NCBI RefSeq assembly: GCF_000301035.1 | Contig: NZ_JH932292.1 | Coordinates: 434,001-498,000, forward strand | Direction of reading: 5' to 3' | Length of the DNA stretch: 64,000 nt | Origin: Facklamia hominis CCUG 36813 | GTDB taxonomy: Bacteria; Bacillota; Bacilli; Lactobacillales; Aerococcaceae | Shown: piece by piece, positions 1 through 64,000 of the stretch | Layout of the letters: the number at the start of each line of letters is the position of its first letter | Position numbering within the stretch: position 1 is the first letter of the stretch | The notes under the pieces: model-generated | The model's database searches: none | Seen by the model: only the letters and a program-made list of their open reading frames with translations | Told to the model about the DNA's origin: nothing | Position numbers and translations under genes: made by a program

Positions 1-853
1 TTTTTATAAAGGTTTCAGGATCCTCACTATACTGAACAATATCCATATTCTCGCCATTTAATTCATTAACAATGGCCTGCACCCGAGCCCCTCTTGGACC
101 TACACAGGTTCCAATTGGATCGATATTAGCATCTCGTGAAAAAACAGCCACTTTCGACCGATCTCCCGCTTCGCGCGCAATCGACATCACTTCAACAATT
201 CCATCATAAATCTCCGGCACTTCCTGCTCAAATAAACGACGCAAAAAATCAGGATGAGCTCGTGAAACGATAATTTGAGGTCCCTTAGAGGTCTTATCCA
301 CCTTGGAAACATAGACCTTAACGCGTTGGTCAATCGCTAAATCTTCATTAGGAATTTGCTCCGATAAGGGCATCATTGCTTCCACTCGATTCAAAGATAC
401 ATAGACATTGCGACTATCTTTTCGCTCAACAGTCCCTGTTAAAATCTCATCTTGATAATCAATATATTCATTATAGATGATATATCTTTCTGCCTCGCGG
501 ATTCGTTGCAAAACGACATGTTTAGCCGTCTGAGTGGCAATTCGACCAAAATCCTTAGGTGTCACTTCAAATTTTATTTTATCCCCGATTTCATAAGCTC
601 GGTTAATCTTTAAAGCCTCTTCTAAGGAAACCTCTTGAGTCGAGTCATAGTTTGTTTCAACCACTTCTTTTACCGAATAAACTTTGATATCCCCTGTTTT
701 ATCGTTAAATTCTACTTCAACATTTTGCGCTTGGTCATAGTTTTTCTTATAGGCCAAAACTAATGCAGACTCCAATGCCTCTTTGATAACCTCTGGCTTA
801 ATTCCTTTTTCTTCTTCCAACAGTTGCATGGCAGCAACAAGTTCTTTACTCAC
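1..853 (-). CDS. nusA: Transcription termination/antitermination factor NusA (3' part missing)
   Basis: NusA binds RNA polymerase and nascent RNA and modulates pausing, termination and antitermination. The visible 284 codons hold the NusA N-terminal domain (starts VSKELVAAMQLLEEEKGI), the S1 domain and the start of the KH region, including the signature IDPIGTCVGPRGARVQAI. The reading frame continues past base 1, so the C-terminal KH2 part is outside the window. The start is GTG at 853, preceded by GGAGG with 5 nt spacing; no in-frame ATG fits better. The gene follows rimP by 16 nt, the conserved rimP-nusA operon order. The family call is certain; only the 3' end is unknown. Confidence 0.97.
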   Translation of the reverse strand, partial: MSKELVAAMQLLEEEKGIKPEVIKEALESALVLAYKKNYDQAQNVEVEFNDKTGDIKVYSVKEVVETNYDSTQEVSLEEALKINRAYEIGDKIKFEVTPKDFGRIATQTAKHVVLQRIREAERYIIYNEYIDYQDEILTGTVERKDSRNVYVSLNRVEAMMPLSEQIPNEDLAIDQRVKVYVSKVDKTSKGPQIIVSRAHPDFLRRLFEQEVPEIYDGIVEVMSIAREAGDRSKVAVFSRDANIDPIGTCVGPRGARVQAIVNELNGENMDIVQYSEDPETFIK

Positions 854-869
854 ACTATTTCCTCCAATT

Positions 870-1343
870 CTAAAACTTGATTGCCAAACGGGCTTTTGCC
901 ACACTGGCTTTATCGATGGTTAGTTGTTTAGTCATCGTTTTATCCTGAACTTTTAATAGATAACTTTCCGCTTCAACCGCGAGCAATTCTCCTTCATGAG
1001 ATTTCGATCCATATTGAGGCGTATAATAGTCAAAATGAACATACTCGCCGACTGCTGCGGCAATCTGTTCAGCTGTCTTCAGTGGTCTTTCCGCTCCAGG
1101 CGAAGAGACTTCTAAAAAATAGGCGGCAGGAAAAGGATCTGGTTCAATCTGATCGAGGCATTCAGACACTCGTTCAGAAATGGCTGCGCAAGTATCTAAG
1201 TCCATACCAGAGGGTTGGTCCACATACAAACGAAGATACCAATTCTTTCCTTCTTTAACATATTCGATATCCACTAACTCACAATTCATTTCCTCAATAA
1301 TCGGAACAATGAGGGGTTGGACTTTTTCAACAATGGCGCTCAT
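870..1343 (-). CDS. rimP: Ribosome maturation factor RimP
   Basis: RimP assists maturation of the 30S subunit. The 157-residue product has the family's usual length and features: an N-terminal alpha/beta domain (INCELVDIEYVKEG-like stretch, then LRLYVD), the conserved SSPGAERPL motif near residue 80, and a C-terminal SH3-like domain. I place the start at the ATG at 1343 because GGAGAGGTGAAT lies at proper spacing; an in-frame GTG two codons upstream overlaps that site. It is the first gene of the rimP-nusA unit, about 220 nt downstream of polC, with the polC terminator between them. Confidence 0.96.
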   Translation of the reverse strand: MSAIVEKVQPLIVPIIEEMNCELVDIEYVKEGKNWYLRLYVDQPSGMDLDTCAAISERVSECLDQIEPDPFPAAYFLEVSSPGAERPLKTAEQIAAAVGEYVHFDYYTPQYGSKSHEGELLAVEAESYLLKVQDKTMTKQLTIDKASVAKARLAIKF

Positions 1344-1427
1344 ATTCACCTCTCCTAGGTCTTAATTCTATGGCCCTCCTTTTCATTAAAAAGAAAACCA
1401 AGCTTTCCTAACAACAACAATTAAATG

Positions 1428-1453
1428 AAAAGAGCGAGCGTTCCCGCTCACTC
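1428..1453 (-). terminator. Intrinsic terminator after polC
   Basis: On the minus strand a 9-bp stem (GAGTGAGCG / CGCTCGCTC, one T-G pair) with a GGAA loop is followed by TTTT. It sits about 110 nt downstream of the polC stop and ends the polC transcript before rimP. Confidence 0.75.
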
Positions 1454-1562
1454 CTCCTAGACATTTGATATGACCATTATAACACACCCATATTAACACA
1501 ACAAGTTTTATAGGTCTATTTCCCAGGTCTTCGATACACCCTCCTCAATCAAGTACAGCCAA

Positions 1563-4500
1563 TTAAAATAGGGATAACTGATCCTCATCCGGTAAGTCTT
1601 CTAAAACACCATTTTCATCCATAAATTCAATCAAGGACTTAGAAACTTTGCCACGTTTTTGTAGGTCTTCTTTAGAAATAAATTCCGCCTCTTCACGCGC
1701 TTGGACAATTTGCTTTGCCACATTGACGCCAAGTCCGGGAATCGTTCTAAAAGGTGGGATAAGGCTATCACCCTCCACTATAAAATGACTGGCTTGTGAT
1801 TTATTCAAATCAATCATTTGAAATTTAAAGCCGCGTTCAAGCATTTCATTGGCTAACTCCAAAACCGTCCTCAGACTGTTTTCCTTTACGGAAGCTTCCA
1901 TCCCTTTGGCCATAATCTCTCTCAGTCGATGCTTAACCATTTCTTTACCTTGATGCATAGCAATCACATCAAAATCCTCTGCTCGCACTGAAAAATAAGC
2001 AGCATAATAATATAAGGGATAATAAACCTTAAAATAAGCCACTCTGAGGGCCATCATAATATAGGCAGCCGCATGGGCTTTAGGGAACATATACTTGATC
2101 TTTAAGCAAGATTCGATATACCATTCTGGAACATTATTGGCACGCATTTCAGCTTGCCATTCATCCGGGATTCCTCTTCCCTTACGAACATGTTCCATAA
2201 TTTTAAAGGCCAAAGCATCTTCTAATCCATATTGCATCAAGGTAACCATGATGTCATCCCGACAACCAATCACCTTGGCTAAGGGGACAATCTCCTTCTT
2301 AATCAAGTCCTCTGCATTCCCAAGCCAAACATCAGTTCCATGAGAGAGTCCCGATATTTGTAATAGCTCCGCAAAGGTAGATGGATGGGTTTGAGTTAAC
2401 ATTCCCCGAACAAAGGAGGTTCCAAACTCTGGTACACCAAGGGTCCCAGTTTCCGAATAGATCTGATCTTTAGTCACACCTAATACTTCCGGACTCGAGA
2501 AGATTGACATCACTTTCTCATCCGCCATCGGAATGGTCTGAGGGTCAATTCCTGAGATATCTTGTAAAAATCGAATCATGGTCGGGTCATCATGCCCCAA
2601 GATATCGAGCTTTAGAATATTATCATGGATAGCATGAAAGTCAAAGTGAGTTGTCCGCCAAGGTGAATTCACATCATCTGCAGGAAATTGTACCGGGGTA
2701 AAATCGTACACATCCATATAGTCTGGTATGACGATAATCCCTCCAGGGTGCTGACCCGTGGTACGCTTAGCCCCCTCGACACCTTTAGCCAAGCGTTCTT
2801 TCTCGACCTGAGGAAGCTGCTCCTGCTTTCGCTCTAAATATCCTCTGACATATCCAAAGGCTGTTTTTTCTGCAACGGTTGAAATAGTTCCAGCTCGGTA
2901 GACGTAGTCTTCCCCAAATAGCACCTTAGTATAGGCGTGGGCATTGGGTTGATACTCACCCGAGAAGTTCAAGTCAATATCAGGAACCTTATCCCCCTTA
3001 AAACCTAAGAAGGTTTCGAAAGGAATGTCGTGGCCATCCTGTTTCAAAGGCTTACCACATTGTGGGCAATCCTTTCTTGGCAAGTCAAAGCCTGACCCAA
3101 CCGACCCATCTGCTATAAACTCACAATAATGACAATCGGGGCAGAAATAATGCGGTGGTAAAGGATTCACTTCGGTAATCCCTGTCATCGTGGCAACAAA
3201 GGAGGATCCTACTGATCCTCTTGATCCTACCAAATAACCATCTTGATTTGATTTGAGCACTAATTTTTGAGCAATCAAATAGATAACGGCAAAACCGTTA
3301 GAAATGATAGAATTTAACTCCTTTTCCAGACGTTGCTCAATCAATTCTGGTAAGGGGTCACCATATAATTCGTGAGCTCGGGTATAAGCCAAGTCACGAA
3401 TTTGTTGATCAGACCCTTCAATGACTGGTGTATAAAGCTTACTCTTAATCACTTCAATATCATCCTGAATTGAATCCGCTAGTTGATTAGGGTTCTTAAC
3501 AACAATCTCGTAGGCTGTTTCTTGTCCTAAAAAAGCAAATTCTTCGAGCATTTCAGATGTTGTCCTAAAATGAACCGGTGGCAAATGCAGCTCACGGTGG
3601 CTATTAATTTTTAAGGATTTTAATAAGATTTCCCGATATATCGCATCATGAGGATTTAGATAATGAACATCTCCTGTCGCAACTACTGGCTTATTTTTTT
3701 CTTTTGCCAAACGTATAAGTTGTCGCATGATATCTTTAAGGTCTTCCTGACTATTAACCAATCCTTGTTCAATCAGGACATCATAAACTGAAAGAGGCTG
3801 AAGCTCAATATAATCGTAATCATCCACCAAGCGTGAAGCCGCCTCATAACCTTTTTGCATCATGGCGGTGAATACCTCTCCTTCAGAACAGGCCGTTCCT
3901 AAAAGCAAATTAGCACGATATTGTTTTAGGATGGACCTTGGTATTCTTGGTGTCCGATAAAAATAATTGACGTTGGATAAGGAAATAAGCTTAAAGAGAT
4001 CTTTCAAACCCTCTTGGTTTTTAACTAAAAGTGTCGTATGGAAGGGTCTGGATTGTTTATAGGCATCGCCCTTGCCGAGTTGGTCGTTCAATGACTGATG
4101 GTTAGTCATTTGATAATCTTCAATCGCCTGGTCCAATAATTTAAAGAAGATCAAACCCGTTGCTTGCGCATCATAGATGGCTCGGTGGTGTTGCTCAAGA
4201 TTCACTTCATAATGTTTGGCTAATTGATTCAACCGATGCCCTTTAAGGTGAGGATTCACTAATCGAGATAAAGCTAAAGTATCAATCGTCGCTTGTTCAC
4301 ATTTTCGATTCAAATGCCGTTGATAGGCTTGGCTTAAAAAACCGATATCAAAAGAAGCATTGTGGGCCACTAGGATACAACCCTCACTGAATTCTGCGAA
4401 ATCCTTGATAACTTGTGCTTCTTCGGGCGCATTAGCTACCATGTCATTAGTGATCGATGTTAGTTCTGTCGTAAAGGATGATAGAGTTTGGTGTGGATTA

Positions 4501-5864
4501 ATGAAACTTGAGAAGGTGTCTATCTCATGGCCTTGGTGCATCTTTGTCGCAGACAATTCAATGATTCGGTCATATACCGAAGACAATCCTGTTGTCTCCA
4601 CGTCAAAAATAACATAGGTCGCTTTTAAAAGATCAATATCCGACTCAAAGTAAGCAATTGGTTCCCCATCATCTACAACATTAGCTTCCATACCGTAGAT
4701 CACTTTAATGCCTGCTGCTTTACCTGCATTATAAGCTTCAGGAAAAGCCTGGGCACCAGCATGGTCGGTAATTGCAATAGCACTATGACCCCATTTAGCT
4801 GCTTGCTGGATAAAATCCGAAACCGAATTGGTAGCATCCATTTGAGACATATTACTATGTAAATGCAATTCGACCCGTTTGGCTCCTTCAGCATCATCCA
4901 ACCGTTCCGGCCCCTTGATACGGCGAATTGACCGTGGACGAAATTCAAGTTCCCCTGAATAATTATCGACTTCCATATCACCTTCTAGGCGCAGCCAATC
5001 CCCCTTATTAAATTGACTAATTTGCTCTTTACTTAATCGACGATTAGAGATCAACTTAACAGCTACAGAAGACGTATAGTCCGTCAATTTAAGAATTACC
5101 AAAAGTTGCCCCGATCTAAGTTCTCTTTCCTCTTTAGCAAAAACATAGCCTTCAATGACTTGACGTTTTTGATGATCGATCAAATCAAGCATAGAAAGTG
5201 CAGGAATATTAGGAATATCTTTACCAATGTCAGGTATATCACTCGCTATCGGCGTTTGCTCTTGTTTCTTTTCTGCTTGTTCGATTGCGCGCATTAAAGA
5301 AGCTTGGTCAAGCTCATCAAGGCGTTGACGGTTCTGTTCACATTCTCTTTGATTAAGTTCATCATCAACATAATAAGTCACAGAAACCGATTCGATCGCT
5401 GCTTGTTTTAAACGCTGCTGAATAAGTGTCTGGTATTTGCCCTCTAAATTATCCTGAACACTTTGACTAGATAATCCAATACGAAGCCCTAAGTCCCGAT
5501 CATAATCGACTTTACAATTCGATAAAGCTAGTTTTAAGAAAGGAGATTCTTGGATCAGGACCGTTTTTATAGCCTGCCAATACTCCAGTAATTCTTCCTT
5601 CGAAAGATCTTCATCTTCTTCAAAAGACCACCAAACTTCAACCTTAGCAATCGAAGCGAAAGCTGCCACCATTTGATGCATAACCAGCTGATAAACATCC
5701 GGATGGATCCGACGAGGCAAACTAAGATAAAAATGCCATTCTTGACTTTGCTGATACACATCCACATGATCAACTCGTCCACCTCTTAATACATGGCGTA
5801 GATCCGTATCTTGAATCGCTAATTGATCCAATAAAATATCAAATAAAGACGGTTGAGTATCCAT
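1563..5864 (-). CDS. polC: DNA polymerase III alpha subunit, Gram-positive PolC type
   Basis: PolC is the essential replicative DNA polymerase with built-in 3'-5' proofreading. The 1433-residue protein shows an N-terminal region, an OB fold, a PHP domain (HLHSN near residue 333), a DEDDh exonuclease inserted in the PHP domain (FDVETTGL near 419), a zinc motif (CPDCHYCEF ... CPQC, about 908-938), and the polymerase core with VGSRGSVGSSF and PDIDLNFSG (near 961). The start is ATG at 5864 with AAAGGGGC upstream; a possible 18-codon N-terminal extension lacks a good ribosome binding site. In many relatives proS lies between rseP and polC; here it does not. Confidence 0.98.
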   Translation of the reverse strand: MDTQPSLFDILLDQLAIQDTDLRHVLRGGRVDHVDVYQQSQEWHFYLSLPRRIHPDVYQLVMHQMVAAFASIAKVEVWWSFEEDEDLSKEELLEYWQAIKTVLIQESPFLKLALSNCKVDYDRDLGLRIGLSSQSVQDNLEGKYQTLIQQRLKQAAIESVSVTYYVDDELNQRECEQNRQRLDELDQASLMRAIEQAEKKQEQTPIASDIPDIGKDIPNIPALSMLDLIDHQKRQVIEGYVFAKEERELRSGQLLVILKLTDYTSSVAVKLISNRRLSKEQISQFNKGDWLRLEGDMEVDNYSGELEFRPRSIRRIKGPERLDDAEGAKRVELHLHSNMSQMDATNSVSDFIQQAAKWGHSAIAITDHAGAQAFPEAYNAGKAAGIKVIYGMEANVVDDGEPIAYFESDIDLLKATYVIFDVETTGLSSVYDRIIELSATKMHQGHEIDTFSSFINPHQTLSSFTTELTSITNDMVANAPEEAQVIKDFAEFSEGCILVAHNASFDIGFLSQAYQRHLNRKCEQATIDTLALSRLVNPHLKGHRLNQLAKHYEVNLEQHHRAIYDAQATGLIFFKLLDQAIEDYQMTNHQSLNDQLGKGDAYKQSRPFHTTLLVKNQEGLKDLFKLISLSNVNYFYRTPRIPRSILKQYRANLLLGTACSEGEVFTAMMQKGYEAASRLVDDYDYIELQPLSVYDVLIEQGLVNSQEDLKDIMRQLIRLAKEKNKPVVATGDVHYLNPHDAIYREILLKSLKINSHRELHLPPVHFRTTSEMLEEFAFLGQETAYEIVVKNPNQLADSIQDDIEVIKSKLYTPVIEGSDQQIRDLAYTRAHELYGDPLPELIEQRLEKELNSIISNGFAVIYLIAQKLVLKSNQDGYLVGSRGSVGSSFVATMTGITEVNPLPPHYFCPDCHYCEFIADGSVGSGFDLPRKDCPQCGKPLKQDGHDIPFETFLGFKGDKVPDIDLNFSGEYQPNAHAYTKVLFGEDYVYRAGTISTVAEKTAFGYVRGYLERKQEQLPQVEKERLAKGVEGAKRTTGQHPGGIIVIPDYMDVYDFTPVQFPADDVNSPWRTTHFDFHAIHDNILKLDILGHDDPTMIRFLQDISGIDPQTIPMADEKVMSIFSSPEVLGVTKDQIYSETGTLGVPEFGTSFVRGMLTQTHPSTFAELLQISGLSHGTDVWLGNAEDLIKKEIVPLAKVIGCRDDIMVTLMQYGLEDALAFKIMEHVRKGRGIPDEWQAEMRANNVPEWYIESCLKIKYMFPKAHAAAYIMMALRVAYFKVYYPLYYYAAYFSVRAEDFDVIAMHQGKEMVKHRLREIMAKGMEASVKENSLRTVLELANEMLERGFKFQMIDLNKSQASHFIVEGDSLIPPFRTIPGLGVNVAKQIVQAREEAEFISKEDLQKRGKVSKSLIEFMDENGVLEDLPDEDQLSLF

Positions 5865-5933
5865 AAAATGCCCCTTTCTTAATAAGCCAATCTTTGGCCT
5901 TGACTGATCAATAACCAATCATGGATAAATAAG

Positions 5934-5962
5934 GAAAAACCCAGGCATCAACTATCACCTGG
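5934..5962 (-). terminator. Putative terminator after rseP
   Basis: On the minus strand CCAGG and CCTGG, 12 nt apart, form a short stem followed by GTTTTTCC. It lies 36 nt beyond the rseP stop. The stem is short, so termination may be partial and polC could receive read-through. Confidence 0.5.
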
Positions 5963-5997
5963 ATTCCCTTCTTTTTGACTTGATTTTACGTTTCAGC

Positions 5998-7254
5998 TTA
6001 GAAAAAAGCACGCATAATATCATTCCAAGTCACTAATAACATTAATATAAACAAAAAGCCCACTCCAATTAACGTAATTATTCCTTCTTTTTCTTGGCTT
6101 AAAGGTTTACCGCGAACTCCTTCTATAAGATTCAAAACAATTTTACCACCATCTAAGGCAGGGATCGGTAATAAATTAATAATTCCTAAATTAGCTGATA
6201 AAGAAGCCGTGAAGGCTAAAATATCCAGAATTCCCCGTTTAGCCACCGTAGAGGTCGCCTGAGCAATCGCAACAGGACCTCCAAATAAGTTCAGGTCAAA
6301 TCCCCGTGTAAAAAGAGAAGCCAAGGCCGATACCACCATGGCAATGGTGTTCCATGTCGCTGTAAAACCAAAAAGAAGTCGGTCTTTAATCGCCGTTTTA
6401 GATGCCATCATGATACCAAGAACGACCTTTCCATCTTGATCCTGATCAATGTGAGCTTCCTTTGTTAGGGTCTGTCCTCCACGATCAATCGTCAAGCGAA
6501 CTGTTTCCCCGCCGTGTTGACCAATAGCTTGCGTTAAGGCATTCCAATCTTCTGTCGGCTGATCATTTAAACTTACAATCCGATCCCCTGCCATCAAACC
6601 AACTTTTTCTGCAGGAGAATCTGCAACAACCTGACCAATTTGATTAGAATATGACGGAATTCCTGGTAAAAGAAATCCCACAATCATAAAGGTTATAATT
6701 GAAAGAATGAAGTTATTAAGTGGCCCTCCAAAATTGGTCAGAATTTTATTTTTAACACTGACCGCTTCATAGCGCATTTCTCTAGGGGCTACCATCAGCT
6801 TGGTTCCATCAGCTTCAATAATTTGAGCATCTTTAGCTACTTCAAAACTTTGCAGATCCTCTTGGTTTGGAAGATAAGCCCACAACATCATTTGATCTTT
6901 AAGGTCAACCTTATCTACCCGAACAGCAAGTTCTTCTACTGAGAGAGATCTATCAGAGGTATTAATTTGTTGAATCTGGTTTTGGTCATTAAATAAAAGA
7001 GCGAGCGACTGCCCCGGCTGAATCTCTTCCTCTTCATTAAGGCCGGCCAATCGTACATATCCACCTAGTGGCAGCATCCTAATCGTATAAGTTGTACCAT
7101 CCTCAGCTTGATGGGAATACAATTTTGGACCCATACCTAGTGAAAACTCTCTCACTAAAATTCCAGCCCGCTTTGCCCAAAATAAGTGACCATACTCGTG
7201 TATCACCACAATGACAGAAAAGATAATTAAAAAATAGATCAATGTTTTTAACAT
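5998..7254 (-). CDS. rseP: RIP-type site-2 zinc metalloprotease RseP/RasP
   Basis: An intramembrane protease that cleaves membrane-spanning anti-sigma factors and leftover signal peptides. The 418-residue protein has the zinc motif HEYGH at residues 19-23 in the first membrane helix, a PDZ domain near residues 200-285 (SPAEKVGLMAGDRIVSLN), and the third metal-ligand motif LLPIPALDGGK before the C-terminal helices. It follows cdsA by 20 nt, the conserved cdsA-rseP arrangement of Firmicutes lacking dxr. Length and motifs are normal. The physiological substrate cannot be told from sequence. Confidence 0.96.
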   Translation of the reverse strand: MLKTLIYFLIIFSVIVVIHEYGHLFWAKRAGILVREFSLGMGPKLYSHQAEDGTTYTIRMLPLGGYVRLAGLNEEEEIQPGQSLALLFNDQNQIQQINTSDRSLSVEELAVRVDKVDLKDQMMLWAYLPNQEDLQSFEVAKDAQIIEADGTKLMVAPREMRYEAVSVKNKILTNFGGPLNNFILSIITFMIVGFLLPGIPSYSNQIGQVVADSPAEKVGLMAGDRIVSLNDQPTEDWNALTQAIGQHGGETVRLTIDRGGQTLTKEAHIDQDQDGKVVLGIMMASKTAIKDRLLFGFTATWNTIAMVVSALASLFTRGFDLNLFGGPVAIAQATSTVAKRGILDILAFTASLSANLGIINLLPIPALDGGKIVLNLIEGVRGKPLSQEKEGIITLIGVGFLFILMLLVTWNDIMRAFF

Positions 7255-7274
7255 TTAATACGCCCTCTCTAGCA

Positions 7275-8072
7275 TTAAAACTTACTGATACTTTGCCAAA
7301 CCATAAACATAATCGCTGCAAAAATTGATGAATCAAAGCGATCTAATACGCCTCCATGTCCCGGTAAAAAATAACCTGAATCTTTAACGTTGAAATGACG
7401 CTTATAAGCTGATTCTACTAAATCACCAAACTGCCCTGAAATAGATATCAAAATGGTCAAGAGTGGTAGCCACTGACGATGACGAATATCCAGCTCAAAA
7501 ATCCAAGCATAAATCATCGAGAAAAGTAAAGCCGTAGCTATTCCACCAATGGCTCCCTCAATGGTTTTATTAGGTGAGATATGACTAGCTAACTTATGCT
7601 TCCCAAAAGTCCGACCAAAAAGGTAGGCACCTGTATCCGTCATCCAAATTACTAAAAAGAGGTAAATAATTGTGGCTAAACCTTCATCTCGAATCTGAAT
7701 TAAAAAACGAAATCCAGATCCAATATAAAGCGCTGCAAAAATCAATGTTGCCGCATCCACAAAGTTAAAAATTTGATAGCGATATACTGTCAATACTAAA
7801 AGTAACATGGCCGCCACATAAAACATAAACACCGGCTGAGATAACGGAAGAATGATCCGATAATAATAATTAGGCAAGACGATGGAAGCCATGGCGAAAC
7901 AAGAAATAAGTCCGATCTCATTAAAAAAAGAAATCTTCTTCATCTTAGCAATCTCATAAAGTGCAATGAAACTCAAAAACAGGATGGCCCAAGCAAAGAT
8001 ACGCCCCCCTTTTACTAAGATTGGCAAAAAAATAGCCAATCCAATCACTGCTGAAATAATTCGTTGCTTCAT
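7275..8072 (-). CDS. cdsA: Phosphatidate cytidylyltransferase
   Basis: Makes CDP-diacylglycerol from CTP and phosphatidic acid, the branch point to phosphatidylglycerol and cardiolipin. The 265-residue, multi-helix membrane protein carries the CDP-diglyceride synthetase signature near its C-terminus (SAYKRHFNVKDSGYFLPGHG, then GVLDRFDS). It lies between uppS (23 nt upstream) and rseP (20 nt downstream), so the three are probably co-transcribed. Confidence 0.96.
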   Translation of the reverse strand: MKQRIISAVIGLAIFLPILVKGGRIFAWAILFLSFIALYEIAKMKKISFFNEIGLISCFAMASIVLPNYYYRIILPLSQPVFMFYVAAMLLLVLTVYRYQIFNFVDAATLIFAALYIGSGFRFLIQIRDEGLATIIYLFLVIWMTDTGAYLFGRTFGKHKLASHISPNKTIEGAIGGIATALLFSMIYAWIFELDIRHRQWLPLLTILISISGQFGDLVESAYKRHFNVKDSGYFLPGHGGVLDRFDSSIFAAIMFMVWQSISKF

Positions 8073-8095
8073 GACTGATCCCCTTACTCTATTTA

Positions 8096-8818
8096 TTATA
8101 CTTTGCCATAACGACGTTGCCGTTTAGCATAACTTTCAATGGCCTTATCCAATTCTTCCGCTGTAAAGTCAGGCCACAATACCTCGGTAAAATAAAATTC
8201 ACTGTAGGCTAACTGCCATAATAAAAAATTCGACAAACGTAGCTCTCCTGATGTACGAATCATCAAATCTGGCTGGGCTAAATCCCCTAAAAAGCCAGTC
8301 ATCAAATGCTGGTCCATCAAGGTTTGATCAATTTCATCTACCTTTAACTCCTGATTAGCTACACATCGACTAATTGATTGAACTGCTCGAAGAATCTCAT
8401 CACGCCCCCCATAATTCAAGGCAATATTTAGGATTAGACCTTGATTGTCTTTCGTCTTTTCCAATGCTTCCCGCATCATTGCTTGAGTCTCAGCTGGGAG
8501 TGCCTCAACTTGACCGATCACCGTAATTTTCACTTGATTTTCCATCAATTGAGGCATGAAATCTTTAAAAAAGCTTTCTGGTAGCTTCATTAAATAGTTC
8601 ACTTCATCCTTAGGACGAGCCCAATTCTCCGTTGAAAATGCGTACACCGTTAAGACCTTAATCTTAAGTTGGTGACAACGCATGACAATCTCTTTTAATC
8701 GCTCGACACCCTTTCGATGTCCATACACTCGGGGCATCATTCTTTTTTTAGCCCATCGACCATTACCATCCATAATGATAGCGAGATGCTTAGGGATACT
8801 ATTTGGCGTTACTTGCAT
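8096..8818 (-). CDS. uppS: Undecaprenyl diphosphate synthase
   Basis: A cis-prenyltransferase that makes the C55 lipid carrier for peptidoglycan and other wall polymers. The 240-residue protein has all the conserved motifs: HLAIIMDGNGRWAKKR at the N-terminus (catalytic Asp), FSTENWARP, and the C-terminal IRTSGELRLSNFLLWQ region with the downstream ExxF segment. The ATG at 8818 has a GAGGAGTAAGCC ribosome binding site. It begins the uppS-cdsA-rseP unit and has its own promoter at about 8852-8880. Confidence 0.97.
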   Translation of the reverse strand: MQVTPNSIPKHLAIIMDGNGRWAKKRMMPRVYGHRKGVERLKEIVMRCHQLKIKVLTVYAFSTENWARPKDEVNYLMKLPESFFKDFMPQLMENQVKITVIGQVEALPAETQAMMREALEKTKDNQGLILNIALNYGGRDEILRAVQSISRCVANQELKVDEIDQTLMDQHLMTGFLGDLAQPDLMIRTSGELRLSNFLLWQLAYSEFYFTEVLWPDFTAEELDKAIESYAKRQRRYGKV

Positions 8819-8851
8819 GGCTTACTCCTCGTTCATTCAAATTCAGTATCT

Positions 8852-8880
8852 ATTATAACAAAAGTCACCCAGAAAATAAA
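8852..8880 (-). promoter_or_regulatory. Extended -10 promoter of uppS-cdsA-rseP
   Basis: The minus strand reads TTTTGTTATAATAG, with TATAAT at 8852-8857 preceded by TGT (extended -10). The -35 region (TTTATT) is poor. The same TTTTGTTATAAT string recurs before frr and tsf. Confidence 0.65.
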
Positions 8881-8942
8881 AATAAAGTCCACAAATGATC
8901 TAACTTGCCAACTCATTGACTGTAATGCAGGCAAGCATTATT

Positions 8943-8970
8943 AAAAGGCTGCGACCTAAAAGTCACAGCC
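8943..8970 (-). terminator. Terminator after frr
   Basis: On the minus strand GGCTGTGAC and GTCGCAGCC form a 9-bp stem around a TTTTAG loop, followed by TTTT. It lies between the frr stop and the uppS promoter. Confidence 0.85.
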
Positions 8971-9041
8971 CTATCTATAAAAAGCTTAATAGTTCCTCTT
9001 AACTGAATAAAAGATTCTTGAGTCAATCACCAAAATAATGA

Positions 9042-9599
9042 TTAATTATTTCGAATTTCTTCTTCTTTCACTTTGGCTAGGCGATCAATTTCATCCGTTG
9101 CGTTATCAGTTAATTTTTGAATATCTTTTTCGTAACGCTTCACGTCATCTTCCGTTAACTCATTATTCTTTTCCATCTTTTTGCAATCATCAATCGCATC
9201 ACGGCGAATATTGCGAACTGAGATCTTAGCATTTTCCTGTTCCTTACCAACCACTTTAACAAGATCTTCACGACGTTCCTTGGTTAAAGCTGGGATGGTT
9301 AAACGAATAACGTCACCGTCATTGTTAGGTGTAATACCAACATCACTCATTAGAATTCCTTTTTCAATATCTTTTAAAGATCCTTTATCATAAGGTGAGA
9401 TCATTAACATTCTTGGTTCAGGAATGGTGATCGATGCCAGTTGATTTAAAGGGGTAGGCGCGCCGTAATACTCAACACTCACTCGATCTAGGATACTCGC
9501 ATTGGCAACCCCAGCACGAATACTTCCTAATTCTCTTTGAAAAGCTTCAATGGATTTATCCATCCGAGCCTTCGTTGTTTTTAATAAATTATCAGCCAT
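9042..9599 (-). CDS. frr: Ribosome recycling factor
   Basis: With EF-G, RRF splits the post-termination 70S ribosome. The 185-residue product has exactly the family's usual length, starts [20 protein letters not shown], contains the conserved [20 protein letters not shown] and [17 protein letters not shown] segments, and ends in the helical domain. A GGAGGAAT site precedes the ATG. It follows pyrH in the usual rpsB-tsf-pyrH-frr order but has its own extended -10 promoter in the 69-nt gap. Confidence 0.98.
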
Positions 9600-9628
9600 T
9601 CTATTCCTCCTGAAGGTATTGTTTATTC

Positions 9629-9655
9629 ATTATAACAAAATTTTTAATTGGCGAA
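9629..9655 (-). promoter_or_regulatory. Extended -10 promoter of frr
   Basis: The minus strand has TTTTGTTATAATGAA with TATAAT at 9629-9634 and an upstream TG. No good -35 hexamer is seen. It would give frr expression separate from pyrH. Confidence 0.6.
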
Positions 9656-9668
9656 CAGTCATCAACCC

Positions 9669-10397
9669 CTAATTATTGGCGTTTCCAACTGTTGTCCCTA
9701 TATTTTGACCCAGAACAACCTTTTTAATATTTCCTGGTTGATTCAAATTAAAGACCACTAAAGGTATATCATTATCCATACTCAAGGATGAGGCTGTTGA
9801 ATCCATCACTTTCAATCCCTTTTGAATAACATCCAAATGCGTTAAATGCTCGAACTTCTTAGCTGATTGATCTAATTTTGGATCAGCAGAATAGACCCCA
9901 TCCACATTATTTTTAGCCATTAAGATCACATCCGCCTCAATTTCAGCAGCTCTTAATGCAGCAGTCGTATCCGTTGTAAAATAAGGATTTCCAGTTCCAC
10001 CCGCAAAGATGACAACGCGCTGTTTTTCTAAGTGTCGAATCGCCTTACGACGAATATAGGGTTCTGCAACTGCCCGCATCTCAATCGAAGTTTGTACCCG
10101 TGACGGTACGCCTAGATTTTCCAATGAGTCCTGTAAGGAAAGAGCATTCATAACAGTAGCTAACATGCCCATATAATCAGCTTGAGCTCGGTCCATCCCC
10201 ATCTGTGAGCCAATGGAACCACGCCAGATATTCCCCCCACCAACAACGATCGCAATTTCAACCCCCAATTCATGGACTTCTTTTAATTCCTGACAAACCG
10301 CCTGAACAGTTTGAGGGTCAATTCCATAGCCTTTTTCACCAGCTAAAGCCTCGCCCGATAACTTTAACACAATACGCTGATACTTGGTCTTTGACAT
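9669..10397 (-). CDS. pyrH: Uridylate kinase
   Basis: Phosphorylates UMP to UDP in pyrimidine nucleotide synthesis; family members are hexameric and GTP-regulated. The product (242 residues) contains the amino-acid-kinase fold motifs [19 protein letters not shown] and the nucleotide-binding [19 protein letters not shown] lies 6 nt before the ATG at 10397; the in-frame ATG two codons upstream abuts the Shine-Dalgarno and is unlikely to be used. No promoter is obvious in front, so expression may come by read-through of the tsf terminator. Confidence 0.97.
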
Positions 10398-10431
10398 CTT
10401 CATCCTCCTTTAAACACTTGCCTCAAATTCG

Positions 10432-10466
10432 TAAAAAAAAGGCGGGCAAGAAAGCCAATACCCGTC
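10432..10466 (-). terminator. Terminator after tsf (possible attenuator before pyrH)
   Basis: On the minus strand GACGGG ... CCCGCC (one mismatch), about 14 nt apart, is followed by eight T residues. It sits between tsf and pyrH and could reduce rather than abolish transcription into pyrH. Confidence 0.7.
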
Positions 10467-10496
10467 TTTCTTTAACTCCCACCTTATTCAATCTGA

Positions 10497-11378
10497 TTAG
10501 TTATTCATTTGTGCTGCAACTTCTTCAGCAAAGTTTTCGGAACGTTTTTCCATTCCTTCACCCACTTCAAAGCGCACATAAGCTGCAACTTTACCACCAT
10601 GGCTAGCAACATACTTAGCTACAGTTTGATCGCCATCTTTAACAAACGCTTGTTCATTCAAGCAGATTTCGCTATAGAATTTATGCATACGACCTTCAAC
10701 GATCTTATCAACGATGTTTTCTGGTTTACCTTCATTTAAAGTAAGTTCACGTTGTACAGTCCGTTCGCGTTCAACTTCTTCCGCATCTACATCTTCTGGA
10801 TTTAAGTACTTCGGATTAATCGCTGCCACGTGCATTGCAACATCCTTAGCCACTTCTTCATCTTTAGAATCAGCAATAACTGTTAATACACCGATACGTC
10901 CACCTTGGTGAGCATATTCACCAAAGACGTCATTGTCAGATTTAGTTAAAATCGCAAAACGACGGAAAGAAATCTTTTCGCCAATGACTTGAGTTGCTTC
11001 AATAACTTGGTCAGCAATGCTCTTGCCATCAATTTGAATTTCGTTAGCTGCTTCAAGATCTGCTGGTTGAGCTTTTGCTACAGCTTGCGCAATATCGTTA
11101 ACTAACTTGATGAATTTTTCATTGCTAGCCACAAAGTCTGTTTCTGAGTTGACTTCTACTAATGCTGCAACATTTCCATCAACATAGCTAGCTGTCAAAC
11201 CTTCTGCTGCAATACGATTAGCTTTTTTAGCAGCCTTTGCTAATCCTTTTTCACGTAGGTTGTCGATTGCTTTATCTAAATCGCCATCTACTTCAACCAA
11301 TGCTTTTTTTGCATCCATCATACCTACACCGGTGATGTCACGTAATTCTTTAACTTGTTTTGCGCTAATGTTTGCCAT
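10497..11378 (-). CDS. tsf: Translation elongation factor Ts
   Basis: The guanine-nucleotide exchange factor for EF-Tu. The 293-residue protein has the UBA-like N-terminal domain with the signature [18 protein letters not shown], followed by the two-part dimerisation core ([18 protein letters not shown] near residue 80). The start is ATG at 11378 with AAGGAGG upstream. It lies downstream of rpsB, separated by a strong terminator and its own promoter, so the two genes can be expressed separately. Confidence 0.98.
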
Positions 11379-11423
11379 TAAAAATCCTCCTTGGAATATC
11401 TTGCTTAGATAAGCATTTATTTA

Positions 11424-11452
11424 ATTATAACAAAATTTTTGTCCCAACTAAA
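11424..11452 (-). promoter_or_regulatory. Extended -10 promoter of tsf
   Basis: The minus strand reads TTTTGTTATAATTAA with TATAAT at 11424-11429 and TG in the extended position. The match at the -35 region is weak. Confidence 0.6.
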
Positions 11453-11470
11453 GTGTTATTATCGTCTTTC

Positions 11471-11510
11471 AAAAAAAACTACCCGAGAGGCTCAGACGTC
11501 TCCGGGTAGT
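11471..11510 (-). terminator. Strong terminator after rpsB
   Basis: On the minus strand ACTACCCG and CGGGTAGT pair, extended by GAGAC-type inner pairing, followed by a run of seven T. It lies just beyond the rpsB stop. Confidence 0.9.
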
Positions 11511-11518
11511 GAACACGA

Positions 11519-12307
11519 TTACTCAGCCTCGTTTTCAGCTGTTTCTTCGTTTGCTTCTTTGCCTTCTTCAAATAGGTTGTCGAAGAATTCTTTATCATTT
11601 TCTTCATCAACTTCAACATCTACCTGACCTTGTTTTGCTTCAACACAAGCATCAGCCATTGCCGCTGTAATCAGTTTGATGGCACGGATTGCGTCATCGT
11701 TAGAAGGGATAACATAGTCGATTTCATCTGGATCACAGTTTGTATCTACCATAGCGATGATTGGAATGTTCAACTTACGTGCTTCTTGAACAGCAATGCG
11801 TTCTTTACGAGGGTCTACAACGAAAAGAACATCTGGGATTCTTGGCATATCTTTGATTCCACCTAAGAATTTTTCAAGGCGATCCCATTCTTTACGAATT
11901 TCAACCACTTCTTTTTTAGGTAGAACATCAAAAGTACCATCCACTTCCATTTGTTCGATTTCTTTCAAGCGACGGATACGTCCTTGGATTGTTTTCCAGT
12001 TAGTCAATAGTCCACCTAACCAACGGTGATTGATGTAATATTGACCAGCACGTTCAGCTTGTTCTTGAACAGATTGTGCTGCTTGTTTTTTGGTTCCTAC
12101 GAATAAGCAAACGCCACCATCAGCTACAGTTTCACGCATAAAGTTGTATGCTTCATCAACTAATTTAACGGTTTTTTGAAGGTCGATGATATAGATACCA
12201 TTGCGTTCTGTAAAGATATAACGTTTCATTTTAGGGTTCCAACGTCTTGTTTGGTGACCAAAATGAACACCGGCTTCGAGTAAATGTTTCATTGAGATTA
12301 CTGACAT
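11519..12307 (-). CDS. rpsB: 30S ribosomal protein S2
   Basis: S2 joins the 30S subunit late and helps bind S1-like factors and mRNA. The 262-residue protein begins [20 protein letters not shown] and contains [12 protein letters not shown] and [20 protein letters not shown], all diagnostic. The start at 12307 follows AAAAGGAG at good spacing; a 22-codon upstream extension in the same frame is leader sequence. The C-terminal tail is acidic, as in other Firmicutes. It is the first gene of the rpsB-tsf-pyrH-frr group, with its own promoter at 12424-12452. Confidence 0.98.
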
Positions 12308-12423
12308 AATATAACTCCTTTTGTTTTTATTTCCTCCAAGTACTTCTTCTAACTTCAGGACTTCAGTAAGCAACCCTCAAATTATCCATACTTGTGTGAA
12401 TTGTGCTCAATCGCACTCTTAGC

Positions 12424-12452
12424 ATTTTAGAATAAATCAATCAAAAAATCAA
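12424..12452 (-). promoter_or_regulatory. Promoter of rpsB
   Basis: The minus strand has TTGATT (12447-12452), a 17-nt spacer and TAAAAT (12424-12429). The resulting leader is over 100 nt, which is long enough for autoregulation by S2, but I do not recognise a known motif in it. Confidence 0.55.
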
Positions 12453-12460
12453 GCTCTAAT

Positions 12461-12922
12461 TTATTTAGATCTTAATGATACGGGCAGATCAAGAATCTCC
12501 TTAAGTGCCACCGCCTTCTTCAATTGAGAAGATCGCTGTCTTCTTCTAACTAATGAGTTTGCCACTTGCAGATTTTCTTGATTGGGTTTTAAGTCATTTG
12601 AGCCTATTTTTGAAGATCGCATTAGTGGATCTTGATTCCCTATTTGAGAATCCATTTGGGTTGGCAGTTTTTGTGCTTGATTAATCTTTCGACATTTTTG
12701 AGCATTGTTTTTTCTTTTTGCTGCTGCATGCTTGTCCAACCGTTCACTGGTGACTATTTGACTCGTCTGTGCTCTTTTAGAACGCTTAGTCGCTTTTAAA
12801 GCAGGTTCTTTTACTTTAGACGCGCTCTTTCTTACTTGACTAGAATCGTCAGTTTGCTTTAGATAACGGCCTTTAACAAAGGCATAGGCTAGAAAAAATA
12901 GAATAACGAGAAGATTATTCAT
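12461..12922 (-). CDS. Unknown small membrane-anchored basic protein downstream of floA
   Basis: I do not recognise this 153-residue protein. The first ~16 residues ([20 protein letters not shown]) form one hydrophobic segment, then comes a long Lys/Arg/Ser/Gln-rich, low-complexity tail predicted to be disordered. Its ATG at 12922 lies inside the last codons of floA (8-nt overlap), with GAGTGATC just upstream as a possible ribosome binding site; a GTG at 12931 is an alternative. Translational coupling to floA suggests a role connected to the flotillin membrane domain, but that is inference. A chance ORF is unlikely given length and coupling. Confidence 0.6.
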
Positions 12923-13940
12923 TCTGATCACTCATTTTAAATGAATCTGACTCCTCGCCTGCAATCGCTTGACGCATCTTAGAGTCTGATTGAATATTTT
13001 CAAGTTTATAATAGTCCATAACTCCCAGCTGTCCTTTTCTAAAGGCCTCCGCTACCGCTAAAGGAACTTGAGCTTGAGCCTCAACGACCTTAGCACGCAT
13101 TTTTTGAACCTGTGCCACATTCTCTTGTTCTAAAGCGACAGCAATGGCACGCCGTTCTTCGGCTTTAGCTTGAGCAATTTTTTTATCAGCTTCTGCTTGA
13201 TCCGCTTGAAGTTTTGCTCCGATATTTCGGCCTACATCCACATCCGCAATATCAATCGATAGAATTTCAAAAGCAGTCCCAGAATCCAACCCCTTGCGCA
13301 AAATCGTTTGGGAGATGGAGTCCGGATTTTCTAAGACTTCTGAGTGAGTCTTAGCAGAACCAACTGTGGTTACAATCCCTTCGCCAACCCGAGCAATAAT
13401 CGTTTCCTCTCCAGCCCCTCCGACAAGGCGCTCGATATTCGCACGTACCGTTACCTTGGCCTTCGCTTGAACTTCAATCCCATTCATCGCAACCCCTGCA
13501 ATAACCGGTGTTTCAATCACCTTCGGATTGACAGATACTTGAACTGCTTCAAAGACATTACGTCCTGCTAAGTCAATGGCCGCTGCCTGTTCAAAGCCTA
13601 ATTCAATATTAGCTCTTTGAGCGGCAATCAGCGCATCAACCACTATATTGACGTTACCACCCGCTAGATAATGGGCCTCAAGCTCATTCGTCGTTATTGG
13701 TACCCCAGCTTTTGTCGCTTTAATTAGAGGGTTCACAATATCAGAGGGTCTAACCCGTCTTAACCGCATTCCTGCTAGATCTGCAATGGATACTTTGGCT
13801 CCAGAGAAATAAGCTGTAATCCATAAGCCGATTGGAACAAACCGTAAGAACAAGGTCAACAGGATGATAATCAATACAATTATCATCAGTGTTGAAAAGA
13901 AACCAGGATTCAGCATAATCTCATACATTAAACTTTCCAT
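12915..13940 (-). CDS. floA: Flotillin-like protein FloA
   Basis: FloA-type flotillins organise functional membrane microdomains. The 341-residue protein has an N-terminal membrane segment ([25 protein letters not shown]), a PHB/SPFH-like region ([38 protein letters not shown]) and a C-terminal Glu/Ala/Gln coiled coil ([20 protein letters not shown]). Length matches the FloA family (about 330). Its start codon overlaps the nfeD stop by one base (TAATG), which couples the two; NfeD-flotillin pairing is the classic arrangement. Confidence 0.95.
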
Positions 13941-14539
13941 TATTTCACTCTCCTAACATATAATTGATTCGACTGGTAGCCAACAATCATTATTTTTGAT
14001 CCAGCTTCAATCAATTCATCTTGACTGAAAGCTTGAAAAAGTTTCTCTCCCAACTGAATCTTGCCAACTGGTTTAAGGTCCGTCCGTGCAATCCCCGTTT
14101 CGCCAACTAATTGAGATAAGTCTGATAACAGCTCTGATTGGTCCGCAGATGAATGGCCAATGGTTTTATCAAGAACAAACCGTGGACTCATCTGCAATTG
14201 AAAGCCCCAATTCAATAACAGAATTGCTTCGATCACAGACCAGATAATAGTTCCAAGAAAGAAGAGCAAAGTCAGCTCAACACGTCCTATTTTTAACCAC
14301 AGACCAACAAATGCAAGAATCAAGCCCAGAAGGCCTGCTAAACCTAAATCTGGCACATACAATTCCACCACTAACAAGGCCATACCAAAGGCAAATAATA
14401 AAAAATAATATAAATTTGCCCCCTGCCAACCAAAATAAATCATAAAGGCTAACAATGCTAAAAGATAAAGTAGCCAAGAACGTTTCGTAAAAATTGATAA
14501 AACTAACAAAGACACACCTATTAGAATAAAGAAAGTCAT
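13940..14539 (-). CDS. NfeD-family membrane protein, short form without the protease domain
   Basis: The 199-residue protein has about four to five hydrophobic segments ([38 protein letters not shown] and others), then a soluble C-terminal OB-fold domain of the NfeD type ([21 protein letters not shown] ... [13 protein letters not shown]). Full-length NfeD (YqeZ) has an N-terminal ClpP-like serine protease domain, which is absent here, so this is the short NfeD form. It overlaps floA by one base and probably works with it in membrane-domain organisation. Confidence 0.88.
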
Positions 14540-14566
14540 ATTAAACCATCTCCTTTCCTTAACTCT

Positions 14567-15784
14567 TTATGGATTTATAGATTTTGCTTCATCTTTAGCT
14601 ATCTGTTGGAAAGAGTCCTTTGGTGCATGTCGTAGAAAGGCCTGGCGTTGTGAATACGAGTAACCATCTCGTTCAAGAATATCTCGTTTAATGATCCGAT
14701 ATAAAGCAGATGCAATCGGCACCCCCAATAACATTCCTGGAATTCCTAATAGGCCACCTCCAATGGTAATAGAAAATAGAACCCACATACCCGGAAGCCC
14801 TAATGAAGATCCCACAATCCTTGGATATACGACATTTCCTTCAAACTGCTGGAGAATAATAATAAAAAGTAAAAACCAGAATGCCTGTGAAATCGAGTGA
14901 ACGGAAATCAAGACCATTCCTAAAATACCTGAGATATAAGCTCCAAGCATTGGGATTAAGGCAAATACCCCTGTTAAAACACCAATCATACCTGCATATG
15001 GGAAGCGGAATAACCACATTCCTAAGGTGACCATCACTCCTAAAATGGTAGCTTCAATCACTTCACCGGTTAAAAAGTTCGTAAATGCTTCATCTAAAGT
15101 TGTTAGAACGTATAAAATTTTTCGAGATCGTTTCTTCGAGACATAAGTCGTTAGAACATGAAGAAACTGATCTATTAGCTTTTCCTTAGACATTAACAGA
15201 TATAATGAAAAAATTAAAGCCAAAACACCATTAACGATAATCGAAGCTAGAGAACCAACCGTCGATAAGGTGGTATTGACAAAGCCAGATAGAAAATCAT
15301 TCGTCCAAGATTTAAAATTCGATAGCATGGTTGACCAGTCTATTTCAAAGCGAGACATAACTGGGTTCGAATTATCTGGTAAAACCCTTTCCAACTGATG
15401 GGTCCATTTTTCAACGTGAGAAATAAAGACCGGAAAAGCCTTAATAGCTTCTGTAGCAACATTATAAACTTGTGGTACAACCAATCCAATTACAAAAAGC
15501 ATAACCAGGAGTATCGTTAACAAAGACAAAGTAATCGCTAAGGGGCGCCGCGATTTTTGCCAATAACCTTGCTTTTTATGAGGCCACAAGATCCTTTCAA
15601 ACTGAACCATCAGAATGTTCAAGATATAAGCAATAACAAAACCGGCAATAATTGGGGTCATTACCATCCATAATTTACCAACCCAAGCAAAAATCAGCTT
15701 ATAATTGAAAATGGCCAAGGTTAAGGCCGCAACCAATAGAATATAGCGCACAACAATTTTATCCAATTTTTGATATCCCTGCAT
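14567..15784 (-). CDS. AI-2E (PerM-type) family transporter
   Basis: The 405-residue integral membrane protein has the AI-2E exporter layout: two paired helices at the N-terminus (IAGFVIAYILNILMV), a soluble loop (residues ~90-150), and a block of C-terminal helices with the conserved GxxxGxxxxIPMLGAYISGIL and VYPRIVGSSLGLPGMWVL segments. Family members export diverse small molecules or ions; autoinducer-2 transport should not be assumed. It is first in a unit with nfeD, floA and the unknown gene (27 nt to nfeD). Confidence 0.9.
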   Translation of the reverse strand: MQGYQKLDKIVVRYILLVAALTLAIFNYKLIFAWVGKLWMVMTPIIAGFVIAYILNILMVQFERILWPHKKQGYWQKSRRPLAITLSLLTILLVMLFVIGLVVPQVYNVATEAIKAFPVFISHVEKWTHQLERVLPDNSNPVMSRFEIDWSTMLSNFKSWTNDFLSGFVNTTLSTVGSLASIIVNGVLALIFSLYLLMSKEKLIDQFLHVLTTYVSKKRSRKILYVLTTLDEAFTNFLTGEVIEATILGVMVTLGMWLFRFPYAGMIGVLTGVFALIPMLGAYISGILGMVLISVHSISQAFWFLLFIIILQQFEGNVVYPRIVGSSLGLPGMWVLFSITIGGGLLGIPGMLLGVPIASALYRIIKRDILERDGYSYSQRQAFLRHAPKDSFQQIAKDEAKSINP

Positions 15785-15810
15785 TCACTCACCCTCTCTA
15801 TTTTTTCTTC

Positions 15811-15840
15811 ATTTTACCATGAAACTTTATCAAAAGCGAT
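15811..15840 (-). promoter_or_regulatory. Extended -10 promoter of the AI-2E-nfeD-floA unit
   Basis: The minus strand has CATGGTAAAATG with TAAAAT at 15811-15816 and TGG in the extended -10 position. No clear -35. The rest of 15841-16007 is AT-rich and I see nothing else in it. Confidence 0.5.
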
Positions 15841-16007
15841 CAATTAACGCATCACGAACATGCTTTTACTTGGCTACTAAGCTCCAATAATCGTCCATCA
15901 TTGAAGCTCACAAAGTTTAATTTATACTGACTCGCTATTAGCATTATTTTAACTCAACTTACTGATTACAAACTCCCTTGAATACCCTTTAAGATAAGTA
16001 AGAAAGA

Positions 16008-16044
16008 ACAAAAAAGAAGTTGCAACAAACTGTTGCAACTTCTT
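16008..16044 (-). terminator. Terminator after clpB
   Basis: A perfect 14-bp inverted repeat (AAGAAGTTGCAACA / TGTTGCAACTTCTT) with a 3-nt loop is followed on the minus strand by a T tract. It begins 25 nt past the clpB stop. Confidence 0.92.
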
Positions 16045-16068
16045 CATCAAATCCATTAACTAACCCGA

Positions 16069-18681
16069 TTAGTCTTTTAATGGGCTATATTTAAAGACCA
16101 AATGATCTTCTTCTAAATCAGCTTCAATCATACTATGAGGAAGCACATCCCCTTTAATAATCGCTCGAGCTAATGGATTTTCCAATTCACGAGTAATAAA
16201 ACGCAAGAGTGGACGGGCACCATATATTGGATCATAAGCACTCCTTGCAATCCAATCAATGGCTTTATCGGTTAAAGTCAAGCCCAAGTCTTGGTGAGCC
16301 AACCGTTGTCGTAATTGACCTAAGAATTTTTCTACAATGCCATGGAGATTATCTTGAGTCAATGGTTTAAACATGACAATATCGTCAATACGATTGAGAA
16401 ATTCTGGTTTAAAATGATCCTTTAATAATCCTTCTACGGCTTGAGCGGTCTCATCTTTAATTTCTCCTTGATCCGTCATTCCTTCCAATAACAAGTGAGA
16501 ACCAATATTTGAAGTCATGATTAGCACCGTGTTTTTAAAATCTACTACACGACCCTTAGAATCAGTTAATCGACCATCGTCAAGTACTTGCAATAGAATA
16601 TTAAAGACATCGGGGTGAGCCTTTTCGATCTCATCCAATAAGACAATCGAATAGGGACTACGACGTACCGCTTCCGTTAATTGGCCTCCTTCTTCATAAC
16701 CAATATAACCTGGAGGGGCTCCAACTAGCCGAGAAACCGTGTGTTTCTCCATATATTCCGACATATCAATTCGGACCATATGGTGTTCATCATCAAAAAG
16801 CACTTCTGCTAAGGATTTAGCTAGTTCAGTTTTACCTACCCCAGTTGGTCCTAAGAATAAGAAGGAACCAATTGGACGATTAGGATCCTGTAGACCTGAA
16901 CGTGAACGAAGGACTGCTTCACTGACCTTCTGTACAGCTTCATCTTGACCAATCACTCTTTGATGGAGCGTTTGATCCAAGTGTAACAACTTGGTTCTCT
17001 CTCCTTCAACTAAACGATTAACGGGTATACCGGTCAATCGTTCCACCACTTTCGCAATTTCCGTTTCGGTAACACTCTCTTGGGTTAGCCGTTCCGCTTG
17101 ATGACCGACTTCTTGACTCGCTTGCGCTTCGATTTCTTGAAGCTCTTCTTCCATCTTAGGTATTTCACCGTGCCGCAAACGCGCCGCCGTTTCAAGGTCA
17201 TAATTATTTTCAGCTTCTTCCAAATCATGACGAGCTTGATCTAATTTTTCGCGTTTTTCACGAATCTTGTTCGAAGCTTCCTTCTCGATTTCCCAACGCA
17301 TTTTTAATTCATTAGCTTCTTGCCGAACGGCAGATAAATCTTCTTGTAAGTTCTCTAAACGCTTCTTAGAAGCTTCGTCTTCCTCTTTTTTCAAAGCGGC
17401 TTCTTCAATCTCTAATTGCATCAGTCTCCGATTTACTGCATCCATCTCGGTCGGCATGGAATTCATTTCGACTTTAATAGTCGCACAAGCTTCATCGACC
17501 AAGTCAATTGCCTTATCTGGTAAGAAGCGATCTGTAATATAACGATCAGATAGAGTCGCTGCCGCTACCAAAGCATTATCATGAATGGATACTCCATGAT
17601 GGATTTCATAACGCTCCTTTAATCCCCTTAGAATTGAAATAGTATCTTCAACCGTGGGTTCATGCACCATAACCCTTTGGAAACGCCGTTCCAAGGCCTT
17701 ATCCTTTTCAATATTTTCACGATATTCATCCAAGGTCGTTGCTCCGATACAGTGCAATTCACCACGAGCCAGCATAGGTTTTAAAAGATTCCCCGCATCC
17801 ATGGATCCTTCTGTTTTACCGGCACCGACAATGGTATGGATCTCATCAATAAATAGAAGGATTCGGCCTTCTGACTTTTTAACTTCTTTGAGTACCGCTT
17901 TTAGCCGTTCTTCAAATTCACCGCGGTATTTTGCACCCGCGATTAAAGCACCCATATCAAGGGAATAAATCTCCTTACCTTTTAAGTTTTCAGGAACATC
18001 CTTTTTAATAATTCGATGAGCCAAGCCTTCTATAATAGCGGTCTTACCTACCCCAGGTTCACCAATCAATATCGGGTTGTTCTTCGTTTTACGTGAAAGT
18101 ATACGAATAACATCCCGGATTTCTTCATCACGACCGATTACCGGATCCAGTTCATTGTTCTTAACAGCTTCATTTAAATTCTTAGCATACTTCGCTAAAG
18201 ATTCATAAGTTTCTTCTTGATTTTGTGAGGTCACAGACTCTCCTCCTCTCAATACTTTAATTCGTTCCTTGAGTGTGGCTTCATCCAATCCATTCTCCAA
18301 TAAATATTGAGTTAATGGATTATTATTCTGCTTATATAGAGCCAGCAATAATACTTCCGTCGCAATATACTGATCTTCAAATTCCTCGGCAATTGCAGAA
18401 GCATCACTGATCAATTGATTCAAACGACTGGATAACTGCTGACCATAAGTGACATTGCTCCCTGTCACTTCGGATATCTTATCAATCTCGCTTTCAATTT
18501 TTTGGCGAAAATCTGCTAAGCGAATCCCCAAATCTTGGTAAATTTTTCCTGCAAAATGATCATCTTGCGTAAAGATCAACCAGAGATGTGGTATGTCAAT
18601 CGCTTGATGGTGACGAGTAATGGCGACTTGTTGGGCTTGACCCAAGGCCTCTTGGACCGTGGTTGTCATTTTATCGATCAT
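16069..18681 (-). CDS. clpB: ATP-dependent disaggregase ClpB
   Basis: ClpB works with DnaK to rescue aggregated proteins after heat stress. The 870-residue protein has the N-terminal double repeat, AAA+ module 1 ([15 protein letters not shown] near residue 212), a long coiled-coil middle domain (about 400-530, which sets ClpB apart from ClpC/ClpA), AAA+ module 2 ([16 protein letters not shown] near 618) and the C-terminal domain. The start at 18681 follows AAGGAGTGATACG; a 29-codon in-frame extension runs into the promoter and is rejected. A CtsR operator overlaps its -35 box. It is monocistronic, ending at a strong terminator. Confidence 0.97.
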
Positions 18682-18731
18682 CGTATCACTCCTTATGTCA
18701 AAATTAGTCAAACTTTTTAATGTTTTAAAAT

Positions 18732-18749
18732 AGCTCTTACTTAAGAGCT
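18732..18749. repeat. 18-bp palindrome in the clpB 5' untranslated region
   Basis: AGCTCTTA-CT-TAAGAGCT is a perfect inverted repeat with 8-bp arms starting 7 nt downstream of the clpB -10. It does not match the CIRCE element (TTAGCACTC-N9-GAGTGCTAA). It could be an operator or an mRNA 5' hairpin. Confidence 0.6.
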
Positions 18750-18756
18750 TATGTTT

Positions 18757-18786
18757 AGTATATACCATTGGTCAAAAAAGGTCAAT
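18757..18786 (-). promoter_or_regulatory. clpB promoter with CtsR operator
   Basis: On the minus strand TTGACC (18780-18785), a 17-nt spacer and TATACT (18757-18762) form a vegetative promoter. On the plus strand GGTCAAA-AAA-GGTCAAT (18770-18786) matches the tandem CtsR heptad (A/G)GTCAAA-N3-(A/G)GTCAAA at 13 of 14 positions. The operator covers the -35 box and spacer, so CtsR would block polymerase until heat shock. Confidence 0.9.
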
Positions 18787-18802
18787 CTTTTTTTAAAAAT
18801 TT

Positions 18803-19180
18803 TTATCGATTTAATTGTAGAGATAAATTCAAGGCATATGAATCAAAGTCCAACTCATTCTGCGACGAAAAATAAAGGTCTAAACGAGCATTCAATTCCT
18901 TTAGAAAATCCGCTATATATGGAAGTTCTTCTTTTTCTTGATAAGGGTGTTTATCAATATAGAGGCGTAATTGTTCTTTAATAAATTGGTCCAATGCTTG
19001 ACGGTAACTGACCTGAAGATAAGGAAAACCTGTTTGAATATCCGTAGAAATTAAATATGCAGGGGCTAATAATATAAATTCTAGTGAAAAATGACTCACA
19101 GACTCTTTCGTTAAATCACTAAAGTAACGACTTAAATAACATTGATGAGTAATACACTGTTTAACTTGAGACATAATCAT
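18803..19180 (-). CDS. Unknown 125-residue protein next to a SufT-like gene
   Basis: I do not recognise the family. The protein is mostly soluble and helical, with several Cys and His near the N-terminus (CITHQCYLSRYF) and acidic, Tyr-rich C-terminal half. It starts 15 nt after the SufT-like gene's stop on the same strand, so the two are very likely co-transcribed. An ATG two codons downstream (19174) is an alternative start. The CysHisCys grouping next to an Fe-S assembly gene is suggestive only. No terminator is clear at its end, and the clpB operator lies only 17 nt beyond its stop. Confidence 0.65.
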   Translation of the reverse strand: MIMSQVKQCITHQCYLSRYFSDLTKESVSHFSLEFILLAPAYLISTDIQTGFPYLQVSYRQALDQFIKEQLRLYIDKHPYQEKEELPYIADFLKELNARLDLYFSSQNELDFDSYALNLSLQLNR

Positions 19181-19195
19181 CCTGTCCTCTTAATT

Positions 19196-19534
19196 CTAAA
19201 GCATCCCTAAGGCAATCTTGGCATAGCGAGATAATTTTTCCAATGACCAAGGTGGGTCAAAGGTCAGTTCAACTTGAATATCCTCGACGCCAGGAATTTC
19301 TCCTAATGCTGCCTGAATGTCCCCAATTAAAACCCCCGCTAAGGGACACATCGGAGTCGTTAATGTCATTAAGACCTTTAACTTACCAGGCGCTTCCTCG
19401 ATCACCTCATAAATTAATCCTAAATTAATCAAATCCAAGCCTAATTCTGGATCAATGACTTGAGACAACTGATCTACAATTTGAGTTTGAAATTCCGTTA
19501 AATCTCTTCCCTGTCGCATCATCTCTAAATCCAT
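19196..19534 (-). CDS. MIP18/DUF59-family Fe-S cluster assembly factor (SufT-like)
   Basis: Members of this family help Fe-S cluster maturation or delivery to target proteins. The 112-residue protein shows the diagnostic layout: DPELGLDLINLGLIYEV near residue 31, a Thr-rich strand ending in the reactive-cysteine motif TTPMCPLAG near 60, and FDPPWSLEKLS near 92. The ATG at 19534 is preceded by GGAGGTAGTGT. It has its own promoter (19558-19585). It is not next to a suf operon here, as is also common for the stand-alone form (YitW). Confidence 0.88.
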   Translation of the reverse strand: MDLEMMRQGRDLTEFQTQIVDQLSQVIDPELGLDLINLGLIYEVIEEAPGKLKVLMTLTTPMCPLAGVLIGDIQAALGEIPGVEDIQVELTFDPPWSLEKLSRYAKIALGML

Positions 19535-19557
19535 ACACTACCTCCTTTAACTACTCT

Positions 19558-19585
19558 ATTGTAAATAAAATGAATGAGATTGCAA
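19558..19585 (-). promoter_or_regulatory. Promoter of the SufT-like gene
   Basis: The minus strand has TTGCAA (19580-19585), a 16-nt spacer and TACAAT (19558-19563), some 24 nt upstream of the start codon. Confidence 0.55.
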
Positions 19586-19701
19586 TCAATACGAATTCAG
19601 TGACCATTGAGTCTTCTAGATATTTTGAATAATTAGGAAATATCAACGACCAATTGAAAACCAGTGATCATTATCTTCTTAAAACAAGAGTCTGACTATG
19701 A

Positions 19702-19725
19702 TATAATGGACAATCATCAAGGAGG
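19702..19725 (+). promoter_or_regulatory. Extended -10 and ribosome binding site of the HAD gene
   Basis: TGATATAAT gives an extended -10 with TATAAT at 19702-19707, and AAGGAGG at 19719-19725 lies 6 nt before the ATG. The leader would be very short, so no 5' regulatory RNA is expected. Confidence 0.6.
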
Positions 19726-19731
19726 AAAACT

Positions 19732-20553
19732 ATGCAACAACATTTAATTGCCATTGATCTAGATGGAACCACTCTCAATAACCAATCCAAACTTAGCCCC
19801 TTAACACGACAATGCTTAAGAAAACTCGATGAAATGGGGCATCTTATAGCAATCGTAACAGGAAGACCCTATCGCACATCCATTGGCCTTTATCAAGAAT
19901 TAGGGATTACAAGTCCGATGGTTAATTTCAATGGGGCCTATTGTTGTTTTCCTCAGCGTCCAGCTTGGACTGCTGCCTATCATTATGACTTAGACCGGTC
20001 AATCGCTTTAGAGCTTTTAAAAAGGCAAGACAGCTTAAATGTCAATTTAATCTGTGCTGAAGGGATTGATCGCCTCTATTCTTCATCGATGAACTTACCA
20101 GATTCACCTTACTATCCTAAAGAAGAAACCCAATTGTCTAAGCTGACCCGATCAAGCTTAACTAAAAACCCTACCGCCCTAACCCTCTTTTCAAGTGAAG
20201 ACCAGCAAACGTTTATCAAACAACAGATTGAAGATAAGTATTCAAATCAAGTTGCAGTAAGAACTTGGGGAGGAGAATTTCCAGTTCTTGAAGTCGTTCG
20301 AGCCGGAATTAATAAGGCGGTCGGTGTTAAGGCTATTGCCGACTTCTACCATATCCCCAGAGAAAGTATTTACGCCTTTGGCGATGAAGATAACGATCGG
20401 GAAATGATTGAGTATGCTGGACATGGTGTCGCAATGGCGAATGCCATTGCGTCGATCAAAAATAGCGCAGATGAAATTACTGATTTTACCAATGATCAAG
20501 ATGGTCTCGCCAAACATTTGATTAAAGCCTTTGATCTAAAAATTCTTTCATAA
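19732..20553 (+). CDS. Cof-type HAD-superfamily phosphatase
   Basis: The 273-residue protein belongs to the Cof/YidA subgroup of HAD hydrolases, which remove phosphate from sugar phosphates, FMN or similar small molecules. Motif I is AIDLDGTTLNN near the N-terminus, motif II is IVTGRP near residue 42, and motifs III/IV appear as FGDEDNDREMIEYAGHGVAMANA near 222-245, with a C2-type cap between. Substrate cannot be predicted. It stands alone on the plus strand, convergent with the YitT-family gene. Confidence 0.9.
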   Translation: MQQHLIAIDLDGTTLNNQSKLSPLTRQCLRKLDEMGHLIAIVTGRPYRTSIGLYQELGITSPMVNFNGAYCCFPQRPAWTAAYHYDLDRSIALELLKRQDSLNVNLICAEGIDRLYSSSMNLPDSPYYPKEETQLSKLTRSSLTKNPTALTLFSSEDQQTFIKQQIEDKYSNQVAVRTWGGEFPVLEVVRAGINKAVGVKAIADFYHIPRESIYAFGDEDNDREMIEYAGHGVAMANAIASIKNSADEITDFTNDQDGLAKHLIKAFDLKILS

Positions 20554-20640
20554 AAAAGCCTGCAGACTCAGGAACATTATGAGGATAACTGTTTCAAACA
20601 GTTTGATCCAACAAAGTTTCTAAGCCTGACAGGCTTTTTA
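20552..20640. terminator. Convergent terminator region between HAD and yitT-like genes
   Basis: AAAAAAGCCTG at the left end can pair with CAGGCTTTTTA at the right end, about 66 nt apart. Inside are AACTG-TTTCAAA-CAGTT and, overlapping the right arm, AGCC-TGACA-GGCT. The right arm includes the stop codon of the YitT-family gene. The outer pairing would give T tracts on both strands. Confidence 0.65.
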
Positions 20641-21648
20641 ATCGTTTAAATCATCCACATTCTCATAAAGTTGATCGAACTCTAACCCATAACTATAGTT
20701 GTGACTATTATCCGTCAAGCTTTCAGGTAAAGGCTGGGTGGTTTGAACTTGTTTCTTCATGGCTCGCTGTTGATCTCGACTAAAGAAATGACCAACGACC
20801 TTAATCGAAGGCACGATATTAATAAAGGCTTTATCATCAGCATGCTTAACGGCTTGCTGTAAGGCATATAATTCATAACGGTTGATCACAACCATGACCA
20901 CACTCCGCTTGTCTCGAAGATAGCCTCCCTGACCATCTAATATCGTTACACCACGAACAATGGACTTATAGATCGCATTCACAACCTCATCCATCTTGTT
21001 AGTGACTACCAAGGCAGTGAGACGTTGTTCAGAGGTATGTATGCTATCAATCGTATTGGCTAATACATAAATCGAAATTAACGTATAAAGTGCATTCTCC
21101 CATTCGAACAAAACACCCGACGCAAAAATGATCAAGGAGTTAATCGCAAATCCTAAGATCCCGATATTCACATTCACAACCCGTGCTAAGACCAGCGACA
21201 CAATATCCAATCCACCACAGGATAGGCCAAACTTAATTGCAACGGCTGAACCTAAACCACAAATCACGCCCCCCATAATGCCATTAAGTAAGGGATTCGT
21301 TGAAACTTGAATTACTGGTACAATATTCGTAAAAACAGTCGATAAAAAAACGACCAACAAACTTAGTAAAGTGAAATCACGACCAATCTTAAACCATGAC
21401 AATAAGAGTAAGGGCACGTTCAGAATAAACACTAGGTTTCCGACCGTCAAGAAAGGCCCAATCACTGGAATAACGGGTGCAAAATAATTAATAATTTGAG
21501 CAATCCCAGAAGTCCCCGAAGAAAAAATGTCTCCCGGAATCAAAAAGAAATTTAAACCCATGGCTATAAAAAACGCAGCCATATTTGCAATCAACACTTG
21601 AAATAAGATACGCACCAATGGCCTATCTTGAATATATTGTTCAAACAA
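20638..21648 (-). CDS. YitT-family membrane protein (DUF161 plus DUF2179)
   Basis: The 336-residue protein has about five to six N-terminal membrane helices with the family's GLNFFLIPGDIFSSGTSGIAQ start and GLSCGGLDIVSLVLAR repeat, followed by a soluble C-terminal DUF2179 domain (TALVVTNKMDEVVNAIYKSI, TILDGQGGYLRDKRSVVMVV) and a ~60-residue polar tail. The soluble domain resembles small regulatory domains; function and ligand are not established for this protein. Length is somewhat above the usual ~280 because of the tail. Confidence 0.9.
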   Translation of the reverse strand: MFEQYIQDRPLVRILFQVLIANMAAFFIAMGLNFFLIPGDIFSSGTSGIAQIINYFAPVIPVIGPFLTVGNLVFILNVPLLLLSWFKIGRDFTLLSLLVVFLSTVFTNIVPVIQVSTNPLLNGIMGGVICGLGSAVAIKFGLSCGGLDIVSLVLARVVNVNIGILGFAINSLIIFASGVLFEWENALYTLISIYVLANTIDSIHTSEQRLTALVVTNKMDEVVNAIYKSIVRGVTILDGQGGYLRDKRSVVMVVINRYELYALQQAVKHADDKAFINIVPSIKVVGHFFSRDQQRAMKKQVQTTQPLPESLTDNSHNYSYGLEFDQLYENVDDLND

Positions 21649-21697
21649 CCATACTCCCCCTTATTAATAAAATGAAACCAGATCATTCTATCATAGA

Positions 21698-22132
21698 TTA
21701 GAGACTTTTGCCCAACTTTTCAGGCAATGATTTTTGCAATAGTCGTGCAATCGTCGATCCGATCACTAGGGTATCATATAAAGGTCTGGGATCCTGACCG
21801 CATCTGATGAGACTGCGTAGATAGATTTCCCCATCCCCAGCTAAATAAAGATTATAATAACCTGTTTTCGCACCATTTAAGTCATTAATCGCTTCTAAAG
21901 CTTGGAATTTCTTTTGGTAATCGTCCAAAACATGAACTTGACGATAAATAATTTGCGCATCAAAATAAGCTTCCTCACTCTTTTGTAAGATGACTTCTAC
22001 CATTAACATTCGCTCTTTGGATGCTCTAAACTGAAAACGATATAAATGGTGTCCCCCTTCAATAGCTTGATACTGTGTCGGAAGTTCCTTTTCTTTTAAC
22101 AGGGCCTCAAATTGTGTTTTAAATTCTAACAT
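21698..22132 (-). CDS. Unknown 144-residue protein, YbjN/type III chaperone-like fold suspected
   Basis: The sequence LEAINDLNGAKTGYYNLYLAG followed by DGEIYLRS near residues 77-105 resembles the core of YbjN-type proteins, where a helix with IN.LN precedes strands containing DG.I.LR. Total length also fits. This resemblance is from pattern memory, not a search. There is no signal peptide or membrane segment. It lies 49 nt upstream of the yitT-like gene on the same strand and has an extended -10 (TGTTATACT) at 22170-22175. Function unknown. Confidence 0.65.
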   Translation of the reverse strand: MLEFKTQFEALLKEKELPTQYQAIEGGHHLYRFQFRASKERMLMVEVILQKSEEAYFDAQIIYRQVHVLDDYQKKFQALEAINDLNGAKTGYYNLYLAGDGEIYLRSLIRCGQDPRPLYDTLVIGSTIARLLQKSLPEKLGKSL

Positions 22133-22169
22133 AACTACCCAACTTTCTAATTTGTTTGAAATCTTCTTA

Positions 22170-22178
22170 AGTATAACA
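22170..22178 (-). promoter_or_regulatory. Extended -10 of the YbjN-like gene
   Basis: The minus strand has TTGTTATACTTAAG with TATACT at 22170-22175 and TG in the extended position, about 38 nt before the start codon. Confidence 0.5.
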
Positions 22179-22202
22179 AATTATTATATAATCTTAAAGC
22201 GA

Positions 22203-22253
22203 TTGACAAGCATTGCAAAAATGGTAACTTATAAGAGTAAGCAAGCGCTTAAA
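22203..22253 (+). promoter_or_regulatory. fbp promoter and possible cre site
   Basis: TTGACA at 22203-22208, a 16-nt spacer and TAACTT (22225-22230, with TGG before it) form a candidate promoter. AAGCAAGCGCTTAAA at 22239-22253 resembles a catabolite-responsive element with two mismatches. It lies near the expected start of transcription, where CcpA would repress. The cre call is weak. Confidence 0.4.
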
Positions 22254-22282
22254 ATACCAGAGAAAGCGATGGGATCGAATTC

Positions 22283-24157
22283 ATGAAAAATCAATTATCT
22301 GATCACACAATCAATGACCTAATGGAAATTATTAATCTCGAAGCCATCAAACAATTACCTAAATCCACAGAGCACTTTATTTCGGATGTGCATGGGGAAT
22401 TTGAAGCCTTTGACCATCTGCTCCGGAATTGTTCCGGTGTTATATCCATTAAAGTAGACGACTTGTTTGATGGGATATTAAGCGAAGAAGAAAAACTCGA
22501 TCTCTGCTTTAACATTTACTATCCGGAAGATTTAGTCTTAAATGCTGAAAAATCCAAAGAAGAATGGATGATCTTGCTCGACCAATTAGTTCGACTAACG
22601 CGTCATGTTACCTCAAAATACACGCGCTCAAAAGTCCGCAAGGCCTTGCCTTCCGCTTATGCGTATATTCTGGAGGAACTCATCTATCAATATGATGCTG
22701 AAAACGATAAGATGCGTTATTATCATACGATCTTCAACACCATGATCGACCTTGATCTCGCTCGTCACTTTGCGGTTGCTCTGGCCCATTTAATTCAACG
22801 CTTTGTAGTCGATCATCTCCATGTATTAGGGGATATCTATGACCGTGGTCCGAATCCAGATAAGATCATGGATCGACTCATGGTGATTCCATCAATGGAT
22901 ATTCAATTGGGCAATCACGATATTATCTGGATGGGAGCTTATGCCGGCTCACTGGCATGTCTAACGACTGTCTTGCGAATTCAACTGCGTTACGGAAATA
23001 CCCAACTACTTAAAGATTATGGTATCGATCTTTCCCGTCTTGCTAAATATGGTCACCGTTACTACCAAGATAATGAAGCCTTTCGTCCTCGGGGTAGCAA
23101 CTTAAACTTAAGCCCAGAAGATGAGCTAGAAATCACCTTGATGCATCAAGCAATTTCCATTATGCAATTTAAGGTTGAAGGACAAGTCATTCAACGACGG
23201 AGTGACTTCCAAATGGAGGATCGACTCTTACTGGATAAATTATCAGCAGATCGACAATCAATTCATCTGAACGGTAAAAAATATAGTATTAAAAACGGTT
23301 GCTTCCAACGGGTCAATCCAGATAACCCCTATGAGCTAACACTTGGTGAAGAACTCGTCCTATTAGACCTATTGCATCAATTTCAAACTTCTCCAGCCCT
23401 TAGTCGTCATATGAACTTTTTAGCCCAACAGGGAACTCTATACTTGACTTATAATAAAAATCTACTCTTTCATGGTTGCCTACCGATGACCGATGATGGC
23501 GACTTTATGTCACTCACCCTAGATGGCAAGACCTATCAAGGACGCTCCTTAATGGACCGCTTTGAATATGCGATCCGCCAAGCCTACATTCATAAAAATG
23601 ATCAAGATGACTTTAATAAAGATCTTATTTGGTATCTCTGGTGTGGTCCAGTTTCTCCACTCTTTGGAAAACATGCAATGACCACCTTTGAACGTTACTT
23701 CATCGAGGATAAATCCAGCCATAAAGAAAAGCAAAATATATATTATAGCTTGCGAGAAGAAGAGGACTTTTGCTTCAAAGTCTTAAAGGAATTTGGTCTT
23801 GATGAATCTGGTTATATTATTAATGGTCATACACCGATCAAAGCCATTGAGGGAGAAAAACCAGTAAAAGCAAATGGAAAAATGCTCGTGATAGACGGAG
23901 GTCTTGCTAAACCCTACCAAAAAGTCACCGGCATTGCCGGCTACACACTCGTCGATAATTCCCATGAAATATATATCTGTGCCCACCAGCCTTTTACGAG
24001 TCGATCTGAAGCAATCCAATCGAAGAAAGACATTCTCCCTAAAAAATACATTGTTACCGAACGTCCTAAACGACTCTTTGTCGCAGATACCGATTTAGGT
24101 ATGGAATTCGATAAAAAGGCTGACCGATTAAAAGAAATGCTTTTAGAAAATGAATAA
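22283..24157 (+). CDS. fbp: Fructose-1,6-bisphosphatase, class III
   Basis: Removes the 1-phosphate of fructose 1,6-bisphosphate in gluconeogenesis. The 624-residue length and the calcineurin-like phosphoesterase motifs identify the Firmicute class III enzyme: FISDVHGEFEAFDHLL near residue 34, VLGDIYDRGPNPDKIMDRL near 190, LGNHDIIWMGA near 212 and IINGHTPIKA near 513. The ATG at 22283 has only a poor ribosome binding site (GGGATCG). It is transcribed alone and ends in a strong terminator. A possible cre site lies upstream. Confidence 0.96.
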   Translation: MKNQLSDHTINDLMEIINLEAIKQLPKSTEHFISDVHGEFEAFDHLLRNCSGVISIKVDDLFDGILSEEEKLDLCFNIYYPEDLVLNAEKSKEEWMILLDQLVRLTRHVTSKYTRSKVRKALPSAYAYILEELIYQYDAENDKMRYYHTIFNTMIDLDLARHFAVALAHLIQRFVVDHLHVLGDIYDRGPNPDKIMDRLMVIPSMDIQLGNHDIIWMGAYAGSLACLTTVLRIQLRYGNTQLLKDYGIDLSRLAKYGHRYYQDNEAFRPRGSNLNLSPEDELEITLMHQAISIMQFKVEGQVIQRRSDFQMEDRLLLDKLSADRQSIHLNGKKYSIKNGCFQRVNPDNPYELTLGEELVLLDLLHQFQTSPALSRHMNFLAQQGTLYLTYNKNLLFHGCLPMTDDGDFMSLTLDGKTYQGRSLMDRFEYAIRQAYIHKNDQDDFNKDLIWYLWCGPVSPLFGKHAMTTFERYFIEDKSSHKEKQNIYYSLREEEDFCFKVLKEFGLDESGYIINGHTPIKAIEGEKPVKANGKMLVIDGGLAKPYQKVTGIAGYTLVDNSHEIYICAHQPFTSRSEAIQSKKDILPKKYIVTERPKRLFVADTDLGMEFDKKADRLKEMLLENE

Positions 24158-24165
24158 TTATAAAA

Positions 24166-24212
24166 GAAATCCTCCCAAACACTTAACAAACATGTACTTG
24201 GGAGGATTTCTT
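24166..24212 (+). terminator. Terminator after fbp
   Basis: GAAATCCTCCCAA and TTGGGAGGATTTC form a perfect 13-bp stem with a 19-nt loop, followed by TT on the plus strand. It starts 8 nt past the fbp stop codon. Confidence 0.85.
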
Positions 24213-24222
24213 ATCAGTCCAT

Positions 24223-24250
24223 AAAAAATAGGCCCTATTAATGGGCCTAT
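24223..24250 (-). terminator. Terminator after rplS
   Basis: On the minus strand ATAGGCCC and GGGCCTAT form a perfect 8-bp stem with a 7-nt loop followed by six T. Confidence 0.88.
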
Positions 24251-24260
24251 AATTCTTATC

Positions 24261-24608
24261 TTAGAAACCGCGCTCTTTAATACGAGCAGCTTTACCAGAT
24301 AAAGCACGAATGTAGTAAAGTTTCGCACGACGTACTTTACCTTTACGGGTCACTTCGATTTTAGCAACACGTGGTGAATGAACTGGGAAAGTCCGTTCAA
24401 CACCAACACCGTTTGAAATCTTACGAACAGTATACGTTTCGCTGATTCCTGCACCACGGCGTTTAATCACTAAACCTTCAAAGATTTGCACACGTTCACG
24501 TTCGCCTTCAACAATTAAAGCGTGAACTTTCACGGAATCACCAGGACGAAAATCTGGGATATCGCTACGTAATTGACCTGCAGTGATCTTTTCAATCAAT
24601 TGACTCAT
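24261..24608 (-). CDS. rplS: 50S ribosomal protein L19
   Basis: L19 sits at the 30S-50S interface. The 115-residue product has the standard length and motifs: [34 protein letters not shown], and the C-terminal [20 protein letters not shown]. The ATG at 24608 is preceded by AAGGAG; a TTG seven codons upstream overlaps that site and is rejected. In many Firmicutes rplS follows trmD; here it is a separate unit about 19 kb away, with its own promoter and terminator. Confidence 0.97.
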
Positions 24609-24695
24609 TCTTATTTCTCCTTCCAACAAACATTCTTAAATAGTCATTCTATTTAGCGGAATATCGTTAATTAGGGTCACTTGACCACTTGTTTA

Positions 24696-24723
24696 ATTAT
24701 ACTAGAAAACAATCAATTGTAAA
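24696..24723 (-). promoter_or_regulatory. Promoter of rplS with ~80-nt leader
   Basis: The minus strand has TTTACA (24718-24723), 16 nt, and TATAAT (24696-24701). The leader of about 80 nt may hold an L19-type autoregulatory structure, known in Bacilli, but I cannot verify the fold by eye. Confidence 0.65.
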
Positions 24724-24759
24724 GGAAAATCTTGGTTTTTTTCAGCAAATCCCTTTATT

Positions 24760-24787
24760 TTTAACCCACTGACCTTCATAATATAGT
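24760..24787 (+). promoter_or_regulatory. Possible promoter of the unknown gene at 24804
   Basis: TTTAAC (24760-24765), a 16-nt spacer and TATAGT (24782-24787) precede an AAAAGGGGG ribosome binding site. It is back to back with the rplS promoter. Confidence 0.4.
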
Positions 24788-24803
24788 TAAAAGGGGGATA
24801 TAT

Positions 24804-25217
24804 ATGAACCATTCCATAAAACTTCACTTTACTGATCTTGAAACGATCATCATTCCAATCAGTCAAATTGACGACTTTAACTATCAAATAGAAAACGGAC
24901 AAATCGATCAATATCAGCTAGTACTTAATCGATCATCGATCCTTGCCAACATCAAGGGTTATCCCTATCCAATTGACCACAACAATCTAGCTACTTACCT
25001 TACCGCTGACCACCCAGCTATTGTCAGCCTACAAATCGATGATCAGGATCCACTAAGTATCCGTTGGCAACAATTACCCAATCCTAGTCTACAGGATTGT
25101 CAATGCGAACCCATCAATATCCGATCCTATTCTATCCTTAAAGAAAAACAAATAATCCTCGGCAACCATGAATACTTAAAAGACTATTTCGGCCATAAAA
25201 TTTATCAAAGTAAATAA
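24804..25217 (+). CDS. Unknown 137-residue soluble protein
   Basis: I do not recognise this protein. It has no membrane segment or signal peptide. The N-terminal half alternates strand-like hydrophobic patches (IKLHFTDLETIIIPISQID), with many Asp, Asn and Gln, and a Cys pair (DCQCEP) lies near residue 94. AAAAGGGGGATATAT before the ATG is a plausible ribosome binding site, and a bidirectional terminator follows directly, so it looks like a real single-gene unit. It is inserted between rplS and rplU-prp-rpmA, on the opposite strand from both. Confidence 0.65.
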   Translation: MNHSIKLHFTDLETIIIPISQIDDFNYQIENGQIDQYQLVLNRSSILANIKGYPYPIDHNNLATYLTADHPAIVSLQIDDQDPLSIRWQQLPNPSLQDCQCEPINIRSYSILKEKQIILGNHEYLKDYFGHKIYQSK

Positions 25218-25223
25218 AGCAAT

Positions 25224-25265
25224 AAAAAAACCTGCTAAATCCCATGAATCTAGCAGGCCTTTTTA
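25224..25265. terminator. Bidirectional terminator between the unknown gene and rpmA
   Basis: CCTGCTA (25231-25237) and TAGCAGG (25251-25257) form the stem, with seven A on the left and five T on the right, so it works for both converging genes. Confidence 0.88.
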
Positions 25266-25280
25266 GATCTATTAAAAAAT

Positions 25281-25571
25281 TTATGCTTCAGCAGCTACTG
25301 GATAAACAGAAACTTGCTTTGCTTTTTTGCCTTTACGTTCGAAACGAACAACACCATCAATTTTTGCGAATAAAGTATCATCGCCACCGCGACCTACATT
25401 ATGTCCTGGATGGATTTTTGTTCCACGTTGACGGAAAATGATCGATCCTCCGGTAACCGTTTGACCGTCGCCAACCTTAGCACCTAAACGTTTAGCAATG
25501 GAGTCACGGCCGTTTTGAGTCGAACCTCCACCTTTTTTAGTCGCAAATAATTGTAAATTTAATTTTAACAT
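25281..25571 (-). CDS. rpmA: 50S ribosomal protein L27 (with cleavable N-terminal extension)
   Basis: L27 reaches into the peptidyl transferase centre. The 96-residue product begins [20 protein letters not shown]. The segment before ATKKGGG is the Firmicute-specific extension removed by the protease Prp after the Phe of LQLF, and prp lies directly upstream, so processing can be expected here. The rest ([26 protein letters not shown]) is normal L27. I start at the ATG at 25571; a TTG one codon upstream is also possible. Confidence 0.97.
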
Positions 25572-25584
25572 CAACTTGCACCTC

Positions 25585-25929
25585 CTATGCGATAACTTGT
25601 TTGATCTGAATATACTCTGGATAAGATTCTTGCGTCACTGTCAGCGCCAAAATCACATGTTGGCATAACAATTGGATATCATGATCTCTATTCTTTATGT
25701 CCAAGTGTGGAATCGTCAGCTTCAAATATCCGCCATGAACATCATCTATTTCAACTTCTGTCTCAAGTGACAACAATTGATCCAAAGAATTTTCAAGCGA
25801 AATAATCTGACTAGAAACTGCCGCGCAAACGATATCTAATCCTGGATCAGCCATCTCAGCATGTCCTTTCAATTCAATAAAACGAACTTGCTTTTGATCT
25901 GAGCTCAATCCTATCTGAATTCGAATCAT
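25585..25929 (-). CDS. prp: Ribosomal-processing cysteine protease Prp
   Basis: Prp (YsxB family) cuts the N-terminal extension from L27, an essential step in species that have it. The 114-residue protein shows the catalytic His in [11 protein letters not shown] near residue 22 and the catalytic Cys in [10 protein letters not shown] near 35, spaced as in the family. It overlaps the rplU stop by one base (TAATG) and is followed 13 nt later by rpmA, the standard rplU-prp-rpmA operon. Confidence 0.96.
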
Positions 25930-26240
25930 TAGGCTTTAATAGCATTAATCGTCAACTTAGTATAAGGTTGACGGTGTCCTTGCTTACGATGTGAATCTTT
26001 ACGACGTTTATATTTGAAAGTAACGACTTTCTTAGCACGTCCTTGTTTTTCAACAGTTGCTTCTACCGAAGCTCCTGATACGAATGGTGAACCGATTTTA
26101 GTTTCGCCTTCGCCACCTACAAGAACTACTTCTTCAAAGTTTACTTTATCACCTTCTTGAGCGTCCAATTTTTCAACAAAAATTGTTTGTCCTTCTTCAA
26201 CTTTGATTTGCTTACCGCCTGTCTTAATAATAGCGTACAT
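25929..26240 (-). CDS. rplU: 50S ribosomal protein L21
   Basis: A 103-residue protein with the L21 pattern: [18 protein letters not shown] at the start, [20 protein letters not shown] in the middle, and the C-terminal [29 protein letters not shown] precedes the ATG. It heads the rplU-prp-rpmA operon, with a typical L21-type leader and a strong promoter. Confidence 0.98.
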
Positions 26241-26350
26241 TTAAGCACCTCCTATAATTTATTTTGAGACTCGCCAACTTGCGCGACCAATGTGCTTAAT
26301 ACACAAGCTGAGCGGTTGCAGATGTGGTGCTACACAATACAACAACAGTC
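26241..26350 (-). promoter_or_regulatory. Probable L21 autoregulatory mRNA leader
   Basis: The ~110-nt untranslated region before rplU contains several short self-complementary segments (for example GTGTAGCACCACAT, ACCGCTCAGCTTG, GGTCGCGC). Bacillales and Lactobacillales commonly carry an L21 leader here. Position and length fit; I have not verified the consensus structure. Confidence 0.55.
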
Positions 26351-26353
26351 TTA

Positions 26354-26383
26354 TTCTAGCAGACTGATCTTCATCTTGTCAAT
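26354..26383 (-). promoter_or_regulatory. Promoter of rplU-prp-rpmA
   Basis: The minus strand has a consensus TTGACA (26378-26383), an 18-nt spacer and TAGAAT (26354-26359) with TGC before it. It lies within 20-50 nt of the pepO stop codon. Confidence 0.85.
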
Positions 26384-26401
26384 GATTAATTGTAATTTGT
26401 T

Positions 26402-28306
26402 TTACCAAATTCGAACTCGTTTTTCAGGAGCAAGATACATGGAGTCTCCTTCTTTCGTTGCAAACTCTTGATGGAATTCATCCAGATTTCGAACTTGAAT
26501 ATTGGCCCGCAATTCCGCCGGTGCGTGAACGTCGATTTGTAATAACATCGCTTCAAATTCTGGTCGAGCCTTTTGACACCAAATCCGCGCCCAATTATAG
26601 AAAAATTCATCAATTTGGTAGTCAGACTCATGCTTTAAAGCTTGTAAAGCTGCCGTTAAGCCCCCGCAATCAGCAATATTCTCAGAAACCGTCAGTCGTC
26701 CATTAACACTTCCCTGCCTAAAAGGAATACCATCCCACTGATCAATCATAGCTTGAGCCTTGGCTTCAAAGGATCGGAAATCTTCTTCTGTCCACCAATT
26801 ATTAATGTTTCCATCAGCATCCATCTTCGCACCATTATTATCAAATGCATGAGAAATCTCGTGAGCAATAACTGCTCCAATCCCACCGTAATTCTGAGAC
26901 CGAGACTGGTCTAAACTATAAAATGGCGCTTGTAAGATCGCCGCTGGGAAGCAAATTAAATTCCCTGAAGGACTATAGTAAGCATTAACCATATCTGCTG
27001 GCATATGCCATTCTGTACGATCTACTTTTTTACCCATTTTTTCAAAATGATGGGCCACTATTATTTCTTGTAATTGACAAAAATTCTTAAAATAAGATTG
27101 GTCCGAATCGACTTTTAAATCGGAATAATAAGCAGGATAGCTATCAGGATAACCTACCAAGACTTCAAAGGCATCTAATTTTTGAATTGCTTTTTCGATC
27201 GTCTCTGGGCTTAACCAATCATTCTGATTTAATCGGTCTTGATAGACCTTGATCATCTGGTCAACCATCTCTTGCACATCTGCTTTAGCTTTTGGACCAA
27301 AGTATTTCCTACCATAATAGATACCTACTGGCTGACTAAAAACTTGTTTGACTTGATAATAAGCATGTTTTTTAAAGCTCTGCACTTCTGGGTTGCCTGA
27401 CAAGGCCAGACTATACTGACTAGCCAATTGCCGAATTTCTTCAGATAATATATTAGCTAGATCATTAGCAACTCGGACCAATAACCAGGCTTGCAATTTT
27501 TTAAAGCCATCTTCTTTAAAGAAAGAGTTCCAAGCCTCAAAAAACTCAACTTGGGTCACAATAATGTTTTCAGGGACAAAACCAATCAAGCCTGTAATGA
27601 TCGCATCAAACTTCAAGTTATTAAAATAAGCGATGACTTCATTGCTAGGACGTGGATTATATTGCTTAGTATAATCAGCTAATGCTTCTCTTGATTTTTG
27701 CTTTTGAGCAAAAGCTTTGTCCAATTCCAAAGCTAATTGAACAAGTAACTCAGCTCTTTCACTTGAATAGCCATATTTTTCTAATAGAGCTTGGCTTTGT
27801 TTTTCATAAGTTGCTAACAAACTCTGTCCCTTTTTATTTCCTTCTTGATAATAAACAGTATCTGGTAGAATTAGATTAGGTACATCTAAATATAAAGCAT
27901 GCTCTTTAGCTGATTTCAGGTCTGGGCTAACCGATAAATTAAAAGGACTCGTCCAACCCATTTCTATCATTCGATAGATTCTATCTTGTAAATTTTCGTA
28001 GTCTTCCGCTTTTAGAATCCAATCCAAAATTTTCTTCGCTTCTTGCACTCCAATTTTCGTGCGACTATCTTGATCTAAAGCTAGTCGATAAAGCTTCACA
28101 AATTCCAATAGTGCTTCGTCTTCTAATTCAACGTTTCCAGCAAGCATCTGGTCCACTTCTGACAACATGGTCTCCTCAAGCTCATCCGCTAAAACTGAAA
28201 ACCCTCCTGTACGAGATTTATCATTAGGAATAACCGCTGTTTTAAGCCAATCGCCATTCACTGCTTGGTATAAATCTTCTTTTACTAACTGTCGATCAAT
28301 CGTCAT
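26402..28306 (-). CDS. pepO: M13-family zinc endopeptidase PepO
   Basis: A neprilysin-like oligopeptidase. The 634-residue protein lacks a signal peptide or membrane anchor, so it is probably cytoplasmic, as in lactic acid bacteria. The zinc-binding HEISHAFD lies near residue 477, the third ligand motif ENIADCGGL near 537, and the substrate-binding NAYYSP near 445. The N-terminus starts with the typical LYQAVNGDWLK. Length matches lactococcal PepO. It stands alone between mreD and the rplU operon, and no clear terminator precedes the rplU promoter. Confidence 0.95.
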   Translation of the reverse strand: MTIDRQLVKEDLYQAVNGDWLKTAVIPNDKSRTGGFSVLADELEETMLSEVDQMLAGNVELEDEALLEFVKLYRLALDQDSRTKIGVQEAKKILDWILKAEDYENLQDRIYRMIEMGWTSPFNLSVSPDLKSAKEHALYLDVPNLILPDTVYYQEGNKKGQSLLATYEKQSQALLEKYGYSSERAELLVQLALELDKAFAQKQKSREALADYTKQYNPRPSNEVIAYFNNLKFDAIITGLIGFVPENIIVTQVEFFEAWNSFFKEDGFKKLQAWLLVRVANDLANILSEEIRQLASQYSLALSGNPEVQSFKKHAYYQVKQVFSQPVGIYYGRKYFGPKAKADVQEMVDQMIKVYQDRLNQNDWLSPETIEKAIQKLDAFEVLVGYPDSYPAYYSDLKVDSDQSYFKNFCQLQEIIVAHHFEKMGKKVDRTEWHMPADMVNAYYSPSGNLICFPAAILQAPFYSLDQSRSQNYGGIGAVIAHEISHAFDNNGAKMDADGNINNWWTEEDFRSFEAKAQAMIDQWDGIPFRQGSVNGRLTVSENIADCGGLTAALQALKHESDYQIDEFFYNWARIWCQKARPEFEAMLLQIDVHAPAELRANIQVRNLDEFHQEFATKEGDSMYLAPEKRVRIW

Positions 28307-28379
28307 ACAAGCACCTCTTTCTTAAAATTATCTGTATTATATCATACTAAAAAAAGGCCTATCAATCTTAGACCCTACC

Positions 28380-28406
28380 AAAAAAGCTGCTTTTAAAAGC
28401 AGCTTT
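28380..28406 (-). terminator. Terminator after mreD
   Basis: A palindrome AAAGCTGCTTTTAAAAGCAG (then CTTT) is followed on the minus strand by six T, seven nt past the mreD stop. Confidence 0.9.
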
Positions 28407-28412
28407 AAATCA

Positions 28413-28982
28413 TTAAAAAATAATATGATCATTATAGCCCAACCAACGGAGTAAAGCTTTTGCTGGGAAATATAAGAAGAAGGCCATTGCAGTATTAAAA
28501 ATTAAACTAGGTCCCAAGCGAACCAGTATGTAAGTTTGGACACTCATATCAACAAGGCCCACTCTTAAATAAAAATAATATACGACAAAATCGATTAGGG
28601 TAATCGCCACAATAAACAACATAAAATGAATAATCGCATTCCTTGGAAAGTACCTTCTTGTCTTCAGAATAAAATAAGTTAATAAATAGTAAATGATGGC
28701 ATACAGGCCCAATACTGTCGTTAAATATGCATCTTGAACCAGACCGATCAAAAAACTATACCATAAAATATAGGAATGTCTCAGATAAAAGGCGAACACA
28801 AGGATAAAATATACCAAAAAATGAGGCACTATGACCTGCTGTTCGCCAATAAATGCCTTAGGAAATAAAGTAGATAAGGCGGCATCTACGACTAAAGCAA
28901 TTAACAGGACCAAGGGAATTAATCCCTTAATATTCCGATCGCGTTGATAACTTTGATTATAAGCCAGATTAGTCCTTCTCAT
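28413..28982 (-). CDS. mreD: Rod shape-determining protein MreD
   Basis: MreD is an integral membrane part of the elongasome. The 189-residue protein has five to six hydrophobic segments (GLIPLVLLIALVVDAALS, FLVYFILVFAFYL and others), typical of MreD, which is otherwise poorly conserved. I place the start at the ATG at 28982, inside the mreC 3' end (14-nt overlap), with AGGTGAAG upstream; a GTG three codons earlier is possible. The mreB-mreC-mreD order supports the call. Confidence 0.9.
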   Translation of the reverse strand: MRRTNLAYNQSYQRDRNIKGLIPLVLLIALVVDAALSTLFPKAFIGEQQVIVPHFLVYFILVFAFYLRHSYILWYSFLIGLVQDAYLTTVLGLYAIIYYLLTYFILKTRRYFPRNAIIHFMLFIVAITLIDFVVYYFYLRVGLVDMSVQTYILVRLGPSLIFNTAMAFFLYFPAKALLRWLGYNDHIIF

Positions 28983-29820
28983 TAGCTTCACCTGCTCTTT
29001 GAATCACAGTTACAAATCGAATATCGGTCATTTCTCCGGCGGGTTTGATACGAACAATTTGGAAAAGACCATAGTCATCCATCTGGGTCGAAGTAACTTC
29101 ACCGATTAATAAGGTTGATGGAATCACTCCCCCTAATCCAGAGGTAATTACCATGTTCCCTTTCTTAACCTTAGCATCTGGAGAAACCTGAGTCATTAAA
29201 TACTCTTTAGTCTGGGGATCGTACTCACTAAGAACACCGATCGCCGAGGCCCCTTTATCATCAGTTTGGATGCGAGCCGACACCATACCATCTTTACTCT
29301 TTTGTGACATTAGGAGCAAGACTTTGGCTGAAGTTGGATACACCTCAATTACCCGGCCCACTAGACCATTTCCTGCCATCACCGCCATGTTTGGTTTAAG
29401 TTTTTTGTTTTCACCCGCATTAATAATCAAAGTTTCAGTCCACTGATCGGGATTACGAGAGATAACCGTAGCATTAACCGTTGTAAATTCAGAAAGTGTT
29501 TCACTTAGATCTAATTGCGAACGTAATTTTTCATTTTCAGTCTCTAAGTCAGCAATTCGAACCTGCATCTCGTATGCTTGATCGATTTTAGATTTTAAGG
29601 CTTCATTTTCCTCAAAGGTATTCACCAAATCATCCACCGAATTGACGAAACGCACCACCATGTTCACCGGCTCAGATAGAACACGACCAGTCCAAGATAC
29701 CGTCTCATTCACTGCCAATTTTAAGATGTTGTTGGTTGAATTGAAAAGTGAGTAGCTAATCAAGGAAACAATTAGAATCCCACCTAAAAGAATCCCAATT
29801 AATTTTTTGTTATTGAGCAT
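28969..29820 (-). CDS. mreC: Rod shape-determining protein MreC
   Basis: MreC links the cytoskeleton to wall synthases. The 283-residue protein has one N-terminal membrane anchor (KLIGILLGGILIVSLISYSL), a coiled coil (residues ~65-100, ENEALKSKIDQAYEMQ), and two beta-barrel domains with the family's VISRNPDQWTETLIINAG and GNGLVGRVIEVYPTSAKVLL. It lies 18 nt after mreB and overlaps mreD. Confidence 0.94.
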   Translation of the reverse strand: MLNNKKLIGILLGGILIVSLISYSLFNSTNNILKLAVNETVSWTGRVLSEPVNMVVRFVNSVDDLVNTFEENEALKSKIDQAYEMQVRIADLETENEKLRSQLDLSETLSEFTTVNATVISRNPDQWTETLIINAGENKKLKPNMAVMAGNGLVGRVIEVYPTSAKVLLLMSQKSKDGMVSARIQTDDKGASAIGVLSEYDPQTKEYLMTQVSPDAKVKKGNMVITSGLGGVIPSTLLIGEVTSTQMDDYGLFQIVRIKPAGEMTDIRFVTVIQRAGEANEKD

Positions 29821-29838
29821 AAATAGTCTTCCTTCTTC

Positions 29839-30861
29839 CTATAGACGTGCTTGACGCTCGATCTGTTTACTTTGATAATTGAGTTGGTCAAATAACTTAC
29901 CGGCTCCTATCGCAGCTGCATCAAAAGGATAATCATATGAACGTACAGGAATTCCAATTTCTCCTTCAATACGCGTTGCTAAACGCTTTAAGAGACATCC
30001 TCCCCCACTTAATAGGATTCCAGTTTCCAGAAGATCAGCCGATAACTCAATAGGTGTTTGTTCCAATACTTGTCGAATACCTAAAAGGATTTGTCCGATC
30101 ACTTCATTGATAGCCTCTGCCACCAAAGCCGCTGAAACCTTAGCTTGGCTCGGCACTCCTTGGGCTACGCTGCGCCCCCGTACTAATAGATGATCTTGGT
30201 CATCACTTTCATAATGAGCATTTCCCAAAACAATTTTTAAGGTCTCAGCAGTATAGTCACCAATGAGCAACTGATGTTCATTACGAACTGCTTGCGCAAT
30301 TTTATCATTCATACTACCCGAGGCTTGCTTTAGGGTTAGAGACTTTACTGTTTCACCATAGGAGATAACTGCAATATCCGTCGTCCCTTCACCAATATCT
30401 ACAATCATCTTACCGCGCGCCTGTTCGACTTCCAAACCAGCTGCTAAGGCCACCGCATAAGGTGCTTCGACGATCATTGCTCGATTAATTCCTAGATCAC
30501 GAATTGAATCAATAATCGCCTTTCTTTCTACCTTAGAAAGGTCGCAAGGAGCCGTTAAAACCACTTCCGGTTTTGAAAATGAATATTTTAATGAGGCCGA
30601 CATAAAGTGAGCCAACATTTGTTTAGTGTAAGAAAAATGAGCGATCGCTCCGTGCTGCAAAGGATGAATCAGTTCATAATTATCAGAAGTACGTCCCTCC
30701 ATCCTACTAGCTTCTCGGCCAAAAGCGACGACTTTTTGAGTCTGCTTTTCAACTGCCAATAATGAGGGTTCCCGTAAGGCAATCCCTTTATTAGCAACCG
30801 ATATGACTGTATTCGCTGTACCAAGATCAATACCTAATCGTTCCTTGCCAAAAATTGCCAC
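29839..30861 (-). CDS. MreB-family bacterial actin, divergent
   Basis: The 340-residue protein has the MreB/Mbl architecture: phosphate-1 loop LGIDLGTANTVI, adenosine-binding VEAPYAVALAAGL, phosphate-2 loop VDIGEGTTDIAVIS and the late ILLSGGGCLLKRL motif. It is divergent: canonical MreB has DIGGGT where this has DIGEGT, and the usual RPMRDGVIADY-type segment reads HPLQHGAIAHF. The operon with mreC and mreD says it serves cell-wall elongation. Whether it is orthologous to MreB, Mbl or MreBH cannot be decided here. Its -10 is embedded in an inverted repeat. Confidence 0.9.
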   Translation of the reverse strand: MAIFGKERLGIDLGTANTVISVANKGIALREPSLLAVEKQTQKVVAFGREASRMEGRTSDNYELIHPLQHGAIAHFSYTKQMLAHFMSASLKYSFSKPEVVLTAPCDLSKVERKAIIDSIRDLGINRAMIVEAPYAVALAAGLEVEQARGKMIVDIGEGTTDIAVISYGETVKSLTLKQASGSMNDKIAQAVRNEHQLLIGDYTAETLKIVLGNAHYESDDQDHLLVRGRSVAQGVPSQAKVSAALVAEAINEVIGQILLGIRQVLEQTPIELSADLLETGILLSGGGCLLKRLATRIEGEIGIPVRSYDYPFDAAAIGAGKLFDQLNYQSKQIERQARL

Positions 30862-30889
30862 GTTCCTTCCTCCTCATTAATGATATAGC

Positions 30890-30925
30890 TTGATAAATTA
30901 TATCAAAAGACCTAACTTGATTCAA
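30890..30925 (-). promoter_or_regulatory. mreBCD promoter with inverted repeat over the -10
   Basis: The minus strand has TTGAAT (30920-30925), a 17-nt spacer and TATAAT (30897-30902, preceded by TGA). TTGATA-N5-TATCAA spans the -10 at about 30891-30906, a perfect 6-bp inverted repeat. Confidence 0.75.
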
Positions 30926-30991
30926 TGGATATCCTAGGTCTAATCCTATGGTTAGCCCTAATCATAGAGTCTAGTCTCTTTCTTAGAGGTA

Positions 30992-31693
30992 TTAATCAAA
31001 TAAGTTACTCGTCTCTCGAATGCTATGGTATATGCCATTTCCAATGATAATATGATCTAACAATTCAATGCCCATCATATCACCACAAGCAATCATCCGC
31101 TTGGTAAAATATAAATCTGCCGGTGATGGATCAGGATTACCTGATGGATGGTTATGAGCCAGAATAATTCGAGCAGTAGGATACTTTACTGCCTCTTTAA
31201 AAATTTCTCGAGGATGTGCCACGCTGGAGGCCAAAGATCCAATAAAAACGGTTTGTTTACGAATCACTTCATTTTTTGTATTTAAACACAACGAAACAAG
31301 ATGTTCCTGTTGCAGGTCTCCCATTTCCTGGATTAACCACTGACCGACTTTCTGGGTCGAAGTTGCAATACCATATCTCGGTAAATTGGATATATGAACC
31401 CTAGACCCTAACTCAATCGCCGCTTTCAATTCAATCGCCTTAACCCGACCAATTCCTTTAATCGATTGGAACTCTTCAAGAGAAGCCTGCTTTAAATCAT
31501 TTAAACAAGAAAAACAAGCCAAGAACTGCCCAGCTAGATCCATGACTGATTGCTCTCGAGTGCCTGTTCTCAATAGGATGGCCAATAATTCTTGATTGGA
31601 TAAGGCCTTTACACCATACTGAACGAGTCTTTCTCTTGGTTGTTCTGGATGCCGAACCGCCTTCTTTTTCAAACTAGCATCGATATATGCCAT
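30992..31693 (-). CDS. radC: RadC/JAB-domain protein
   Basis: RadC proteins carry a metal-binding JAB (JAMM) domain; the proposed DNA-repair role is poorly supported. The 233-residue product has an N-terminal helix-hairpin-helix (SNQELLAILLRTGTREQSV, IKGIGRVKAIELKAAIELG) and the C-terminal JAMM motif ILAHNHPSGNPDPSPAD near residue 177. Its GGAGGGG ribosome binding site forms the 3' arm of a hairpin that starts right after folC, so expression may be limited by both termination and sequestration. Confidence 0.93.
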   Translation of the reverse strand: MAYIDASLKKKAVRHPEQPRERLVQYGVKALSNQELLAILLRTGTREQSVMDLAGQFLACFSCLNDLKQASLEEFQSIKGIGRVKAIELKAAIELGSRVHISNLPRYGIATSTQKVGQWLIQEMGDLQQEHLVSLCLNTKNEVIRKQTVFIGSLASSVAHPREIFKEAVKYPTARIILAHNHPSGNPDPSPADLYFTKRMIACGDMMGIELLDHIIIGNGIYHSIRETSNLFD

Positions 31694-31697
31694 AGTA

Positions 31698-31739
31698 AAA
31701 CCCCTCCTTCACCTATAATTAGATGAATTGGAGGGGTTT
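31698..31739 (-). terminator. Terminator-like hairpin that contains the radC ribosome binding site
   Basis: On the minus strand AAACCCCTCC and GGAGGGGTTT pair perfectly over 10 bp with a 22-nt loop, followed by TTTTA. The hairpin begins 5 nt after the folC stop and ends 4 nt before the radC start. The 3' arm holds the GGAGG Shine-Dalgarno of radC, so the element may terminate folC transcripts and mask radC translation. Confidence 0.85.
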
Positions 31740-31744
31740 GCGCT

Positions 31745-33094
31745 TTAACCATTAAGCTTTTGTGATAGAATGTATTCCCGAACTTGTGAGACAAAATATA
31801 AAGAACCTGTTATCAACAGTAAAGAACGATCAGATCCACTATGGTCATGACAATACTGGTCGATCCATGTCGGCCAATCTTCAATAAAATGATACGCCTG
31901 TTCTATCGGCTTATCCGTTTGTTCTAAGATAGCTTGGAAGTCTTCCAATTCCATAGATTCAAAATGATCAAAGCCGGTAAAATTAACCTGATCAACCTCA
32001 AAAGTTAATAATAAAGGAACTTGGTCGTGCTGATTTTTCTTTCTTAGTCCAGCATAAACCAATTCAATCTGATAGTCTTTAAATTGATGGGAGACAACTT
32101 CTTTTAAAGCTGTTAATCCTTCCATATTATGAGCTCCATCCAGATAAATCAAAGGCTGCTCACTAATTGCTTCCAAACGACCGATCCAGTGAGTCTGGCT
32201 CAAAGCTTGAAGAGCCTTGGACCAATCAATTTCTAAATGATGGCCTTGCATCCATAGAATAAACGCTTGTAAAGCAGTTGCTGCATTGTGGACTTGATGT
32301 TCACCAATCATAGCAATCTTTACCGCTAATGATTCATTCAAACATAAAGGACTCTTAAAAATAAATTCTGCCCCGTGAGGCCCCAAATCTTTAACCTGAC
32401 TGACTTGATACTCTTTATCATAGTGATAGGCTTTAGCATGATGGTCCTGAGCCCATTGATCGATAACCGCTAATGGGCCCTCTTCCATATAACCAGTCAC
32501 CGCACTATGGCCTGGCTTAATAATTCCCGCTTTCTCATAAGCGATCTTTTCTTTAGTATCACCCAACATTTCTGCGTGATCTAAACCAATGGATGTGATA
32601 ACAGATACCTGTCCATCCAGAACATTAGAACAATCATGCATTCCACCAATACCCGCTTCAATAAGACATACATCAGGCTTCTTTTCTTGAAAGTATAAGC
32701 AGGCTAATATGGTAAACAATTCAAAATATATTAAGCGACCGTACTCTGAATGAGTCTCCATATAAGTATTCAATTCTTTTAAACGGTTTGTCCAACGAAT
32801 AACCGCTTCATCTGAGATCTGTTCATGGTTATAACTAATCCGTTCATTAAATCGCTCAATATGTGGTGAAGTAAAAGAACCCACATTTAAGCCCTGACTT
32901 TGAAATAAGTCTCTCAAATAAGCGACCACTGATCCTTTACCATTAGTCCCCGTAATATGAAGGACCGGCAACCCAAGATGGGGATTCCCCATGTATTCTA
33001 ATGCTTGATACATCTTCGTCATATCCGGACGTGGTATCGGATTGACTTGATTTAAAAGCCAGTCCGTTGCTTCTTCAATCCTTGTAAATTCCAT
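31745..33094 (-). CDS. folC: Folylpolyglutamate synthase / dihydrofolate synthase family protein
   Basis: Adds glutamate to folates, keeping them in the cell, and in some species also makes dihydrofolate. The 449-residue Mur-ligase-like protein has the ATP-binding LHITGTNGKGSVVAYL near residue 44, the folate-side TSPHIERFNERI near 76, and YLDGAHNMEGLTALKEV near 319. Length is normal. It follows valS by 21 nt, the valS-folC order common in Firmicutes, so it is transcribed under the valine T-box. Confidence 0.96.
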   Translation of the reverse strand: MEFTRIEEATDWLLNQVNPIPRPDMTKMYQALEYMGNPHLGLPVLHITGTNGKGSVVAYLRDLFQSQGLNVGSFTSPHIERFNERISYNHEQISDEAVIRWTNRLKELNTYMETHSEYGRLIYFELFTILACLYFQEKKPDVCLIEAGIGGMHDCSNVLDGQVSVITSIGLDHAEMLGDTKEKIAYEKAGIIKPGHSAVTGYMEEGPLAVIDQWAQDHHAKAYHYDKEYQVSQVKDLGPHGAEFIFKSPLCLNESLAVKIAMIGEHQVHNAATALQAFILWMQGHHLEIDWSKALQALSQTHWIGRLEAISEQPLIYLDGAHNMEGLTALKEVVSHQFKDYQIELVYAGLRKKNQHDQVPLLLTFEVDQVNFTGFDHFESMELEDFQAILEQTDKPIEQAYHFIEDWPTWIDQYCHDHSGSDRSLLLITGSLYFVSQVREYILSQKLNG

Positions 33095-33115
33095 TTATTT
33101 ATCTCCCTTAATGGA

Positions 33116-35758
33116 TTAATTCATCGATTGAAGCGTTTCGATTCGCGCTTTAACCGCTTGTAATTGTTCTTCATACTGTGTTAATTTTTGTCGTTCTTGC
33201 TCAACGACTGCTTCCGGTGCTTTAGCGACAAAGGATTCATTGTCCAATTTTTTACTGGCACGAGTCACTTCGGATTGCAGACGACTCACTTCAGATTGCA
33301 GACGTTGAATTTCATCTTCAATCTTAATCAACCCTGCAAGAGGGATTAACACTTGGGCAAAGGGCAATGTTTGAGTGACCATTTCTTCATCAACAGCAAA
33401 TTCATCACCAATTTTTAAAGATTGACAGTGGCAGAAGCGATCAATATAAGCCTGATTATCTTGTAAATCAGTGATGACTTGAGCTTCTTTGGTTTGAATC
33501 ATAATATCTAAAGGCTTGGATAATGGTGTATTCATCTCATTGCGAATCTGTCTAACTGCTGTAATCACCTGAATGAGTTGATCCATCGCCTTTTCTGAAT
33601 GATCATTTTGATATTCAACCTTAACCTCTGGATACTTAGCATGGCATAAGTTGGCACCTGATGGCGCGATGTGTTGCCAGATTTCTTCCGTTACAAAAGG
33701 CATAATCGGATGCAGTAAACGTAAAAATTGATCCAAAACATAAATCAGGACAGATTGGGTCGTCCGACTATTCAAATGATCTGCTTGAAGTTGTTCTTTT
33801 GTCATTTCAATATACCAATCACAATAATCATTCCAGATAAAGTGATACAAAATGCGACCCGCTTCCCCAAATTCGAATTTCTCAAATAGACGGGTTACTT
33901 CTTCAATCGTTGTTTGAAGTTTAGATAAGATCCAACGATCAGCCAGAGTTAAATCCTGTCCAATCTCTATTTGATCTAATTTTAGATCATCAACATTCAT
34001 CAAGACATAACGGGAGGCGTTCCAAATCTTATTAATAAAGTTCCAAGCAGCAGCCATCTTTTCTGTTGAATAGCGAACATCTTGCCCTGGTGTCGATCCT
34101 GTTGCCAAGAACCAACGGAGAGCATCTGCTCCATATTCGTCCACGACATCCATTGGGTCTACCCCGTTACCTAAGGATTTAGACATTTTTCGTCCCTGAG
34201 CATCACGAATCAACCCATGAATTAAAACATTTTTAAAAGGACGTTTATGCGTAAATTCCAAGGATTGGAAAATCATTCGGCTAACCCAGAAGAAGATAAT
34301 ATCATACCCTGTGACTAGGGTATCCGTTGGAAAATATCTTTGATAGTCTGCTTGTCCTTCGTCGGGCCATCCCATCGTTGAGAAGGGCCACAAGGCACTA
34401 GAGAACCAGGTATCTAACACATCAGACTCTTGTCGCCAATTTTCAGCATCTTGAGGTGCTTCTAATCCAACATATACCTCTCCGGTCGTTTTATGATACC
34501 AAGCAGGAATTTGATGTCCCCACCATAATTGCCGCGAAATAACCCAATCATGGACATTCTCCATCCAGGTCAAGAAAGTATTCTCAAAACGAGGTGGATA
34601 GAAATCTACCCGATTATCTGTTTCTTGATTGGCAATCGCTTCTTTTGCTAATTGGTCCATCTTTACAAACCATTGAGTGGATAGACGAGGCTCTACAACA
34701 GCGTGAGACCTTTCCGAATGTCCCACTGAGTGAACGATCTCTTCAACTTTAATTAAAAATCCGCCAGCTTCAAGATCTTCAACGACTGCTTTTCGGCATT
34801 CTTCTCGGGTCATTCCTTGATACTTGCCCGCATTCTCATTCATTGTCGCATCATCATTCATCACGTTAATTCGAGGCAAATCATGCCGATTGCCCACGGC
34901 AAAGTCATTAGGATCATGAGCTGGTGTAATTTTAACAACCCCAGTTCCAAATTCTCGGTCAACATAATCATCAGCAACAATTGGAATTTCACGATCCATT
35001 AAGGGTAAAATCACCGTTTTACCAATCAAATCTTGGTAACGATCATCCTTAGGATTAACCGCAACCGCAGTGTCACCTAATAATGTTTCCGGACGCGTCG
35101 TTGCTAACTCCACATAACCTGATCCATCAGCTAAAGGATAGCGTAAATGCCAAAAATTACCTGGATCATCTTGATAGACAACCTCGATGTCCGATAGCGC
35201 TGTTTGGAATTCAGGGTCCCAATTTATAATATATTCCCCTCGGTAAATCCAACCTTTTTGATATAAATCAACAAAGACTTTACGAACCGCTTCATTCAAG
35301 CCCTCATCAAGGGTAAATCGCTCTCTTGAATAATCAACTGAAATTCCCATCTTTGCCCATTGCTGACGGATGGTTTCAGCATACTCTTCCTTCCATTCCC
35401 AGGTTTTTTCTACAAACTTTTCCCGGCCTAATTCATGGCGCGATATCGATTCTTCACGACGCAACTTCTCTTCAACTTTGGCTTGAGTTGCAATCCCGGC
35501 ATGGTCCATTCCGGGTAACCACAAGGTATCAAAACCTTGCATTCTTTTTTGACGAATAATCATATCTTGTAAGGTCACATCCCAAGCATGTCCTAAGTGT
35601 AATTTCCCAGTAACATTGGGTGGTGGAATAACAATTGAATAAGGTTTTGCTTTTTTATCACCTGAGGGTTTAAATAGATCTTCTTCTAACCAAGACTGGT
35701 ATTTCCCCGATTCAACCTCTTGAGGTTGGTATTTGGTTGACATTTCTTCTGCTTTCAT
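33116..35758 (-). CDS. valS: Valyl-tRNA synthetase
   Basis: Charges tRNA-Val. The 880-residue protein has the class I HIGH motif as [16 protein letters not shown] near residue 50, the KMSKS motif in [14 protein letters not shown] near 524, a large editing domain between them, and a C-terminal coiled coil ([20 protein letters not shown]). The start at 35758 has AAGGTGTCTT upstream; a 17-codon extension is rejected because it would run back into the T-box terminator region. Expression is controlled by a T-box. Confidence 0.98.
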
Positions 35759-35781
35759 AAGACACCTTCCCTTTAATATTT

Positions 35782-36010
35782 TAAAATAAAAAGCCCTATG
35801 CCTTCGCATAGGACGTATGAATAACGTGGTACCACCTAATTTTTGACCCGAAAGTCACTCTTTTTGATATCGAAGCCAAGGCTCCGTAAAGTACTAATCC
35901 ATGTTTCTCATACTTTAAGACTCCAAGCTACCACATTCACCTTGAAAACTTTCACCAAATGTTTTCTCTCTAGCCGATGGTCAATGTCCCTCTCTTCATC
36001 GCCTTCATTT
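35782..36010 (-). promoter_or_regulatory. T-box riboswitch upstream of valS
   Basis: On the minus strand the hallmark T-box AGGTGGTACCACG lies at 35825-35837. It is followed by a 7-bp terminator stem CCTATGC-GAAG-GCATAGG (35795-35812) and a T-rich run ending at 35782. The ~230-nt leader fits stem I and the antiterminator. A GTA valine codon in GTGGTAGC near 35929 is a candidate specifier, but I cannot place the specifier loop with confidence. Uncharged tRNA-Val would favour read-through into valS-folC. Confidence 0.93.
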
Positions 36011-36014
36011 TATT

Positions 36015-36033
36015 ATTATAGACCTTAGTCTAT
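36015..36033 (-). promoter_or_regulatory. valS promoter -10 with overlapping inverted repeat
   Basis: TATAAT on the minus strand (36015-36020) lies at the start of the T-box leader. ATAGAC-CTTA-GTCTAT at 36018-36033 is a perfect 6-bp inverted repeat overlapping it. No good -35 was found. Confidence 0.5.
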
Positions 36034-36089
36034 CATGAAATATAAACTAGGGCAAGAGTCTGTACCATAAGGAAAAAAACAAGAAATTC

Positions 36090-36836
36090 TTATTTTAATC
36101 GACTAAAAACGCTTTCGATTCGATCATTAAATACGAAAGAACCGGGTGGAAGATTTCTTATAGGTGATTGGTTAATAACCGCACAAGACTTTCCATTAAA
36201 ATACTGGATAAAGGAAGCCGCAGGATAGACATTCAAGCTAGTCCCAGCAACAATCAACAAGTCTGCTTGGCTCATAGCCTCAATACTACTCATTATGGTC
36301 ATTGGATCTAAGCTTTCTTGATATAAAACAATGTTCGGTCGTACAATTGCCTGATCTATCGGGCAACGTGGAACACCTTTAGCATCGCGTTCCAATTCTT
36401 TCAATGAATAATGTTGACCACATTTCAGGCAATAATTATCCAAGGTCGTCCCATGCAATTCTATCACATTTTGAGACCCTGCTCGTTGATGCAATCCATC
36501 AATATTTTGAGTAATCACCATTACAGACTTACCTTGTTGCTCAAGAGTTGCTAAATACTGGTGAGCTGGATTAGGTTTAGCTTGGGGATATATCAAATGC
36601 TTAAAATAAAAATCAAAGAAGATTTCTGGATGAGCTTCAAAAAAATCATGGGACAGAATCTCTTCTGCACGACAATGATAGCCTGTATCTTTCATATATA
36701 TCCCTTTTGAAGAACGAAAATCTGGAATGCCAGAAGCAGTAGAGACCCCTGCTCCCCCAAAGAATACAAGATGACTACTTTGGTCGATAGCTGTTTGCAT
36801 TTTCTGCAACTTAGCCTCAGCAGATTGATCGATCAT
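36090..36836 (-). CDS. Sir2-family NAD-dependent protein deacylase
   Basis: Sirtuins remove acyl groups from lysines using NAD. The 248-residue protein has the Rossmann motif FGGAGVSTASGIPDFRSSKG near residue 25, the catalytic TQNIDGLHQRAGS ... ELHGT (His near 119) and the late VAGTSLNVYPA. The zinc module has CLKC, but the second pair reads CPID instead of CxxC, so the fourth zinc ligand is apparently Asp. The start at 36836 follows AAAGGGGGTATTTAC. It is a single-gene unit with its own promoter. Confidence 0.93.
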   Translation of the reverse strand: MIDQSAEAKLQKMQTAIDQSSHLVFFGGAGVSTASGIPDFRSSKGIYMKDTGYHCRAEEILSHDFFEAHPEIFFDFYFKHLIYPQAKPNPAHQYLATLEQQGKSVMVITQNIDGLHQRAGSQNVIELHGTTLDNYCLKCGQHYSLKELERDAKGVPRCPIDQAIVRPNIVLYQESLDPMTIMSSIEAMSQADLLIVAGTSLNVYPAASFIQYFNGKSCAVINQSPIRNLPPGSFVFNDRIESVFSRLK

Positions 36837-36928
36837 GTAAATACCCCCTTTAATAATGACAAAATAAATCAAAATTTTAAATAAAGATACCTATCGACTA
36901 GAATGTACTTGATCAGACAATCAATTCC

Positions 36929-36945
36929 ATTATAACAGCTTTAAC
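36929..36945 (-). promoter_or_regulatory. Extended -10 promoter of the sirtuin gene
   Basis: The minus strand has AAGCTGTTATAATGG with TATAAT at 36929-36934 and TG in the extended position, immediately downstream of the ridA terminator. Confidence 0.55.
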
Positions 36946-36987
36946 AAAAAACTCCTTCCTACAGGCCACAACCAATAGGAATGGAGT
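36945..36987 (-). terminator. Terminator after the RidA gene
   Basis: On the minus strand ACTCCATTCCT and AGGAAGGAGT pair (10 bp with one bulged A), then six T. It starts about 20 nt past the RidA stop. Confidence 0.85.
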
Positions 36988-37008
36988 CTTAATACAAATT
37001 ATAAAATT

Positions 37009-37389
37009 CTATAAACTAGCGATAACTTCAATTTCAACCAAAGCATTCTTTGGAAGTGTCTTAACAGCAACCGCTGAACGAGCTGGTTTAGAGGTAAAGT
37101 ATTGACCATAAATGTCGTTAAAAACAGCGAAATCGCCCATATCCGCTAAGAAGCAAGTTGTTTTAATAACCTTGTCAGAACTTGAGCCAGCCGCCTTTAA
37201 TAAGGCATCAACATTCTTAATAACTTGTTCGGTCTGACCTTGAATATCTGTTGCATCAATTTGATTGCTTTCAGGATTAATCGGAATTTGACCTGAACAA
37301 AACACTAAATCACCAATGACCTTGGCTTGAGAATAAGGTCCGATCGCTGCTGGTGCATGGGTCGTTGCAATTGTCTTAATTTCTGCCAT
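37009..37389 (-). CDS. ridA: RidA-family enamine/imine deaminase
   Basis: RidA proteins hydrolyse reactive enamine/imine intermediates from PLP enzymes such as threonine dehydratase. The 126-residue protein starts with the typical IATTHAPAAIGPYSQAKVIGD and holds FCSGQIPINPES and PARSAVAVKTLPKNALVEIE, the last containing the conserved Arg. Length is standard. It is downstream of thiI by 40 nt on the same strand and may share its transcript. Confidence 0.95.
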   Translation of the reverse strand: MAEIKTIATTHAPAAIGPYSQAKVIGDLVFCSGQIPINPESNQIDATDIQGQTEQVIKNVDALLKAAGSSSDKVIKTTCFLADMGDFAVFNDIYGQYFTSKPARSAVAVKTLPKNALVEIEVIASL

Positions 37390-37429
37390 TCTACATTCCT
37401 CTTTCTCTTAATTAATAAAAACAAAGAAA

Positions 37430-38638
37430 CTACAACAAATCTTGAATCGCTGCTTGGGCTTCGTTTTCATAGTTGGCATGGATTACCGAGCTTTGAATCT
37501 GACTGACCGCTTCATCGACTAAGCGATCCACCTCTAAGAGGTCTTCATACTTTTTAACGGTATGTAGTCTAGGTTTAGTCCATGGTGACCGTGGTGCAAA
37601 GACCGTACAACAATCCTCATACGGTTGATTGGAAATATCATAGGTTCCAACCTCTTCCGCTAATGCTATTATATCATTTTTATCCATCGCAATTAAAGGG
37701 CGAAGTATTAAAGATTCACTGACTTCATTAATCACTTGCATCGATTCGATTGTTTGTGAAGCCACCTGGCCTAAGGACTCCCCATTTATGATGGCTTTGG
37801 CTTTTTGTTGGATTAAAAGACGGTCCATAACCCGAAGCATCATTCGACGCATAACAGTCATTGATAACTTATCAGGAACTTGTTCTCGGATAGCTAGCTG
37901 AATGGCCGAAAAAGGAACTTCATGAAAGACAATTTCAGTAGCGTATTGAGCCAAAACACTGGTTAAACGTTTAGCTTTTTCCACAGCTTGAGGGCTTGTA
38001 TAAGGAGGCGAAGCAAAGTGAACCATCTCTAAGGCCATCCCCCGGCGAATCATTTGATAACCTGCTATCGGCGAATCAAAGCCACCAGACAGCATTAATA
38101 AGCCCTTGCCAGAAGAGCCGTATGGCAATCCTCCTAGACCTGGATAAGACTTGAGACTCAAATAAGCTGCGTCTGATTGAATATGGACCATGAGTTTCCA
38201 ATCTGCCTGGCGAAGGTTAACATTTAACTGAGGATAAGCTGTTAAAATTTGGCCACCAATTTCACGTTTGATTGTGATACTTTCATGTTCATAACTTTTG
38301 TCCGTTCTTTTAGCAACGACTTTAAAGCTTTGTCCCGCTTTTAAATCCAACTCACTAAACAATTCGATTGCTTTTTGACCAATCTGGTCCAGATCTCGCT
38401 CTACCGCAAAGACCGGTTCAAAGCGTTGGATTCCAGGGGTTTTTTGCAAAACCTCGATGACCGTCTCATAGGGGAGGTCTTGCCATTTTAAGTGCATAAA
38501 ATCATGGCCAGCAATGATTTTTATTTTTTCTAAATCCTTCGTTTGAAAACGAATATGTTGGGCAATTTGTTGACGGAACCGCTTGCCATTTTGTCCTTTC
38601 GTGGTTAATTCACCATAATGAATCATCATTTCTTTCAT
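37430..38638 (-). CDS. thiI: tRNA 4-thiouridine synthetase ThiI
   Basis: Transfers sulfur to U8 of tRNAs (s4U). The 402-residue protein has the N-terminal ferredoxin-like/THUMP region (ending near residue 165) and the PP-loop ATPase (LLMLSGGFDSPIAGYQMI near 180). The C-terminal rhodanese domain of enterobacterial ThiI is absent, as usual in Firmicutes. GGGAGGTAACTGT precedes the ATG at 38638. The stop of the cysteine desulfurase gene is 4 nt upstream, a coupling that fits a dedicated NifS-ThiI sulfur relay. Confidence 0.96.
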   Translation of the reverse strand: MKEMMIHYGELTTKGQNGKRFRQQIAQHIRFQTKDLEKIKIIAGHDFMHLKWQDLPYETVIEVLQKTPGIQRFEPVFAVERDLDQIGQKAIELFSELDLKAGQSFKVVAKRTDKSYEHESITIKREIGGQILTAYPQLNVNLRQADWKLMVHIQSDAAYLSLKSYPGLGGLPYGSSGKGLLMLSGGFDSPIAGYQMIRRGMALEMVHFASPPYTSPQAVEKAKRLTSVLAQYATEIVFHEVPFSAIQLAIREQVPDKLSMTVMRRMMLRVMDRLLIQQKAKAIINGESLGQVASQTIESMQVINEVSESLILRPLIAMDKNDIIALAEEVGTYDISNQPYEDCCTVFAPRSPWTKPRLHTVKKYEDLLEVDRLVDEAVSQIQSSVIHANYENEAQAAIQDLL

Positions 38639-38642
38639 ACAG

Positions 38643-39794
38643 TTACCTCCCTTGTAAGTCAAGACTAAAGCATTTTGAGATTCTTTCAATCACGGCTAAT
38701 AATTGTTCCACTTCGACAGCAGAAGTAGACTGGCTCATCGAAAGCCGAATCGCTGACTGAGCTAATGACGGGTCAACACCCATGGCTTGTAAGGTATGAT
38801 GAGCTTGATGCTTGCGACTGGAACAAGCAGAAGTCGTTGATACCATCGCACCCTCTTGAGAAAAAGCATTAATCAGGACTTCTCCTGGTATCCCTGGATA
38901 AGCGGCACAAATAATATGAGGGCTTGCTGAATCTTTAGCAAAAACGGTCCAATTCTGTGATTCTAACGCTTCCACAATCCGATCATGCTCCCCTTTTAGG
39001 AATACATAAGATGCCGTCTGCTTAGCTTCAGCAAATCGAAGTGCCTTAGCCGTTGATACTATTGTGGCCAGATTCTCCGTTGAAGAACGAAGACCACGCT
39101 CCTGTCCGCCCCCATAAAGAAGCGGTGCTCTATTCACACGTTCTTTCATCATCAAGATGCCTGTACCCCGAGGTGCATGAAATTTATGTCCAGATAGTGT
39201 CAAAAGATCGATCCGCTCTTGCTTCATCCTATCTAGATGCAAACAAACTCCTTGAACCCCATCTACATGCCATAAAATTTGAGGATAATCCTCTAGCAAA
39301 CGACTAATCGCCTTAAGATCCTGAACACTGCCCACTTCATTATTAACAGCCATAGTTGATAATAGTAACACATCGTCACTTAATAAGTTTTCTAGTTGGT
39401 CGATGTCGATACAGCCGGACTCATCCACGGGGGCTAGTTTAACTTGATATCCTTTCGACTGTAGTAAGGGAATCTGCTTAAAAATAGAAGGATGTTCAAC
39501 TTCTGAAAGAATTACCTGATGACGATCTGGATGACTCTTAGCTGCTTGATCTAGAATCACTTGTAGGACCCAGTTATTCGATTCCGTCCCCGAAGAGGTA
39601 AAATAAACTTCGTCAGCTTTAACTGACAGGATCTGAGCCACTTGCGTTCTTGCTTGCTCCAAGAGCTGCTGGCAAATTTGACCGGCTTGATGAGCTGATG
39701 ATGGATTCGCAAAGTACTCCCGACTTACTCTAAGGTATGTATCCAAGATCTCTTCGCTTGGTTTTGTAGTCGCTGAATGATCAAAATAAAGCAT
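38643..39794 (-). CDS. Cysteine desulfurase, NifS/NifZ type, partner of ThiI
   Basis: PLP enzyme that takes sulfur from cysteine. The 383-residue protein has FDHSATTKPSEEI at the start, the PLP-lysine motif LSGHKFHAPRGTGIL near residue 195, and the catalytic cysteine in STTSACSSRKHQ near 322. Being directly upstream of thiI, it most likely supplies sulfur for tRNA thiolation, like the NifZ-ThiI pair of B. subtilis. The start is ATG at 39794 with AGGAAAAGA; a seven-codon extension is unlikely. Confidence 0.95.
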   Translation of the reverse strand: MLYFDHSATTKPSEEILDTYLRVSREYFANPSSAHQAGQICQQLLEQARTQVAQILSVKADEVYFTSSGTESNNWVLQVILDQAAKSHPDRHQVILSEVEHPSIFKQIPLLQSKGYQVKLAPVDESGCIDIDQLENLLSDDVLLLSTMAVNNEVGSVQDLKAISRLLEDYPQILWHVDGVQGVCLHLDRMKQERIDLLTLSGHKFHAPRGTGILMMKERVNRAPLLYGGGQERGLRSSTENLATIVSTAKALRFAEAKQTASYVFLKGEHDRIVEALESQNWTVFAKDSASPHIICAAYPGIPGEVLINAFSQEGAMVSTTSACSSRKHQAHHTLQAMGVDPSLAQSAIRLSMSQSTSAVEVEQLLAVIERISKCFSLDLQGR

Positions 39795-39825
39795 TCTTTT
39801 CCTTTCCTTTCTCATTCTTTTCCAT

Positions 39826-39866
39826 AAAAAATCCGAACAGTACCAGCTAAGCAGGACTATTCGGAT
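39826..39866 (-). terminator. Terminator after ezrA
   Basis: On the minus strand ATCCGAATAGT and ACTGTTCGGAT form an 11-bp stem with one mismatch, followed by six T. Confidence 0.88.
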
Positions 39867-39873
39867 GATTTAA

Positions 39874-41598
39874 TTAAAACATACGGTGTTGCTTCTCTTG
39901 ATGATACATCCTACGAACTTGAGTTGGTCCCTCTGGATCAACTCGCCGTAAGGCTTTTTCAATGACTGCGAGTGCTTCTCGATAGCGAAACTCTTCGTAG
40001 AAATAGTATTGAGCATCTCGGATAGCTTGATCCATTTCTGGGATATCATAACGGAAGCGATTCGAATGTTGGATCATATACTCAGTCAAAGTCGCAGAAT
40101 CAATAATCTCTTCGGTAATTGTCTCTAACTGATCCATGTCTTCTTGTAATTTAACTTCTAATTGATCCACTTCATCCATGTCAACTTTCACACGATTCAA
40201 GAATTGAGATAAGTTTTCAATCTCTTCCGTAACCTTATAGAATTGTTGGTAATAGACTTCATGCAAGCCAGGAAGATTATTTTTTTCCAATCGTCGCTTA
40301 AGATTCCTTAAATCTAATTCATACATATCTAGGTTCGCTTTAGCATCTTTCTCGCGTGCCGTCAAATTGCTCAAAGACTTAACTAGATCCTGTTGTTTAA
40401 GGGCTATCTCTTCTACATTACGTTCGATCTTACGAATAGATGCCTCAATTTGTGTATATACTGCATGGGAAGTTTCGATTTCCTGATTAAGTTGCATAAA
40501 ACGATTCTCTTCTAACTCAATTTGACGTGTTAAGTCATTGACTTGGTCCGTTTCATTATTATGAAGAATATAGGATTGAGAAATCCGGTCAACTTCAATC
40601 CCAGCATAACGATTACTTTCCTTCACTTCATCGATTTGACGTTTTAATTGGTTGATATGCTGGTTCACAAAGGTCTTAGCTTGAACTTCAGCCTCCATTA
40701 ATTCATAGAGTGAATTAATTTCACGGTCCGCCTTATCCATTAAAGTGGTTGCTTTTTCAAGATCAGCATTTTTAATTTCAGATTTCGCCTTGTTTAACTG
40801 TTCTTGAATCGCATCAATCTCTTCCGGAATATTCACATTAGCAAAGTTAAATTGACTCGCAACCATTTTCTCGTAACCATCACGCAAGTCAGCTAAGCTG
40901 TCTTCATAGTCATTCTTAATTTGATCGTTCATCTGTGGAATTTTTTCCAATATTTCTTCCAGGTCTTGGGTATCTTTTTCGATCGAATTAAGCAGATCTT
41001 GTGCCTCTAAATAATCGCCCTCACTAGTATATTCATTATAAGTGGTAAAATCCAATTCTAAGAGTTGTAAATTCTTTTCTAAAGTCTCAATTGCTGGCCC
41101 GAAATCAAACGCATGGTTCATTACTTTTTTTCGAGCTGTTTGATAGCGCTCCAAAAGGTCCTCGTAGCGTTCTTGATTATCTGATTCTGTCTCAAGTAGG
41201 TCTGTTAACTGTTGATGTAGATCATTCACCTGTGATTCAGTCTCATCCAATAACTCCCGTGCTTGGTTGAGCGCATTTTTGGCTCTCACCAAATTCATCT
41301 GTTCTACAAATTGTTCTGATCCTACTAACGCAGCTTCAATTTCTGTAAATTGAAAATTAGTAATGGTTTGCCAATTAGCAACTAAGCTTTCATATTTACG
41401 TTTTGTCTGACCTGAGAGATTCATATTCTTCAAGGTGAAGAGCTGATCGGCAATTGAAACAGACATCATTTCATCCTTACGTTGCTCTAGCTCTTTAATT
41501 TCTTTACTACGTTGTGTACGGAAGAAATAAATCAAACCGTATACTAATAGGATCAAGACAACGATTATGAATAGAATATCTGTAAATTTTAATCCCAT
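39874..41598 (-). CDS. ezrA: Septation ring formation regulator EzrA
   Basis: EzrA is a membrane-anchored spectrin-like protein that tunes FtsZ ring assembly and connects it to wall synthesis. The 574-residue product has one N-terminal membrane helix (FTDILFIIVVLILLVYGLIY, residues 5-25) and then coiled coil over almost its full length. Family-typical segments include FGPAIETLEKNLQLLE and, near the C-terminus, RFRYDIPEMDQAIRDAQYYF. Length and topology match EzrA. It is monocistronic, with its own promoter and terminator. Confidence 0.95.
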   Translation of the reverse strand: MGLKFTDILFIIVVLILLVYGLIYFFRTQRSKEIKELEQRKDEMMSVSIADQLFTLKNMNLSGQTKRKYESLVANWQTITNFQFTEIEAALVGSEQFVEQMNLVRAKNALNQARELLDETESQVNDLHQQLTDLLETESDNQERYEDLLERYQTARKKVMNHAFDFGPAIETLEKNLQLLELDFTTYNEYTSEGDYLEAQDLLNSIEKDTQDLEEILEKIPQMNDQIKNDYEDSLADLRDGYEKMVASQFNFANVNIPEEIDAIQEQLNKAKSEIKNADLEKATTLMDKADREINSLYELMEAEVQAKTFVNQHINQLKRQIDEVKESNRYAGIEVDRISQSYILHNNETDQVNDLTRQIELEENRFMQLNQEIETSHAVYTQIEASIRKIERNVEEIALKQQDLVKSLSNLTAREKDAKANLDMYELDLRNLKRRLEKNNLPGLHEVYYQQFYKVTEEIENLSQFLNRVKVDMDEVDQLEVKLQEDMDQLETITEEIIDSATLTEYMIQHSNRFRYDIPEMDQAIRDAQYYFYEEFRYREALAVIEKALRRVDPEGPTQVRRMYHQEKQHRMF

Positions 41599-41672
41599 AT
41601 TCCTTGCTCCTCTACATTAATCTGATTGTTTTCAAACTATCCAATCGTATAAATAGTAATTTGTCAACTTAT

Positions 41673-41701
41673 ATTGTATCATTTCTAACGTTTATTTTAA
41701 A
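41673..41701 (-). promoter_or_regulatory. Possible promoter of ezrA
   Basis: The minus strand has TTTAAA (41696-41701), a 17-nt spacer and TACAAT (41673-41678, preceded by TGA). The leader of about 70 nt also holds a TTGACA without a proper -10. The stretch 41702-41870 is AT-rich and I see nothing else in it. Confidence 0.4.
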
Positions 41702-41872
41702 GTCATTAAGCTTAAGAACTATAAATTCCTTTAACTTTATAAGCTTTTCTATTTCTTTAAAAATAGTTATTTACTTAAAATCTCAATTTTCAAAGATCTT
41801 GATTTCTTTAACGATATCATCAACTTGTTTGACATTTTAATTATTAGGCTACACTTCTTAAATTCAGACTAT

Positions 41873-41903
41873 AAAAATAGCACCCCTCGGTTGAGTGAGT
41901 GCT
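41873..41903 (-). terminator. Terminator after the small ORF at 41907
   Basis: On the minus strand AGCACTC ... GGGTGCT with an inner CTC-AACC-GAG is followed by ATTTTTAT. Its place 3 nt past the stop supports that the small ORF is a real gene. Confidence 0.75.
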
Positions 41904-41906
41904 TAT

Positions 41907-42146
41907 TTAATAAATATCGATAGTTGCTTCCCCAATAGCTTCAGAAAGTTTCTTGCCTTTAATTTTAACTTCAAGAAGATTATCAAAATCTTTTATGTTC
42001 TCAATCAATCGTTCTCCTATCCCTACGTCATAACTATCAGGAGTAGACGGATATATTCCACAACGAATTCCGTCAACATCAAAGACTACATTAGTAAGAT
42101 TCCGTGTCACTGATTCTTTAAGCTGATTAATTGTTAACCCTATCAT
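41907..42146 (-). CDS. Unknown 79-residue orphan protein of the accessory islet
   Basis: A small soluble protein with no membrane segment. The pattern FDVDGIRCGIYPSTPDSYDV followed by DFDNLL and KIKGKKLSEAIGEATIDIY recalls small Firmicute proteins seen near contact-dependent or LXG-type toxin loci, but this is pattern memory and not a search. GGGAGAA lies 12 nt before the ATG, and a terminator follows directly. No toxin gene or other partner is visible. It lies in an AT-rich islet with repeats between ezrA and rpsD. Confidence 0.6.
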   Translation of the reverse strand: MIGLTINQLKESVTRNLTNVVFDVDGIRCGIYPSTPDSYDVGIGERLIENIKDFDNLLEVKIKGKKLSEAIGEATIDIY

Positions 42147-42221
42147 AGTATGTCATCATTCTCCCTTCTTTCATTATCAGTTCTTTCATAGTATACGATT
42201 GATTCACCAACAAGAAACTAA

Positions 42222-42300
42222 TCATAGTCTATCAGCTAACCAATGGTTGGTGTCCGTCTACCATATGCCTTAAGACAGCAAACACCTACATACATTTATA
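42222..42300 (-). repeat. Imperfect ~78-bp repeat, copy A
   Basis: Shares with copy B the blocks TAGTCTATCA, CTACCATA, AAACACC and TTTATA in the same order; the 23-nt spacing between the first two blocks is identical, and the next differs by one nt. Copy A lies about 75 nt upstream of the ORF at 41907-42146. Confidence 0.8.
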
Positions 42301-42322
42301 ACTATGTGTAATATATTTAAGT

Positions 42323-42538
42323 TTAATAATAGTTGTTCATAATAGAAAACGATCGTTGATCTTGAATCCATTCTAATCCATCATTACTACCCAAAATGAA
42401 AGCTGGCAATTCAATATAATAACATTTGTTATCATCTCTGTAGATATCCTCGTAAACTCTTTTTGATTGATAAACACCTAAATATGCAGCTGTCTCATAT
42501 CCGTATTCCTTAGCAAAGTCCACCATATTTTTAGACAT
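42323..42538 (-). CDS. Unknown 71-residue orphan protein, possibly a gene remnant
   Basis: Starts MSKNMVDFAKEYGYETAAYL and holds YESKR-like and YYIELPAFILGSNDG segments; the arrangement (YLG near the start, VYE, then LPAFIL) recalls small orphan proteins in Firmicute accessory loci, from memory only. TTTGGAAG precedes the ATG at 42538. The frame is open 15 codons further to a TTG at 42583, so the protein could be the 3' part of a longer, decayed gene. Copy B of the repeat is upstream. No terminator seen. Confidence 0.45.
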   Translation of the reverse strand: MSKNMVDFAKEYGYETAAYLGVYQSKRVYEDIYRDDNKCYYIELPAFILGSNDGLEWIQDQRSFSIMNNYY

Positions 42539-42643
42539 AGAATCAGCTTCCAAATTTAGATATAAACTAGCGATTACTAGCAACCATCACTATTTAACAT
42601 TTGATTTTTTCTCAATTTTTTACCAAGTCAAAAATAAAGCTAT

Positions 42644-42720
42644 TATAGTCTATCAAGCAATCAAATACTGGCTTTTACCTACCATAACGCATAGAGATAG
42701 TAAACACCATCTTTTTTATA
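42644..42720 (-). repeat. Imperfect ~78-bp repeat, copy B
   Basis: Second copy of the element described at 42222-42300, here upstream of the ORF at 42323-42538. Its right-end sequence GACTATAAT on the minus strand contains a perfect TATAAT. The surrounding 42601-42860 has no gene and is strongly AT-rich (14 of 60 bases are G or C in 42601-42660). Confidence 0.8.
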
Positions 42721-42834
42721 GTTTAAGCCAGTCAAAAGAAATCATAGATTGTGTTCCTTTTATTAAATAACCATCCAAATAATTATAAAATTATAAATTT
42801 TTACGACTATATTTTACACAATGGCTATTCAATC

Positions 42835-42880
42835 AAAAAACCACTCAGAAACATTGAATAATCAACATTCCTAAGCGGTT
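42835..42880 (-). terminator. Terminator after rpsD
   Basis: On the minus strand AACCGCTTAGGAA pairs imperfectly with TTTCTGAGTGGTT, with an inner TTGA/TCAA helix, followed by six T. It starts 15 nt past the rpsD stop. Confidence 0.8.
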
Positions 42881-42894
42881 ATTATAGATTATAA

Positions 42895-43503
42895 TTAGCC
42901 TAATTTGTTGTAGTATTCTACGACTAGGGCTTCATCCACTTCAGCGTTTAATTCGCTACGTAACGGTAAACGTACTAAAGTACCTTCTAACTTATCAGCA
43001 TCAAAGTTAACGAATTCTAAACGAACATTCATTGACTCAACTGCTTCTTTGATGATTGCTAAATCACGTGAACGTTCACGAACAGCAATCACTTGACCAG
43101 GTTGTACTAAGTATGATGGGATATCAACACGTTTTCCGTCAACTGTAATATGACCATGGTTTACTAATTGACGAGCTTGACGACGCGTTGTCGCTAAACC
43201 TAAACGATAAACCAAATTGTCTAAACGTTGTTCTAATAAGATCATGAAGTTTTCACCATGCTTACCTTCAGTAATCTTACCAGCTTTATTAAACAAACGA
43301 CGGAATTGACGTTCTGTTAATCCATACATAAAACGAAGTTTTTGTTTTTCGTTCTTTTGTAAGGCATATTCAGATAGTTTTTTACGAGCATTTCCGTGTT
43401 GTCCTGGTGGGAAAGGTCTTTTAGCTAATTCTTTACCTGTTTCGCTTAAAGAAATTCCTAGACGACGAGATTGTTTCCATTGAGGTCCTGTATAACGTGA
43501 CAT
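42895..43503 (-). CDS. rpsD: 30S ribosomal protein S4
   Basis: S4 nucleates 30S assembly and in Firmicutes represses its own mRNA. The 202-residue protein starts [20 protein letters not shown], has the S4 RNA-binding domain ([20 protein letters not shown] then [20 protein letters not shown]) and normal length. It lacks the zinc-cysteine cluster, so it is a zinc-free (C-minus) form. GGAGGAATAAT precedes the ATG. It is a single-gene unit with a long leader. Confidence 0.98.
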
Positions 43504-43664
43504 ATTATTCCTCCATAAAGTAAATTTTTGTGGAGTAAAATAAGAGTTAGAAAACCGAATGCGTGCAGTCGAACTTTCACCTTTGCAGCCGCGGTTACTT
43601 GTATGCCTAAAGCTGTTGACTGTTGACGCGCTTTCCTTTTCTAAGGCTGCTGTATTTTACACTC
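43504..43664 (-). promoter_or_regulatory. S4 autoregulatory mRNA leader
   Basis: A ~160-nt structured leader precedes rpsD. AAAGC ... GCTTT closes one helix, and AACCG ... CGGTT with inner TGCA/TGCA a second. This is where Firmicute S4 binds to repress translation. It contains ACCGCGGCTGC (about 43593-43603), an 11-nt string complementary to the universal 530-loop sequence of 16S rRNA. Confidence 0.6.
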
Positions 43665-43669
43665 CTACT

Positions 43670-43698
43670 ATTATAGATGTCTTTACCTAAATAATCAA
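43670..43698 (-). promoter_or_regulatory. Promoter of rpsD
   Basis: The minus strand has TTGATT (43693-43698), a 17-nt spacer and consensus TATAAT (43670-43675), just downstream of trmD. Confidence 0.85.
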
Positions 43699-43714
43699 GC
43701 GTTCTTTTATTATT

Positions 43715-44443
43715 TTAAGATGGATTGATCACATTGTACTCTTTTAACCAACCTTTTTCTTCATCGGTCAATTGTTCTTGATCAATTAAATCAGGACGAC
43801 GTTCTAAAGTCTTTAAGAAGCTCTGTTTACTCCGCCAACGTTCAATATTTTGATGATGACCAGATAATAGCACATCCGGTACTTTCATTTCTCTAAACTG
43901 TGCGGGGCGAGTGTACTGAGGATATTCCAAGCGATCTTGTTGAAAAGACTCATGAACAATCGATTCGGCATTCCCCACTACTTCGGGAATTAATCGCACG
44001 GTTGCATCGATCATTACCATCGCAGGAATCTCTCCGTTCGTTAAAATAAAATCTCCAAGTGAAACCTCCTGAGTCACAAAAGAACGTACTCGTTCATCAA
44101 ATCCTTCATAATGACCACAAATAAAGACCAATTGATCTTCTTTTGACCAGGATTCCGCCATCTTCTGATCAAAAGGTTGGCCTGTTGGATCAATCAGAAT
44201 AATTGGACAATTTTCTGCAAGATTCAATGACTCCAATGTATGCACAATTGGCTCCACACGAAGCAACATGCCTGCACCACCACCATAAGGATAATCATCT
44301 ACATGGCCATGCTTATCAACGGCGAACTGCCTGAAGTCATGGGTCGTTATCTCAAAAAGTCCCTTTTCTTGACCTAATTTCATGACTGATTCATTCAAAG
44401 GAGAAAACATTTGTGGAAAAAGTGTTAAAATATCAATCTTCAT
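43715..44443 (-). CDS. trmD: tRNA (guanine37-N1)-methyltransferase
   Basis: Methylates G37 of tRNAs reading CNN codons, preventing frameshifts. The 242-residue SPOUT-knot protein has DYPYGGGAGMLLRVEPIV near residue 55, FICGHYEGFDERV near 107, and LGDFILTNGEIPAMVMIDA near 130, all diagnostic, plus the C-terminal DNA-binding-like domain. Its start codon overlaps the rimM 3' end by 11 nt, the conserved rimM-trmD coupling. Confidence 0.98.
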   Translation of the reverse strand: MKIDILTLFPQMFSPLNESVMKLGQEKGLFEITTHDFRQFAVDKHGHVDDYPYGGGAGMLLRVEPIVHTLESLNLAENCPIILIDPTGQPFDQKMAESWSKEDQLVFICGHYEGFDERVRSFVTQEVSLGDFILTNGEIPAMVMIDATVRLIPEVVGNAESIVHESFQQDRLEYPQYTRPAQFREMKVPDVLLSGHHQNIERWRSKQSFLKTLERRPDLIDQEQLTDEEKGWLKEYNVINPS

Positions 44444-44957
44444 CCCAGAGCCCCTCCAGAATATCGACAGTAACTATCTCTTTTTCTAAGTCAACATCTT
44501 TTACCACATCATCAATAAATGGCAGTAACAAGTCTTTACGATCCTTATCCTTAGGATCCACCACCCAGACATCATTAGACCCCAATGTCAGGATTTCTTT
44601 AATTTTTCCGATAGTTGTTCCGGCTAAATCAACCACTGTCAAGCCTTTAATTTGATGGTGATAATAGGCTCCTTCCTCCAATTCAGCTTGATCCTCTTCA
44701 GCAATCGCCAAAGTCATACCTTTGAATCCTTCGACTTGATTAATCTGATTATAACCTTCAAACGCTACTAAATAAGCCCCTTTATGAGGCGCAAATGAAG
44801 CCACCTGAACCTTAGCACACATCTTATCGCCATCCAAAATATATAAAATATTTCCTATCTTAAAGCGCTCTTCCATAAAATCTGTATCCACAAGAATCTT
44901 CAATTGCCCTCGAATACCAAAGGTATTAACAATTCGAGCTATCTTATAATAGGTCAC
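44433..44957 (-). CDS. rimM: 16S rRNA processing protein RimM
   Basis: RimM binds S19 and helps 30S head maturation. The 174-residue protein has the N-terminal barrel (YYKIARIVNTFGIRGQLKIL) and the C-terminal PRC barrel (GAYYHHQIKGLTVVDLAGTT; DLLLPFIDDVVKDVDL). It overlaps trmD by 11 nt. A terminator-like hairpin lies between khpA and rimM, so rimM-trmD levels may be lower than those of rpsP-khpA. Confidence 0.96.
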   Translation of the reverse strand: MTYYKIARIVNTFGIRGQLKILVDTDFMEERFKIGNILYILDGDKMCAKVQVASFAPHKGAYLVAFEGYNQINQVEGFKGMTLAIAEEDQAELEEGAYYHHQIKGLTVVDLAGTTIGKIKEILTLGSNDVWVVDPKDKDRKDLLLPFIDDVVKDVDLEKEIVTVDILEGLWDED

Positions 44958-44988
44958 TTATTTCCACCTTTCTTTGATTATTATTAGC

Positions 44989-45023
44989 AAAAAAGCTAGT
45001 CATTCACCAGGAATCACTAGCTT
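44989..45023 (-). terminator. Terminator/attenuator between khpA and rimM
   Basis: On the minus strand AAGCTAGTGATTC and GAATGACTAGCTT form a 13-bp stem with one mismatch and a 5-nt loop, followed by six T. It lies inside the otherwise conserved rpsP-khpA-rimM-trmD order. Confidence 0.85.
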
Positions 45024-45029
45024 CATTGA

Positions 45030-45305
45030 TTAGTCTTCTTCAGTCATCGTTTCTTCTGAACGATCATCGGCAATGGTAATACGAGCACGCTTTTCGTCGC
45101 GATTACGAGCACTATAGATGATGGTGCGAATTGCACGAATCACCCGTCCTTTTTTACCGATAATGCGTCCAACATCATCAGGATGTAGAATAAGGTTGTA
45201 TTCCATAAAGTCTTCACTTTCACCGAGTTCAATCTTTAATTCTTCTGGATGATCGACTAAAGGTTCCACTATCGTATGAATTAACTGTTCAATTTTAGCT
45301 GACAT
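45030..45305 (-). CDS. khpA: KH-domain RNA-binding protein KhpA (YlqC)
   Basis: KhpA forms a complex with KhpB/Jag and is linked to elongation and mRNA handling in streptococci and relatives. The 91-residue protein has a KH domain with the GxxG loop in VGRIIGKKGRVIRAIRT near residue 50, and an acidic tail (RSEETMTEED) that makes it a little longer than usual (~77-80). AAGGAT lies 10 nt before the ATG at 45305; a GTG three codons upstream is too close to it. It sits 40 nt after rpsP. Confidence 0.95.
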   Translation of the reverse strand: MSAKIEQLIHTIVEPLVDHPEELKIELGESEDFMEYNLILHPDDVGRIIGKKGRVIRAIRTIIYSARNRDEKRARITIADDRSEETMTEED

Positions 45306-45345
45306 GGTTGACACATCCTTATACTTTTTTCTTTAGACTGAGCGT

Positions 45346-45618
45346 TTATTTAGTATATTTAGCTTGGTGGAATTTAGCCATAATTCCTTGATTCGATAAA
45401 AGATTGCGAACGGTATCAGAAGGTTGTGCTCCTTTTTCTAACCATGCTAAAGCTTTTTCTTCATCAAGAACTACTTCTGCAGGATCTAATAAAGGATTGT
45501 AAGTACCAATCTTTTCGATAATACGTCCGTCACGAGGTGAACGAGAATCTGCAACGACGATACGATAGAATGGGCTTTTCTTAGCTCCTGCACGTTTTAA
45601 ACGAATTTTTACTGCCAT
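45346..45618 (-). CDS. rpsP: 30S ribosomal protein S16
   Basis: The 90-residue product starts [20 protein letters not shown] and contains [20 protein letters not shown], fully typical of S16. GGAGGTCATTAAACT precedes the ATG. It begins the rpsP-khpA-rimM-trmD unit and has its own -10 (TATAAT at 45656-45661) directly downstream of the ffh terminator. Confidence 0.98.
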
Positions 45619-45655
45619 AGTTTAATGACCTCCTAGTTATTTTTATCTGACTTGA

Positions 45656-45661
45656 TTATAC
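45656..45661 (-). promoter_or_regulatory. -10 box of the rpsP operon
   Basis: TATAAT on the minus strand. The best upstream TTTACA lies inside the ffh terminator stem with a 20-nt spacer, which is too long for a normal promoter, so the -35 is uncertain. Confidence 0.5.
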
Positions 45662-45667
45662 TAACAG

Positions 45668-45707
45668 AAAAAAGATAAGCTGTAAAGTCTTTTTGCTTTA
45701 CAGCTTA
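45668..45707 (-). terminator. Terminator after ffh
   Basis: AAGCTGTAAAG and CTTTACAGCTT form a perfect 11-bp stem with an 8-nt loop, followed on the minus strand by ATCTTTTTT. It starts 6 nt past the ffh stop. Confidence 0.93.
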
Positions 45708-45712
45708 AAAAA

Positions 45713-47173
45713 TTATCTTTTTTTCCTTTTATTCTTTTTAAGGAGGCGGGCAATTTGTTTTTGATTCTGTTCTTTTTTAATTTGCTCAGGAGACTTCATC
45801 TTTTCCATGGCTGGACCTTTCATGCCTCCTTGCGCATTAAGGCGCCCCATCATCTTGTTGAGTCCGCCCATTCGTCCATTTGACATCTGCTTCATCATCT
45901 CACGAGATTGATTAAATTGCTTGATTAATTGGTTAATATCATTGAGAGGTTGCCCACATCCTGCAGCAATCCGTTTGCGGCGACTTTGTGAAATCACATC
46001 AGGATTTTCTCGTTCATAAGGTGTCATCGATTGAACGACCGCTCGAATCCGATTCATACTCTTATCATCGATATCAAAATCATCCAGTCCCGGAATTTTA
46101 CTCATTCCAGGAATCAACTTCATTAAGTCTTTAATGGGTCCCATTTTACGAACTTGATCCATCTGATTAATAAAGTCATTAAAATCAAAAGAGGCATCTT
46201 TTAATTTGTCAGCCATCTTAGCGGCTTCTTCTTCATCAAAATCTTGTTGGGCTTTCTCGATTAAGGTCATCATATCGCCCATACCTAAAATCCGTCCTGC
46301 CATCCGATCTGGATAGAAGAGTTCTAAGGCATCTAATTGTTCCCCTTGACCCGTGAATTTAATAGGTTTGTTAATAATTGACCGAATTGATAATGCCGCT
46401 CCACCACGCGTATCGCCGTCTAATTTAGTAATAACAATCCCTGTAATATCCAAATCATCATTAAAGGCCTTAGCGACATTGACGGCATCTTGTCCAGTCA
46501 TGGCATCAATCGTTAGCAAAATATCGTGAGGTTGAACAGCTGCCTTAATATTTTGCAGCTCTTCCATTAATTCTTGGTTCACATGGAGACGTCCCGCCGT
46601 ATCAATAATCACAGCGTCGTTCCCTTGGATTTTAGCTTTTGCCAAAGCATTCTTAGCAATATCAACTGGATTGGCTTCAGTTCCTTGACTAAATACTTCC
46701 AAGTTCAATTGTTGACCGATCGTCTGTAACTGATCAATCGCAGCTGGACGATAAACGTCACCAGCAACAAGCAAAGGCTTCTTAAGACCTTGGCCTTGAA
46801 TATATTTTGCCAATTTTCCGACGGTAGTCGTTTTCCCTGCCCCTTGAAGACCAACCATCATAATAACAGTCGGTGGCTGAGTTGAGATGTTTAATGGAAC
46901 ATGGTCGCCACCCATTAGAAGGGTTAATTCTTCATTAACAATTTTTACCACTTGTTGAGCAGGTGATAAGGATGATAAAACTTCAGAACCTAGCGCCTTA
47001 TCATTTACTCGCTTTACAAAGTCTTTAACAACCTTAAAATTAACGTCAGCTTCTAGTAAGGCCAGACGAATTTCCCGCATCATTTGTTTCAGGTCAGCTT
47101 CAGTAATTTTTCCGCCTTTTCCCACTTGAGAGATCGAATTTTGTAATCGTTCAGATAATGCTTCAAATGCCAT
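45713..47173 (-). CDS. ffh: Signal recognition particle protein Ffh (SRP54)
   Basis: The SRP GTPase that targets nascent membrane proteins to FtsY and the Sec translocon. The 486-residue protein has the N domain, the G domain (VGLQGAGKTTTVGKLAKY near residue 105, DTAGRLHVN near 190, ITKLDGDTRGGAALS near 248) and the Met-rich M domain (SREMMKQMSNGRMGGLNKMM). The C-terminus ends in a very basic KKNKRKKR-type tail. It follows ylxM by 15 nt. Confidence 0.98.
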   Translation of the reverse strand: MAFEALSERLQNSISQVGKGGKITEADLKQMMREIRLALLEADVNFKVVKDFVKRVNDKALGSEVLSSLSPAQQVVKIVNEELTLLMGGDHVPLNISTQPPTVIMMVGLQGAGKTTTVGKLAKYIQGQGLKKPLLVAGDVYRPAAIDQLQTIGQQLNLEVFSQGTEANPVDIAKNALAKAKIQGNDAVIIDTAGRLHVNQELMEELQNIKAAVQPHDILLTIDAMTGQDAVNVAKAFNDDLDITGIVITKLDGDTRGGAALSIRSIINKPIKFTGQGEQLDALELFYPDRMAGRILGMGDMMTLIEKAQQDFDEEEAAKMADKLKDASFDFNDFINQMDQVRKMGPIKDLMKLIPGMSKIPGLDDFDIDDKSMNRIRAVVQSMTPYERENPDVISQSRRKRIAAGCGQPLNDINQLIKQFNQSREMMKQMSNGRMGGLNKMMGRLNAQGGMKGPAMEKMKSPEQIKKEQNQKQIARLLKKNKRKKR

Positions 47174-47188
47174 AGTCTGTCTCCTTTA

Positions 47189-47521
47189 TTATAGATTCAT
47201 TTCTTCTTGTATCAGTTGTTTAAGTAGGTGACTTGCCTCGGTTGGTCGATCGATTATCGATTCGAGCTGTCGATAATTTGCTAATCGTTGATCACTTTTT
47301 TGAGCCAAATGCAGAACCGACTCAAGTTCAAGCAAGGCTTGTTCTGATCGACGAACATGGTCATGAACCCCTTGACGAGAGATGCCTTGATTTTGTGAGA
47401 TTTCTGCTAATGAATAATCTTCCTCATAGTAATCACGCATAATAGCTTGTTGTTTTTCAGTTAATAAATCTTGATAGAAAGATAAGAGCTTATTCATATA
47501 GACCGTCTTTTCCAGGGTCAT
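47189..47521 (-). CDS. ylxM: YlxM/p13-like DNA-binding protein (SRP-associated)
   Basis: YlxM proteins have a sigma-70 region 4-like helix-turn-helix and modulate SRP function; the gene is nearly always next to ffh. The 110-residue product shows LLTEKQQAIMRDYYEEDYSL then AEISQNQGISRQGVHDHVRR near residues 19-60, the expected HTH. The start at 47521 follows AAGGAAGATGGATC. An open frame runs 55 codons further upstream but covers the terminator of the transporter operon and is rejected. Confidence 0.94.
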   Translation of the reverse strand: MTLEKTVYMNKLLSFYQDLLTEKQQAIMRDYYEEDYSLAEISQNQGISRQGVHDHVRRSEQALLELESVLHLAQKSDQRLANYRQLESIIDRPTEASHLLKQLIQEEMNL

Positions 47522-47600
47522 TGATCCATCTTCCTTTCTATCGTGAGTCAAACACCAATCAAGCTTTATTCTATCATGTTTATGTCTTAAGAACAATTCA

Positions 47601-47636
47601 AAGAAAAAGAAGAGACCGACTTGAAAGGGTCTCTTC
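47601..47636 (-). terminator. Terminator of the nucleoside transporter operon
   Basis: On the minus strand GAAGAGACC and GGTCTCTTC form a perfect 9-bp stem with a 10-nt loop, then a CTTTTTCTTT tract, about 20 nt past the last permease stop. Confidence 0.9.
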
Positions 47637-47657
47637 TCTAACTTGCTAGTGATTCTT

Positions 47658-48617
47658 CTATTTTGATTTAACATAGATCTTTCCATCCGCGGCAGGGGCC
47701 TTAGATTTACCGACTAAGCCCACGAGGACAATAATGGTAATAATATACGGCGCAATCTGTAAATAAACTGGCGTAATGGATTCAATAACCGGAATTTGAG
47801 ACCCAATGACAGCAATCGTCTGTGCAAAGCCAAAGAATATAGCCGCCAACAAAGCGCCAATTGGATGGTATTTACCGAAGATCATAGCGGCCATGGCCAT
47901 AAAGCCTTGACCAGCGACTGTCGATATTGAAAATTTTAGGGTAATAGAATTAGCTAAAACTGCACCACCCATTCCACCTAAAAATCCTGAAAGCAATACG
48001 CCCGCATACTTCATCCGGTATACATTGACGCCTAAAGTATCCGCAGCCTGGGGGTTCTCACCCACTGAACGAAGCCTTAAACCAAAACGAGTCTTGTAAA
48101 TGATGAACCAGACGAGCACTGCTACTAACATGCCAAAAAAGGCAGGTCTAGATGTTGTTTGGAACAAAACGGGACCCAACACTGGAATCTTAGAAAGCAA
48201 AGGAATATTACCATAGCCAAAAGCATGTTGGATAGATGGCGTTTCCCCTTTGCCCTCATAGAGTACCCGAGTTAAGAAAACAGCGAGGGCTGGTGCAATC
48301 AAGTTTAATACCGTCCCCGATATAATATGGTCCGTTCTCAGATTGACTGTTGCCAGAGCATGAATCAAGGAAAAACACATTCCTGCTAAAGCCCCAGCAA
48401 AAATAGCTACCCAAGGTGTCCACTCCGCTCCTAAAGTAGGTCCTAGATACAAACTAGCAACAACTGAAGCAAAAGCACCGATAACCATGATCCCTTCTAG
48501 ACCCACATTTACAACTCCCGCTCGTTCGGAGAACACACCTCCTAAAGCCGTATATATTAAGGGTGCTGAATAGACCAAAGTCGATGATACGATCAATGCT
48601 ACTAAAGCTGAACTCAT
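47658..48617 (-). CDS. Nucleoside ABC transporter permease (NupQ/YufQ-like)
   Basis: One of two permeases of a BMP-type nucleoside importer. The 319-residue protein has eight to nine membrane helices and the family's APLIYTALGGVFSERAGVVN and NVGLEGIMVIGAFASVVASL near the N-terminus, then VGENPQAADTLGVNVYRMKY near 200 (coupling helix to the ATPase). Its start overlaps the upstream permease stop by one base. Substrate is likely a nucleoside, by family. Confidence 0.93.
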   Translation of the reverse strand: MSSALVALIVSSTLVYSAPLIYTALGGVFSERAGVVNVGLEGIMVIGAFASVVASLYLGPTLGAEWTPWVAIFAGALAGMCFSLIHALATVNLRTDHIISGTVLNLIAPALAVFLTRVLYEGKGETPSIQHAFGYGNIPLLSKIPVLGPVLFQTTSRPAFFGMLVAVLVWFIIYKTRFGLRLRSVGENPQAADTLGVNVYRMKYAGVLLSGFLGGMGGAVLANSITLKFSISTVAGQGFMAMAAMIFGKYHPIGALLAAIFFGFAQTIAVIGSQIPVIESITPVYLQIAPYIITIIVLVGLVGKSKAPAADGKIYVKSK

Positions 48618-49699
48618 TAGGCTCCCTCCTCTTCTTGGCTGACATTATTGGAAAGTTGATCTCTTCGTCTCGCAAGTTTGTCCCAACAATAAGTAATGAT
48701 GTAAGAAGCTCCAACGAAGAAAATAATAATACCAATCACAATCTGTACAATTTCTGAAGGAATCTTAGCAAAAGTCATAGCTGGTGCTCCGGTATTTAAA
48801 GCACCAAATAATAATGCTGCAAAAATGATACCAATCGGATGATTAACTCCTAAAAGAGCAACCGCCATCCCATTAAATCCAATTGCTGGAGCTACACCAT
48901 TCTGTAAGTTAATGAAGCCAAATTCGCCAAGACCATTCATCGCTCCGCCTAAACCAGCTAATGCTCCAGATATTAACATTGCTAAAATGATATTTCGCTT
49001 AGCAGACATCCCAGCATAATCCGAGGCAAAAGGATTCAGTCCAACTGACTTCAATTCAAATCCTAGAGTCGTTCGTGACATTACAATTAGAACGACAACT
49101 GCTGCAATAATCGCTAAGAAAATCCCAGCATGGATGGTTGAATTTTGGGTCAATTCAGACAACCAAGCCATTCTAAGAGGTGGAGTATCACCGATTGATG
49201 GGGTGCGATCGGCACGATCTGTTAAAACATATCGAATTAAATAATCCACCACATAAATAGACACATAGTTCAACATAATTGTTACGATCACTTCTGAGGT
49301 TGAAAAATAAGCTTTCAAAACACCCGCAATTCCTGCCCATAATCCACCAGCAATCGCTCCTGCAATAATAGCTAGAGGAAGCATGATCCAAAGCGGTGCA
49401 TCGGCTAACAATAGACCGACCCATACCGATACAAACCAGCCCCAAAGTGCTTGTCCTGCTAAACCAATATTAAAAAATCCGGCAATATATGCGACCGCAA
49501 AACCTAAACCCGTAAATATCAAAGGAGTCGCTGCTCGAATCGTCTGTCCAATAGAAAATGGTGTCCCAAAAGCTCCTTTATATAAAGTTTGATAACCTTG
49601 AATTGGATCATGACCAAAAGCTAGCATTAAAATCGCCCCAAAAATCAGTCCTAATATCACAGAGGCTAGCGAGACAAATATTTTTTTAAATGATGACAT
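48617..49699 (-). CDS. Nucleoside ABC transporter permease (NupP/YufP-like)
   Basis: Second permease of the importer. The 360-residue protein has the YufP features: an N-terminal helix, ATPLIFTGLGFAVAYIAGFF near residue 55 then NIGLAGQALWGWF, STSEVIVTIMLNYVSIYVVD near 135, and SVGLNPFASDYAGMSAKRNI near 220. It starts 3 nt after the ATPase gene's stop and overlaps the second permease by one base, a tightly packed operon. Confidence 0.93.
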   Translation of the reverse strand: MSSFKKIFVSLASVILGLIFGAILMLAFGHDPIQGYQTLYKGAFGTPFSIGQTIRAATPLIFTGLGFAVAYIAGFFNIGLAGQALWGWFVSVWVGLLLADAPLWIMLPLAIIAGAIAGGLWAGIAGVLKAYFSTSEVIVTIMLNYVSIYVVDYLIRYVLTDRADRTPSIGDTPPLRMAWLSELTQNSTIHAGIFLAIIAAVVVLIVMSRTTLGFELKSVGLNPFASDYAGMSAKRNIILAMLISGALAGLGGAMNGLGEFGFINLQNGVAPAIGFNGMAVALLGVNHPIGIIFAALLFGALNTGAPAMTFAKIPSEIVQIVIGIIIFFVGASYIITYCWDKLARRRDQLSNNVSQEEEGA

Positions 49700-49702
49700 G
49701 GT

Positions 49703-51262
49703 CTAGACACCCTCCTTTTGCTGTTGACGATGCTCAAGAACTTCTTCATAAGAAGTCCCTGCCATCAAGAGACCAAGCTCTTGTTCATTTGTTTCATGAG
49801 CAGGAATATCAGCAACAATCTCGCCATCATGCATGACTAATATTCGGTCTGATACATCTAGGATCTCATCTAATTCAAAACTCATTAATAAAACCGCTTT
49901 ATTGTTATCCCGTTGATTGATTATAGCACGATGAATAAATTCAATCGCCCCAACATCCAATCCGCGCGTTGGATTAGCCGCAATCAAGAAGTCTGGATCG
50001 CCAGATAGCTCTCGGGCAATAATCGCTTTTTGTTGATTTCCACCCGATAAAGCAGCGGCTGGTACTTTTTCAGAGATCGTGCGTACGTCAAAAGAATCAA
50101 TCAAATGGTTAGCACGTTCTCGAATTTGTCTAAAGTTTAAAAAGCTCCTTCTAGAAAAGGGTTCATGATAATATTCTTTTAAGACGAGATCTTCTTCTAA
50201 ACGCATATCAAGAATTAACCCGTATTTATGACGGTCTTCTGGAATATGCCCTAGTTTACGTTCATTAATTTGGCGCGGTCTCAAGTGCGTAATTTCTTCA
50301 CCGTTCAAGATAACCTTTCCTGAATCCACCGGCATTAGCCCACTAATCGCCAAAATCAACTCAGATTGACCATTACCATCAATCCCAGCAATTCCGACGA
50401 CTTCACCATGATGCACATCAAATGAAAGGTTTTTCACTTTCATAACTCCTCGGCTATCTTTGACCTCAATATTTTGTACACTTAAGGCCAAGTCGGTAAC
50501 CTTAGCTGGCTTTTTATCTATCTTAAATGAGACATTCCTTCCAACCATCATAGTCGCTAATTCCACAGAGCTTGTATTTGCTACATCGACTGTGTCAATA
50601 GATTCTCCTCGCCGGATAACCGTACAGCGATCTGCAACTTGCTTTATTTCATTTAATTTATGCGTAATAAGAATAATCGACTTGCCTTCTTTCGCTAAAG
50701 AAGACAATGTTTGCATCAACTCTTCGATCTCCTGAGGGGTCAAAGAAGCGGTCGGTTCATCAAAAATCAATATATTTGCCCCGCGATAGAGAGTCTTTAG
50801 GATTTCAACCCGTTGCTGCATACCCACACTAATATTTTCAATTTTCTCATCAGGTGCAACATCTAAGCCATATTTTTTAGAGAGGTCAATAATTTTTTCT
50901 CGTGCAGATTGTTTATCAACCACTAATCCTTTGGTTGGTTCATGCCCTAAAATAATATTTTCTACCACCGTAAAATCTTGAATTAACATAAAATGTTGGT
51001 GGACCATACCAATCTTAAGTTCACTGGCCTTAGCCGGTGAATCAATTTTAACCGCTTGACCATTTAAATAGATCTGACCGGAAGTCGGCTCTAACAATCC
51101 GGATAACAGATTCATCATTGTCGATTTTCCTGCTCCATTCTCACCTAAGAGTGCATGGATTTCTCCTTCTTTCAAACAGAAATTAATATTTTTATTGGCA
51201 TAAAAATCACCAAAACGCTTAGAAACATTGCGCATTTCAATGACTATTTTATCCGATGCCAT
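49703..51262 (-). CDS. Nucleoside ABC transporter ATP-binding protein (NupO/YufO-like)
   Basis: A tandem ABC ATPase of the sugar/nucleoside type. The ~519-residue protein has Walker A LLGENGAGKSTMMNLLSG near residue 38, the signature ISVGMQQRVEILKTL, Walker B ILIFDEPTASLTPQE, and a degenerate second half (GIDGNGQSELILAISG; ALSGGNQQKAIIARELSGDP; IAANPTRGLDVGA), as in the YufO family. The start at 51262 has GAGAGGTGATGAGG; ATG/GTG codons a few positions upstream are possible. No BMP substrate-binding lipoprotein gene is next to it. Confidence 0.94.
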   Translation of the reverse strand: MASDKIVIEMRNVSKRFGDFYANKNINFCLKEGEIHALLGENGAGKSTMMNLLSGLLEPTSGQIYLNGQAVKIDSPAKASELKIGMVHQHFMLIQDFTVVENIILGHEPTKGLVVDKQSAREKIIDLSKKYGLDVAPDEKIENISVGMQQRVEILKTLYRGANILIFDEPTASLTPQEIEELMQTLSSLAKEGKSIILITHKLNEIKQVADRCTVIRRGESIDTVDVANTSSVELATMMVGRNVSFKIDKKPAKVTDLALSVQNIEVKDSRGVMKVKNLSFDVHHGEVVGIAGIDGNGQSELILAISGLMPVDSGKVILNGEEITHLRPRQINERKLGHIPEDRHKYGLILDMRLEEDLVLKEYYHEPFSRRSFLNFRQIRERANHLIDSFDVRTISEKVPAAALSGGNQQKAIIARELSGDPDFLIAANPTRGLDVGAIEFIHRAIINQRDNNKAVLLMSFELDEILDVSDRILVMHDGEIVADIPAHETNEQELGLLMAGTSYEEVLEHRQQQKEGV

Positions 51263-51304
51263 CCTCATCACCTCTCCAAATCGCTTTTAAGACATTCTAG
51301 AAAG

Positions 51305-51333
51305 ATTATATCGAAAATAAAAAGCGTATTCAA
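51305..51333 (-). promoter_or_regulatory. Promoter of the nucleoside transporter operon
   Basis: The minus strand has TTGAAT (51328-51333), a 17-nt spacer and consensus TATAAT (51305-51310), about 43 nt before the start codon. No purine riboswitch fits in this short leader. Confidence 0.8.
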
Positions 51334-51401
51334 TCTATATTCTAATAGCCACATAACTTTTCATTATTATTTTAGTTAATCCGAAAAAGCTTAATCTATT
51401 A

Positions 51402-51460
51402 AATCCCCATCGCCAGAACGATCCAAGAACTGTATTCTAGGAAGCCTGACAATGGGGATT
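51402..51460. repeat. 9-bp inverted repeat upstream of the transporter promoter
   Basis: AATCCCCAT and ATGGGGATT, 41 nt apart. There is no T run on the minus strand, and it lies upstream of the transporter promoter, so it is not an obvious terminator. Purpose unknown. Confidence 0.5.
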
Positions 51461-51484
51461 GTTATCCAATATTTTCAAAATGTC

Positions 51485-51529
51485 TTAGATGGATCAACGG
51501 CTTTCAAACGCCATGATCAATTCATCTAA
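51485..51529 (-). terminator. Hairpin overlapping the ftsK stop codon, probable terminator
   Basis: On the minus strand TTAGATG/CATCTAA, TTGATC/GATCAA-type and GGC/GCC helices stack into a long hairpin starting at the stop codon and followed by GACATTTTG. The T tract is short. Confidence 0.55.
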
Positions 51530-54426
51530 CCCTCTGGTTGATCCCCTTCAATAAGTACTTGTCGGGGCTTGGACCCATCTTGAGCAGAGACTAAGCCATT
51601 CGCTTCTAAATCGTCTATCAAGCGAGCGGCACGATTGTATCCAATCCGGAATTTTCGTTGAAGCTGAGAAATAGAAACTGTCTCTTGATCACTAATTAAG
51701 TCAACGGCTTCTTCATAATATTCGTCATCAGAAGCATTTTCTGCCGAAAGATCTTGGTCTGCTACTACAATTTTTTCATCATAATCCGCAGTTTGCTGCA
51801 TCTTGATATAATCTGTAATTCGTTCAACTTCGTCATCAGAAATATACGCACCTTGAACTCTAACCGGTTTATTTTTACCCATCGGTTGGAAGAGCATATC
51901 CCCTCTTCCAAGTAATTTCTCAGCACCCACAGAATCAATAATGGTTCGAGAATCCGTCCCAGAGGATACTGCAAAAGCCAATCGTGATGGAACATTGGCC
52001 TTAATAATCCCTGTGATAACATCCACCGATGGTCGTTGTGTAGCTATAATCATATGGATTCCTGCTGCACGAGCCATTTGGGCTAGTCGAATAATAGCAT
52101 TTTCAACATCATTTGAAGCGACCATCATTAAGTCCGCTAACTCATCAATGACAACAACAATCTTAGGTAAACGTTCATAGCCTGTCCCATTTTCTTGATT
52201 CCAAGAATCCACCTGCTCATTATAACCATCGATGTTACGTACACCAGTCGTAGCAAAAAGCTCATAGCGTCGTTCCATTTCTTCAACGACATTATTCAAG
52301 GCACGGGCCGCCTTACGTGGATTGGTCACTACTGGAGAGAGTTGATGGGGCAAGTCATTATATAAGGTTAATTCAACTTTTTTCGGGTCAACCATTAAGA
52401 ACTTAACTTCCTCAGGACGTGCCTTCATCAATATTGAGCAAATAATCACATTAATACCAACGGATTTGCCTGATCCCGTTGCCCCTGCAACCAGTAGGTG
52501 TGGCATTTTACTTAGATCCGCTAAGCATACCGAACCAGAAATATCCCGACCCAGAGGCACTTCCAACTTATTGGAACTTGCTAAGCCTGCTTCAATAATT
52601 TCAGAAAAAGCAACCGGCGACACTTGGCTATTCGGAACTTCAATTCCAATCAAAGATTTACCTGGTATTGGTGCTTCAATCCGTACATCACGAGCAGCAA
52701 GTGCTAAGGCAATGTCATCAGCTAAATTAACAATTTTTGAGACCTTAACGCCGATCGCAGGTTGAATCTCGTACTTAGTCACAGCCGGACCTAAATTTGC
52801 CTTAACAATTTTTGCATCAACGCCAAAACTTTCAAAGGTCAATTCCAATTTCTTAATATTTTCTTCAATCCGTTCGTACTCTTCAGTTTGATCAACAGGT
52901 TCCATCTTATTAAGAAGATCTACCCCTGGAAACTGATATTCTTGATTTAATTTCTTGTTGGCGATTTTTTTGCTTTGTTTAATATTAGGAGCCGTTGCAT
53001 TCGGAGAATCATCTTGAATTAACTCTTGTGTTTGATGACTCGCTTCTTGCCAGTGACTACGCTGTGCTTGTGATTGGTCCATTTTGCTTGATTCTGAGAA
53101 TGACGCTAACTGAGAATCATCATCTCTTCCCGTCTGATCAACTTCTGATATTTTAGTATCCGCTTGCTTCTCAAATTCATTTGCTTTATCTTCTGGCAAT
53201 TTGGAAACCTCCGGAAAGACTGTCATTGACGGATCTGTCACCTGTGATTCTGTTGAAGGACTAGCAGAAGATCTAGTAGATTGACTGACTGAACTAGGCT
53301 GATCATGATGTTCTAAATTTTCTTTAATAATTGTTTTGAGTGGTCCAGATACTTGTTCTCTTTGCTCATTCGAAGTCTTTCTTTGTTGTTGAATTTGATC
53401 AAAAAAGTCTAAATCCAAAATACGTTCCTGTTCGGGCCTCATTTTACGCTTTACAGACGCTGTATGAGCCTTAGGATCCGATAACTTATAAGGTTCAAAA
53501 TCATAAGGCGTATTAGGTTGAAATACAGGCTCCTCATCTCTTTCTACGCTTGGCATATATCGTGCGGTTTGATCTGACTGTGGAGATACGTCTTGGCTCA
53601 AATCAACTGCTTCTTGATCAGAATCTCCGAAAAAGAAGTGCTTAAATTTTTCAAAAGGGGTCATTATCCATGAAATAGATCGTTTTTTTGAAGAGTCTTG
53701 TGCAACTTGAATATCTTCCAAGGATGTTGAAATTTCTTCTTGAGAGTAATTTTGATCATTTAGATTATTTTCATCATTAAAAACCTGCTTTATTTGCTGT
53801 AAGTCTGGATTAATTTTTCTTAATCCTTTAAAAAGCCACTCACCAACATACCTAAGTGTTTGCCATGCAGCATATAGAGTCTGGTTAATGACTAAAATTA
53901 ATCCCATAAAAAAGATGGTCCAAAGTAATAAATAACTTCCCCACCGACCTACTAAAAATATTAACCCTTGATATAAGAGTGCACCTAATAGCCCTCCTCC
54001 AAGACTATCCACAATCTGCCAAGTTAATAATTCATTCTTATACAATTGGAAGGTGTAAGCAAAGATAGACTGTCCCGTCTGTTGACTAAAGCTAGAGTAA
54101 AAAGTTGAGATATGTAAAATACCCGTTAAGGCCATCAAAACAAATATTCCGCCAATAACTTGGCGTCCTTCAATCCGCACCATTCGGCCTCGAACGATTA
54201 ATGCCAAGCCTAACCAAATCGCAAAGGCCAAGACCAACGTATAAGTCTCACCAACAAGTAGCCTAAATCCATTAGTCATCATGACACCGACCATGCCCCA
54301 ATTAAAGACAGATACTAAACTTAAGAAAACGATAATTAGACCTAAAATCAAGTAAGTATTCTGATAAGTCACTTGAGATTGCTTTTTTTTCTTAGCGTTT
54401 GAATTATTTTTCTTACCTACAGTCAT
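51526..54426 (-). CDS. ftsK: DNA translocase FtsK/SpoIIIE
   Basis: Pumps chromosomal DNA through the closing septum. The 966-residue protein has four to five N-terminal membrane helices (residues ~25-190), a long acidic Ser/Gln/Asp-rich linker (~200-490), the alpha and beta motor domains ([20 protein letters not shown] near 648, [13 protein letters not shown] near 765, [20 protein letters not shown]) and the C-terminal gamma domain ([20 protein letters not shown]) that reads polarity sequences. The start at 54426 has AAGGATGTGAAGGA upstream. Which of FtsK, SftA or SpoIIIE it replaces is not told by sequence. Confidence 0.96.
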
Positions 54427-54464
54427 TCCTTCACATCCTTCGATCATTGCTTATCGTATCGTCC

Positions 54465-54473
54465 ATTATACCA
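54465..54473 (-). promoter_or_regulatory. Extended -10 promoter of ftsK
   Basis: The minus strand has TTATGGTATAATGG: TATAAT at 54465-54470 with TGG in the extended position. No good -35. Confidence 0.6.
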
Positions 54474-54478
54474 TAAAG

Positions 54479-54541
54479 TTGTCTAGGCGATGAGCTTTCA
54501 CTATAATACTCCTTGCACTGAAAGCTATTTTAGCATAAAAT
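54479..54541 (+). promoter_or_regulatory. Two tandem promoters of yidC with an inverted repeat
   Basis: P1 is TTGTCT (54479-54484), 17 nt, TATAAT (54502-54507). P2 is TTGCAC (54513-54518), 17 nt, TAAAAT (54536-54541). AGCTTTCA (54493-54500) and TGAAAGCT (54520-54527) form a perfect 8-bp inverted repeat lying in the two spacers and enclosing the P1 -10 and P2 -35. Confidence 0.7.
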
Positions 54542-54595
54542 AAGGAGGATTAGCTTCCAACTTTTAGGAAGAAAAATATTAATGGAGTGTGAACT

Positions 54596-55564
54596 ATGCA
54601 GTTTATCAAAAAACATGGCAAAAAGATTCTTTTATTTGCCTTTATTTGTCTGATAGCAGCCGGTTGCGTCCGCTATGATAAATCAGGCATGCCAACAGGA
54701 ACGGTTTACCAATATATCGGAATTCCAACCGCTCGCTTAATGGACTTTCTAGCCCATCTATTTAATGGTTCGTATGGAATGGCAATTATTATCATAACCG
54801 TAGCAGTAAGACTGTTAATGTTGCCTTCCACCTATAAAATGACTAAAAACACCATGGAATCATCCGCAAAAATGAAGTATGCTCAACCAGAAATTAGTGA
54901 AATTCAAGCAGAAATGAATGATACCGATGATCCAAAAGAAAAAGCAGACCTACAAAAAGAATTAATGCAAGTTTATGCTAAATATGACATTAACATGCTC
55001 TCTTCAATGTCAGGTTGCTTGCCCCTATTGATTCAATTGCCCTTCATTTCAGCGGTTTATGCCGCCATTCGGTCCTCCGAAAAAATTGCCCATTCAACCT
55101 TCTTAGGTATTGATTTGGGGCAACGTAGTATCGCAATCGTTGTTCTAGTTGTCGTAGCCACCTTCTTATCTTCCTGGTTGATGCAAAAAGCTGCACCAAC
55201 TCCTGCGACTGACAACCCACAAGCCAGCCAAATGCAAAATTCAATGTTAATTATGAACCCACTCATGTTAGGTTGGTTCACTTATGCTTCTAACGCTGGT
55301 TTAGGTGTCTATTTCTTAGCTGGATCCATTGTATCTCTCCTTCAACAAATTTATATGAATCACGTTGCACGCCCTAAGATTCAAGCTGAGATGGAAGAAA
55401 AAGCCAAAAAGTATGCCGATCTTCCTCGCGAAAAGCGAAAAAAGGCCGCTAGAGAAAACAAAAATGCCATTAAAGCTGAAAATGCTAAACGGATCGTCCC
55501 TGTTAAGAGCAGCTCCAAGGGTCAAGGACGCAACGCTGGCAAACAAAATCGGAATCAACGATAA
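54596..55564 (+). CDS. yidC: Membrane protein insertase YidC/OxaA
   Basis: Inserts and folds membrane proteins, alone or with Sec. The 322-residue protein has a lipoprotein signal (LLFAFICLIAAGC, lipobox Cys at residue 23), then five membrane helices with the YidC core (GSYGMAIIIITVAVRLLMLP, TYKMTKNTME and GCLPLLIQLPFISAVYAAIR), including the conserved Arg in the second stretch. The C-terminal ~60 residues are strongly basic (ribosome-binding tail, as in YidC2). The gene is alone here, not next to rnpA-jag, so it is probably one of two yidC paralogs. Confidence 0.95.
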   Translation: MQFIKKHGKKILLFAFICLIAAGCVRYDKSGMPTGTVYQYIGIPTARLMDFLAHLFNGSYGMAIIIITVAVRLLMLPSTYKMTKNTMESSAKMKYAQPEISEIQAEMNDTDDPKEKADLQKELMQVYAKYDINMLSSMSGCLPLLIQLPFISAVYAAIRSSEKIAHSTFLGIDLGQRSIAIVVLVVVATFLSSWLMQKAAPTPATDNPQASQMQNSMLIMNPLMLGWFTYASNAGLGVYFLAGSIVSLLQQIYMNHVARPKIQAEMEEKAKKYADLPREKRKKAARENKNAIKAENAKRIVPVKSSSKGQGRNAGKQNRNQR

Positions 55565-55611
55565 GTCCTTCTCTTAACATAAAAAAGAGCTTATCAAGTT
55601 TTTCAATCATG

Positions 55612-55656
55612 AAAGTCTCCCGAATGCTAAAATATAGCACTCGGGAGACTTTTTTA
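55612..55656 (+). terminator. Terminator after yidC
   Basis: AAAGTCTCCCGA and TCGGGAGACTTT form a perfect 12-bp stem, extended inside by TGCTA/TAGCA, followed by TTTTT. Confidence 0.93.
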
Positions 55657-55705
55657 ATGGACCACAATATAACATAATTTCCCAATAGAATAGGAGCGTC
55701 TAAAA

Positions 55706-55743
55706 TTTTGGAGGCTGCAACAAATATGTCACAGCCTCCAAAA
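55706..55743 (-). terminator. Terminator after the sensor kinase gene
   Basis: TTTTGGAGGCTG and CAGCCTCCAAAA form a perfect 12-bp stem with a 14-nt loop; on the minus strand TTTTAG follows. It starts 16 nt past the stop. Confidence 0.82.
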
Positions 55744-55758
55744 TCATAGCTCATTGTA

Positions 55759-57252
55759 TTATTTAATTTCTTTTTCTAATTGAGCCTGTTTATTTTTATA
55801 GATTGCACGTTGATCAGTCATAATAGGAAATTCAACATAAAAAATGGAACCATGTCCATAAACAGACTCCAAACGGATTTGACCACGGTAGCTTTCAACC
55901 AATTGCTTAGCAATACTTAAGCCCAATCCATTGCCCCCTTGATTGCGAGCACGCGCTTTATCCACTCGATAAAAACGCCCAAACACACGTTCTTTATCTT
56001 CTTCTCGCATTCCTTCACCAAAATCTTGAACCGCAATTTCTACCTTATTAACCCCTTTACTCAAGGATAAATGGATTTCTTTACGATTAGTAGAATACTT
56101 GACGGCATTATCCATTAAAATAATTAAAATCTGCTCAAAATGATTGCGGAACATATTCACATAAATAGGATCCTGGCTCTTCTCCGCATCTAAAAAGATT
56201 TTAAAATCGGGATAAAGCATGACGAAGTTATTAAAGACCTGTTTCGTCGTCGAAACGACTTCAGTCATTTCATTTTTATAATCCACATCAACATGGTCTG
56301 CCCGTGAAAGATCTAACATTTCTTGAACAAGATCCTTCATTCGAGTTATTTCTTGCAAAGAAGCAGCAATTGATTCCTCAAGGACCGTTTGATCCTCCTT
56401 ACCCCAACGATTGAGCATTTTTAAGTGCCCTTCAACAATGGCTACAGGAGTCCTCAATTCATGTGAGACATCCTCTACGAATTGTTTTTGATTTGTCACA
56501 TATTGGTCAATCTTATCCAAAAGTCGATTTAAATGTAGACACAAATCACTCCACTCATCATTCGATCGTGGCTCCATTAATCGCACTTCAGATAACGTTC
56601 CCTCTTCCAACAAATCCAAGGTGTTATTAATATAAGATAAGGGTTTTAGAAAATAATAAGAAATTATATAAGCTAGACCTAGAGATAATAAGACATATAC
56701 GATTAAGGCAATTCGCCCATCACGATATTGACCTCGCATTAATTCTTCCATGCGATCCATGGAAACGATCATCTGTATGCTGCCTAAGTGCTTATTTGAG
56801 CTAGGAGAGATAACCCGTTCATTTCCGACAAGATACTGTTTTCCTTGAATCATCTTATCTGTTAAAACTTGATTCGTTTTTTGATAAGACAAGGCATAGG
56901 GTTTGCTTTCATATACCAAGCGACCTTCAGGAGTGTAAACACGTACATCCACATTTTTTTCAACATACAAACGAACTAATCGCTGTTGAAGATCCATTCT
57001 TTTCGATAAACTTGGATCCATAAAATTGGTCGAATTAATAGGACGCTCTAAGGAGGCTAGTTCTTGCGTTAAGTCCATCAATCGTTCTTGATAAACTTCC
57101 TTAACCTGATTATGGAAATGATTCACCGATATTCTTTGGTAGGCAATCAAGGATCCAATTGATAAAGTCATAAATGCTACAAATAACAATATTGGCCATT
57201 TCCATTTTAAGGAAGGGGGATGCTTTAAAAAATTAATTGTCGGTTTTTTCAT
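55759..57252 (-). CDS. Two-component sensor histidine kinase (ArlS/CsrS-like)
   Basis: The 497-residue protein has two membrane helices (residues ~18-40 and ~182-205) around an extracellular sensor region, a HAMP domain, HisKA with FVEDVSHELRTPVAIVEGHL near 262 (phospho-His), and HATPase motifs ILMDNAVKYS, VQDFGEGM and GGNGLGLSIAKQL. It starts 3 nt after the response regulator's stop. Architecture and partner type fit the ArlS/CsrS group that controls surface proteins and wall stress in cocci; the signal is unknown. Confidence 0.92.
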   Translation of the reverse strand: MKKPTINFLKHPPSLKWKWPILLFVAFMTLSIGSLIAYQRISVNHFHNQVKEVYQERLMDLTQELASLERPINSTNFMDPSLSKRMDLQQRLVRLYVEKNVDVRVYTPEGRLVYESKPYALSYQKTNQVLTDKMIQGKQYLVGNERVISPSSNKHLGSIQMIVSMDRMEELMRGQYRDGRIALIVYVLLSLGLAYIISYYFLKPLSYINNTLDLLEEGTLSEVRLMEPRSNDEWSDLCLHLNRLLDKIDQYVTNQKQFVEDVSHELRTPVAIVEGHLKMLNRWGKEDQTVLEESIAASLQEITRMKDLVQEMLDLSRADHVDVDYKNEMTEVVSTTKQVFNNFVMLYPDFKIFLDAEKSQDPIYVNMFRNHFEQILIILMDNAVKYSTNRKEIHLSLSKGVNKVEIAVQDFGEGMREEDKERVFGRFYRVDKARARNQGGNGLGLSIAKQLVESYRGQIRLESVYGHGSIFYVEFPIMTDQRAIYKNKQAQLEKEIK

Positions 57253-57255
57253 TTT

Positions 57256-57957
57256 TTAAGTTCTCATTACATAACCTGTGCCACGTACAGTTTGGATATA
57301 AGACTCTTGCCCTTCAACATCAATTTTATTTCTTAAATAACGAATATACACATCCACTACATTGGTCTCAACTTCTGTCTTATATCCCCAGACCTCTTCT
57401 AATAGCACATCTCTCGATAAAACCATATTAACATTTTCCATCAAGAATAAGAGCAATTCATATTCCCGCTTGGTTAAATCAATCACTTCATCTCCTCGCC
57501 GAACGATTCGAGAAGCTTTCTCAATCGTTAAATCTCGATAGCGAATCACTAATTGTTGTTGAGTACGGATATCCTCTTCACTCTCGATCCGTCGAAATAG
57601 GGCTCGCAATCGAGCTAGAAGTTCCTCAATCGCAAAAGGTTTGACAATATAATCATCAGCTCCTTGATCAAGACCCGATACGCGATCAATCACTGAATCA
57701 CGAGCCGTCATAATAATAATTGGTGTATCCTTAATAGGGCGAATGCGACGAACAACCTCGAGACCATTTAATTCTGGCAACATTAAATCTAATAGAATAA
57801 CATCCCAGTCATCCTCCAAGGCTCGGTTTAATCCTGACCGCCCATCATAACATATTTCTGTTTCATAGCCTTCATGTTGTAATTCTAATTCAACAAAACG
57901 CGCTAAATTCTTCTCATCTTCGACAATTAGAATCTTCTGATTATGGTTGGTATTCAT
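57256..57957 (-). CDS. OmpR-family response regulator (ArlR/CsrR-like)
   Basis: The 233-residue protein has a receiver domain (KILIVEDEKNLARFVELELQ; phospho-Asp in DVILLDLMLPELNG near residue 53; the conserved Lys in DDYIVKPFAIEELL near 102) and a winged-helix DNA-binding domain (LTKREYELLLFLMENVNMVL; ETNVVDVYIRYLRNKID; IQTVRGTGYVMR). The last segment is typical of ArlR/CovR/CsrR. GAAGGGAAGC precedes the ATG. It heads the two-gene operon. Confidence 0.93.
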   Translation of the reverse strand: MNTNHNQKILIVEDEKNLARFVELELQHEGYETEICYDGRSGLNRALEDDWDVILLDLMLPELNGLEVVRRIRPIKDTPIIIMTARDSVIDRVSGLDQGADDYIVKPFAIEELLARLRALFRRIESEEDIRTQQQLVIRYRDLTIEKASRIVRRGDEVIDLTKREYELLLFLMENVNMVLSRDVLLEEVWGYKTEVETNVVDVYIRYLRNKIDVEGQESYIQTVRGTGYVMRT

Positions 57958-58050
57958 AAAAACGCTTCCCTTCTCATATACTCACTCATATTGTAAACTT
58001 TTTCATCTTAAAAAGCTATGATAAAATAAAAATCTTCTATTTTTATCTAT

Positions 58051-59487
58051 TTACACTTCTTCTTCTCCTTGAGTCAGCCAATGATAGTGAAAAGCTCCTG
58101 GACGATCCACGCGCTCATAAGTATGCGCTCCGAAATAATCTCTTTGAGCTTGAATAAGATTGGCTGGTAAGCGGTCGCTACGATAGGCATCATAGTATGA
58201 CAAGCTAGACATAAGGGCAGGAATTGCTATGCCAGTCTGAGTTGCTAAAACAATGACCTGTCTTAAACTCTTCTGATAGTCTTGGCATACTTTGGCAAAA
58301 TAAGGATCCAACAATAAATTTTCTAATTCTGGATCACGTCGATAGGCTTGGGTAATCTCTTGTAAAAATCGTGCTTGAATAATGCAGCCACCCCTAAAGA
58401 CTTGAGCAATTTGACCACAATCTAATTGCCAATTATACTCAACCGAAGCCGTTTGATATTGAGAAAATCCTTGAGCATAAGCGATGAGTTTCCCTAAGTA
58501 AAGGGCTTGTCGAAGCTGTTCGATGAGTGCTTCCTTATCCACATCAAAAGATAAGTCTTCATCTGGACCAGATAGATATTGGCTCGCCTTAACTCGTTGC
58601 TCTTTAAAAGCTGAGATATATCGACTAAAAACTGACGCTGTAATTGTAAAAGAAGGCAAACCTAGATCCAAAGCAGATTGAGAAGTCCATTTTCCCGTTC
58701 CTTTATTACCAGCGCGGTCTAAGATCATATCAATCATTGCTTCTCCGGTTTTTGGATCTTTTTTGCTTAAGATATTAGCTGTAATTTCAATCAAATACGA
58801 TTGGAGCTCTCCTTGATTCCATTGGTCAAAAATGCTAGCAATTTCTTCAACGGGCAAATTCATCCGATAGCGCATAAATTCATAGATCTCAGCAATCAAT
58901 TGCATATCAGCATATTCAATGCCATTGTGGACCATTTTGACATAATGACCCGCGCCATCCGGACCCATATAAGCTACGCAGGCTTCATGGTCTTGAGGGT
59001 CTTTTGCCGCAATCTGTTGTAAGATCTCCGCAACCTGATCATAAGCTTCTTTTGGTCCCCCTGGCATCAAAGCAGGGCCGTGTAAAGCCCCTTCTTCGCC
59101 ACCAGAAACACCCATTCCCATAAAGTGAATGCCCGTGGCATTAATCGCTTGACTACGTCGTCTAGTATCTTGATAGTAACTATTTCCGCCATCAATAAGA
59201 ATGTCACCAGAATCTAACAATGGTAAGATGCTTTCAATGGTTGCATCTGTCGCTGATCCTGCCTTTACCATTAGAATAATCCGGCGCGGACGTTCAATCG
59301 ATTGAACAAACGCTGAAAGTTCTTGACTTGCGATTAAATTTTTTTGGGGGAATTCATCTTTAACTGCCTGAGTTTTCGCGTAGCTACGATTAAAGATCGC
59401 CACATGATAGCCCCGGCTTTCAAGATTTAGTGCTAAATTCTTTCCCATTACCGCCATGCCAACAACACCAATTTGTGCTAAAGTCAT
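58051..59487 (-). CDS. gnd: 6-phosphogluconate dehydrogenase, decarboxylating
   Basis: Oxidises 6-phosphogluconate to ribulose 5-phosphate in the pentose phosphate pathway. The 478-residue protein has the Rossmann motif [21 protein letters not shown], the substrate signature [20 protein letters not shown] near residue 125, the catalytic [20 protein letters not shown] near 182, and [20 protein letters not shown] near 257. Its length is that of the long NADP-linked form. AAGGAGTTATAAA precedes the ATG. An operator-like palindrome lies in its promoter. No strong terminator is seen downstream. Confidence 0.97.
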
Positions 59488-59575
59488 TTTATAACTCCTT
59501 ATCTATTCATTATTAAAGTTCTCCTGTTCCTTCCTAAGGAATGACAACCCTCTAAAATCTACCTAATTATTTCTA

Positions 59576-59604
59576 ATTTTAGCAAAAGTTTAATCGGATT
59601 AAAA
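59576..59604 (-). promoter_or_regulatory. gnd promoter with operator-like palindrome
   Basis: The minus strand has TGCTAAAAT (TAAAAT at 59576-59581, extended -10). TTTAATC-C-GATTAAA (59589-59603) is a perfect 7-bp inverted repeat with a 1-nt centre in the spacer/-35 region, a good place for a repressor. Confidence 0.6.
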
Positions 59605-59623
59605 GTTTGATTACCAGTCTTTC

Positions 59624-59674
59624 TTGGATTTTCAGTATATTTTTGGTAAAATGAGCTTATCTTGACGAAGGAGG
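59624..59674 (+). promoter_or_regulatory. Promoter and ribosome binding site of the DUF4044-like gene
   Basis: TTGGAT (59624-59629), a 17-nt spacer and TGGTAAAAT (TAAAAT at 59647-59652) form the promoter. AAGGAGG (59668-59674) lies 8 nt before a TTG start and decides it. Confidence 0.75.
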
Positions 59675-59682
59675 TCGTCTGT

Positions 59683-59820
59683 TTGGCAAAGAAGAAAAAG
59701 AAAAAAGCCAGTAAGTATGATCGCATGATTCGAATCATGTCTTTATTAATGGTACTAGTAATGCTGATTGGACTTGCAATTACTTTATATATTACGCTAA
59801 TCGACTATCTACCCCATTAG
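59683..59820 (+). CDS. 45-residue DUF4044 / MacP-like membrane protein
   Basis: A very short gene with a TTG start. The product begins MAKKKKKKASKYDRMIRIMS and continues with one membrane helix (LLMVLVMLIGLAITLYITLI) and a short outside end. The lysine-rich N-terminus, K-Y/F-x-x-x-I segment and single helix fit the DUF4044 family, whose streptococcal member MacP activates the wall synthase PBP2a. The match rests on size, layout and pattern memory. The strong promoter, perfect Shine-Dalgarno and terminator at 59884 show it is a real gene. It is divergent from gnd. Confidence 0.8.
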   Translation: MAKKKKKKASKYDRMIRIMSLLMVLVMLIGLAITLYITLIDYLPH

Positions 59821-59883
59821 TAAATGGCTTTAATCCTAACTTACCCCTACTTTAACTAGTAAAGATGAAATTGTACTAAATAC

Positions 59884-59916
59884 AAAAAACTCGACCAATC
59901 ACAGGGTCGAGTTTTT
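59884..59916. terminator. Bidirectional terminator
   Basis: AAAAACTCGACC and GGTCGAGTTTTT form a 12-bp stem with an 8-nt loop; A and T tracts on both sides serve the DUF4044-like gene (plus) and the ABC permease gene (minus). Confidence 0.92.
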
Positions 59917-59931
59917 ATATTACACTAAGAA

Positions 59932-62724
59932 CTAATCAACGGATTTTAAAGCTTCTAACATATCCACTTTTTTAAGATGATGGTTGACATAGAATCCTAA
60001 TAAACAAATTAACAGCAAGACCGATCCAATTGGAATCGCGTAAACTGACCAACTGACACTTAATGGAAATTGCATCGTATCCGGTGCCACCCCTTCTAAG
60101 ATAATCCGATGTAAGAGTCGTCCCCCTATTAATCCTAGCAAAATGCCAATAATTGATAAGACAATGGTTTCACGATAGATATATAAGGTCACTTCTCGAT
60201 TATAAAAGCCCAGTACTTTAATCGTCGATAATTCACGAATTCTTTCTGAAATATTAATTACCGTTAGATTATATAGAATCACAACGGCCAAGGCTAAAGT
60301 TGCAATTGTCAACACATTCATCACACTATTTAAAGATTCTACTAAGCTATCAATTTGATTAATAATAGCAGTATTTTGAATGACAGCCTTGACCCCATCC
60401 AAAGCCATAAAATCAGCCGCAACAGCCTGAACATGTTCTGCCTGCTGATTATTTAGTTTCAATAGGTGAGCATTGGATTCAAAATCATGGTTCATTGCTT
60501 GATGATAATAATCTGCATTCATCAACACATAATGACCCGCAAACATTTGAGCAATCCCCTTTAATCTAAAAGTATATTCAAGGCCTTGATCATCTTTTAA
60601 TGTAAAAGAATCCCCCACTTGTAGTTTCAGCAGCTTAGCTAATTTACTTGATACAATAACCCCATCTTTAGGTAGGTCCATTCGCTCACCCGATTGGTCA
60701 TCAAAAAGTTGAATAAAGCCCTTCATATTTGCTTGATCACTTACCATCAAATTTACTTGTTGTTGATCGCTCAGTCCATCAATCTCTTTAGTCATTTGTT
60801 GACTATAAATTGGCAATTTCTGGTCAATAGCCGAATCGGCTAACTGATGAAATAAATCTTCTTTTTCTTGGTCACTTAAATGATCCTTATGAACCACCAT
60901 GGCATCATATTGAATCACCTCTCCAAATTGATAGGAAGCAACACCAGACAAAGAGGATTGCATAGCTAGTCCAGCATATAATAGGGAAACAGAGCCCGCC
61001 ACCCCAATCACAGTCATTAACATTCGCTGTTTATAACGAAACATGTTACGGGCAGTCACTTTGTTAATAAAAGAGAGTCGATTCCAGATAAAAGGGATCT
61101 TTTCTAATAAAATGCTAGATCCTTTGGCAGGAGGTTTAGGTAACAATAATTGAGCAGATGATTCACTCAACTCCTTATAGGCAATCCAAATAGCTGGAAT
61201 ACAAGCAGAAAGAACGGAAATTAGCAAAGCCAATAAAGAAATTGGCCAGTAAATGCGCTCTTTGATTGATGGTAATATCGTTTCTGATAGTAGCGCCGTC
61301 TCCAAAAGTTTAGGTAATAAGTATGTCCCCATCAATATTCCTAAGATTCCCCCAATAAATGAAGCAGAGAATCCATAGTAAAGAAACTTCCTAATAACAT
61401 GTCGATTACTATATCCTAATGCTTTCATGACCCCTGCATTGGTTCTTTCTTCGGCCACAAATCGAGTCATCGTTGTCATTGATACTAAAATAGCGACTGC
61501 AAATAGAATAACTGGAAATAGATTACCCACCGCAGAAATCCCATTCGAAGATAAAAAGACACTTAAATAACCATTTCCACCAGGAATAGTTCGCCGCGTA
61601 TAAGTTTTATAAGTAGGCACTGAAAGATTCATTAATGTTTCTTGGGCGTCATCAATCTCTGACTGTGCTTGATCAATATCAGATTGGCCTGTTTTTGCCT
61701 CGCGTTGATAGTCAGTCTTCTTTTGATCAAGTTCTGATTGTGCTTGATCTAATTGATCGATACCTGCTTGGAGTTCAGCTGGATAAATGATATCTGCTTC
61801 CTTGATTCCCTGAGCCAACATCTGTTGTTTAACAGCATCAATTTTAATTTGAAGATCAGCCCTTTGCTGATCAAGTGTCGCTTGTGCTTGGTCTAATTGT
61901 TCTTGACCATCTTGCAAATCTTTCTTACCTTGGTCGATCTTATCTTGTCCTTCTTCAATCTGATCTTTAATTTCGCTTTTAATTAGCTCATATCTTTTTT
62001 GACCATTATCTGCTAATAATTGATCCAATTCATCTTGGTATTGTTCCAACCGTTCTTGATACTCATCGCTAAAACAATTCAACTTTGCTAAATCAGAGTA
62101 GGTCAATCGTGCTATCGTATAGTATTCACTATCGAAAGCTTGCTGATCGACCAGACCATAAAAAGCCAGCGCTCCAGATCCAGAAGATGCCTGTCCCAAT
62201 TCAATATTAGAGATGATCTCGGTCGAATTTACAAAGCCAACAACTGTGTAACTATCTTCTTTAAGGAGTGCAGAGTTTGATTGTTCAAAAGTAATCTTAT
62301 CACCAATTTGATAACGACCTTGATAGAAAGATGCTAAGGCAATTTCGTCTTTATATTTAGGATATTGGCCCTTAACTAATTCAAATTGTGAATTATGTTC
62401 AGTTTTAGAAAAAATCCGAACTGCTTGGCTAGAGTCCTTAACGACGACATCGGTAAAATAACCATAGTCGATCACAGCATGATCCCTAAGTTTATTGATA
62501 TCCTGACGGTCTTCATCACTTAAGCCCCAATCTGAAATAACAGCCAAGTCCATTGTATGATAATTGTTTAGATAAGACGATGCCGCTTCATTAATCATAG
62601 GACCTGTCACCTTCAATCCCACTAGTGCAAAGGATCCTAACATGACTAACATAAGAATGGAGAAAAATCGTCCTTTGGACTTTAGAAATGAACGAAAAAT
62701 GTCTTTATTTAAACTCTTCTTCAA
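59932..62724 (-). CDS. Large FtsX-type ABC transporter permease with coiled-coil domain
   Basis: The 930-residue protein has an N-terminal helix (FFSILMLVMLGSFALVGLKV), a MacB-like external domain, and a long Asp/Gln-rich coiled coil (residues ~240-370, with repeated LDQAQ-type heptads). Three more helices follow (FtsX domain 1, VSMTTMTRFVAEERTNAGVM KALGYSNRHV region), then a second external domain and a C-terminal FtsX domain (ISERIRELSTIKVLGFYNRE). It starts with TTG at 62724 after GGAGGGAAAAT. It pairs with the ATPase 11 nt upstream. Such exporters move peptides, lipids or drugs; substrate unknown. Confidence 0.9.
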   Translation of the reverse strand: MKKSLNKDIFRSFLKSKGRFFSILMLVMLGSFALVGLKVTGPMINEAASSYLNNYHTMDLAVISDWGLSDEDRQDINKLRDHAVIDYGYFTDVVVKDSSQAVRIFSKTEHNSQFELVKGQYPKYKDEIALASFYQGRYQIGDKITFEQSNSALLKEDSYTVVGFVNSTEIISNIELGQASSGSGALAFYGLVDQQAFDSEYYTIARLTYSDLAKLNCFSDEYQERLEQYQDELDQLLADNGQKRYELIKSEIKDQIEEGQDKIDQGKKDLQDGQEQLDQAQATLDQQRADLQIKIDAVKQQMLAQGIKEADIIYPAELQAGIDQLDQAQSELDQKKTDYQREAKTGQSDIDQAQSEIDDAQETLMNLSVPTYKTYTRRTIPGGNGYLSVFLSSNGISAVGNLFPVILFAVAILVSMTTMTRFVAEERTNAGVMKALGYSNRHVIRKFLYYGFSASFIGGILGILMGTYLLPKLLETALLSETILPSIKERIYWPISLLALLISVLSACIPAIWIAYKELSESSAQLLLPKPPAKGSSILLEKIPFIWNRLSFINKVTARNMFRYKQRMLMTVIGVAGSVSLLYAGLAMQSSLSGVASYQFGEVIQYDAMVVHKDHLSDQEKEDLFHQLADSAIDQKLPIYSQQMTKEIDGLSDQQQVNLMVSDQANMKGFIQLFDDQSGERMDLPKDGVIVSSKLAKLLKLQVGDSFTLKDDQGLEYTFRLKGIAQMFAGHYVLMNADYYHQAMNHDFESNAHLLKLNNQQAEHVQAVAADFMALDGVKAVIQNTAIINQIDSLVESLNSVMNVLTIATLALAVVILYNLTVINISERIRELSTIKVLGFYNREVTLYIYRETIVLSIIGILLGLIGGRLLHRIILEGVAPDTMQFPLSVSWSVYAIPIGSVLLLICLLGFYVNHHLKKVDMLEALKSVD

Positions 62725-62735
62725 AATTTTCCCTC

Positions 62736-63437
62736 CTAATAAGTGATATCTTCAATATTCTTAGGATGTTCATTCACTTCAATTGACCGAATCTTGGCAT
62801 CATGCATATGGATCACACGGTCTGCAATCGGTGCTATCGCCGCATTATGGGTCACAATTACTACTGTGGCATGTTGCTCACGTGATCGATCTTGTAAGAT
62901 CTGAAGTATCGCTTTACCCGTTTGATAATCCAAAGCACCCGTCGGTTCATCACACAATAATAACTTAGGATTCTTAGCAATCGCACGCGCAATAGAGACC
63001 CGTTGCTGTTCACCTCCAGATAATTGGGCTGGAAAATTATTCATTCGATCTTTTAAACCAACCGATATCAAGGCCTCCTCAGCATCTTGGGCATCGACAA
63101 CGATTTGAGAAGCCAGTTCAACATTTTCTTTTGCGGTAAGATTCGGAACCAAATTATAAAATTGAAAAACAAAACCTACATCATTGCGTCGATAAGTGGT
63201 CAGTTCTTTCGAGCTATAGTTTGCAATATTTTGACCATCAATAATTACTTGTCCTTCATCATTAGAATCCATTCCTCCCAAAATATTTAAGAGGGTAGAC
63301 TTACCTGCTCCCGAGGCTCCTAAAATAACAACTAATTCACCCTGATTCACTTCAAAGCTAATATCTTCATTCGCGATGATTTCACTTTGACCTGACTTAA
63401 ACCGCTTATAACTATGTTTTAACTCGATATATGCCAT
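62736..63437 (-). CDS. ABC transporter ATP-binding protein (MacB/LolD type)
   Basis: The 233-residue protein has Walker [21 protein letters not shown] near residue 36, the Q-loop [20 protein letters not shown], the signature [18 protein letters not shown] and Walker [20 protein letters not shown], then the H-loop IVTHNAAI. This is the type that pairs with FtsX permeases. The start at 63437 follows AAGGAGTAGAAAT; an open frame of 53 codons upstream crosses the divergent promoters and is rejected. Likely controlled by the divergent TetR regulator. Confidence 0.95.
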
Positions 63438-63464
63438 ATTTCTACTCCTTAATTGAACATTGTG

Positions 63465-63512
63465 TTGATTTAATACCCTAACTATTCTATAATAATCTTG
63501 ACTAAGATACAA
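63465..63512. promoter_or_regulatory. Divergent overlapping promoters of the ABC exporter and tetR
   Basis: Plus strand: TTGATT (63465-63470), 17 nt, TATAAT (63488-63493) for tetR. Minus strand: TTGTAT (63507-63512), 17 nt, TAGAAT (63484-63489) for the ABC genes. The -10 boxes overlap by 2 bp, so one bound regulator or polymerase would exclude the other. Confidence 0.75.
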
Positions 63513-63524
63513 GTAGGAGGCTCT

Positions 63525-64000
63525 ATGAAAGCAAAACGACATACTAACACTAAAAATGCCATAAAAAGCGCGCTCACAAGACTCCTCCACGATCAATCCT
63601 GGGAGACTTTATCCATCTCTGAAATTAGCCAAGCTGCCAATATTAATCGTGGCACGTTTTATCTTCATTATAAAGATAAGGAAGATATGATGAATCAACT
63701 TTTACAAGGATTACTGGATCATGTATCAAATCACTTAGCTAATATTGATCAACAGACTAGCTGGCAACCAAATATCTTACCGATTATCGAATGGCTGGAA
63801 AAAGATTTCGATTTCATTGAAAGCGTCGTCAAAGCACGCCCAGATTATATTGAAAAAATACTTAGAGATTATTTATGGCAGCTAATCCAGACATATCCTA
63901 GCCTACAACAATACATCAAAAATCAAATCCCGCTACCATCAGATTATGCTTATGAGGTATTTATCGCTTCCAATATTAGCATCGCACTTCATTGGATAAA
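63525..64000 (+). CDS. TetR/AcrR-family transcriptional regulator (3' end missing)
   Basis: The 158 visible codons start MKAKRHTNTKNAIKSALTRL and contain the TetR helix-turn-helix ISEISQAANINRGTFYLHYK then DKEDMM near residues 30-55. The ligand-binding part begins after that and runs off the window. The fold of the C-terminal part resembles the TetR_C group common in streptococci and lactobacilli. GTAGGAGG lies 4 nt before the ATG. Its position 87 bp from the ABC exporter, with interlocked promoters, makes it the likely local repressor. Confidence 0.93.
   Translation, partial: MKAKRHTNTKNAIKSALTRLLHDQSWETLSISEISQAANINRGTFYLHYKDKEDMMNQLLQGLLDHVSNHLANIDQQTSWQPNILPIIEWLEKDFDFIESVVKARPDYIEKILRDYLWQLIQTYPSLQQYIKNQIPLPSDYAYEVFIASNISIALHWI

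Follow-up and report, generated by a model that had tools for sequence, protein, structure and literature searches.

Occlusion of a Shine-Dalgarno (SD) sequence in a long RNA has been described for several genes of bacteriophage T4. In gene e and I-TevI, the SD lies in a helix of the long RNA, and a late promoter gives a shorter RNA that lacks the 5′ part; the SD of the soc leader is likewise hidden in a helix of the long RNA, and comparable layouts have been reported for segB (PMC3014915, PMC2988022). Competence genes form the second point of comparison. In streptococci radC belongs to the SigX regulon (PMC5069739, PMC6560143, PMC5167698) and, together with coiA and dprA, to its core genes (PMC5069739). 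The pneumococcal consensus has a CGAATA core that ends ∼7 nt upstream of the start (PMC6560143). In Lactobacillus sakei, SigH activates competence genes (PMC3364868).

We analysed the gap between folC and radC in a 64,000-nt stretch of DNA (the window). As in T4 gene e, the SD of radC is inside a stable predicted helix in the long RNA. A promoter signature is placed such that the predicted radC RNA would lack the 5′ arm of this helix. Unlike in T4, where the shorter RNA comes from phage late transcription, the setting here is a cellular competence regulon with an alternative sigma factor, a T run suggesting a terminator is often present, and the arrangement is shared by several genes and by several families of an order. 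The genes concerned (radC, coiA, dprA, comEA and comG) are the same as in the streptococcal ComX/SigX (CIN-box, combox) regulon, and the putative promoters resemble those of ComX/SigX in their T-rich upstream part and in a core box ∼7 nt before the start (PMC6560143, PMC5167698, PMC5069739); unlike the CIN-box, the −10 element of the window is TAATTATA and its −35 element, AGCGCA, is genus-specific. The GC-rich stem, followed by T residues in many relatives, is also like an intrinsic terminator, from which it differs in that the 3′ arm is the SD of the next gene and the T run of the window is short. In the literature searched, most subscription papers lying outside it, we found no description of such an SD lock at competence genes. 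We consider it probable, at about three in four, that the radC hairpin is a lock enclosing the gene's own competence promoter, from which a SigH/SigX-type factor would start transcription at ∼31709 and give an RNA without the 5′ arm.

The hairpin in the folC-radC gap

The genome (G000) is one contig of 1.9 Mb, and its nearest named radC relatives are those of Facklamia and other Aerococcaceae. In the window, 51 nt separate the folC stop from the radC ATG (Table 1).

Table 1. Positions in the window of the features of the folC-radC gap and of the two flanking genes
Feature	Position	Strand	Basis
folC, co-directional, upstream of radC	31745..33094	−	TIGR01499, 354 bits (cut-off 162.65)
folC stop TAA	31747-31745	−	
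Predicted −35 AGCGCA, immediately 3′ of the folC stop	31739..31744	−	Genus promoter signature
Hairpin 5′ arm AAACCCCTCC, within the promoter spacer except for its first base	31730..31739	−	
Inter-arm region: AA bulge, inner helix 31727-31720 / 31715-31708 and loop	31708..31729	−	RNAfold
Predicted −10 TAATTATA, within the hairpin, 17 nt after the −35	31714..31721	−	
Inner loop ATTA	31719-31716	−	
Putative transcription start (∼31709)	31708..31712	−	Pneumococcal ComX motif-to-start distance (PMC6560143)
radC SD AAGGAGG, its GGAGG part in the 3′ arm	31703..31709	−	
Hairpin 3′ arm GGAGGGGTTT	31698..31707	−	
Run of 4 T between SD and ATG, possible weak terminator tail	31697..31700	−	Longer T runs in many relatives
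radC ATG	31693-31691	−	
radC	30992..31693	−	NF000642 RadC family (NCBIfam), 255.4 bits (cut-off 180)

The first-pass annotation of this DNA had described a perfect 10-bp stem that starts 5 nt past the folC stop and contains in its 3′ arm the GGAGG of radC, ending 9 nt before the ATG. The coordinates, the stem length and the position of the GGAGG were all correct; TACT is left between the 3′ arm and the ATG. To this main stem the predicted fold adds an inner helix of 8 pairs, including one U-G, which together with the AA bulge and the loop ATTA was absent from that annotation. The hairpin alone was calculated at −24.3 kcal/mol, and a stretch of 81 nt around it, taken from the transcribed strand, folded at −27.7 as against −14.92 ± 2.94 for shuffled sequences (z = −4.35; 0 of 200 as good). 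Perfect 10-bp stems with at least 5 GC and a loop of 3–30 occur at six places in the window, the radC site included, and therefore the stem by itself is not rare; what stand out at radC are the pairing of the SD and its conservation.

The same annotation had called the hairpin terminator-like, a description that holds for the GC-rich stem and less well for the tail, TTTTACTA, which has 5 T in 8 nt with at most four consecutive, three of those within the stem. Termination of the valS-folC RNA at the hairpin is plausible; the T run is short here and longer in many relatives. A terminator scan with a loop limit of 8 did not list the radC hairpin, the loop of which is too large for that limit. Rfam covariance models applied to 26000–40000 at their gathering scores gave no match at 31694–31744 and matched the ribosomal protein L21 leader alone (26257–26327, minus strand). 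A T-box leader was also seen upstream of valS (35806–36008, minus strand); its score of 70.8 bits (E = 1.5e-15) does not reach the gathering score, which is 93. We discarded the idea that the radC site is a repeated element, a 201-bp query having found one place in the genome (E ≤ 0.001).

Predicted occlusion of the Shine-Dalgarno sequence and covariation of the arms

We calculated the cost of opening the SD in the RNA from −75 to +12, and for comparison shuffled the upstream part 60 times. A cost of at least 8 kcal/mol, a mark set in this analysis, was taken as occlusion. For radC of the window the cost was 15.2 kcal/mol against a shuffle mean of 5.5, with 0 of 60 shuffles as high. The radC start would thus be hidden in read-through RNA, which had been proposed in the first-pass annotation and agrees with the predicted occlusion. 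Costs for the other competence genes of this genome were 17.8 (coiA), 14.9 (comEA), 8.0 (dprA) and 4.9 (comGA).

The family sample comprised 69 of the 75 radC-bearing genomes (G059, G061, G015, G036 and G037 were left out, as was G016, which has no usable start), 21 of 23 comGA and 20 of 21 coiA loci. The median cost for radC was 8.6 (69 loci; shuffles 3.8), and 34 loci exceeded all 60 of their shuffles, while 30 of the 69 fell short of the 8 kcal/mol mark. All 60 shuffles were also exceeded at 11 of 20 coiA loci (median 11.65) and at 7 of 21 dprA loci (median 8.0). For comEA the median was 3.2 (21 loci; shuffles 3.3), with one locus above all its shuffles and three occluded; for comGA median and shuffles were both 3.3, and none of the 21 loci exceeded all 60. 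Among control genes, the median was 2.45 for 20 genes of the window, none of which beat all shuffles, and 2.55 for 28 genes of relatives, of which one did. Rows identical to radC loci had been removed from the relatives' controls, and that single gene, L018, is itself a radC that remained among the 28. Starts were reset by hand for radC of G035 and for dprA of G005 and G028; the others were assigned by a rule giving preference to a good SD, with doubtful outcomes at a small number of loci (comEA of G001 and G032). In G035 we did not find ATG, GTG or TTG behind the radC SD, and the start codon is likely to be ATT.

The pairing itself was assessed by swapping, in which each 5′ arm was paired with the 3′ arms of other genomes, using one genome per genus and, from the genus of the window, all genomes with the gene. 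Own arms paired far better than swapped arms at radC (−16.7 vs −10.6), coiA (−15.1 vs −10.2) and dprA (−12.0 vs −8.0), with 0 of 20,000 permutations as good in each case. The signal was weaker at comEA (−9.7 vs −8.1; 90 of 20,000), and comGA showed no covariation (−8.1 vs −8.0; 8238 of 20,000). Since comGA has the competence box described below, but a divergent upstream gene in 18 of 21 loci, it serves as an internal negative control. Within the family, SDs that follow the end of a co-directional gene by no more than 110 nt are occluded in 56 of 80 cases, compared with 9 of 72 in other contexts, which we count in favour of a lock. Retention of the pairing with altered arms, which the first-pass annotation had named as a point to be checked, was found in relatives, including all five genomes of the genus.

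The covariation extends across the order. When each of 52 genera was represented by a single radC (f7 left out), none of 20,000 permutations was as good as the own pairs. In occluded radC loci, aligned on the SD with a single locus for each genus, several columns beyond the SD core show the full set of six standard pair types; as these are minimum-energy folds of loci picked for occlusion, the variety of pairs counts here and the paired fraction is no evidence. The sample outside the family consisted of 60 of 132 radC-bearing genomes, chosen for genus spread. With it, 72 of 129 radC loci (38 of 55 genera) were occluded and 57 were under the mark. Occlusion outside the family was found at 7 of 9 radC loci in f2, 8 of 10 in f3, 9 of 12 in f8, 3 of 4 in f9, 4 of 11 in f4, 2 of 9 in f6, 0 of 4 in f7 and 0 of 1 in f5.

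Promoter signature and candidate sigma factor

In the radC upstream regions of relatives, a GCGTATNTAT-like box recurs between the SD-pairing arms, both of which have changed. The box is retained at some loci where, judged by eye, the upstream sequence is not folC-like; for this reason a promoter was suspected and other late-competence genes were inspected. We found the box at many comGA, comEA, dprA and coiA loci.

Within the genus (g1), the signature takes the form [AG][AG]C[AG]CN, 17 or 18 nt, TANYT. It occurs at most 75 nt upstream of 24 of the 25 starts of radC, coiA, dprA, comEA and comGA in five genomes, a count that is partly circular because the signature was derived from these same genes. 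This does not affect the control count, which was 0 of 48 genes (20 of these lie in the window; the other 28, among them the radC L018, belong to named loci from several genera). All five genes of G000 carry the signature; the spacing is 17 nt in G000 and G001 and 18 nt in G002–G004. The sole miss is comEA of G001, the start of which was probably wrongly called. Across the whole genome, RCGCA-N17-TANTT had 29 matches as against 24 for the reversed pattern, so the pattern is unspecific alone and useful only through its position beside a start. We noted the same signature before two further genes. At G000:C1:376523-376549 (L239), an ACACCT/AGGTGT pair surrounds it (by eye). The gene that follows, possibly a new competence gene, encodes 493 aa; the start of this protein resembles a signal peptide, and neither Pfam nor NCBIfam gave a match at E ≤ 0.01. 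At G000:C1:390379-390405 (L240), the gene behind the signature encodes a NERD (nuclease-related) domain protein of 286 aa.

A TGCGTATTTATA-like box model, learned across the family from 132 upstream regions with coiA left out, reads T-G-[CT]-G-T-A-T-N-T-A-T-A. Scored with this model, which was trained on those same regions, 37 of 69 radC, 12 of 21 comGA, 13 of 21 comEA and 7 of 21 dprA loci lay above the 99% level of shuffled windows. The putative promoter of the window scored 5.8, under the 95% shuffle level of 7.3, and the case for it rests on the genus −35/−10 signature and not on the de novo model. The streptococcal CIN-box octamer, YTACGAAYW / TACGAATA (consensus in PMC5167698), is absent from the window, which has TAATTATA. 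The CIN-box core, as ACGAATA or GCGAATT, was found in the loop of four occluded radC loci (genus g24 and f4, the latter inferred to be streptococci); CGAAT forms occur in genus g24 and f2, and CGTAT and CGGAT forms elsewhere. A box-like core stands between the arms in 59 of the 72 occluded radC loci, compared with a mean of 14.3 and a maximum of 24 when the loops were shuffled 500 times, although this narrower pattern was chosen after the loops had been seen. A first, looser pattern that matched 67 of the 72 was dropped; shuffled loops match it 33 times on average.

A search of G000 for sigma-70 region 2 returned two matches, one of them strong, which was taken to be the primary factor. The second is a factor of 204 aa above the sigma-70 superfamily cut-off. 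Its genes next door are YacP-like and RlmB-like (RNA methylase) by eye, which we take to be the arrangement at sigH of B. subtilis. On this ground it would be a SigH-like factor in a gene neighbourhood similar to those of SigH in L. sakei and B. subtilis; unlike them, it scores 47–56 bits against five SigH/PRK08295 models with cut-offs of 208–414, far below equivalog level.

Predicted transcript truncation, possible termination and alternative readings

An RNA starting at ∼31709, a position set by the pneumococcal spacing if CTAATT is treated as equivalent to the core, omits the 5′ arm, and the predicted cost of opening the radC SD falls from 15.2 to 0.9 kcal/mol. The SD was open in folds starting at 31711 to 31708; in the fold starting at 31712, a 6-pair stem covers the first SD bases. 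Across the 55 radC loci with the box, with starts assigned by rule from the box position, the median cost dropped from 9.2 to 0.9 on truncation. Among occluded loci, truncated RNAs had their SD at 2 kcal/mol or less in 29 of 36 radC, 7 of 10 coiA, 3 of 8 dprA and 2 of 3 comEA cases. Truncation does not always free the SD, and one coiA remains at 15.2.

The computations show the hairpin, the covariation of its arms, the promoter signature common to these genes and, on truncation, a predicted opening of the SD; from these we infer how a competence sigma factor at this promoter, its start site, a block on translation and termination may work together. The valS-folC read-through RNA would carry both arms, fold and hide the SD, and in many relatives it would probably be stopped at the U-tract after the hairpin, so that as a result of the lock little RadC should be made outside competence. 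With an active SigH/SigX-type factor, polymerase would use the −35 adjoining the folC stop together with the −10 enclosed by the hairpin, and would start at ∼31709, at the 3′ arm; the RNA, lacking the 5′ arm, could not form the lock and would begin near a free SD. As the signature lies across the element and a start at ∼31709 is predicted to free the SD, radC is probably made from such a competence-sigma transcript and not from folC read-through. The first-pass annotation had held that radC would be made solely from read-through RNA with an open hairpin, for example one melted by a ribosome finishing folC. We find no support for this claim: a competence-type promoter signature spans the element, with a predicted start at the 3′ arm. 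The alternative that it mentioned, a start at 31700–31730 that drops the 5′ arm and frees the site, would be the better reading. Beyond silencing, the hairpin perhaps also ends read-through RNA, and we regard termination as a second, variable function of the element.

The main rival is that the hairpin is a plain terminator without a translation role, which only ends valS-folC transcription, the SD arm and the inner promoter being a matter of space economy. Several counts agree with this. A separate upstream terminator-like hairpin, scored by a simple test at radC, coiA, dprA and comEA with loci counted without correction for kinship, was present at 3 of 103 loci with an occluded SD, at 18 of 78 with an open one and at 6 of 35 in between. 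The rare co-occurrence of the two suggests that insulation from upstream RNA may be a common need that is met in two ways; by the same test, 60 of the 78 open loci have neither lock nor separate terminator, and a separate terminator is likewise missing at 31 of 39 open radC loci. In four other families, 5 of 25 coiA are occluded; many coiA loci there have instead a separate terminator that points to the box. The 8 nt ahead of the start contain 5 T or more at 11 of 12 occluded coiA loci of the family; for occluded radC this holds at 17 of 39 loci within the family, where the window just qualifies, and at 29 of 33 beyond it. Being that common (46 of 72 occluded radC), such T runs mean that termination alone could account for much of the conservation, and at these 46 loci termination is likely. 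However, 26 of the 72, including 22 of the 39 in the family, keep the SD-pairing arms without such a T run, and a separate upstream terminator, which some relatives use, could serve without involving the SD. We therefore hold a plain terminator to be unlikely, though it deserves to be taken seriously. At several open loci, the terminator T run leads directly into the box. Examples in which a conventional terminator T run abuts the competence box are coiA L339, L324, L336 and L345 and radC of G209, G168 and G086, where the tail may double as the T-rich part of the promoter.

Translational coupling, by which a ribosome finishing folC opens the hairpin and radC is translated from valS-folC read-through, gains from the stem being 5 nt past the folC stop, a distance that a terminating ribosome could span. 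We judge it quite improbable, since the competence promoter signature spans the element and the hairpin is also present at coiA and dprA, where the upstream gene is not folC, and at radC of L016–L018, where the upstream C-terminus is not folC-like by eye. That pyrimidine-rich promoter DNA inevitably pairs with a purine-rich SD, so that some complementarity of T-rich promoters is expected by chance, is scarcely credible as the explanation, given that comGA and most comEA have box and SD and no pairing excess (medians 3.3 and 3.2, shuffles 3.3 and 3.3) and that the arms of radC, coiA and dprA pair much worse when swapped.

The lock enclosing the competence promoter may be part of a wider arrangement. 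We lean slightly towards the reading that, throughout the order, which includes the lactic-acid bacteria, late promoters that follow closely on housekeeping genes lie within a terminator/SD hairpin, such that only the competence-sigma RNA is translatable. Sigma-specific mRNA isoforms would then act as a second lock, with one 50-nt element gating both transcription and translation, and for this too we see the balance as marginally favourable. If right, this would explain the silence, until competence, of recombination genes directly behind always-on genes, and competence promoters with a drifted box could be located by a sequence rule (arm, −10, SD, T run). It would also carry a device of phage T4 into a chromosomal bacterial regulon, and RNA-seq read-through of such genes would be no proof of protein production.

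Interruptions of radC itself were seen in a few relatives. In L109 and L111 (G038 and G039, genus g12), a group II intron of ∼600 nt that has no large ORF splits the gene at one shared position, and each of the two loci matches two Rfam group II models; split radC matches occur in all four genomes of this genus, two of which were examined closely. In G054 (C1:1720361-1758850), radC matches on the same strand are separated by ∼38 kb, as though the gene contained a large element.
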